A stretch of 30,531 bases of DNA from a virus, in the IMG/VR virus record IMGVR_UViG_3300040816_001098, positions 1 through 30,531 of that record. One strand, given 5' to 3'. Each line of letters opens with the position of its first letter. The first letter of the stretch is position 1. The position numbers and the translations under genes are program-made. Shown one piece after another: positions 1 to 30,531 of the stretch. The notes beneath the pieces are model-generated. The model worked only from the letters and a program-made list of their open reading frames with translations. It searched no databases and was not told the origin of the DNA.

Positions 1-127
1 TGCCCTAGCACTAAACCTTTTTGCCCTGGTTTATTTAATGAGTCTTTAACTTCATACTTTGCACCTAAGTCTTTAATAGTATTTTCTAGCTTTTCTCTAA
101 GTTTCTCATCATAAGATACTTTAATAT
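1..127. repeat. Assembly overlap, copy 1 (identical to 30405-30531)
   Basis: These 127 bases match the last 127 bases of the window exactly. The long minus-strand frame that leaves the window at base 1 continues in the same frame at 30404, which shows the molecule is circular (30,404 bp). A 127-base overlap equals a common maximum k-mer size of short-read assemblers, so this is probably not a biological terminal repeat. Confidence 0.93.
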
Positions 128-2492
128 CAGCAACACCAACCTTAACAACAGGTGCAGGTAGCTCTTCTATTAAATCAGGGAATACATCTTTAAGACTAAC
201 AACCGACTGAGCCACTTTGTTTCTATAAGCTCTATCAGTTACCTGGTACACATTTTTTATCATACTTTCGTAGATGTCCTCAACCTCACGCTCTGAACCT
301 TTTATTTTCTTTAAATGAGCCTTAGCTTTATCAAAGCGGTTTTTCTTGCCTGTTGATGCATCTAGCTTTTCATCTTCTCCAAATACTCTATAAAATGGAA
401 TATAGTTAGGATGTTTCTTAACAATATCATTGTACTGCTCTTGTGTCATATTACCTGAGTGTACATACATTTCTAAATTACGACGTTGAAATGCATAAAT
501 TCTCTGTGCTGTTGTTTGTAAATAACTAAAGTCATCCCCATACTTTTTCATTAAAGCTAAATAGTTTTCAGCAGATTGTTTTTGCTGTTCTTCTGTAACT
601 TTAACCTCAGGGTTATCAGCTAAATCTTGTGTAATTCTAACGCTAACTAAATAGTCTTGTAAATCTTGACGTCGTTGCTTTTCTTTAGGTTCTGCTCTTT
701 CAAGATATTTGTTATAATCATCTACAATAGGCGTTAGCCCCTCGCCAGTTTTTACAATATTACCCTCATCATTAATATAAAAAGTATGATTTTGAATAAT
801 AACCTCAGCTTGTCGCCCATTACCCGCATAAGTTCTAGCAAGCAATAACGGGTCTTGCCCTGGTTTAATTTTTAAACCTGCCTTTTTAGCTCTTTTAGAT
901 AAATCCTCAATAGGTTGCATTTTATTTACAATCCCTGCATAAGTACTACGCCATAAACTTTTTGCAGTCCCTACACTTTCAGCAGGAATAGAACTACGTT
1001 TATTTTCCTTAATTTCTTTAACTTCTTGAGCAATAGATTTTTTATTATCTGTTTGCAATGCCATTTCATGAGCTAGTAACTGAATATCTGTATTATCAGC
1101 TTGCGGGCTATCTTCTTTATTAATCATATCTAATAAAGTTTGCTTTTCTGTCTCGCTTGTTGTAGTAACAATTTCACTAATCTCGTTATCATTAACACCT
1201 TGCTCACGTAGCTTATGGCTTAATTTACTACCTGCAACGCTTATTGTACCCCTTGCAGTAAAAATACCACCCTCAATAAGTAATGTTTCCCAATCAGGTA
1301 ATATAGCATTACCAAACTGTTCGGTGCTATACCCTTGTTGCATATCTAAATCAAAAGTAGTTTTTAAAATATCAGCAAGGCGTTCCTCTCCCATTTCTGT
1401 TAGTAACCCGTCAAAGCCTGCTTTATCTTTTGCTTTTATTAATGCACTTAAAGGTCTACCTGCCTTTTTTAACGCCTCTGCATCTAAAGCATGACGTAAT
1501 TTTGCAGGCATATAATTTCTACTTGCTTTTTTTATACCTGGAGCAATAGCATTGTATGCATTAGAACTGTGTTTTCTTATAAACTCGCCCCCTGCTTTTT
1601 CAACTGATAAATCCATTGCTAAGCCTGCCCAGGCTTTTATAAATGATGTTGCAGGTAGTTCAGTACTTTCTTTAACAAACACCTGCCCTTTATCAGTAAT
1701 TGCAATATGATTATTTAATTCTCTATTAGCATATCCTTTTACAACTTCATGAGGCATTAATGTCGTTGCCTTAGCACCGCTTGCAAAAGCACTAGCACCG
1801 CTTTTAGCTGTTTTTGTTGCTACTTTAGCAGTACCTTTAGCAATATTCTTAGCTGTTTGCTTAGCTCCTTGCTCTAAAGCTTGCTTTGCATATAGTTTTA
1901 AACCCTCTTTTACACCAACCTTAGCAGTTGTTTTAGTTGCTGTTACGGGTGTACTTGCACCAAAACTAGCTAAAGCAACACCTGCCTCAACCATATACGG
2001 TATTGTCATTAACCCTGCATTAACAAAGTTACCCCCTAAACTATAACCTCTTGTTTCAACTTCCGCATAATCTTGTAAAAACTCAGCAACATCATAACGA
2101 GCTTGCCCCTCAACTTCTTCGCCGTCGGCAATTCTCTTTAGTTGTTTAACAATGTATAAATCCTCAGGAATTGTCTTAGCGTTTAAATATGGTGTCATTT
2201 CCCACTTATCAAACTTTTTATAAGCCTCTATAAAATCAATTTCGCCCTGGCGTTTCCATTCTTCGCTTTGTTCAGGTCTAACAACTCTTGTTAGCCATTC
2301 ATTTTTAGACTTATTTGCTTGCATTACTTCGCTAGTATTTTCTATCTTTGTAATATCTTCTAGTGCCTTAGTGTTTTTAATTGCAATATCTTGCTCATTA
2401 TTTACTACAGTTGCACTATTAATATCAAAGCTATTTTTAGCTTGCTCAGGTTGTTTAGCTACTTCTTGTGCTGTTGTCATATCAAAACTCAT
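1..2492 (-). CDS. Giant internal virion (ejection) protein, N-terminal part; continues at 28307-30531
   Basis: This is the first ~830 codons of a 1,529-residue protein. It starts at ATG 2492-2490, one base after the stop of the preceding ejection-protein gene. I read the frame through to base 1 and found no stop; it joins in frame to the minus-strand frame ending at 28307. Residues about 155-180 are hydrophobic (around the stretch AGLMTIPYMVEAGVALASF), followed by an Ala/Lys-rich stretch to ~235. Such segments suit a protein that enters or spans the cell envelope during genome ejection. The rest of this part is mixed helical sequence without a domain I recognise. Its position, third after the nozzle gene, is that of T7 gp16. 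No lysozyme/transglycosylase motif was seen here. The role is inferred from synteny; that it is one uninterrupted gene across the junction is seen directly. Confidence 0.88.
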   Translation of the reverse strand, partial: MSFDMTTAQEVAKQPEQAKNSFDINSATVVNNEQDIAIKNTKALEDITKIENTSEVMQANKSKNEWLTRVVRPEQSEEWKRQGEIDFIEAYKKFDKWEMTPYLNAKTIPEDLYIVKQLKRIADGEEVEGQARYDVAEFLQDYAEVETRGYSLGGNFVNAGLMTIPYMVEAGVALASFGASTPVTATKTTAKVGVKEGLKLYAKQALEQGAKQTAKNIAKGTAKVATKTAKSGASAFASGAKATTLMPHEVVKGYANRELNNHIAITDKGQVFVKESTELPATSFIKAWAGLAMDLSVEKAGGEFIRKHSSNAYNAIAPGIKKASRNYMPAKLRHALDAEALKKAGRPLSALIKAKDKAGFDGLLTEMGEERLADILKTTFDLDMQQGYSTEQFGNAILPDWETLLIEGGIFTARGTISVAGSKLSHKLREQGVNDNEISEIVTTTSETEKQTLLDMINKEDSPQADNTDIQLLAHEMALQTDNKKSIAQEVKEIKENKRSSIPAESVGTAKSLWRSTYAGIVNKMQPIEDLSKRAKKAGLKIKPGQDPLLLARTYAGNGRQAEVIIQNHTFYINDEGNIVKTGEGLTPIVDDYNKYLERAEPKEKQRRQDLQDYLVSVRITQDLADNPEVKVTEEQQKQSAENYLALMKKYGDDFSYLQTTAQRIYAFQRRNLEMYVHSGNMTQEQYNDIVKKHPNYIPFYRVFGEDEKLDASTGKKNRFDKAKAHLKKIKGSEREVEDIYESMIKNVYQVTDRAYRNKVAQSVVSLKDVFPDLIEELPAPVVKVGVADIKVSYDEKLREKLENTIKDLGAKYEVKDSLNKPGQKGLVLG

Positions 2493-2493
2493 A

Positions 2494-4038
2494 TTAAAGC
2501 TCCTTAATTACTTTTATAGGGTTACCCTGTTCATCTATCTCAACTAAAGCCATATTGTTATTAGCATCACGCATTATTTTAGTATTGCTTTTAGCTTGTG
2601 AAACTGTTTTAGTTGCTTTCTCAAAACTTTGCTGTCTAATTTGATTATGTAAACTGTATTTGTATTCAGTTTCAATACTCTCAATATTTTTATTTTCTGT
2701 GTTAATACCTGCCTGGTTTGCAATATCAATAATAGTAGCGTTGTATGCATCATTAAATAACACATTACGCTCTTTTTTCTTTAAAACTCCTATTTCATCA
2801 CTTGCAATATTTCTTTCAGATAAAACAACATCAAGGTTATCTAAATAGTTCTCATAAAATGATAGTCTCATATTATTAAATTTATCGCTATCATCACTCC
2901 ACCCGACAAAAGTTTTCATTTCATCAAGCTTAGGTGTTGCCTCGCTTAAAGCTTTATTAATATAACTATTACCTGTAACCCTTGCATTTTTATCTTTTAA
3001 CATTGTTTTTAATAATGTATCTGTTTCAGCTTTCTTTTTTGAATAGTACTTAAAGTTTAAATTACCGTTTTCGTACTCTTCTTGTAAATTAGAGTTATAA
3101 TCAAGCATCGTCATAACATTGTTAGCTTTGAAGTTTCTAATTTTGCCGTTCTTAATTTTAAAACCATTATATGTAAAGTCTAACTCTTGGCGTGCTTGCT
3201 CTGCCATTAGTAACTCTTCGGTTGTTCTTGATTGTTCAATAACTTCATCTAAACCGTCAATAAACTCATTAACACGCTCTTTAGGCATGTTGTACTTTTC
3301 TGCAAATTCAGTTTTATTATTTCTAGCTGTATCTCTTAACTTAATAACACTAGCAGTATCATCGGCATAATTCTCATTAACCCATTGTAAAGTTGAGTGA
3401 TAACCTACATTGTCATTAAAATCAGCAATTTCGTTCCTGGTTCTTTCAGGTAATAAATAGTTACCGTTCTCATCTGTATTGTCTTTAGTATTAACTAAGT
3501 CTTGTAACTGCATTCTATAGTCAATATATGCATTATTATCAGGGTTACTAGAAACTAATACGCTTGCAGTATCTTTTAATGCAGATAAATTAGAGTTTGC
3601 ATTTTCTCTAAAGCTGTTTTTAAACTTAGTGCTTTCTATTTTTTTAAAGTTATCAGTAACCCTAGAGCCATAAGTAAGCCTTTTAGTTTCAAACTCTAAA
3701 GCAATATCTTGTTTTAACTCTTCATCTTGGATACTTTCTAATACTTTATCTCTAGCACTATCAAGTGCACTATTAAAGCTTTGAGGGTCTGCACTAAACT
3801 CATTGTAAGCGTTTGCTATAGTTCCCATGCTAGTAGTTTTTAAACTTCTTTTATAATGCTCTAAAGCATTGTTTTGTTGCTTAGCTAATTCTTTTGCCTC
3901 ATTATCTGCTTTTAATGCATTTTGTTGAGTTACTGAAACAGCAACATCGCCCAACGCTTTTAAATTACCTTGAAAGTTTAAATTAGGTGCACTAATCATA
4001 TTTGCACTTTGTGTTAATACTCTTTTTTTATAAACCAT
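2494..4038 (-). CDS. Internal virion protein (T7 gp15 position)
   Basis: A 514-residue, helix-rich protein of polar and charged character with no signal peptide or membrane segment. Its start overlaps the stop of the upstream gene by one base (TAATG), and a very strong GGAGGTGGAG ribosome site lies just upstream. The next gene starts one base after its stop, so it belongs to a tightly coupled set of three. Position (second of three between the nozzle and the tail fibre), size and composition resemble T7-type ejection proteins, which are packed in the head and released into the cell with the DNA. I see no catalytic motif. The functional call rests mainly on gene order, since these proteins diverge quickly. 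The C-terminal end is basic and polar. Confidence 0.68.
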   Translation of the reverse strand: MVYKKRVLTQSANMISAPNLNFQGNLKALGDVAVSVTQQNALKADNEAKELAKQQNNALEHYKRSLKTTSMGTIANAYNEFSADPQSFNSALDSARDKVLESIQDEELKQDIALEFETKRLTYGSRVTDNFKKIESTKFKNSFRENANSNLSALKDTASVLVSSNPDNNAYIDYRMQLQDLVNTKDNTDENGNYLLPERTRNEIADFNDNVGYHSTLQWVNENYADDTASVIKLRDTARNNKTEFAEKYNMPKERVNEFIDGLDEVIEQSRTTEELLMAEQARQELDFTYNGFKIKNGKIRNFKANNVMTMLDYNSNLQEEYENGNLNFKYYSKKKAETDTLLKTMLKDKNARVTGNSYINKALSEATPKLDEMKTFVGWSDDSDKFNNMRLSFYENYLDNLDVVLSERNIASDEIGVLKKKERNVLFNDAYNATIIDIANQAGINTENKNIESIETEYKYSLHNQIRQQSFEKATKTVSQAKSNTKIMRDANNNMALVEIDEQGNPIKVIKEL

Positions 4039-4544
4039 TATGCTCCACCTCCTGCACCACCGCTTGCAAAGCTAGCACCTGCCTTAACACCACCAACAAC
4101 CATACTATTAAAGAAATTACTTTTAAGGGCATGTTTCTTAATATTAGCCTCAGCTTTAATAGCTGTAGCTTGGCTTTTAGCATTCTTTTTCATTTTTGCA
4201 ATATCTTCGCCCATGTTAATAGATGAATACTCACGCTCTGCTCTAACCGAACCGCTATTTTGTTTAAAACCTCGTCTAGCTACTTCAACTTGTGAGTTAC
4301 CTAAAGACTGTGCAAAGCTTTCCCTTAATTGGTTAGCTTGCTCTAAAGCATTAACTTCAATCTCTTTAGCCTTAACATTAGCAAAGCCTAACATGCGTCG
4401 TTGTGTTCTATAATCCATATAGCCACCTAGCACACCTGCTAACTCTGAAAGTCCTTGGGCTTTATTCACATTGTTTTGCGAAACCATTTGGTTATTGGTT
4501 TGAGAGCCTGAGTACTTACTCATTTTTAAATAATTACCTGCCAT
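4038..4544 (-). CDS. Internal virion protein (T7 gp14 position)
   Basis: About 168 residues. An earlier in-frame ATG at 4559 lies inside the upstream gene, but GGAG (4554-4557) is 9 bases before ATG 4544, so I take the shorter form (MAGNYLK...). The middle is helical with many Ala, Glu and Lys residues. The C-terminus is a hydrophobic, glycine-rich tail (around VVGGVKAGASFASGGAGG) resembling the end segments of small podovirus ejection proteins that enter membranes. It is the first of three genes between the tail nozzle and the fibre. Size and place match T7 gp14, which forms a pore in the outer membrane. The family call is an inference from position and composition. Confidence 0.68.
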   Translation of the reverse strand: MAGNYLKMSKYSGSQTNNQMVSQNNVNKAQGLSELAGVLGGYMDYRTQRRMLGFANVKAKEIEVNALEQANQLRESFAQSLGNSQVEVARRGFKQNSGSVRAEREYSSINMGEDIAKMKKNAKSQATAIKAEANIKKHALKSNFFNSMVVGGVKAGASFASGGAGGGA

Positions 4545-4545
4545 G

Positions 4546-7050
4546 TTATCTATCTCCATAATTAATTCTTAGTTCAACTGATAAAATCTCAGCTTGATTA
4601 ATTGAACTGCCTTGCATGCTAAACCTAACATCTCTTGCATAATTCGTAACTGCCGAAAATCTATGAATATCTTTATTTCTACTTTTATAACCGCAAAATT
4701 TAATCTCTTTAGTATTAATAGTTTCAACAACAGCCTCGGCAATTCTTTTGCGTACTGAGCCAGTTTTTCTATTAATTGCTATTTTATTTGAGATTAACTC
4801 CCAATCATAAGGCAACCCAACATAAACATCCTCATTAATATCAATATCTAAATCAAGAACGCCGTTATTAACGGTATATATGCCGTAATCTTCTTTAAAT
4901 GAATAAACATACACCTGCTTATTATCAAACTCACTCAAGCCAGTTATTTGCCTATTATTTACAGTTGTTTTAATTGTGTTATCTGTTTTTACATCTCTAT
5001 CTAATTTTTCAAGATAAAAAGCACCCTCTCGTTGCACAATAATATAAATATCTGAACCAACAGAACAAACCTTTTTAACAGCACCCTCAGTAACAAAACG
5101 TACATAAGAGTTAATTTTTTGGTCTAATAAAATACATGCCGTCGCCATTGTACCGTCGCCATTAACAATATATAAAAAGTTTCCGTCATTTCTAATAGAG
5201 TTATAATCAACAGCCATGCTAACAGGTTCGTCAATCATATCACTTAATAAACTTAGTGATGAGGGTGTATAAGCCGACTGTGTCTCATCATAAACAAAAC
5301 TTAATAAGTTCTTACCGTTTTTCTCAATAAATAATGTAGTACCGTTAATATCAGTTACATTACATGTTTTTAAACAGCCGTCTGTTGATGATTTAACCTG
5401 GTATATATCCTCAGGGTTTAATGCTCCCTCAGGTATAATATGCTCTGAACCCTCAGTAAATACTTGCATACCCCTGTTTGGGTAAATATCAACAATAGGG
5501 TTTTGAGTGTCTGAAAATGTTACATCAATAGAATCGTTTTTATAACTTCCTGTATTCTCAAAGTTATTATATTGGTCTACCTTAGATGCCCATAGAGTAG
5601 TTGTTGCATCTCTTGAACCACCAAAAAACAACCTTTGTTGATAAAATGATGCAGTAGCAGGATAGCCTTTAGTTTCACTCCATGCTTTTTCATATCCTGT
5701 AATATACGTCCACTTGCTAAAAGCATCTTTTGTATAAAACGGTATGATCGTATAACCATATACTTTTTTAGCATTTTCATACTGTGTAATTTTTAAACGC
5801 CCACCGTTACCGTCAATGTATTGCCCTACACTATCAGCAGTAAAGTCATTAGCAGATGATGAAATATAAAGCCCGCCCTCTTCTGCACTTGGTGTTAATG
5901 TAGATGTTTTAGCAGTTTCTACCTCTCCACCAAATAAAAAGAACGGAACGTTTTTAAAAGGAAAGTCTGATATTTCCCAGTCAAGCACACCTTGCTCATT
6001 AACAAAACGTTGTAGTTGTTTTGTTTTTAGGTCTGGGTGGCACAATATCATTGTGTCCTCTTTTTGTGATGTCTTTAAATTGTTTAAATATGTACTAGAT
6101 AAATCATTGTTTGTTACTGTTTTAATGCTCTCATCATCTTCAAATATTTCTACTTGCTTATCAGACATTACAGTTAAATAACGTTTATCTTCATTAATAA
6201 TAAACTCATTCATACTAAACTGAATATCCTGCTCATTATAAAAAGATAAATTCTTTATTTTTAATAAGCCATTGCTACCACCCGCATAATAAAATTTTAG
6301 AAACCTAAAAGGCTTTTTAAAGTTGGTAGTAAAATCACTAACACTAGTAGAAACAATATAGTTTTTAATATCTTCATAATTAATCCCGTCCTCTGAAATT
6401 GCAAGCTTTAGCTCAATGCTAGGCTTTTGTGTTGTTATAGTTAAATCTAAAGTATCTTTGGTATAACCAAAACCAGGGTAAGTAATAGCTGTATTAACTA
6501 ACTCCCCTTTCTCAGTTAAAATAGGCTCAGCCGATGCTTTAGCACTTAATTGATTTTCAGGTTCAGGAAAAGCAATAGATACACTTTCTAAACCATAGCC
6601 CATAGGATACGAGTAACCTGTCTTAGGCTCAATAGATGTTACTTGTCCATTAAAAACATTTGCTTGTAGTTTAATATCATCACTAAAAGCTAAACCTAGC
6701 TCTTTAGTATGTAAACTTAAAATATTCTTAACAGCTCCAAAATCAAACGTAAAAAGCGTTTGTTCATTTTTAATGCTCTCTGATATGAAAATATTATCAT
6801 AATCAAATAAACTAGCTGTATTGTTGCTAATATTAGTATTTACGGTTGGTGTAACACCTCCGCTATTAATATCTAGCTTTTTAATTCTTTTTGTACCTGC
6901 TCTTGTAATTAACCCACCAAAAGGAGTTGATACCAGGTTTTGAATAAAAGATGCAGAACTATATAGAGCATCAATATCATCACGCTCTAATAAACTCTCT
7001 TTTATTTCCCCTTTAGAAAACTTGTTACGTTTTTGTATAGTTCTACTCAT
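4546..7050 (-). CDS. Tail nozzle / tail tubular protein B (T7 gp12-like)
   Basis: An 834-residue structural protein. The N-terminus (RNKFSKGEI, then ASFIQNLVSTPFGG, then RAGTKRI) follows the pattern of gp12-type nozzle proteins of proteobacterial podoviruses, where a short motif about a few genome-end-facing loops is followed by a long beta-rich body. The remainder is rich in beta-forming sequence, consistent with the propeller-like nozzle. Length is close to the family norm of ~800. It follows the gp11-like gene by 15 bases, as in T7. The nozzle closes the tail and contacts the fibres and the ejection proteins. The start is ATG 7050. A few N-terminal residues aside, recognition is by motif and synteny rather than alignment. 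Confidence 0.85.
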   Translation of the reverse strand: MSRTIQKRNKFSKGEIKESLLERDDIDALYSSASFIQNLVSTPFGGLITRAGTKRIKKLDINSGGVTPTVNTNISNNTASLFDYDNIFISESIKNEQTLFTFDFGAVKNILSLHTKELGLAFSDDIKLQANVFNGQVTSIEPKTGYSYPMGYGLESVSIAFPEPENQLSAKASAEPILTEKGELVNTAITYPGFGYTKDTLDLTITTQKPSIELKLAISEDGINYEDIKNYIVSTSVSDFTTNFKKPFRFLKFYYAGGSNGLLKIKNLSFYNEQDIQFSMNEFIINEDKRYLTVMSDKQVEIFEDDESIKTVTNNDLSSTYLNNLKTSQKEDTMILCHPDLKTKQLQRFVNEQGVLDWEISDFPFKNVPFFLFGGEVETAKTSTLTPSAEEGGLYISSSANDFTADSVGQYIDGNGGRLKITQYENAKKVYGYTIIPFYTKDAFSKWTYITGYEKAWSETKGYPATASFYQQRLFFGGSRDATTTLWASKVDQYNNFENTGSYKNDSIDVTFSDTQNPIVDIYPNRGMQVFTEGSEHIIPEGALNPEDIYQVKSSTDGCLKTCNVTDINGTTLFIEKNGKNLLSFVYDETQSAYTPSSLSLLSDMIDEPVSMAVDYNSIRNDGNFLYIVNGDGTMATACILLDQKINSYVRFVTEGAVKKVCSVGSDIYIIVQREGAFYLEKLDRDVKTDNTIKTTVNNRQITGLSEFDNKQVYVYSFKEDYGIYTVNNGVLDLDIDINEDVYVGLPYDWELISNKIAINRKTGSVRKRIAEAVVETINTKEIKFCGYKSRNKDIHRFSAVTNYARDVRFSMQGSSINQAEILSVELRINYGDR

Positions 7051-7065
7051 TGCATCTGCCCTTAA

Positions 7066-7641
7066 TTAAAATAAAAATGTGCCAGTTGGTAATTTTCTTG
7101 TTTTATCTCTTCTTGCATCTATTCGCTTACTTCTGCCTTTTTCAATAGTTGCTTGTGATGAAATTGTTTGTAATAAGTTATAATCGCCTGTTAGCGGTAG
7201 GCAAATACGTTCAGCTAGTGCAAACATAAAGTACTCTATAAAATAATCAGGCATTAATGTCTCGCTGATTTTAGCGGTATAAGAAAGATATAAAACACTT
7301 TCGTTTGTATGAATGCCATTGGGGTATAAAACTTTGTCATGGATTGGGTTATTATCGCTGTTTGTTCTAAATTCACCTCGTGTCATTAAAAAGTCATCAG
7401 GCAATGCATAACGATATTTATAGCGAGCATCTGTGTCATCTGCAACAGGCTCTAGCTTTTGAAATTTACCCGCAAAAGTCCATCTATATTCTTGTAATAG
7501 TTTATTTAAAACTCTTGGATATGCTTTATTAATAGTTTTAACTATCTTATTGTTTGCGTCGTTAAAATCCAACTCATTTTCAACGCTTAAAATGTTTTCT
7601 AAAACATCTGCTTTAATGTCATTTGTAATACTATCAACCAT
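7066..7641 (-). CDS. Tail tubular protein A / gatekeeper (T7 gp11-like)
   Basis: A 191-residue protein. A TTG nine bases upstream is in frame, but AAGGA followed by a 9-base gap points to ATG 7641. Motifs such as LLQEYRWTFAGK near residue 55, then YRYALPDDFL and the C-terminal EYFMFALAERICLPLTGD, are those of gp11-like adaptor proteins, which form the ring beneath the portal. The C-terminus is basic (RSKRIDARRDKTRK). It lies directly upstream of the nozzle gene and downstream of the capsid pair, the order found in T7-like podoviruses. Length fits the family (~190-200). Confidence 0.87.
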   Translation of the reverse strand: MVDSITNDIKADVLENILSVENELDFNDANNKIVKTINKAYPRVLNKLLQEYRWTFAGKFQKLEPVADDTDARYKYRYALPDDFLMTRGEFRTNSDNNPIHDKVLYPNGIHTNESVLYLSYTAKISETLMPDYFIEYFMFALAERICLPLTGDYNLLQTISSQATIEKGRSKRIDARRDKTRKLPTGTFLF

Positions 7642-7659
7642 TTTTAACAATCCTTTTTT

Positions 7660-7697
7660 ATTAGAAAAGGCGGAGCTAAACCAACCCCACCCTTTTA
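7660..7697 (-). terminator. Partial terminator or attenuator after the capsid genes
   Basis: On the minus strand AAAAGG and CCTTTT form a stem, extended by GG/CC across a small internal loop. The downstream arm ends in TTTT, which could serve as a short U-tract. It lies between the small head gene and the gp11-like gene. T7 has its main terminator at the equivalent place, after gene 10, which lowers tail expression relative to capsid. The stem is imperfect, so readthrough is expected. Confidence 0.4.
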
Positions 7698-7726
7698 TCT
7701 TAAATCATATTTAATAACTAACTAAA

Positions 7727-7993
7727 CTAAGCTGTAATAGCTGTAGACTTAGCCATTGTAGCAAAACCACCAGGTGCAACAGCTGTAATGTGAAACACTG
7801 ATGTTTTTGTACCGTCTGCACTAATAACATGGATTTGGTCTTTCGCTGTAAGTCTCATGTTTTGTAGAAAGTTTTCGCCCTCTAAAACTGTTAGGCTATC
7901 GCCGTCCTGGTTGTAGTATGAATAAACACAAGGTGTTACTCCTGTTCTACTAACTACAGACATATTAGCAAGATTTTCTTTTTTATAAGCCAT
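7727..7993 (-). CDS. Small head-associated protein, possible decoration protein
   Basis: An 88-residue protein starting at ATG 7993, 17 bases after the capsid gene stop. It is small, has no membrane segment, and looks beta-rich (GDSLTVLEG, QIHVISADG, SVFHITAV). Genes at this place in podoviruses often encode head decoration or stabilising proteins made in similar amounts to the capsid protein. The attenuator-like hairpin following it would keep this gene at capsid-level expression, which supports that idea. I do not recognise a named family, so the role is an inference from position. Confidence 0.55.
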   Translation of the reverse strand: MAYKKENLANMSVVSRTGVTPCVYSYYNQDGDSLTVLEGENFLQNMRLTAKDQIHVISADGTKTSVFHITAVAPGGFATMAKSTAITA

Positions 7994-8010
7994 ATCTTAA
8001 AACCCTTTCT

Positions 8011-8838
8011 TTAAACTGTTTCTTTAACTTTAACAGCAACAACACCGTCTTCGTCGATGATTGTAGCACCAATAGCATGCACTTGACCGATTTGATAAGC
8101 TTGCTTAGTAGCAACCCAGTCAATACCTGTCTTAACTGCACCAGTAGCTAAACCTACTGAGTGTTTGTGATATGCATAACATGTTCTAACTGTACCAGTT
8201 GCTTTAAACGGTAAACCGCCCTCTGTTCTTTCTTCAATCTCAACAATATTGAAACCGTAGAAAGTTTTAAGGTCGCCCTTAACTAAAGCTTGAATATTTG
8301 TATAATCTGAGCTTGTAGCTTTCTCATCGTCTAGCATATCTGCTACTTGATAAGGCGAACATACAAAAGTTCTATCTGATGACGGAACAGCCTTATTAGC
8401 CATAAATGTTCTTGTCTTACCGAAAATAGCAGTAGAAAGTTTAACCGTTGAGTGGTTAAGCACGTTAGGAGTAGCTCCTAAAGCTGTGATAACTTCTTGG
8501 TCTTCACGTCTACCCATACCCGCAGAAATTGACGCAGATGCCTCAACTTTTTCATCATAAGCCATTTTATTAATGTCTACTTGGTACACATACTCAAAAC
8601 AATCCCAGTCTTTTAAAACACATGCGATTGGTTTTTGTGTCGCATTCATAGGCTGAACATCGTTACCTCTAACGTTTTCAGTTGCGATACCTTTACCGTA
8701 TTTATAGAATTTGTGCTCTGAACCCTTTACGTTCTTTTTATGACGTACAGTAGGTCTAAGCATTCCGCCTTTTTGATAAGTTCTTTTTACTTCCGTATCA
8801 AAAGAAGTAATAGTAACTTGGTTTGCTGATAGTGACAT
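8011..8838 (-). CDS. Major capsid protein
   Basis: A 275-residue protein starting at ATG 8838 with AAAGGA upstream. Features of phage major capsid proteins of this group are visible: an N-terminal arm (SANQVTITSFDTEVKRTYQ), a basic loop (RHKKNVKGSEHKFYKYGKG), then VYQVDINKMAYDEKVEASASIS and MGRREDQEVITALG, and a C-terminal segment with ATGAVKTGIDW. It probably adopts the HK97 fold. The scaffold is encoded upstream, a normal podovirus order. It is the first gene of a separate transcription unit with its own promoter element (8984-9028) and a terminator in front of that, fitting a need for high expression. Confidence 0.85.
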   Translation of the reverse strand: MSLSANQVTITSFDTEVKRTYQKGGMLRPTVRHKKNVKGSEHKFYKYGKGIATENVRGNDVQPMNATQKPIACVLKDWDCFEYVYQVDINKMAYDEKVEASASISAGMGRREDQEVITALGATPNVLNHSTVKLSTAIFGKTRTFMANKAVPSSDRTFVCSPYQVADMLDDEKATSSDYTNIQALVKGDLKTFYGFNIVEIEERTEGGLPFKATGTVRTCYAYHKHSVGLATGAVKTGIDWVATKQAYQIGQVHAIGATIIDEDGVVAVKVKETV

Positions 8839-8983
8839 AATACTATCCTTTCGTATTTATTTTAATCTTTACAACTTTGAAAAAACATAGAATAAATAAG
8901 CCTTACTTCTTGTAATAGGGATGCTTTTAGATTAAATGCATTGAGCCTAGAGGTATAGGGTTTATCTTGTTTGATATATAAAA

Positions 8984-9028
8984 AGTGTAACATAATTAAT
9001 ATTAATATTGCAATACTTTTGTTACACT
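8984..9028 (-). promoter_or_regulatory. Late control element A (capsid operon): paired AGTGTAACA boxes
   Basis: AGTGTAACATAA (8984-8995) and its inverted partner TTTTGTTACACT (9017-9028) bracket a minus-strand promoter-like pair, TTGCAA (9013-9008), 18-base gap, TACACT (8989-8984). The 45-bp arrangement, including GCAATA before the second box, is repeated with the same spacing at 24959-25003. The predicted transcript has a leader of about 140 nt before the capsid start, in which I see no further clear element. Confidence 0.7.
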
Positions 9029-9057
9029 TTATTTATATTTTTTTATATCTATACATT

Positions 9058-9085
9058 TTGACATCTAAACATCTATGTATATACT
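9058..9085 (+). promoter_or_regulatory. Tandem ACATCTA heptads overlapping a plus-strand promoter
   Basis: ACATCTA occurs at 9061-9067 and 9069-9075, an 8-bp period. The same bases form a plus-strand promoter: TTGACA (9058-9063), 16-base gap, TATACT (9080-9085). A transcript from it would meet the hairpin at 9145-9162. The block TTGACATCTAAACATCTAT is shared with the par cluster near 23154. Confidence 0.6.
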
Positions 9086-9130
9086 TAGATTATACGAATA
9101 TTATAAAAAGGCTTTCCGTATAACAATACC

Positions 9131-9162
9131 ATACAAAAAACAAAAGCCCCCGTTAAGGGGCT
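9131..9162 (-). terminator. Intrinsic terminator ending the packaging/scaffold operon
   Basis: AGCCCC (9145-9150) and GGGGCT (9157-9162) form a GC-rich stem with a six-base loop. On the minus strand it is followed by TTTTGTTTTTTG. It lies just after the stop of the 38-residue gene, so it separates the terminase-portal-scaffold transcript from the capsid unit. A plus-strand RNA would also meet the stem, but with a weaker U-tract. Confidence 0.85.
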
Positions 9163-9166
9163 CTTA

Positions 9167-9283
9167 TTATCTTCTGCTTTTCTTTCTATTAGCTTTATCT
9201 TTTTTTCGTTTAGTTAAAGCTTTCTTATGCTTGATTTTATCTTTTAAATCAGGTTTAGGGTTATATGGTACTGACTCATCCAT
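9167..9283 (-). CDS. 38-residue strongly basic peptide
   Basis: Reads from ATG 9283 (MDESVPYNPKPD...) with AAGGAA nine bases before it. A longer in-frame extension into the scaffold gene lacks a ribosome site. After an acidic/proline start the peptide becomes almost entirely Lys/Arg (KKALTKRKKDKANRKKSRR). It lies between scaffold and capsid genes and ends next to a terminator. Such a peptide could bind DNA or RNA, or neutralise charge in the head, but I recognise no family. The clear ribosome site and spacing make it likely to be translated. Confidence 0.6.
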   Translation of the reverse strand: MDESVPYNPKPDLKDKIKHKKALTKRKKDKANRKKSRR

Positions 9284-9317
9284 TTGTAACAATTCCTTTA
9301 TTTTATTAATTATACTT

Positions 9318-10214
9318 TTAAACTTCAAAAGCCCCACGTCCTGCTTTTGTTCTATCTTCAATAATTTGGTTACGTCTAGTTTCTGATGTATCCTCTTTGA
9401 TATATTCAGCCCATAACTCAGCATCGCTCGCTAAAGCATCATCATTAGCCGATACAGGTATAGCCATTTGCCCGTTTAACTGCTCAATATTGTTATTTAA
9501 GTATTGCACAAACCATGCACCCTCACTATTAGCTATTTCGCCTAGTCTAGCTTTTTGGTCTTCGTTTAAGTATTGGTTGTTAGCAATACCCTGCTCAACT
9601 TGCTTAATAATTCTAGGAGCATCATCGCCTAGCTTTTTGTATTCATCAAGCATTGCCTTTTCTACCGCCTCAGGCGACCTAGTATCAATAACACCATGCT
9701 CAGATAACATATTTAACATTTTATTAATCATAACGTGCCCGTGTGCCTCTGAAATACCTGCCTCGTACAATTCTTTAGTAAATTGCTCAACACCCTCTTT
9801 CATTTCAACATTAGCCTCATTTTCAAAGTCTAATAAATGATTAAACCTTTCATCTTCTGCTTTAAATGTTTTCATATAATCATCTGCACTAGAAACAGCT
9901 TGATTTTTAGACATGATGCGACGCATGTCATCTCTTTGTTTATTAGCACTAGAAATTTCATCATCTTTTGATTTAATAAAGTTTTGTGCATTGTCTTTAT
10001 TAAATGAGCCGTCCTCGTTCATAAACTGAGCAAACATATCATTGTTGCCCTGGTCTTGATTATCTGCACTTGCTGTATCTGTATTAGCATTAACACTTAA
10101 TAAACCGTTACCGCTTGTTGTATCATTCATTTCAGCTGTAAGGTTTGCATCATTTGCTTTATCTTCTAAAGATGTATTGTTTTCATTTGCTGTTGTTTGG
10201 TTTTCTAATGTCAT
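9318..10214 (-). CDS. Scaffolding protein
   Basis: A 298-residue, highly acidic and helical protein (Asn/Asp/Glu-rich N-terminus, no Cys). The N-terminal ~90 residues look disordered, the rest helical, and the C-terminus is short and basic-polar (ETRRNQIIEDRTKAGRGAFEV). This composition and the place between portal and capsid genes are typical of podovirus scaffolds, which guide procapsid assembly and leave before DNA packaging. The start is ATG 10214 with AAGGAA upstream. It may have its own promoter at 10256-10284. Assignment is by composition and synteny. Confidence 0.78.
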   Translation of the reverse strand: MTLENQTTANENNTSLEDKANDANLTAEMNDTTSGNGLLSVNANTDTASADNQDQGNNDMFAQFMNEDGSFNKDNAQNFIKSKDDEISSANKQRDDMRRIMSKNQAVSSADDYMKTFKAEDERFNHLLDFENEANVEMKEGVEQFTKELYEAGISEAHGHVMINKMLNMLSEHGVIDTRSPEAVEKAMLDEYKKLGDDAPRIIKQVEQGIANNQYLNEDQKARLGEIANSEGAWFVQYLNNNIEQLNGQMAIPVSANDDALASDAELWAEYIKEDTSETRRNQIIEDRTKAGRGAFEV

Positions 10215-10255
10215 TGTCTTTATTCCTTATTTTGTAGTTTAATAAAACTTAATAT

Positions 10256-10300
10256 ATATTAGCATCTAAATATAAAAACATCAATATACTTAGACATCTA
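10256..10300 (-). promoter_or_regulatory. Scaffold promoter with ACATC-type operators
   Basis: The gap before the scaffold gene holds GCATCTA (10262-10268), ACATCAA (10278-10284) and ACATCTA (10294-10300). On the minus strand TTGATG (10284-10279), a 17-base gap and TAATAT (10261-10256) form a weak promoter into which these heptads fall. It would raise scaffold over portal expression. Confidence 0.5.
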
Positions 10301-10307
10301 TATATCA

Positions 10308-10544
10308 TTACTTTTGTTTTGCAATATTAATAAAACGTTTAATTCTTTTTATTAATTCTTGTTCGCCCGACTTTGCATAATGCTTATATACATTATCAAA
10401 GCAAGGACACCCCTCTTGCGACCATTTCTCAAGATGAGATAAAACCCTTTGTCCTTCCTCACTTTCAAAAACTGTTATAAAATCACTAGCTAGTGCTTTA
10501 TTAGCCCCAATCTTAGCAATATGCTGTTTAACTTTTTCCAACAT
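10308..10544 (-). CDS. Small protein between portal and scaffold (Bbp19-like, tentative)
   Basis: A 78-residue protein starting at ATG 10544, 11 bases after the portal stop. The core FITVFESEEGQRVLSHLEKW resembles the F-x-S-x-EG-x-x-VL pattern of small podovirus proteins at this place (the Bordetella phage Bbp19 group), of unknown function. Two cysteines (GCPCF) lie in the middle and the C-terminus is basic. No membrane segment. The family resemblance is from memory of the motif only, and the function is not known. Confidence 0.55.
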   Translation of the reverse strand: MLEKVKQHIAKIGANKALASDFITVFESEEGQRVLSHLEKWSQEGCPCFDNVYKHYAKSGEQELIKRIKRFINIAKQK

Positions 10545-10555
10545 TCTATACCCCT

Positions 10556-12154
10556 TTATACTGATTGTTTCATTGCTAGTTTATTTGCTAATTCTTCATT
10601 TTTCATAAGCTCCTCAGCATTAACTTGGTTATCTTGTTCAACTTTTTGCTCTACTTCTGTTCTAACAAGGTGTTGAGGCATGCCCCCATTTTCAGCCATA
10701 TATAAAGCTGTTTCGTTTACATGAATAGTAGATTGTAATGTTTTACCTGACGGGTCAATACTTGATAAATAACCCACCACATTAGCAACATTCTCTAGGT
10801 TCTCTGCTTTTAACTGTCTTGATAGTACTGAGTTTATTTTAACTGCATATTTAAAGTTATCTACATCCATAATATTAAAATCAGCCATTAGAATTTTTAA
10901 TAATCCCATTTCATCTAATACATCTAAAATTCTAATAACTAAAGGGCTGTTTAGTTCTGTTTTCAAAGTTCCATAAATTGAGGTTAAACGTTTCTTTAAG
11001 TCCTTATCAATTTTAATAACCTCGGTTGCTGTCCTACCTTGTGCTATCTCTGGTAATGTATCAGCTAACATTTTCTTTTTAATCTTTAATTCTCTTTGTT
11101 CAATTTGGTATGTCTCCAGGTTCTTATCAGTACCAACTTTTAAATCCTTAATACGGTCAACATCATCAACAAAGTTTACTGCCCCTGGTTCTAATATAAA
11201 ATCAGAATAATCAAACTCTGCACCATTATCAGCAACAAAGGTCGGTATATTAAAACTAAATGCTCTTAAAGAATATTCCATAATCTTATTAAGCACTTTA
11301 ATATCGGTTAAAGCTTTCATTGCAACGCCTCTGCCGTATATTTCGCCTGTTTGCTTACCAATCCTAACAACCACAAAAGGATTTGTTTTAAATACCTTTT
11401 TAAGCATTATTTTCTTTTCATCTTTATCAATAACAACATACTTGTAAACATTCTCATCATAATCATGATATGTACACTCAAGAAACTCAATCTCTTTTGT
11501 TCTATCGTCATCATCTTCAAAAGCATAAGCACCTTGTAACTCTTTCCATGTAGCCCCTACACTTTCTTTTTTTATTTTAAATACTCTAAATACTTTGCTT
11601 ACTCTACCGTTCTCGCCCTCTTCAATAGAATACTGATGAAACGGTATTGTTTTAAAGTTAATAGTATTTTGTACCTGGTCTTTTAAAACCAACATACAAG
11701 CAGTACCTACCGCTAAATCTCTAAAGAACTGCACAATGCTTTCATCAAAATTAGATATGTTCTTAGCCTCATTAGCAAACTTACTAATAACCTCTAGCTT
11801 ATTGTCTAAATCGCCTTTGTTAAAGCTCTCAGACGTCTTATAGCGGTATAAAATACCACTTTCTAAAGCTATCCAGTTTTCCTCAGGTGGTGTCATTAGT
11901 CCTTGCATTGTTGCACCGAACTCGTCCACACCGTCCTCGCCTGCTGATGTATAAAGCTTTTCGCCCGCCTCAAGAAAGTTCTTACTATTTTTATCTTCTT
12001 TGTTATCAGTATGTCCATGTCCTGGGCATACATAATCTAAAACCTCTTTATATTTAGTATTCCAACTATCTTTTACCGATTGTGCTTTATCTGCTCGAGC
12101 TATTAAAAACTCTGCATCAAAAGTTTTAATCTCTGTATTTTGCTGTTTTTCCAT
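10556..12154 (-). CDS. Portal / head-to-tail connector (T7 gp8-like)
   Basis: A 532-residue protein of the T7 gp8-type connector family, which forms the twelve-part ring through which DNA enters and leaves the head. Recognisable parts include DEFGATMQGLMTPPEENWIAL near residue 80, QFFRDLAVGTACMLV near 165, GEIYGRGVAMKALTDIKVLNKI near 270, and a C-terminal helical clip/barrel region ending in a polar tail. Length matches the family (~510-560). It starts at ATG 12154, 21 bases after the previous gene. The upstream terminase genes complete the packaging set. Confidence 0.92.
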   Translation of the reverse strand: MEKQQNTEIKTFDAEFLIARADKAQSVKDSWNTKYKEVLDYVCPGHGHTDNKEDKNSKNFLEAGEKLYTSAGEDGVDEFGATMQGLMTPPEENWIALESGILYRYKTSESFNKGDLDNKLEVISKFANEAKNISNFDESIVQFFRDLAVGTACMLVLKDQVQNTINFKTIPFHQYSIEEGENGRVSKVFRVFKIKKESVGATWKELQGAYAFEDDDDRTKEIEFLECTYHDYDENVYKYVVIDKDEKKIMLKKVFKTNPFVVVRIGKQTGEIYGRGVAMKALTDIKVLNKIMEYSLRAFSFNIPTFVADNGAEFDYSDFILEPGAVNFVDDVDRIKDLKVGTDKNLETYQIEQRELKIKKKMLADTLPEIAQGRTATEVIKIDKDLKKRLTSIYGTLKTELNSPLVIRILDVLDEMGLLKILMADFNIMDVDNFKYAVKINSVLSRQLKAENLENVANVVGYLSSIDPSGKTLQSTIHVNETALYMAENGGMPQHLVRTEVEQKVEQDNQVNAEELMKNEELANKLAMKQSV

Positions 12155-12175
12155 TGTGCCTATTCTTTCTTTTGT

Positions 12176-12448
12176 TTAACCTAAAACATCAACTAGCTTA
12201 TTAGCTCCAGTTGTTCTATTTAGACTGTATGATTTACCAGTTGTAACACCCATTTGATTTCTTTGAGTGTTAATTAGTGTTTTACGTTCGTTTAGTGCGT
12301 CTTTTTCAGCCTCTTTTTGCTCAGCCATTTGTCTATTTTGCTCAGCTTTCATTAGCTTTTCTTGTTTTTGTTGGTTTCTACGCATGGTATTTAATGCCAC
12401 GCCTGGAAGTCCAAACAACGCCCCCGAAACAAAGTTATTTTTTGCCAT
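12176..12448 (-). CDS. Small helical protein before the portal gene
   Basis: A 90-residue protein, start ATG 12448, overlapping the upstream gene by 14 bases, with AGGAGG just before the start. The N-terminus is mildly hydrophobic (FVSGALFGLPGVAL), then residues 22-58 form a charged coiled coil rich in Gln, Lys and Glu. The C-terminus is polar. Overlap and a strong ribosome site show it belongs to the packaging operon. I do not recognise the family; a minor head or assembly role is possible. Confidence 0.6.
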   Translation of the reverse strand: MAKNNFVSGALFGLPGVALNTMRRNQQKQEKLMKAEQNRQMAEQKEAEKDALNERKTLINTQRNQMGVTTGKSYSLNRTTGANKLVDVLG

Positions 12449-12788
12449 AACTTACCTCCTTTGCTTTGTTATAAAATTGTTGACAGTTAAAGAAAACTCC
12501 TTTAATGCCAGTTAAAACCTTGCCAGTACTTATACAATTAAGTAAATAAACCCTATGAGTTCTCAGTTCATCTGTATCAACTCTAAGCTTTACAATGCCT
12601 TTAACTTTGTAGCCACTATAAACCCTATTGCGTTCAACTTCCCTGTTGCCCATTATTAGCGTATTATCATTTTTCTCAACATAATAAGCTAGCTCTACCC
12701 CATTATCATGATAATCAACAACCTTATAAACTAAGTGTTGTTTCTTTTTCTCATTTTCTAACAGAATAACTATAACGTCTCTTTTCAT
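12435..12788 (-). CDS. Unknown protein after TerL
   Basis: A 117-residue protein beginning two bases after the terminase stop (ATG 12788) and overlapping the next gene by 14 bases. Sequence is basic and beta-rich (KRDVIVILLENEKKKQHLVYKVVDY). Two Cys occur in the last third. No membrane segment or catalytic motif is seen. Tight spacing places it in the packaging operon; its role is unknown. Confidence 0.6.
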   Translation of the reverse strand: MKRDVIVILLENEKKKQHLVYKVVDYHDNGVELAYYVEKNDNTLIMGNREVERNRVYSGYKVKGIVKLRVDTDELRTHRVYLLNCISTGKVLTGIKGVFFNCQQFYNKAKEVSYGKK

Positions 12789-12790
12789 GC

Positions 12791-14125
12791 CTACATGCCC
12801 CCTTTATATGCTCTATGCACTTTTGTTTTCTTAGGTCTTTCGCCTTTTTTCAGTAGCAATGGTAGAATCCTAAAAGCATCTGAACCATGCGATGTCCAAT
12901 CATGTAAAGGACTATCTTTAAACTTCTTGCGGTCTTCATCATATTCACGGCGGTATTGTTTTAAAGCCATGTAGCCGTCTTTAACTTTAGATGAATTAAA
13001 ATGACAAATAGGTAATATAGCTCTAACAGCTTGTATATCTCTAATAACACTAGATGTTCTTTTATGTACTTTTACATTCTTTAAGCCTAAACCTCTTAGC
13101 TGTGCATCAATGCTTAAAGCTCTCTCTGTTGATGTTAATTGTCTGTGTGAACCGTCATGCGGTAAGTTGTGGCTAGAATACCTATAACCTTTATCTTGTA
13201 TAACTTCTGTATAGTGTCCTAGTGAATATGTATGGTTTTCATAATAATCGATTAAATAAGGCTTATTTTCTATAATTTGCACAAACCATATAGCCATACT
13301 ATCACTAACTCCAATATCCCACATTGTATGCACTGGGTATTTATCATTATATGGATATTCTTTATATTGGTGTTCATATCTTTTTAAGAAGTCTGCATAA
13401 TATGCCCCTAAAATAGCCCCCTCAAAGCTACAATAATACTCTTGTTGTATAACTTCCTCAGGTTTTCCTCTTTCTCTTTCTTCTTCTAAATCCTCAGGGT
13501 GTACAACTCCTGTATCTTCAATCGTTAGCATGCTTGCATAGTAATGTTCTTTCTTAGCTATAAAATCAAACATATCTTTAGCGTGGTTCTCTCCCCTAGG
13601 TGTTGTATTAAAAATAACCCACCCTTTAGTTTCTTTTAACATCGGTTCAATAACAAGATCATATAGGTTAGGTTTCTGCAACGCAAACTCGCTAATAACA
13701 GCCCCTTTAATACCTGCACCAACTAACGCATCATAATTATCGCCACCTAAGAAATATATTATAGAGCCCTCCTTTTCAGGGTCTTTAGGGTCTCTTAATA
13801 TAACTTTCATTTCTGTTTTATTTTTCTTAAAAACAATTTCAGGCGGTATAAAATCAATATATTTCATGCCCATAGATGTAATACCGTCCCATATAGAACG
13901 CCTTACCTGGTTTTTTTGTGGTAGAACATACCAATAGTTACCTTTTTCCTGCAATGCTTTTGTATATAGAATTTGTAAACAAGTTAAATCTTTGCCTGCT
14001 CGTCTATGCCATACAACAAAGGCTTTTCTAACATTATCTACAACCATTTTACGCCACAATGGTTTTTGATAAGGTCTTAACCCTAGAACTGGCATATTGA
14101 TATTAAGTGTGTTTTGATTACTCAT
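12791..14125 (-). CDS. terL: Terminase large subunit
   Basis: A 444-residue packaging motor and headful/cos nuclease. The ATPase domain has a variant Walker A, HRRAGKD (residues 40-46), and a Walker B ending GAVISE with the catalytic Glu at 146. The C-terminal RNase-H-like nuclease domain begins near MWDIGVSDS (~residue 270) and ends with the acidic HGSDAFRIL (~425). A late TTPRG motif corresponds to coupling motif C. Length is slightly short but complete for this group. It starts at ATG 14125, six bases after the TerS stop. Confidence 0.95.
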   Translation of the reverse strand: MSNQNTLNINMPVLGLRPYQKPLWRKMVVDNVRKAFVVWHRRAGKDLTCLQILYTKALQEKGNYWYVLPQKNQVRRSIWDGITSMGMKYIDFIPPEIVFKKNKTEMKVILRDPKDPEKEGSIIYFLGGDNYDALVGAGIKGAVISEFALQKPNLYDLVIEPMLKETKGWVIFNTTPRGENHAKDMFDFIAKKEHYYASMLTIEDTGVVHPEDLEEERERGKPEEVIQQEYYCSFEGAILGAYYADFLKRYEHQYKEYPYNDKYPVHTMWDIGVSDSMAIWFVQIIENKPYLIDYYENHTYSLGHYTEVIQDKGYRYSSHNLPHDGSHRQLTSTERALSIDAQLRGLGLKNVKVHKRTSSVIRDIQAVRAILPICHFNSSKVKDGYMALKQYRREYDEDRKKFKDSPLHDWTSHGSDAFRILPLLLKKGERPKKTKVHRAYKGGM

Positions 14126-14131
14126 TGTGGT

Positions 14132-14596
14132 TTATTCCTCATTATCTAAGCCATTATCAATAATAATATTAATCGCCGTAGGCGTCGCCGATTTTTCCTC
14201 ATCTTCTTTTGCTTTGTTAGACACGTTTATTTGCTTAGCATGCTCAAATATACCTACTGCTTTAGCTTTCAACTCTAATGCTTTAATAACATTGCCGTTA
14301 AAACGAGCATTAAACCCCTCATCTGGACGACCTCGTTCGTTTGACATAACCTCGTCTAACTCTTGAAAGAACTCTAACATATCAAACCCTAGAGCCATTT
14401 CGTTTCTTATTTCTTTAATTCTTTGCTTTATATACGGTTTGCTTGCAAGTACACTAGCTTTGCTAGTTCTAATGCTTTTACTAGCACTTGAATCATAAGC
14501 CTTTGTATAGGCTAACAGTTGGCTTTTGCCTTGCGATATTAATTGGCAAAAATTCTCCTGTTTTGGTGTTAAGTTTTTTTCTTTAATTAAGGACAC
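14132..14596 (-). CDS. terS: Terminase small subunit
   Basis: A 154-residue protein that recognises phage DNA and loads the large subunit. The N-terminal helix-turn-helix (LTPKQENFCQLISQGKSQ, then AYTKAYDSS and PYIKQRIKEI) is that of the Terminase_2 small-subunit family. A central coiled region and an acidic C-terminal tail follow, the usual plan. The start is GTG 14596, with AAGGGG about nine bases upstream. It lies six bases ahead of terL. Confidence 0.88.
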   Translation of the reverse strand: MSLIKEKNLTPKQENFCQLISQGKSQLLAYTKAYDSSASKSIRTSKASVLASKPYIKQRIKEIRNEMALGFDMLEFFQELDEVMSNERGRPDEGFNARFNGNVIKALELKAKAVGIFEHAKQINVSNKAKEDEEKSATPTAINIIIDNGLDNEE

Positions 14597-14635
14597 AATA
14601 CATTACCCCTTTATTACCCTTCTAAATTATGAGGG

Positions 14636-15001
14636 CTAAGCCTCTTGAGCCTCGCGGATTTCCTTAATCAGAGCCTTTAAAGGGGGCTCTCCGATAATAT
14701 GGGTAATATTAGAGGATATTTGTTTATCTAATTCTTTTCTTAATTCCTCGTTTTTTTCTTGGACTGGTTTCATGTCTTTTAGCCATGCACTAGCTTGTTC
14801 ATGAGTTTCAAAAACTCTAGCCTTATCAATACACTCAAACCATTGCTTATCAGCAATAGTATTAAACGTAAAATAGATATAACCTAACTCAGTTACACCA
14901 ATACCTAAACAAACTCCCTCAAGGATTTCATCTGTTTTAGGATTAATAAAGTAAAACCTGTTTCCAATCAGTTTTCCAATAAGTTGGTCTATATGTAACA
15001 T
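14636..15001 (-). CDS. First gene of the packaging operon, unknown
   Basis: A 121-residue protein from ATG 15001 with AGGAG (15011-15015) nine bases upstream. The first ~75 residues look like a beta-rich fold (FYFINPKTDEILEGVCLGIG, ELGYIYFTFN), followed by a charged coiled coil and a helical tail. Being first in the late operon, next to the divergent control region, it could be regulatory or assist terminase, but there is no recognisable motif. Confidence 0.6.
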   Translation of the reverse strand: MLHIDQLIGKLIGNRFYFINPKTDEILEGVCLGIGVTELGYIYFTFNTIADKQWFECIDKARVFETHEQASAWLKDMKPVQEKNEELRKELDKQISSNITHIIGEPPLKALIKEIREAQEA

Positions 15002-15049
15002 AAACGTATACTCCTTTTTTTATGTTTATTTAATTTTATATATTGCTCT

Positions 15050-15079
15050 ATTATAATCATGTATAATAAAAAAAAGCAA
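15050..15079 (-). promoter_or_regulatory. Promoter of the packaging operon
   Basis: Minus strand: TTGCTT (15079-15074), an 18-base gap, and a consensus TATAAT (15055-15050). The start of transcription should be near 15043, giving a ~40-base leader to the gene at 15001. The -35 hexamer overlaps the T-rich end of the inverted repeat at 15079-15106. Confidence 0.6.
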
Positions 15080-15106
15080 CCACTACCATAGTTTAGTAGT
15101 GGTTTA
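15079..15106 (-). terminator. Inverted repeat: terminator or operator upstream of the packaging promoter
   Basis: AACCACTAC (15079 onward) pairs with GTAGTGGTT after a short loop. Read on the minus strand it is followed by GCTTTTTTTT, a good intrinsic terminator. It would stop minus-strand transcripts started further upstream, near 15112 or 15150, before the packaging genes. As DNA it also covers the -35 region of the promoter at 15050-15079 and could be a repressor site. Confidence 0.65.
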
Positions 15107-15111
15107 AGGCA

Positions 15112-15161
15112 ATTATATATAGATGTCTAAATATATACACATCTAAAAAAGTGTAACATAA
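15112..15161 (-). promoter_or_regulatory. Upstream control site: ACATCTA pair and late box D
   Basis: TAGATGT (15120-15126) and ACATCTA (15139-15145) form an inverted pair just upstream of a minus-strand TATAAT (15117-15112) with no good -35. Next to them is a single AGTGTAACATAA box (15150-15161), the same sequence as one arm of late elements A and B. This is the only place where the two motif families adjoin. Confidence 0.6.
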
Positions 15162-15431
15162 GTATTTAGCTAGATTATATAATAATATATATCATAACAA
15201 GCACTAATAAAATGCACTATTAGTACCAAAAAGAACAGTATTGATAGGAAAAATATAAATATACTAGAAATTCTATTTTGAATATTCATTTTAAGAGCTT
15301 TCTATTCGTTTTCATTGCTTTATTACTTATATAGTATATCAATAAATATTAAATATTTCAATACTAAATAGCTGTATATTATATATATTTTAATATTTTT
15401 TGAGTTTTTTAATGTTTTTTTGCAAAAACCC
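15162..15431. other. AT-rich spacer between divergent modules
   Basis: About 270 bases with no gene. It holds a small inverted repeat (ACTAATA 15203-15209 with TATTAGT 15218-15224) and, at 15312-15322, TCATTGCTTTA preceded by TTCGTTT, which is a compact relative of the antisense core of the RNA at 23351-23427. Several homopolymer T runs precede the promoter at 15432. Otherwise I see nothing clear. Confidence 0.5.
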
Positions 15432-15470
15432 TTGACGTGCAAAAGTGCACATGTTATATTATACACATGT
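15432..15470 (+). promoter_or_regulatory. Early/lysogenic promoter with overlapping palindromes
   Basis: TTGACG (15432-15437), 17-base gap, TATATT (15455-15460) make a strong plus-strand promoter for the early operon. The spacer contains the dyad GTGCA-AAAG-TGCAC (15437-15450), and CACATGT occurs at 15448-15454 and again at 15464-15470 on either side of the -10. These are likely repressor sites; the XRE protein at 19367 is the obvious candidate ligand. Confidence 0.8.
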
Positions 15471-15488
15471 TCAAAAATGAGCATATTA

Positions 15489-15526
15489 GTTTTAAAGCAA
15501 CTAAATAAACGAAAGAATGAAACGAT
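15489..15526 (+). repeat. Early leader repeat, copy 1
   Basis: GTTTTAAAGCAA (15489-15500) and AAGAATGAAACGAT (15513-15526), the latter reaching into the start codon of the 15525 gene. Both blocks are perfectly complementary to the predicted RNA at 23351-23427. Confidence 0.6.
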
Positions 15527-15728
15527 GACAAAGCAAGAAATGATAGATTTTATCTATCGCTATGCATGCCCTGAATATAAGGGCATGCTAAACAATAAAC
15601 CTAGTTATTTAAAATTTATTCCAGGACAAGGAACTAGTATAGTTCTTTTAGAGGATTTTGAAGAAAATGAGTTGCAAGAGCTTTATACTTTTGCAGTAAA
15701 TCGTAAACAAAAGCTATCTTTAGCTTAA
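15525..15728 (+). CDS. Small early protein, unknown
   Basis: A 67-residue protein from ATG 15525 (MTKQEMIDFIYRY). The frame extends upstream through the promoter itself, so the earlier in-frame ATG at 15420 cannot be the start. It is first in the early operon, about 58 bases after the predicted transcription start. The sequence is acidic in the second half (LLEDFEENELQELYTF), with no Cys pairs or membrane segment. First genes after such promoters are often regulators, but no DNA-binding motif is evident. Confidence 0.6.
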   Translation: MTKQEMIDFIYRYACPEYKGMLNNKPSYLKFIPGQGTSIVLLEDFEENELQELYTFAVNRKQKLSLA

Positions 15729-15749
15729 TTTTAAATAAAGGGTCTTGTT

Positions 15750-16259
15750 ATGCAAATAATTGCCTACACTCAAGAAAATAATACAAAAACAATTTTAGAT
15801 GTTATTTCAAACGAAATTTTATATAAAAATCTTTGTGATAAAATAGCAGAAAAATACAACGATGCAAGATACTTTGAAAATGGCGAGCCTAACCGCTTTT
15901 TAATGCTAGATTTAAAACGCTCTTTGCATCATAAAGTTTTAAACTTTTTAAATGGTACTGAAAAGCAACTTATCGATGATATACAAGATATAAACAACGC
16001 TTATCATTTCTTAGAAAAAGTATTAAGTAAAAACAAAAATGTTAAAATAACTACAGTTTTTGAAACTACTAATGCTCAAATTAAGATTGCTAAGCCTAAT
16101 AATATTAAAACAATAAGCGTTTTATTACTATCAGCTGTTTTATTTTGTTCTGTATCATTTTTACTAGGTTGTGTTATTACACAAATAAAAACTAATTTAA
16201 AACAACCACAAATAACAAAGGTAATGCAACATGACAGACAATACACAAAAGCTATTTGA
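15750..16259 (+). CDS. Tail-anchored membrane protein, unknown
   Basis: A 169-residue protein with a soluble helical N-terminal part and one strong membrane segment at residues ~121-146 (ISVLLLSAVLFCSVSFLLG), followed by a short basic tail. It begins 21 bases after the previous stop and overlaps the next gene by 29 bases. No enzyme motif is seen. Small membrane proteins expressed with a repressor operon in temperate phages often act in superinfection exclusion; that is only a guess here. AAAGGG lies before the start. Confidence 0.65.
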   Translation: MQIIAYTQENNTKTILDVISNEILYKNLCDKIAEKYNDARYFENGEPNRFLMLDLKRSLHHKVLNFLNGTEKQLIDDIQDINNAYHFLEKVLSKNKNVKITTVFETTNAQIKIAKPNNIKTISVLLLSAVLFCSVSFLLGCVITQIKTNLKQPQITKVMQHDRQYTKAI

Positions 16260-16440
16260 GGCTTATGAAAAACTTTACCAGGACGGTAAAATTTCGCATC
16301 AGCAATTAGTTACTCACAAGGTTATTAAAAACCGCCATAGAGTTTATAGACTTTATGCAAATAAGTTTGAGGGTCTAAAAGCAGACGAATTTATAAAACT
16401 TTCACAATTCTTAAAAAGCAAAACACAAGAAAACAATTAA
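16231..16440 (+). CDS. Small basic protein, unknown
   Basis: A 69-residue protein starting inside the end of the preceding gene (29-base overlap), with AAAGG shortly before its ATG at 16231. The sequence is helical and basic in the centre (HKVIKNRHRVYRLYANKFEG). No domain recognised. The overlap suggests translation coupled to the membrane-protein gene. Confidence 0.55.
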   Translation: MTDNTQKLFEAYEKLYQDGKISHQQLVTHKVIKNRHRVYRLYANKFEGLKADEFIKLSQFLKSKTQENN

Positions 16441-16441
16441 T

Positions 16442-16475
16442 TTTTAAAGCAATGAAATTAAGGAAACGAAACGAT
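16442..16475 (+). repeat. Early leader repeat, copy 2 (before ERF gene)
   Basis: TTTTAAAGCAATGA (16442-16455), then TTAAGG (the ribosome site) and GAAACGAT (16468-16475) reaching the start codon. The first ATG opens a 12-codon frame that overlaps the ERF start out of frame. It is complementary to the RNA at 23351-23427 over both blocks. Confidence 0.6.
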
Positions 16476-17205
16476 GAAGAATTTATTTAAACGAATACAA
16501 GACACTCCACCCGAGCCACCTAAACAGTCTGTAATTGAACAAGCTGAACAACTGGCAGAAAAACTAACACCACCCGAAACGGTTCATACTACTTTAGCTA
16601 AAATGCAAGAAGAAGTGCAAAACCTAAAACGTGATACTAGCACGGGTACTTATAGAGGGGCTTTTGACTTTATTTCTATTAACGCAATATTAGCAGAAAT
16701 AAAACCCTTAATGATTAAGCATAAAATGCTTTTAAAACCTAATATGATTGATGTACAAAATCAGTTAATTACTACTACAAATAAAAAAGGTGAAGATTCG
16801 CACCAATGTTGGTCTAATGCTACTATTGAATTTATATGGATACATACACCAACTGGGCAAACAGATATTACTCGCTTTCACGGGCAAGGATATAACGACC
16901 TTGATAAAAGTTTTAACTCATTAACTACATCTGCTGAGCGTTACTTCTTATTAAAGTATTTTCATATTATTTCTAATGATGATATGACAATAGGAACTAA
17001 CAATAATGAGCATAGCTCTTTACACCCTACTAACTTAAATACTTATATTGCACAAATTATAAAATATAAAGAAAAAGGGCATAGTTTTGAAAAGTGTATA
17101 AATTACTTTAATGATAAACTTAAAAAAGATAATAAAACCCTTTCTAAATCTCAAGAGGCTAAGTTATTAGAAATATATAGCTTTGCTGAAAAAGATGAGG
17201 GTTAA
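16474..17205 (+). CDS. erf: ERF-family single-strand annealing protein
   Basis: A 243-residue recombination protein. The ERF core spans residues ~35-175: VHTTLAKMQEEV, then YRGAFDFISINAILAEIKPLMIK (with the usual tyrosine-to-phenylalanine variation of the Y-x-x-x-x-D/E motif), an insert (GEDSHQCWSNATIEFIWIHT), and the end motif NSLTTSAERYFLLKYFHI. ERF proteins anneal single strands and, in P22, circularise the incoming genome. Here it could recombine redundant ends after infection to form the circular plasmid. The C-terminal helical region is variable. AAGGAA lies before ATG 16474, inside the leader repeat. Confidence 0.88.
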   Translation: MKNLFKRIQDTPPEPPKQSVIEQAEQLAEKLTPPETVHTTLAKMQEEVQNLKRDTSTGTYRGAFDFISINAILAEIKPLMIKHKMLLKPNMIDVQNQLITTTNKKGEDSHQCWSNATIEFIWIHTPTGQTDITRFHGQGYNDLDKSFNSLTTSAERYFLLKYFHIISNDDMTIGTNNNEHSSLHPTNLNTYIAQIIKYKEKGHSFEKCINYFNDKLKKDNKTLSKSQEAKLLEIYSFAEKDEG

Positions 17206-17208
17206 GCT

Positions 17209-17700
17209 ATGGCACATAATGCAGTAGAACTACAAAAACAATATAATTTAACTACTGATAATAGTTTATTATTAAACAGGTTATTTTATAATAATGTTAT
17301 TGCACATGGTATTAGAGTTAATTTTATAGCAATAGATGATGAAACTACTTTATTACACAATGCAGAATATTTAAAAAAGGACACTCGCAAGTCATTAAAA
17401 AAGGATTTAAAAAACTTAATTAATTTACTAAAGGCATTCCATACGCCCCCTACTGATATTGAACAGCTAAACAGTTTTATACAATCTGATGAAGTTGTTG
17501 TAACTAATACTTACAGAAATATTGTAAATGGAGCTTATAAAGCCCTAGTAGATGAAAATAATACATATGTAGAGTTTAAATACTATAAAGAGCCAGTAAT
17601 TAGAATTTACAACGTATTAAATAAAAACATGTTTAAGAGCTATCATATAGAACAACGTTTGCAAGAGGCACACGACGCTATAAAAAGCAATTTAATTTAG
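17209..17700 (+). CDS. Unknown protein between ERF and replication genes
   Basis: A 163-residue soluble protein that starts three bases after the ERF stop with GAGGG upstream, so it is probably co-translated. The sequence is mixed alpha/beta with a basic helical centre (LKKDTRKSLKKDLKNLINLL) and a beta-rich stretch (NTYVEFKYYKEPVIRIYNVL). No Cys, membrane segment or catalytic motif. Its place suggests a DNA replication or recombination accessory role, without direct support. Confidence 0.6.
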   Translation: MAHNAVELQKQYNLTTDNSLLLNRLFYNNVIAHGIRVNFIAIDDETTLLHNAEYLKKDTRKSLKKDLKNLINLLKAFHTPPTDIEQLNSFIQSDEVVVTNTYRNIVNGAYKALVDENNTYVEFKYYKEPVIRIYNVLNKNMFKSYHIEQRLQEAHDAIKSNLI

Positions 17701-17711
17701 TTTTAAAGCAA
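17700..17711 (+). repeat. Early leader repeat, copy 6 (before replication gene)
   Basis: GTTTTAAAGCAA, the first block of the leader repeat, overlaps the stop codon of the upstream gene and is followed by AAAAAGGA. The second block is absent. The gene start is at 17731. Confidence 0.5.
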
Positions 17712-17730
17712 AAAGGATAAAAGATTAACA

Positions 17731-18615
17731 ATGGCACAACAAAATAGATTGTACAAAGGTAGAATAAACTTTACGATGATATCTAACGATATTATCACTA
17801 GTCCTAAAATATCAGGATTAGCAAAAGCTTTATATTCTTATCTTGCATCACGCCCCGAGGGTTGGATATTTTACCAGGAGGAAATAAACAAGAATTTTCT
17901 TGAGGGTAGAACCGCAATAAAAACAGCAACAAAACAGCTTGAAGAAGTGGGACTAATAAGACGTTTCAGAGATAGACGCCCCGACGGTACTTTAGGAGGA
18001 TATGATTTATATCTTTGCTCAAGTATGACAGAGGCTAAGCCTGTTAATAACTTGGTTAGTGGTCGCTTACCTAAAACAAGTACTAAATTACAAGATAATG
18101 CCCAAAGTAGTGCATCTGTGGATAACTTTTTAAAGAAAAAACCGCAGAAGTCTAAGAGAAAATCTAAGAATGTGGATAACTCTACAACCACAAGCAGGTT
18201 GACTACACATGGCTCAGTTCCACATGGTGGCAAAACCACTATGGCTCAATCAACCCCTATAAAGACTGATGAGGTTAATATAGATATTAACCTAAGTAAT
18301 AAAGATATAAATATAAATAAAAAAGAAAAAAGCAAAGATTATTTTTTAAATAAAAATTCTTTTGTTGATAACATAAATAATTCGGATACATCTCGCATTA
18401 ACGAAGAAGAACGCAACCGTGTTACTCAACAAGTATGGGACATTGTTTTTTCAGACACTTCTTTATTACGAGAATACTCAAGAGCACATATTGAGTTATT
18501 ATCTTTCCAAAACGCATCTATATCATCAACTCTCGATAAAAAAACATACTCAGGAGCTGAGATAAACGAACGTAGAGATAAAATACGTAGAGAACTAAAG
18601 GCAAGGGGGTTCTAA
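17731..18615 (+). CDS. Winged-helix replication initiation protein
   Basis: A 294-residue protein. Residues 12-95 form a winged helix of the phage/plasmid replication-initiator type (INFTMISNDII, LAKALYSYLASRPEGWIF, TAIKTATKQLEEVGLIRR, GGYDLYL). A long, basic, low-complexity linker follows (~105-210), then a helical C-terminal part ending in ERRDKIRRELKARGF that may contact host helicase-loading factors. Lambda O has this plan: DNA-binding N-terminus, origin inside the gene, partner-binding C-terminus. Two consensus DnaA boxes and short repeats lie in the linker-coding part. Start ATG 17731 has AAAGGA somewhat far upstream. A pure transcription-factor role is less likely given the internal origin signals. 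Confidence 0.75.
   Translation: MAQQNRLYKGRINFTMISNDIITSPKISGLAKALYSYLASRPEGWIFYQEEINKNFLEGRTAIKTATKQLEEVGLIRRFRDRRPDGTLGGYDLYLCSSMTEAKPVNNLVSGRLPKTSTKLQDNAQSSASVDNFLKKKPQKSKRKSKNVDNSTTTSRLTTHGSVPHGGKTTMAQSTPIKTDEVNIDINLSNKDININKKEKSKDYFLNKNSFVDNINNSDTSRINEEERNRVTQQVWDIVFSDTSLLREYSRAHIELLSFQNASISSTLDKKTYSGAEINERRDKIRRELKARGF
18117..18371 (+). other. Probable replication origin inside the replication gene
   Basis: Two perfect DnaA boxes, TGTGGATAA (18117-18125 and 18171-18179), are followed by three adjoining imperfect repeats of 15-16 bp beginning CACATGGCTCAGTTC (18206), CACATGGTGGCAAAAC (18221) and CACTATGGCTCAATC (18237). Next is a 10-bp inverted repeat, AGGTTAATAT/ATATTAACCT (18272-18293), then an extremely AT-rich stretch to ~18360 suited to strand opening, and a one-mismatch DnaA box TGTTGATAA (18363-18371). 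This is the DnaA-box, iteron and AT-rich order of known origins. Confidence 0.7.
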
Positions 18616-18616
18616 A

Positions 18617-19054
18617 ATGAGACACTTATTTTTACAGCCCTGCATTACCGCTCTAATAGATGAAATGTTTAGAGGTATTTATCATGAGGGTGCTCTTGAT
18701 GATATACCACCCGAGGATATAAAAGACTTTCTAAAACAGCTTTATAGGCTTAAAGGTGCAGATTTATATAATACAGATGCACAAGAACAATTAACAACCT
18801 TACAAGATGAGTTTAGTGACTTAGAAAATGAAAAGGATGAGTTAAAAAGTTCTTTAGATGATTTAGAATATATAGACAGACAAAAAGATACTATAGAAAC
18901 CTTTGTAACTTATGTAGCAGACTTTTTAGAAACTCTTAAACCTAAAAGCTTAATTACAGATGCTGAGACTATAAAGCATATTGATTATATATGTGAAACT
19001 AGAAAAAAACGTAATTACCGAGGTTTTAACGATAAACAAGAACAGAAAGGCTAA
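18617..19054 (+). CDS. Coiled-coil protein, unknown
   Basis: A 145-residue acidic protein starting one base after the replication-gene stop. Residues ~55-90 form a clear coiled coil (EQLTTLQDEFSDLENEKDEL). The C-terminus is basic (RKKRNYRGFNDKQEQKG). There is no membrane segment. Its tight link to the replication gene recalls lambda P following O, but length and sequence do not match a helicase loader, and no AAA+ motif is present. Possibly a replication partner. Confidence 0.6.
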   Translation: MRHLFLQPCITALIDEMFRGIYHEGALDDIPPEDIKDFLKQLYRLKGADLYNTDAQEQLTTLQDEFSDLENEKDELKSSLDDLEYIDRQKDTIETFVTYVADFLETLKPKSLITDAETIKHIDYICETRKKRNYRGFNDKQEQKG

Positions 19055-19058
19055 TATT

Positions 19059-19196
19059 ATGCAAACAGTATTTGATTTATTAATGGCTTGGGGCATTGTT
19101 GCACTAAAAGCAACAGCATGCATCATAGCAATAAAAGTAGTTTTAACAATAATAGGTAAAATAAAGGAGGAAAAACAAAGCAAAAGTAATATATAA
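19059..19196 (+). CDS. 45-residue single-pass membrane peptide
   Basis: From ATG 19059 (MQTVFDLLMAWGIVALKATA...) with AGAAAGG upstream and four bases after the preceding stop. A longer in-frame reading into the previous gene lacks a ribosome site. Residues ~4-33 are hydrophobic with two lysines, then a charged tail (GKIKEEKQSKSNI). It resembles small phage or toxin-like membrane peptides, but no antitoxin partner is evident. Function unknown. Confidence 0.55.
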   Translation: MQTVFDLLMAWGIVALKATACIIAIKVVLTIIGKIKEEKQSKSNI

Positions 19197-19221
19197 ATTA
19201 ACTATAAATATATAACAAAAT

Positions 19222-19236
19222 CCGTGATATTTACGG
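19222..19236. other. Small dyad in the gap before the repressor
   Basis: CCGT (19222-19225) and ACGG (19233-19236) can pair across a seven-base loop and are followed by GGGGG. With no U-tract on the plus strand it is unlikely to be a simple terminator; on the minus strand ATTTTGTT follows. It sits just before the promoter at 19250. Confidence 0.3.
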
Positions 19237-19241
19237 GGGGC

Positions 19242-19286
19242 GTGGCGTTTTGCTCCACATATTCGATATTTTAGAATAACTGCCAC
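19242..19286 (+). promoter_or_regulatory. Repressor-gene promoter bracketed by GTGGC/GCCAC
   Basis: TTGCTC (19250-19255), 16-base gap, TAGAAT (19272-19277). GTGGC (19242-19246) and GCCAC (19282-19286) flank the promoter, and CCAC (19255-19258) forms a second dyad with GTGG over the -35. These are plausible autoregulatory operators of the XRE protein encoded ~80 bases downstream. Confidence 0.5.
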
Positions 19287-19330
19287 AAAAAGACTATAAA
19301 CTAAATATATAAACTATAACTTAATCAATA

Positions 19331-19345
19331 TTTAAAGCAATGATT
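19331..19345 (+). repeat. Early leader repeat, copy 3 (before repressor)
   Basis: TTTAAAGCAATGATT, followed by AAAGGAAACGAAC and the true start at 19367. The ATG within the repeat is in frame with the repressor, so an N-terminally extended form of nine residues could be made. Confidence 0.6.
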
Positions 19346-19366
19346 AAACAAAAGGAAACGAACATT

Positions 19367-19762
19367 ATGAAAAAAGTAACAGATAAATACTCAACTCAAA
19401 ACCCTAACCCTAAAGATGTTATTGTTGGTAAGCGTCTAAGAGCACGCAGAACTATACAAGGTCTATCACAAGAGGGTTTAGCTGACAAGCTAGGTATTAC
19501 GTTCCAACAGGTACAAAAATACGAAAATGCTACAAATAGAATTAGTGCAAGTAGACTGCTTGATGTATGCGAACACTTAAATACAACACCTAACGTTATT
19601 TTAGGTTGGAATAATAATAGCAATGATGCTCTTAATGAGTTTTTAAAAGATAATGATGTTTTAAAATTTATAAGAGCGTTTAAAATCATGCCTAACCATG
19701 CTAAAGCGACCGTTAAAACTGTTATAGCATCTTTTAGCAAGATTGATGCAGTAAATCACTAA
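19367..19762 (+). CDS. XRE-family repressor
   Basis: A 131-residue DNA-binding protein. The helix-turn-helix spans ~20-80: VGKRLRARRTIQGLSQEGLA, then GITFQQVQKYE and RISASRLLDVCEHL. This form, with FQQVQKYE and SASRL, is common in Alphaproteobacteria and gives the best host clue in the window. The C-terminal ~50 residues are helical; there is no S24-type peptidase domain, so induction would not be by LexA-like self-cleavage. AAGGA precedes ATG 19367 by ten bases. It likely represses the promoters at 15432 and/or 19250 and so may hold the plasmid-prophage state. Confidence 0.85.
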   Translation: MKKVTDKYSTQNPNPKDVIVGKRLRARRTIQGLSQEGLADKLGITFQQVQKYENATNRISASRLLDVCEHLNTTPNVILGWNNNSNDALNEFLKDNDVLKFIRAFKIMPNHAKATVKTVIASFSKIDAVNH

Positions 19763-19780
19763 AAAACAATTTAACGCCCC

Positions 19781-19801
19781 GCTAGTGGCTTTATAACTAG
19801 C
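19781..19801. other. Hairpin after the repressor gene
   Basis: GCTAGT (19781-19786) pairs with ACTAGC (19796-19801). There is no U-tract, so it may be a weak pause, an mRNA 3' end stabiliser or a processing site. Confidence 0.35.
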
Positions 19802-19809
19802 TTAACAAA

Positions 19810-19822
19810 TTAAAGCAATGAT
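19810..19822 (+). repeat. Early leader repeat, copy 4
   Basis: TTAAAGCAATGAT, followed by AAAGGAACGAAAC. Its ATG opens a nine-codon frame (MIQKKERN) that ends one base before the start of the 19846 gene. Confidence 0.55.
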
Positions 19823-19845
19823 ACAAAAAAAGGAACGAAACTAAA

Positions 19846-20040
19846 ATGCAAATAGAAATAAAATGCTATAAAAGCAACGGTATTAGCGATATTCAGCTTT
19901 TACTAAAAAGAGAAAAAGAAATTTTAAAAGAAAATCCCGAGCTTTCAAAAGAAGATATAGAAAGTGGGCTTTGCCAGGGCGGGGGCTTTGTATTTTTCTA
20001 CAAAGGTAAGCAAGAACTACACGACACAAGAAAAAAATAA
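19846..20040 (+). CDS. Small early protein, unknown
   Basis: A 64-residue protein from ATG 19846 (MQIEIKCYKSNGIS). Charged helix in the middle (LLKREKEILKENPELSKEDI), then a short glycine/cysteine segment (GLCQGGGFVFFYKG). It sits behind a leader repeat with AAGGAAC. No family recognised. Confidence 0.55.
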   Translation: MQIEIKCYKSNGISDIQLLLKREKEILKENPELSKEDIESGLCQGGGFVFFYKGKQELHDTRKK

Positions 20041-20046
20041 AAAGGG

Positions 20047-20060
20047 TTAAAGCAATGATT
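20047..20060 (+). repeat. Early leader repeat, copy 5; its ATG is a gene start
   Basis: TTAAAGCAATGATT, with AAAGGG just before. Here the ATG of the repeat is the start codon of the 20055 gene, so an antisense RNA pairing with it would cover the start directly. Confidence 0.55.
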
Positions 20061-20423
20061 GATTATGATAGATTAGTAGAGCTAGGCGATAAAATAGCAG
20101 AAGAAACAGCAACAAAAGCAGAGCATCAAGAATACGCTGATATTGTTGAACAGTTAGAAAATGAAGAACCTACACAAGAGCAACCATTAACAGGCGAGAT
20201 ACCTGGATTTATAGATGCATATAAAAAAGTAGTTCAGCATCAATGCTATTATTGCAATACAACTAGGAATATAAGAGTATCAAGAAAACAAAAATATTTA
20301 AAATTTACTTGTGATTGTGGAGTTAGACAAAAAGAGGAAATTAGAAAACTTAAAGAGTTTTCGATTGAGGAAATGTTAAAACTACAAAATACAATAATTT
20401 CTAAACATGAGGAGCTAGAATAA
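20055..20423 (+). CDS. Small zinc-ribbon-like protein
   Basis: A 122-residue protein. Residues 64-88 hold CYYC and CDC separated by a basic beta-like stretch (RNIRVSRKQKYLKF), the spacing of a zinc ribbon. The N-terminus is acidic and helical, and the C-terminus is a charged helix. Zinc ribbons in small phage proteins often bind nucleic acid or RNA polymerase, so it is a candidate regulator, perhaps of late genes, but with no direct support. The stop overlaps the next start (TAATG). Confidence 0.6.
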   Translation: MIDYDRLVELGDKIAEETATKAEHQEYADIVEQLENEEPTQEQPLTGEIPGFIDAYKKVVQHQCYYCNTTRNIRVSRKQKYLKFTCDCGVRQKEEIRKLKEFSIEEMLKLQNTIISKHEELE

Positions 20424-20707
20424 TGTGTATGATAAAACCTAAAAGGATTAGTTCAGGTACTTCTCAGTTTGCCCCTGCCTTTGGCGGAGTTGGTCGTAAA
20501 TTTACAGATGTAAACGGTGGTTATAGTGCATACATAACGCCATATAACAGAGGCATGGTTAATTTTACTATAACTCAAGATATTTATGAAGATGATAGCG
20601 AAATAAGCAACTGCAAGTTAGATATTGCTTTTTTTGAAGAACTAAAAAAGATTGCAGATGTTGAAATAGAATACAAAAAACAAAAGCTAAAGGAGTTACA
20701 AAAATGA
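20423..20707 (+). CDS. Small early protein, unknown
   Basis: A 94-residue protein whose ATG overlaps the previous stop by one base and whose end overlaps the next start by four, so translation is coupled. GAGG precedes the start. The first half is glycine-rich and beta-like (FAPAFGGVGRKFTDVNGGY); the second is a charged helix (FFEELKKIADVEIEYKKQKL). No family recognised. Confidence 0.55.
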   Translation: MCMIKPKRISSGTSQFAPAFGGVGRKFTDVNGGYSAYITPYNRGMVNFTITQDIYEDDSEISNCKLDIAFFEELKKIADVEIEYKKQKLKELQK

Positions 20708-21057
20708 ATCGCGTTGAAAAAATGAAAGTACTAGATGCTTTAGCTGATAATATTTTGTATTTAGCTAATAAGTCAGGTCTAACGCTAAATAAAAGAGTAT
20801 CAAGAGATTTTATCTTTATTAAAACTGAAATTATAGGCTATAAAGGAAAATATGAAACAGAGCTTAGATTAGGTAAGGAACATTTAGACACTAAAAGCAA
20901 TGATATTTTACTAGAGTTTATTAACAATATTAAAAAATTCTCTGATGATAGTGTGCAAAGTCATGCAAAAGCTGTACAGTTTTTCACTAAAGCCAGTCAA
21001 GATATTGATAATATTATTAATAACTATAGCAACTTATCAGGAAAGAACTATGACTAA
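20704..21057 (+). CDS. Small helical protein, unknown
   Basis: A 117-residue protein starting in an ATGA overlap with the preceding gene, with AGGAG upstream. Mostly helical and polar, no membrane segment or Cys. The overlapped pair suggests the two products are made in equal amounts and may act together. Function unknown. Confidence 0.55.
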   Translation: MNRVEKMKVLDALADNILYLANKSGLTLNKRVSRDFIFIKTEIIGYKGKYETELRLGKEHLDTKSNDILLEFINNIKKFSDDSVQSHAKAVQFFTKASQDIDNIINNYSNLSGKNYD

Positions 21058-21085
21058 TAAAAAAACAATGGAGTATAACAATTGA
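21050..21085 (+). other. Possible 11-codon coupling frame
   Basis: AGGAAAG (21039 onward) is well placed before ATG 21050. The frame (MTNKKTMEYNN) ends in TGA that overlaps the ATG at 21085 (TGATG), so ribosomes could re-start on the next gene. It overlaps the end of the 20704 gene. Confidence 0.4.
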
Positions 21086-21390
21086 TGCAATTTATAAAAA
21101 CTCTAATACAAAACTTTTTTAAATCAGGTAAGCCCACGGACTGGACTTGCACTAGCGACGCTCTACCCTCTTTTAAGGGTGGGCGTTCGCCTCTTTTAAA
21201 ATTAATACTTAAAGACGGTACTATTGTAGACGGCTATTGCTTTACTACTTACCATGTATCATCAGATAAGTATTATAAATATTTCATGATTGTTACGGAT
21301 AATCAACAAATTTCTGTTGAGACGTCATGTATAATAAAATGGATTTTTCACGATTGCTATAAGCATCGTACAGACAGTAACATAAATTAA
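21085..21390 (+). CDS. Small early protein, unknown
   Basis: A 101-residue protein. A TTG at 21082 is in frame, but ATG 21085 overlaps the stop of the small frame before it and is preferred. The coding DNA holds a small hairpin near 21160-21190 (ACCCT/AGGGT). The product has several Cys and aromatic residues and a beta-rich centre (LKLILKDGTIVDGYCFTTYH). Function unknown. It ends just before the inverted repeat at 21392. Confidence 0.55.
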   Translation: MQFIKTLIQNFFKSGKPTDWTCTSDALPSFKGGRSPLLKLILKDGTIVDGYCFTTYHVSSDKYYKYFMIVTDNQQISVETSCIIKWIFHDCYKHRTDSNIN

Positions 21391-21391
21391 G

Positions 21392-21460
21392 GTTTTTGTT
21401 ACACTCAAGCCACTCTAGGATTTACGGGCTGTTTAAGTGTAACAAAAACGTGTAACAAAA
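21392..21460. promoter_or_regulatory. Candidate res site: 14-bp inverted repeat plus third box (site C)
   Basis: GTTTTTGTTACACT (21392-21405) and AGTGTAACAAAAAC (21436-21449) are a perfect 14-bp inverted repeat 30 bases apart, and a third box, CGTGTAACAAAA, follows at 21449-21460. They lie directly in front of the resolvase gene, where resolvases keep their recombination and autoregulation sites. The 12-base core is the same as in late elements A, B and D. Confidence 0.65.
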
Positions 21461-21477
21461 TAAAAGGTGTAGAAACG

Positions 21478-22155
21478 ATGAAATATGGTTATGCGAGAGT
21501 GTCTACTAAAGAGCAATCTTTAGATGTTCAAATTGAAAAACTAAAATCACTCGGGGTAGATGATATATTTAGTGAAAAAGTCTCGGGGGTGGCAAAAAAA
21601 ATGCCTGAAAGAGAAAAACTACTAAAATTAATTAAGCCAGGCGATGAAGTTTCTTTTTATAAGTTTGACCGTTTAGGTCGTTCTTTAGCTGATGTTGTTT
21701 TATTTGCAAGACAGCTAGAAGAAAAAGGAGCAACGCTAAAATCTATTACTGAGGGTATAGATACTAGCACACCTGCGGGCAAAATGGTCTCTAATATGCT
21801 TTTAAGCTTTGCCGAGTATGAAAGATGCTTAATTACTGAAAGAACAAAAGCAGGCTTGCAGAACGCTAAAGATAAAGGCATCATCTTAGGGCGTCGTCGC
21901 AAATTAAGCAAACAACAAGTAAAGCTATTAAATAAATTAATTGATGAGGGACATAATAAAACATACATTGCAGATATGTTAGATATATCTCGCATGAGTG
22001 TTCATAGATATATTGATAGACAGGTTGTTTTAGTTGGGGAGCTAACCGAAAAAGGTTTAACTAAAAAAAAGATAATGGATAAACTAGGAATATCACAAGA
22101 AACAGTTGACAGGTATATAACTCTAGTTAATGCAAAAAAGAAAGAACCTAAATAA
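21478..22155 (+). CDS. Serine resolvase with two C-terminal helix-turn-helix units
   Basis: A 225-residue small serine recombinase. The catalytic domain (~1-135) has the nucleophile in YARVSTKEQ (Ser9), FDRLGRSLAD and the long E-helix start (LLSFAEYERCLITERTKAGL). Typical resolvases end near 185-200 after one HTH_7 unit. Here the first unit (~145-180, LSKQQVKLLNKLIDEG, DISRMSVHRYI) is followed by a second (~190-215, TEKGLTKKKIMDKLGISQET, VDRYI). Its likely role is resolving plasmid dimers at site C just upstream. The extra HTH might widen binding to further boxes. It is too short to be a large serine integrase. Confidence 0.88.
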   Translation: MKYGYARVSTKEQSLDVQIEKLKSLGVDDIFSEKVSGVAKKMPEREKLLKLIKPGDEVSFYKFDRLGRSLADVVLFARQLEEKGATLKSITEGIDTSTPAGKMVSNMLLSFAEYERCLITERTKAGLQNAKDKGIILGRRRKLSKQQVKLLNKLIDEGHNKTYIADMLDISRMSVHRYIDRQVVLVGELTEKGLTKKKIMDKLGISQETVDRYITLVNAKKKEPK

Positions 22156-22183
22156 ATTAGGCTCTCCTTTAAGTTTGGAACTC

Positions 22184-22456
22184 TTAAACATCTTTTTTTA
22201 AAAACTCATCAATAGCTTGGTTTATTATATCTTTCATAAATATTCTACGCCCCTCTTGCCTTTCTAGCTTAATGATATAATCCTCAAGGTCATATCTTAA
22301 CTGGTTAGGCAAACGTAACGGGTACACGCTAGCTTGTTTCTTTTCTTGATTAGTGTTTTTAATTTCTACAGTCATAGACGGCTTTTTATCATTAGACTTT
22401 GAGAACTCCATAGAGTTTTCTATACTATCTAAAAAATTATCTTTCTTTTTATTCAT
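22184..22456 (-). CDS. Ribbon-helix-helix partition protein (centromere binder)
   Basis: A 90-residue protein starting three bases after the ParA stop. The first ~40 residues are polar and flexible; residues ~43-88 fit a ribbon-helix-helix (ASVYPLRLPNQLRYDLEDYI, then GRRIFMKDIINQAIDEFL). This plan, flexible arm plus RHH, is that of ParG/omega-type partners of ParA, which bind short direct repeats at the centromere and repress their own promoter. The ACATCTA heptads upstream of parA are the expected sites. The flexible arm in ParG stimulates ParA ATP hydrolysis. Confidence 0.75.
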   Translation of the reverse strand: MNKKKDNFLDSIENSMEFSKSNDKKPSMTVEIKNTNQEKKQASVYPLRLPNQLRYDLEDYIIKLERQEGRRIFMKDIINQAIDEFLKKDV

Positions 22457-22458
22457 AT

Positions 22459-23091
22459 CTATTTACCTTTATTTTGTAATATTCTAATAATGTTATTTGT
22501 AATTTCTTTAAACTCTATTGAGTTCTCATGCTTAGCATCATATTCACTAATACCCTTGCACTCATAAGCCGAGTATTGCATTTTTACAGTTGACTTAATA
22601 GTTCCTAGAACCCTACCATATCTTGCTAAAACATCTTTACCTTTTTCATACATTGTAGTGCCAACCTCTGCCCTACTAATAACAATACCAAAATCAACAC
22701 CTGCTTGCTCAATTAGATTTACAGTATTTGTAATAGTTGGTAAATCATTTCTTGTTGTTTGTAATGGAACTACAGCAAAATCACTATGCTTTAATAATTT
22801 AGCATGTGCATCAGCAATAATCGGAGGTGTATCAACTATTACATATTCACAACCGTTTTTCTTTAATGCTGTTAATGTTTCTTCTATTTTTTCTAGTGGA
22901 ATATACGAAGTATAAATATTGTTTTTCTCAAATTGCTCTTTTCTTTGAGAGCCCCAGTCAACTGTACTGCCTTGAGGGTCAACATCTAATAACACCGTAT
23001 TATTTTTTTGTGAGAACTCAACCGCTAAGTTAATAGCTGTTGTGCTCTTTCCTGAACCGCCTTTTTGCGATAAGATAAGTATAACTTTCAT
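22459..23091 (-). CDS. parA: ParA partition ATPase
   Basis: A 210-residue Walker-type ATPase that positions and segregates the plasmid form. The deviant Walker A is SQKGGSGKST near residue 9; LLDVDPQGS follows, and the Walker B is VIVDTPPI. AGGAG lies 11 bases before ATG 23091; an ATG at 23100 is only two bases from it, and earlier ones run into the repeat region, so I take 23091. The small size without an N-terminal HTH is type Ib, consistent with autorepression by the RHH partner rather than ParA. Confidence 0.92.
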   Translation of the reverse strand: MKVILILSQKGGSGKSTTAINLAVEFSQKNNTVLLDVDPQGSTVDWGSQRKEQFEKNNIYTSYIPLEKIEETLTALKKNGCEYVIVDTPPIIADAHAKLLKHSDFAVVPLQTTRNDLPTITNTVNLIEQAGVDFGIVISRAEVGTTMYEKGKDVLARYGRVLGTIKSTVKMQYSAYECKGISEYDAKHENSIEFKEITNNIIRILQNKGK

Positions 23092-23153
23092 TTTTATCAT
23101 TGCTCCTATATCTCTACATATAAATGTATTTATATTATTGTATTTATATATAT

Positions 23154-23330
23154 TGACATCTAAACATCTATATGTTTTTACATCACTATATGTGAAATAT
23201 ATTAACACCATAAAAAACAAACATCAAGATATTTTTAATTATAGATGCATAGATGTATTGACATCTAAACATAAAAAAGCATAGATGCAGTTGTCATAAA
23301 TAATATAAAGATATATTGACATCAAGATGT
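23154..23330. promoter_or_regulatory. par centromere/operator: cluster of ACATCTA heptads
   Basis: At least nine heptads in both orientations: ACATCTA at 23156, 23164 and 23261; TAGATGT at 23250; variants ACATCAC 23180, ACATCAA 23221 and 23319, TAGATGC 23242 and 23282, AAGATGT 23324. Adjacent copies keep an 8-bp period (23156/23164, 23242/23250). The cluster is AT-rich, upstream of parA, and contains the promoter of the RNA at 23351. Omega/ParG proteins bind comparable short repeats. Confidence 0.75.
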
Positions 23331-23344
23331 TTATACTATATGCT
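23316..23344 (+). promoter_or_regulatory. Plus-strand promoter of the candidate small RNA
   Basis: TTGACA (23316-23321), exactly 17 bases, TATGCT (23339-23344). Two opposed heptads, ACATCAA and AAGATGT, lie in its -35 and spacer, so the RHH protein could control it. Confidence 0.65.
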
Positions 23345-23350
23345 TATATA

Positions 23351-23427
23351 TGATTTGAGAGTAAATCGTTTCATTCTTAAATCATTGCTTTAAAACGGTG
23401 CGGTTACCTAGTAACCGTGCTTTTTTT
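23351..23427 (+). ncRNA. Candidate antisense small RNA against early-gene leaders
   Basis: About 77 nt from the predicted start near 23351 to the end of a strong terminator. No open frame of note on this strand. Bases 23365-23378 (ATCGTTTCATTCTT) and 23380-23396 (AATCATTGCTTTAAAAC) are reverse complements of the two blocks of the leader repeat that precedes the early genes at 15525, 16474, 19367, 19846, 20055 and, in part, 17731. It could pair with ribosome sites and start codons there. An alternative is that this is a leftover minus-strand copy of the leader. Confidence 0.6.
23398..23427 (+). terminator. Intrinsic terminator of the small RNA
   Basis: A ten-pair stem with two G-U pairs (23398-23407 with 23411-23420), loop CTA, then seven T (23421-23427). 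It also lies right after the stop of the DUF1064 gene on the other strand, where it could act weakly (GTTTT). Confidence 0.85.
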
Positions 23428-23815
23428 ATTTCTTAGAATAATAATGCTGTTCTGCACCATTCTCAAAAAATGTTACTTGTTTGCCGTAACGCTCAATAAA
23501 CAGTTTCATTTTAATTTTATAAACGTCTGTTTTAAAGCCTTTTACATCTTCGGCAATATATTCTTGCCTTTTATTATCATAATAGAAAAAATCAGTCTTA
23601 TAACTGCATTGTTGTAAGGTTCTTTCTGTAGTATGTACAGTATCAATCAATATAAAACTTTTTTGTAGCTCAAGCTCTTTAATTTCGCCTGCTTTTATTA
23701 AAGTTAATAAATCATAATATCTATTGCATTCTCTTATACTATCAAACTTGAAACCACCCGCCTCAATTTTAACGTTACCATATTTTGAGTTACTTTTCTT
23801 TTTTTGTCTATACAT
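23426..23815 (-). CDS. DUF1064 family nuclease-like protein
   Basis: A 129-residue protein of the DUF1064 type, a PD-(D/E)xK-like nuclease fold found in phages. Motifs in order: KYGNVKIEAGGFKFDSIRE with Glu29, then LKAGEIKELELQ-like (AGEIKELELQKSF), Asp75 in YKTDFFYYD, and the AEDVKGFKT signature with Asp90 and Lys92. The family is suspected to resolve branched DNA, which would suit packaging or recombination with ERF. It is its own unit: a terminator precedes it and two heptads overlap its start codon. Confidence 0.82.
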   Translation of the reverse strand: MYRQKKKSNSKYGNVKIEAGGFKFDSIRECNRYYDLLTLIKAGEIKELELQKSFILIDTVHTTERTLQQCSYKTDFFYYDNKRQEYIAEDVKGFKTDVYKIKMKLFIERYGKQVTFFENGAEQHYYSKK

Positions 23816-23826
23816 CTTTACATCTA
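23812..23826 (-). promoter_or_regulatory. Heptad pair across the DUF1064 start codon
   Basis: ACATCTT (23812-23818) and ACATCTA (23820-23826) keep the 8-bp period and cover ATG 23815. A bound RHH protein would block initiation of transcription or elongation here. Confidence 0.5.
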
Positions 23827-23841
23827 CTTTTTTATTTTATG

Positions 23842-23868
23842 AAAATAGCCACGCTAGATGCATGGCTA
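23842..23868 (-). terminator. Terminator of the lysis operon
   Basis: TAGCCATGC and GCGTGGCTA pair (one G-U) around ATCTA, followed on the minus strand by TTTTC. It lies ~55 bases after the holin stop. Confidence 0.7.
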
Positions 23869-23923
23869 CTTAATTTACTGCTATTGTTTATTTATAAGAG
23901 GGAAACACAACAGTCTAATAATA

Positions 23924-24130
23924 CTATTGTTTAGGCTTGCTAGTATCAACAAGTTTAATTCTGCTAGGGTCTTTACGGTAAATAGCCCATGAGCCAATAA
24001 CTGCAATAACTCCCTGGCAAAACATTTCTATTGCAGTCTCAGGGATTTTAAGCCCAAAAATAGACGCAACTAGTGCAGTACCTTTATATGTACTAGGCAT
24101 TAATAGCCATTCTTTTACTGTTTGTAACAT
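23924..24130 (-). CDS. Holin-like membrane protein
   Basis: A 68-residue protein with AGGAG before ATG 24130. The N-terminus (WLLMPSTYKGTALVASIFGL) and a second hydrophobic stretch (MFCQGVIAVIGSWAIYRKD) match small phage holins that end in a charged tail. It is next to the endolysin gene, as expected. Holins open the inner membrane at the time of lysis. With two short hydrophobic parts, the class (I-III) is not clear. Confidence 0.75.
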   Translation of the reverse strand: MLQTVKEWLLMPSTYKGTALVASIFGLKIPETAIEMFCQGVIAVIGSWAIYRKDPSRIKLVDTSKPKQ

Positions 24131-24141
24131 TGTTACTCTCC

Positions 24142-24567
24142 TTACTTTGTTGTTTTATCCCAAAAAACCGCCCCACCTGGTCTACGGTCTAAATGAATAA
24201 AGTTATTATAAACTCCTATACCTGTAAATCCTAACATACCTGCATAATAAATAATTTTAGTTTTTTCTTGCTTTGTTAGCTTTCTGCCTCTACCTGTAAT
24301 ATCAAGAGCTAAGCCTTTTACATGGTAACTATTTTTTGCACTATTTGGTAATGTAGCATTATATTCAGGCGTTCTATATGATGAATTAATATTAATAGGA
24401 AAATCACACAAGGCTCTTAATTTATCAAGAGATATTAGAACGCTTTGAGCAATATGTTTAAATACTTCTACTTCTTGTCCTGGTTCGCCCATTAAAAACT
24501 CATGCGGTTTAAAATACTTTAAATTTAAGTTATTGTTACTATCTCTATAATCATGTATTAAATTCAT
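24142..24567 (-). CDS. Endolysin, M15-type peptidase
   Basis: A 141-residue peptidoglycan endopeptidase of the M15 (VanY/L-Ala-D-Glu) type. Zinc ligands are visible: His82 and Asp89 in YHVKGLALD, and His125 in FIHLDRRP. SYRTPEYN precedes them at the usual distance. No signal peptide, so it depends on the holin for export. The start (ATG 24567) overlaps the upstream gene by four bases. Confidence 0.9.
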   Translation of the reverse strand: MNLIHDYRDSNNNLNLKYFKPHEFLMGEPGQEVEVFKHIAQSVLISLDKLRALCDFPININSSYRTPEYNATLPNSAKNSYHVKGLALDITGRGRKLTKQEKTKIIYYAGMLGFTGIGVYNNFIHLDRRPGGAVFWDKTTK

Positions 24568-24908
24568 CTTGTAAAGCCTTTATATTTAATTTCTAATATA
24601 TCAACACGATTATCAATAGTTTTAATGTTTTCTCTGTTTTCTTTTGCTTGGGCAATAGTAGCTTTAAATTGAAACCACTCGCCACCTATATAAAATATAC
24701 CAATAATTAAAGCAAATAAGTGCCCCCAAAAAACATTGCGAATTGTATTAATTAGTTTTTGTGTACTGTGAACTAAAGCAATTAAACTATCTTGTGGATT
24801 ATCTCCACCCCTAACAATATTATCAAGGCTCTCAACCTTACGGTCAATTTTAGCAACAGTAGTATTAATACTGTTTAATTTTGCCTCAAATTTCGCGATA
24901 TCGCTCAT
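24564..24908 (-). CDS. Lysis-cassette membrane protein (holin or spanin-like)
   Basis: A 114-residue protein with an N-terminal coiled-coil (1-35), one membrane segment at ~58-80 (VFWGHLFALIIGIFYIGGEW), and a second helical part (~82-110). It is first in the lysis operon behind late element B. The arrangement suits a second holin, an antiholin or an inner-membrane spanin, but there is no diagnostic motif. Confidence 0.6.
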   Translation of the reverse strand: MSDIAKFEAKLNSINTTVAKIDRKVESLDNIVRGGDNPQDSLIALVHSTQKLINTIRNVFWGHLFALIIGIFYIGGEWFQFKATIAQAKENRENIKTIDNRVDILEIKYKGFTR

Positions 24909-24958
24909 AGAATAACTGCCCTAGTATATTTATTAACATTGTGTCCTTAACTATAAAA

Positions 24959-25003
24959 AGTGTAACATAATGTTTATATAAAAAGCAATAGTTTTGTTAC
25001 ACT
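24959..25003 (-). promoter_or_regulatory. Late control element B (lysis operon)
   Basis: AGTGTAACATAA (24959-24970) and TTTTGTTACACT (24992-25003), 45 bp overall as in element A. GCAATA is conserved in the same place, while the 13 bases between are not. Minus-strand TTGCTT (24988-24983), 18 bases, TACACT (24964-24959). Predicted leader about 45 nt to ATG 24908. Confidence 0.7.
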
Positions 25004-25010
25004 TAAATAT

Positions 25011-25040
25011 ATAAAAAATAAACCCTGCTACTCGCAAGGT
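25011..25040 (-). terminator. Terminator of the virion operon
   Basis: ACCTTGC and GCAGGGT pair (one G-U) around GAGTA, then TTTATTTTTT on the minus strand. It lies 12 bases after the stop of the 25052 gene and just ahead of late element B. Confidence 0.8.
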
Positions 25041-25051
25041 CTACTTTTAAC

Positions 25052-25387
25052 TTATTCAGGTTTTGATATTTGTTTTTTTACAGATTGTATATGCCCTAAA
25101 CAATCGTCCATTTCTTGAATTAAGGCCTTACCATTTAACCTGTCGTATTCAAATTGTTTCATAAGAGCTCCCACATAATCAGAAAGATTGTAAAGCTCCT
25201 TTCTTAATTCAATATAATGCTCAGAATTATAAACAGTTTTCTTTTCTTCATCTAAAACAAAATCTTGCTTTGTTTCGTCCCACTTATGAAACTCAGTAAG
25301 TACAGTAATATCCCCGTTATAATAAACGCTTTCATTACTAACACCCAACCCCTCAAAATAACCATTGTTTAAACTAACTTGTTGCAT
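25052..25387 (-). CDS. Fibre-associated protein, unknown
   Basis: About 111 residues. An ATG at 25411 is in frame inside the fibre gene, but AAGGAG nine bases before ATG 25387 (MQQVSLNN) marks the start. N-terminal half beta-like, with a repeat-like YYNGDITVLTEFHKWDETKQ; C-terminal half helical. Genes directly after a fibre gene often encode fibre chaperones or attachment caps, a possible role here. Confidence 0.55.
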   Translation of the reverse strand: MQQVSLNNGYFEGLGVSNESVYYNGDITVLTEFHKWDETKQDFVLDEEKKTVYNSEHYIELRKELYNLSDYVGALMKQFEYDRLNGKALIQEMDDCLGHIQSVKKQISKPE

Positions 25388-25400
25388 TGTTTTTTTCTCC

Positions 25401-28262
25401 TTATCTAACATGACCTATTAATTCACTAACTATTAACCCTGTGCCTGCACCTGTATGAAGAACGCTATTGCCAAAAGAACCAGTTTGCAATCCAAAAAAC
25501 ATATATTGGTCTTTACCCATTAAAATATTTCTATCCTTGCCTTTACCAGCATTTTGAACAACATGAGCTTGAGACATATAGTGAGGAACTAATTTAGAAC
25601 TACCGTGCTCGGATTGTAAAGTTACTCCTCCTTTAAAGCTACTAAAATCATTAAATAACTCTTTTACTGTTTCTGTACCCTGTGAACCTTGAAATAATCT
25701 ACACTCAACATGTTTAAACCCAGTAGCCTCCACTAAATTATCAGCTTTAATACTATTAGTACCAGGGTAAAATCCATAACAACCATACTGATAGTTATAA
25801 CCGCCAAAAATAGCTAATACTTCTCTTTTATCCCCTGTTATTTTACGTAGCTTTGTTGTATCTGTTACCATTTCTGCAACAACCTCGCCGTTTACATCAT
25901 TACCAACATACATACTAGCACGCTCACGCTCTTTATATAAACAAGTCGTACCTGCTTTGTATAAATCAACATCATCAACAGTTAAACTAAACTTATCCAT
26001 ATATAGCTTTTCAGGTGCTATTTGAGTTGTACTACTTGGATGATTACCAATATAATGATGAGCATTAACACTATATGTATTAAAGTAAATAGGTGTTGTC
26101 ATGTTTTCAATAATAAGGTCTTCAACCCATGTTTTAGACGGGTCTGTGTCAAGCTTACCGTCCTCAGAATATGAAATAACTAAACGTCCTGTTGCAATAT
26201 CATGTGTCATATTATAATCATAATCAGTTGTTGCATCATATTGTTTAGTTCCCGATGTGCCTGAGTAAGCCCATGATGAGCCGTTAGTTGTTGCCCATAG
26301 TTTTAAAGTTTTTGTATCATCAAATAAACCCAGAACAAACCCATTAATGCCACCGTTACCTCTATATAACCCCATAGATAACTGAGCTTTAACATCAATT
26401 CCCGCAGGGAACGCCCCTTGCTTAGCCGACCATTTAACAGTAAATTTATTAGTATAATTTACATAATTTCTATGCATATTAAATGATAAATAATTATCTC
26501 TATTGTTTTTACAATCTACTGTATTAGTTGCATAATCAACCTCTGCACCAAAGCCATTAATCGCAATTAACCCCGAGTGTAGTTTTTGAGAGCTCTCTAA
26601 AACAGAGCCACCCTCTCCAAACACTTTACCGTTCCATGTATAACCCATAGGATGTACTAAAGTGTTTGTATTAAACATGTGCTCATTTTGTAAATTAAAA
26701 GCATTAGGTCTATGTAGGTTTGCCTTTAAATCATTAACAATTTGAGTTAAGCCGTTTAAATCTACAACCCCAGTATTAACAACTGTATCAAAAGCTTTAA
26801 CAGCGAAGATAACAGCATTGTTTTTCATACGTGTTTCGTTTGATGTTCTAACAATCTTTGCAGAATCAAAAGATATACCAGTTGTTTTGTTTTGTGTGCC
26901 ATTACTTCCGTCATTAAAAGTTGTACCTGAACCTTTAGAATTTAAAGCACCTATACCACTATGAGTACGAATACGGTTGCCGTAGTTTGCTTGAATATCA
27001 ATACTACCAGTAATAGGTTGCATAGCATCATCTTGATATGAGCCTAAAGCTCTATCAGGGTCTAAACCTCTACCATTATCCCAACCACGAGGAACAACAC
27101 CCCTCATATCATCTAATACTGCTTGTGTTGCATTAGGGTTATTTGTTAGTGCTAATACTAAATCAGGATATGCACTTTTAGTAACTATTGAACCGTCAAG
27201 CTCTAACCACCCTTGAGGCAATACAGGAGTATGAAACATCATAGAGCCCCCAACTGGTACAGCGTGTAACACTTCAATAACTTTAGGGTCTGCACCTTTT
27301 ACAATAATATTTTTAGTACCTGGTACACTATCAGCAGGCAATGCTTGATTAAACAAAATAACACTCTTGCCGTCAGCTCTTCTATAAACTGTATACTCTT
27401 TATCGCTAATTAATTTGATAGTTTCATTAGGTAGCTTAAAGAACACGCCTAGTATTTGATTATTACTTTCAGGTTTTAAATTTACATTTGCATCAGTTAA
27501 AACAAATTCAGTTGTTGAGCCGTCTGCCTCAAGCTCAGCCTCTTCAACATTTGCAGAAAACTCCTCTTTACCTGTGTACTCATGTGAGTAATAAGTCCAA
27601 AATGCATCACTACCATGCTCAGGGTTTAAAGGAGGTTGATTGTTTAAATTATTTTCAACAGCCGAAACATAAATAATTGAGTAAGGTTTAGCATCTACTC
27701 TTACAAAATTACCTTTTTTATAAGTACTATCTTTATTCCATAACTTTAAATTAGCAAACTCATCGTATAACTCGTTTACTTTTGATACTGCATTAGTTGC
27801 CGATGTCTCAGCATTTGTAGCAATAGCATTTACTTCGTTTGCTTTATCAAACGCCTGGGTGGTTTTATTTGATAAGTCTTGAGCATTAATACCGCTATCA
27901 GCTACTTGTTTACCCGTATTATCTGTAAACGCAACTATATTACCTGCATTTGATGAGCCAGTACTATTTTGTACTGCATCTTTACCAGCTCCGCCCTGGT
28001 TTACTACTTCAACTATTGCATCAGAATATAAACCTCCCGCATCTTTAATTCTAACAAAGTACACAAAAGCAGGTGTAACCGTTGTATCTAAAACCTCAAT
28101 AACATCATGTTCACTAATATTTAGCTTAACATCATTAAAGTAACCTGGGTCAATAATCTTATCTTGTCCGTCATCTTCATCAAGATACGAGAACTTTTGA
28201 TAAGCTATCCCTCTTTTTGTTTGAGCACCAATAGTACTCCATTTTTCAAGCTTAAAACTCAT
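25401..28262 (-). CDS. Tail fibre with phage tail-collar domain
   Basis: A 953-residue receptor-binding protein. The N-terminal ~100 residues are likely the tail attachment part. Then comes a helical, Ala/Asn-rich stretch (~140-180, KANEVNAIATNAETSATNAV) of coiled-coil character, and a beta-rich shaft. A tail-collar domain at ~335-500 has VPVGGSMMFHTPVLPQGWLE near its start, DMRGVVPRGWDNGRG, and NETRMKNNAVIFAVKA at its end. The rest (~530-953) is a large beta-rich region that may bind the receptor. The start ATG 28262 has AAGGAG upstream. Position after the ejection genes matches T7 gp17. Confidence 0.85.
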   Translation of the reverse strand: MSFKLEKWSTIGAQTKRGIAYQKFSYLDEDDGQDKIIDPGYFNDVKLNISEHDVIEVLDTTVTPAFVYFVRIKDAGGLYSDAIVEVVNQGGAGKDAVQNSTGSSNAGNIVAFTDNTGKQVADSGINAQDLSNKTTQAFDKANEVNAIATNAETSATNAVSKVNELYDEFANLKLWNKDSTYKKGNFVRVDAKPYSIIYVSAVENNLNNQPPLNPEHGSDAFWTYYSHEYTGKEEFSANVEEAELEADGSTTEFVLTDANVNLKPESNNQILGVFFKLPNETIKLISDKEYTVYRRADGKSVILFNQALPADSVPGTKNIIVKGADPKVIEVLHAVPVGGSMMFHTPVLPQGWLELDGSIVTKSAYPDLVLALTNNPNATQAVLDDMRGVVPRGWDNGRGLDPDRALGSYQDDAMQPITGSIDIQANYGNRIRTHSGIGALNSKGSGTTFNDGSNGTQNKTTGISFDSAKIVRTSNETRMKNNAVIFAVKAFDTVVNTGVVDLNGLTQIVNDLKANLHRPNAFNLQNEHMFNTNTLVHPMGYTWNGKVFGEGGSVLESSQKLHSGLIAINGFGAEVDYATNTVDCKNNRDNYLSFNMHRNYVNYTNKFTVKWSAKQGAFPAGIDVKAQLSMGLYRGNGGINGFVLGLFDDTKTLKLWATTNGSSWAYSGTSGTKQYDATTDYDYNMTHDIATGRLVISYSEDGKLDTDPSKTWVEDLIIENMTTPIYFNTYSVNAHHYIGNHPSSTTQIAPEKLYMDKFSLTVDDVDLYKAGTTCLYKERERASMYVGNDVNGEVVAEMVTDTTKLRKITGDKREVLAIFGGYNYQYGCYGFYPGTNSIKADNLVEATGFKHVECRLFQGSQGTETVKELFNDFSSFKGGVTLQSEHGSSKLVPHYMSQAHVVQNAGKGKDRNILMGKDQYMFFGLQTGSFGNSVLHTGAGTGLIVSELIGHVR

Positions 28263-28306
28263 TGTTATTCATCTCCTTATTTGATAGTGAAATTATACCA
28301 TATATA

Positions 28307-30531
28307 CTAATCATTAGTAAGTGTTTTCAGTTCATTATTTGCTTGTTTTGCAACTTCTGTCATTTGCAACGCAAGGTCTTTAATTTGCTGTTTTTTAGCC
28401 TCCATTAATAAGTTGCTATCTTGTACTTGCTCAATCTCTCTATTTAGGTCAGCAATATCTCGTCTTGCATCACTCATAAATTCATAAGCCTCAATAGCTA
28501 GTTTATTTTCTTCATAGTATTCTTGTGCTTTTTCAGGGTCTGTTTTTTCAAACTCTAAATATGATTTATACTTAGTGCTAATCCCTGTTTTTGAAATTGG
28601 GCTATTATCATAAAAATTCTTATAGAAACGTTTTACGCTTTCTGAATTATTACCCATAACCTCACGAGATACCCAACCCCTTAATAAAGGATAATCAGCC
28701 AACTCTTTCGGTCTTTCAACAATTTCATGCCCTTGTTCTTTTTTAATCTCTTTAATTAGAAAATCTGAGCCTTGCATACCATACATACCTAAGCCACCAA
28801 ACCAACCTCTAACACTATTATCAATAACCGCAGGCGATATATTAAACTGCTCGCCTAACATCTTAGATGTTTCGGTTGTGTATCTATTGCTTTGCAATTC
28901 TTTTTCTAAATCTGTTTTATGCTCTGAAACTATACTCCTTTCAGTAAAGAAATTATAATTTGTCATGCTTTCAATAGCGGGTTTCATTGCAGTAGGTAAT
29001 AAATTAGACAATCCTTGTACTGGTGCGGATGCATCAAGAATAGTCTTAGCTAACCCCTCAAAAGCCTGCTTATCATTAGTGTAAGTATATTCAATAAAAC
29101 GCTCTACTGCTGTACCGTATATTTGCCCAATAATAAAAGGCTTAGGAATAGCAACCCACTCATCGCCTGCTTTCATCATCCAAAATAAATCACGTCTCCA
29201 ACGTGGTATTTCAAGGTATTCTTTTGCAGTCTCTTCATCGTTAAAGTTATTTAAAGCAAATAAAATAGACGGTAGCGTGATAGATGCCGTTGCTTTTAAT
29301 GTGCTTTTAACTGGGTGGTTTTTAAATATTCTAATTGTCTTATCAACACCTTGTATTTGAGCGTTTAAAAACGCAACCCATGCATTAATTTCTTTAGTTT
29401 GCGAGCCACTTCTTGAAAAGTCCAAAGTACCCTCTCTTGATGCAAGCCCTGCCTCAAGGTCACTCATGCCTTTTATTTTAGCTTTTCTGTAAAGCCCTAG
29501 CCTTGTAGCCTCTTCTAGTGTTTCAGATGCTTTAGCTAGTGGTTTAATAGGGTTTAGCTTTTTCCATAATGGGATACTCTTAGGGTTTATTAATTCCCCA
29601 TAAGCTTTAATCAATCCCTTTTTATCTAAATTAACTAAACCTGAATATGCACCACCCGAGGCTAACCAGTCGTTGTACAGCTCTTTATTACCTGCCATAT
29701 CAGCTAAAGCCATAGGTGTATCAATAACAGGGTTAAAACCGTAATCACTTTGAACATAAGCAACAAATTGGTCTCTAACAAAGTTACGTGTCCAAAACTC
29801 AGGGGTTAAAGTAGCACCTGCTCTTAATGTAGATGCAGGGGTTGCAATAATTTTTGATAAAATACCCATTTGAGTATCAGTTAAACCAGTCATAGCATTA
29901 TGCAAAGGCTCAGATAATTTATAAAACTTTTTCTTACCGTTTTCATAAACTGTAATATGAGGTTCAGCAGGTTCAAACATATTTCTATTGTAAATATCTT
30001 GGTGTAAGCTTTCTACTCCCGCAGACATTGACGGCTTAATATCATTTAATACACTTAACCCCTCAGTATCTTTTATTAAGCTTTCTAGCTTTTTAAATGC
30101 TTTAGGTGCTTGCTCTTTTAATAATAGTGGGCTGTTAATATAACCGTCAATTAAGTTAGCTATAACCTCTCTATCATTTTGTAAATACTCCATGTGTTTT
30201 TTAGAAACACTATCAACATCAGCCTCTTGTTTTGTAGAAAGTCTATCAAGTGCAAATTGTTTTAATTCTGCTTTGATGTTTTCATCAGCTAACATATTAC
30301 CGCCAATATTAAACTCATAATCAAGCAAGTGCCCTACTTCATGTGATAATACACGCTCTGTAGCACCTAAACGCTTACGTACAGTTTTTTCACTCGGGCT
30401 ATAATGCCCTAGCACTAAACCTTTTTGCCCTGGTTTATTTAATGAGTCTTTAACTTCATACTTTGCACCTAAGTCTTTAATAGTATTTTCTAGCTTTTCT
30501 CTAAGTTTCTCATCATAAGATACTTTAATAT
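28307..30531 (-). CDS. Giant internal virion protein, C-terminal part; zincin motif and LPD38-like region
   Basis: Continues 1-2492; the whole is 1,529 residues. HEVGH (residues ~852-856, bases 30343-30329) is a zinc-peptidase HExxH, and REVIANLIDGY (Glu ~910) may give the third ligand. From ~1015 a region with TDTQMGILSKI, TLRAGATLTPEFWTRNFVRDQ fits the LPD38 (large polyvalent protein) family, known from phage polyvalent proteins delivered with DNA. The C-terminus is a coiled coil. Together with the position of T7 gp16, this suggests an ejected protein that may cut a host protein or the virion's own parts. Catalysis is not shown. Confidence 0.85.
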   Translation of the reverse strand, partial: IKVSYDEKLREKLENTIKDLGAKYEVKDSLNKPGQKGLVLGHYSPSEKTVRKRLGATERVLSHEVGHLLDYEFNIGGNMLADENIKAELKQFALDRLSTKQEADVDSVSKKHMEYLQNDREVIANLIDGYINSPLLLKEQAPKAFKKLESLIKDTEGLSVLNDIKPSMSAGVESLHQDIYNRNMFEPAEPHITVYENGKKKFYKLSEPLHNAMTGLTDTQMGILSKIIATPASTLRAGATLTPEFWTRNFVRDQFVAYVQSDYGFNPVIDTPMALADMAGNKELYNDWLASGGAYSGLVNLDKKGLIKAYGELINPKSIPLWKKLNPIKPLAKASETLEEATRLGLYRKAKIKGMSDLEAGLASREGTLDFSRSGSQTKEINAWVAFLNAQIQGVDKTIRIFKNHPVKSTLKATASITLPSILFALNNFNDEETAKEYLEIPRWRRDLFWMMKAGDEWVAIPKPFIIGQIYGTAVERFIEYTYTNDKQAFEGLAKTILDASAPVQGLSNLLPTAMKPAIESMTNYNFFTERSIVSEHKTDLEKELQSNRYTTETSKMLGEQFNISPAVIDNSVRGWFGGLGMYGMQGSDFLIKEIKKEQGHEIVERPKELADYPLLRGWVSREVMGNNSESVKRFYKNFYDNSPISKTGISTKYKSYLEFEKTDPEKAQEYYEENKLAIEAYEFMSDARRDIADLNREIEQVQDSNLLMEAKKQQIKDLALQMTEVAKQANNELKTLTND
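30405..30531. repeat. Assembly overlap, copy 2 (identical to 1-127)
   Basis: Same 127 bases as 1-127. Together they close the circle at 30,404 bp. Confidence 0.93.

Follow-up and report, generated by a model that had tools for sequence, protein, structure and literature searches.

How might a phage that lives as a plasmid hold a whole set of early genes in check, and could one short RNA do so? The question is raised by a plus-strand interval, 23316-23427, in virus record IMGVR_UViG_3300040816_001098, which was analysed over its whole length of 30,531 bases (hereafter the window; G+C 33%). The record begins and ends with the same 127 bases (1-127 = 30405-30531), so the genome is probably complete and circular at about 30.4 kb. 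Its terminase, portal, capsid and podovirus-type tail genes all lie on the minus strand, and the early block occupies the plus strand at 15.5-22.2 kb, encoding an ERF-type annealing protein, a RepO/DnaD-like replication protein, a Cro/CI-type HTH regulator and a resolvase. A ParA partition ATPase is encoded at 22.46-23.09 kb on the minus strand. Since ParA and the resolvase are present and no integrase was seen among the proteins scanned in the window, the gene content fits a phage maintained as a plasmid. For the HTH gene, similarity to regulators of Caulobacter and Agrobacterium phages hints at an alphaproteobacterial host.

A first-pass annotation had proposed that the interval encodes a trans-acting antisense RNA that targets the leaders of early genes. 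The promoter, TTGACA-17-TATGCT, and the ten-pair hairpin with seven T on which it built that proposal are both present, and the locus can be laid out as follows.

23316-23344, plus strand: sigma-70-type promoter of the RNA, TTGACA-17-TATGCT, whose spacer holds the palindrome ACATC-AA-GATGT (23319-23330).
23351-23427, plus strand: predicted small RNA of about 77 nt, its 5' end placed from the position of the -10 element.
23350-23385, plus strand: 5' hairpin of the predicted RNA, whose 3' arm carries the second antisense block, ATCGTTTCATTCTT (23365-23378).
23385-23396, plus strand: linker TTGCTTTAAAAC, the proposed seed, single-stranded in the fold; its complement is the commonest 9-mer of the leaders.
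23397-23427, plus strand: intrinsic terminator with a stem of 10-11 bp and T7.

The terminator hairpin spans 23397-23420, with a 3-nt loop, and the T7 run ends at 23427. By strict criteria, the window has no second strong promoter-terminator unit, and 60 local shuffles produced none. Both flanking genes are on the minus strand, and the plus-strand terminator has no plus-strand gene to end. The RNA is predicted to fold at -26 kcal/mol (z = -6.0 against dinucleotide shuffles), with the linker unpaired when the terminator is left out of the fold and mostly unpaired when it is included. The antisense core named earlier (23365-23378 and 23380-23396) is complementary to the leaders in both parts, but 23365-23378 is locked inside the stable 5' hairpin and is not free for first contact, which makes the linker the natural seed. 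No Rfam family matches the window at gathering thresholds, and a known Rfam element was thereby ruled out as the identity of the RNA.

The predicted targets of this RNA are the following leaders, six of them previously named and two added here.

15489-15526, plus strand: leader target 1, before g15525, complementary over 12 nt (15489-15500) and 14 nt (15513-15526).
16442-16475, plus strand: leader target 2, before the ERF-type recombinase gene, complementary over 14 nt (16442-16455) and the 8 nt GAAACGAT (16468-16475).
17700-17711, plus strand: leader target 3, before the RepO/DnaD-like replication gene, 12 nt exact.
19331-19345, plus strand: leader target 4, before the Cro/CI-type HTH regulator, 15 nt exact.
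19810-19822, plus strand: leader target 5, before g19846, 13 nt exact.
20047-20060, plus strand: leader target 6, before g20055, 14 nt exact, containing the start codon.
15322-15312, minus strand: candidate target 7, TAAAGCAATGA, before a 39-aa hydrophobic ORF (15289-15170); net binding -9.7 versus -3.4 +/- 1.7 for shuffled leaders.
23085-23110, minus strand: candidate weak target 8, the parA leader AGGAGCAATGATAAAAATG; net binding -11.0 versus -2.7 +/- 1.6 for shuffled leaders, with a weak linker seed.

Every match previously reported for the six leaders proved exact in position and length, and the list was incomplete by two likely targets, the 39-aa ORF and, more weakly, parA. The tagged 39-aa ORF, absent from the earlier annotation, is divergent from the early operon. 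The description of the matches as covering ribosome sites and start codons holds in part. Five of the six seed matches lie about 20-36 nt 5' of the start codon, immediately upstream of the Shine-Dalgarno sequence; the AUG falls within the seed match only at g20055, and also at the HTH gene if its start is 19340, while the extension blocks reach the starts of g15525 and ERF. The leaders themselves are weakly structured in predicted folds. Among the untagged early genes, g16231, g17209, g18617, g19060, g20423 and g20704 overlap or abut the gene upstream; the tag is also absent from three early genes that do have real gaps before them (g15750, g21085 and the resolvase gene).

Several controls bear on whether this complementarity exceeds expectation. 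On the plus strand, six early leaders hold seven stretches of at least 12 nt that match the reverse complement of the antisense segment, against a mean of 0.37 and a maximum of 5 in 2000 dinucleotide shuffles. Seven is also the highest count among the 10,160 overlapping 52-mers of the window, reached by no other, and the segment ranks first in a generic scan of terminator-upstream segments across the compared loci. Similarly, among the 9-mers in 38 gene leaders, the linker complement, TTAAAGCAA, occurs most often, and six of its nine other occurrences fall in leaders (P about 4e-8). The six best leader duplexes average -26.6 kcal/mol, compared with -16.6 +/- 1.2 kcal/mol for shuffled RNAs (minimum -21.1). 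When the RNA was cofolded with all 38 start regions, the best eight by net binding were ERF, g15525, parA, HTH, g19846, the 39-aa ORF, RepO and g20055, which places all six originally named leaders within the top eight. The ERF leader binds most strongly (-17.3 kcal/mol), and each of the eight binds far more strongly than shuffled versions of the same leader do on average; at g20055, one shuffled leader equalled the net binding of the real one.

The signals of the RNA gene, its fold, the matched tags with their placement and the predicted binding are thus computed properties of this DNA. The locus also has the attributes of a trans-encoded base-pairing bacterial sRNA, namely its own promoter and intrinsic terminator at a distance from the targets, and an accessible seed complementary to several mRNA initiation regions. 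Given the statistical controls and a fold that exposes the shared seed, the original idea of a trans-acting antisense RNA against the early leaders is the best explanation. The lowered translation, and the influence on copy number or the lysis/lysogeny balance, that the same annotation suggested are putative. We consider it probable that a free-standing antisense RNA acts in trans to repress translation of this replicon's early regulon, where transcription, binding in cells, sign and timing are all matters that we infer.

In the mechanism that we propose, the promoter-terminator gene at 23316-23427 would yield an RNA of about 77 nt in which the unpaired 12-nt linker, UUGCUUUAAAAC, joins the 5' hairpin to the terminator hairpin. 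The linker would pair first with the tag (G/U)UUUUAAAGCAA(UGA), situated just 5' of the Shine-Dalgarno sequence of six early genes 3-8 kb away. Strand exchange could then open the 5' hairpin as pairing advances into its 3' arm, and the extended duplex would cover ribosome-binding sites, most fully at ERF and g15525. The outcome would likely be coordinated translational repression, perhaps with mRNA decay, of the ERF recombinase, the replication protein, the HTH regulator and the small early proteins, and the untagged genes that overlap or abut an upstream gene could follow it through translational coupling. Judged from the predicted pairing, translational repression is the likeliest effect; this sign is not certain, because most seeds lie at the margin of the ribosome footprint, 20-36 nt 5' of the AUG. 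The RNA may serve as a brake in the plasmid state, providing copy control and immunity to a like genome, or as a shut-off of the early genes.

Repeats at the RNA promoter bear on these two purposes. ACATCTA iterons, often in tandem at 8-nt spacing, are densest upstream of parA (23156-23270) and recur at 9061-9075, 15120-15145 and 23812-23826, as well as at the RNA promoter (iteron range 23156-23330); pairs with at most 3 mismatches number 10, versus 2.3 expected. They are likely to be the sites of one plasmid-borne regulator. As for the protein that binds them, one guess is g22184, a small protein encoded beside ParA, for which a low-confidence model gives two C-terminal helices and Pfam gives only sub-threshold matches. 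Such sites would tie the RNA to partition and perhaps to the late genes, and their presence at both the partition region and the putative late regions is what leaves two purposes, a plasmid-state brake or an early-to-late shut-off.

A real RNA that pairs with the leaders might be made late and stop early translation at the switch to late expression, with no part in the plasmid state. The palindrome in its promoter spacer is of the ACATC iteron, which also occurs near the putative late promoter regions (9061-9075, 15120-15145) and before DUF1064, and T4 RegA provides a protein precedent for such a shut-off. However, the iterons are densest at parA (23156-23270), which suits plasmid-state control equally well, and we regard a purely early-to-late role as somewhat unlikely, although it is the strongest of the alternatives.

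Other repeated elements were noted in the intergenic regions. GTGTAACA motifs occur at 8985-9027, 15151, 21437-21450 and 24960-25002, before late genes and the resolvase gene, and several of them form facing pairs, AAGTGTAACA...TGTTACACTT; they are probably operators or activator sites. A probable early promoter, TTGACG-17-TATATT (15432-15460), overlaps the inverted repeat GTGCAAAAGTGCAC.

The shared tag could instead matter in its own right, as a translation-initiation or RNA-protein element, with minus strand 23399-23363 being just another copy of it (a leader that is now a relic, or one that serves a peptide of about 12 residues) and no working antisense RNA at all. Read on the minus strand, the segment is indeed one more direct copy of the leader family, and a RegA-like protein could read a tag repeated before early genes, much as RegA acts on mRNA initiation regions in T4 (PMC3014915). 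Yet no normal-sized gene begins there on the minus strand, parA lying some 270 nt further on with its own AGGAG; on the plus strand, a promoter and a strong terminator are correctly spaced, the terminator serves no other transcript, and what the fold leaves accessible is exactly the seed. These features make the reading improbable. The tag was also considered as a DNA operator and rejected, being non-palindromic and held in one orientation and position before genes.

Activation by the RNA, through pairing 5' of the Shine-Dalgarno sequence that stabilises the leaders or guides ribosomes, would agree with the upstream position of the seed match in five of six leaders; we hold it to be quite improbable, given that there is little inhibitory leader structure to relieve and that the predicted extension covers the initiation site at g15525 and ERF. 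Chance complementarity is scarcely credible even at a G+C of 33%, where other AT-rich loci reach up to six scattered 11-nt matches, as it is contradicted by the shuffle and whole-window controls and by the fact that the seven matches of 12 nt or longer share a strand and all fall in early leaders.

The preferred reading, a free-standing antisense repressor of the early regulon, was also considered against related genomes. DNA and protein searches, run over collections of phages, plasmids, viral contigs and sampled genomes, brought up no relative that shares this early module; scans with the ERF, ParA and TerL proteins gave no close relative of it, and HTH-locus and distant DNA searches likewise found none. 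Searching with the leader pattern gave a single hit (L004), inside an unrelated gene, and a second such search gave 52 contigs, none with repeated tags. With RepO, ERF and the RNA as queries, sampled Alphaproteobacteria and the order of G001 gave only weak matches to the RepO N-terminus. Structural relatives were reached through TerL at 54-64% identity, many of them in IMG/VR contigs. L170-L195 and L010 form a podovirus-like contig clade at this TerL identity to the window, with common structural genes, differing early regions and no ParA. Ten full records of structural relatives held no ParA, no matching early genes except for a 28% ERF match in L186, and no comparable arrangement of tags plus antisense segment.

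At its broadest, and tentatively, the proposal is that one phage RNA may be the master translational repressor of its own early regulon, with a matched tag in front of most early genes that are translated independently; it would be the RNA equivalent of T4 RegA and be transcribed under iterons shared with partition and late genes. If true, replication, recombination and a regulator of a phage or plasmid would come under a single post-transcriptional handle, immunity would be accounted for with no protein repressor, and genetic circuits would gain a compact, orthogonal pair of sRNA and tag.

The earlier statement that no phage-plasmid RNA of this design had been described goes too far, as c4 RNA of P1/P7 and VpdS of VP882 precede it; both are given as trans-acting antisense RNAs of plasmid-living phages in the cited sources (PMC12197685, PMC8546580). 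There, c4 RNA is described as about 77 nt long, pairing around ribosome-binding sites, setting immunity and blocking antirepressor (ant) synthesis (PMC12197685; PMC8546580 citing Citron and Schuster 1992). The candidate RNA resembles c4 in its length of about 77 nt, in acting as an antisense RNA in trans and in belonging to a phage kept as a plasmid. Unlike c4, which derives from a longer transcript by processing and represses ant, it carries a promoter and terminator of its own and has at least six target leaders. The P4 CI RNA is similar to the c4 antisense RNA; for membership in this c4/CI group, the candidate has no Rfam family match, and it lies 3-8 kb from its targets and is not processed from the leader of a repressed operon.

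VpdS is trans-encoded and, with Hfq, alters phage and host mRNA levels in the quorum-sensing lytic programme (PMC12197685). The candidate is likewise a trans-encoded sRNA of a plasmid phage, set apart by description: PMC12197685 describes no repeated matched tag over the phage's own early leaders, and the candidate RNA has one.

Among plasmids, pMV158 RNAII is a short structured RNA that lowers translation of the replication gene together with the repressor CopG (PMC4485353). The candidate shares with copy-control RNAs such as pMV158 RNAII and CopA a short structured form and a replication gene among the putative targets. Plasmid copy-control antisense RNAs are encoded opposite their own target; the gene for the candidate, in contrast, lies kilobases from its many leaders, at 23.35 kb with targets at 15.3-20.1 kb, and not on the strand opposite a target.

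T4 RegA is a repressor that acts at the initiation regions of about 30 mRNAs (PMC3014915). As with RegA, a single regulator would address the initiation regions of many early mRNAs; unlike that protein, it would act by base pairing, and the RNA gene holds no ORF of normal size. The pSM19035 protein Omega (RHH ParB) controls the promoters of partition and copy-control genes through tandem 7-bp iterons that overlap them (PMC9499535), and comparable iterons occur here at parA and the RNA promoter, although their sequence and spacing differ and g22184 is weakly supported as an RHH protein. Phage antisense RNAs covered in a review target mostly one phage gene or host genes, and the literature searched, which took in few subscription papers, holds no described case of one stand-alone RNA with a repeated leader tag. 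What looks new, beside these systems, is one RNA matched to a leader tag repeated across the early operon of its own genome.
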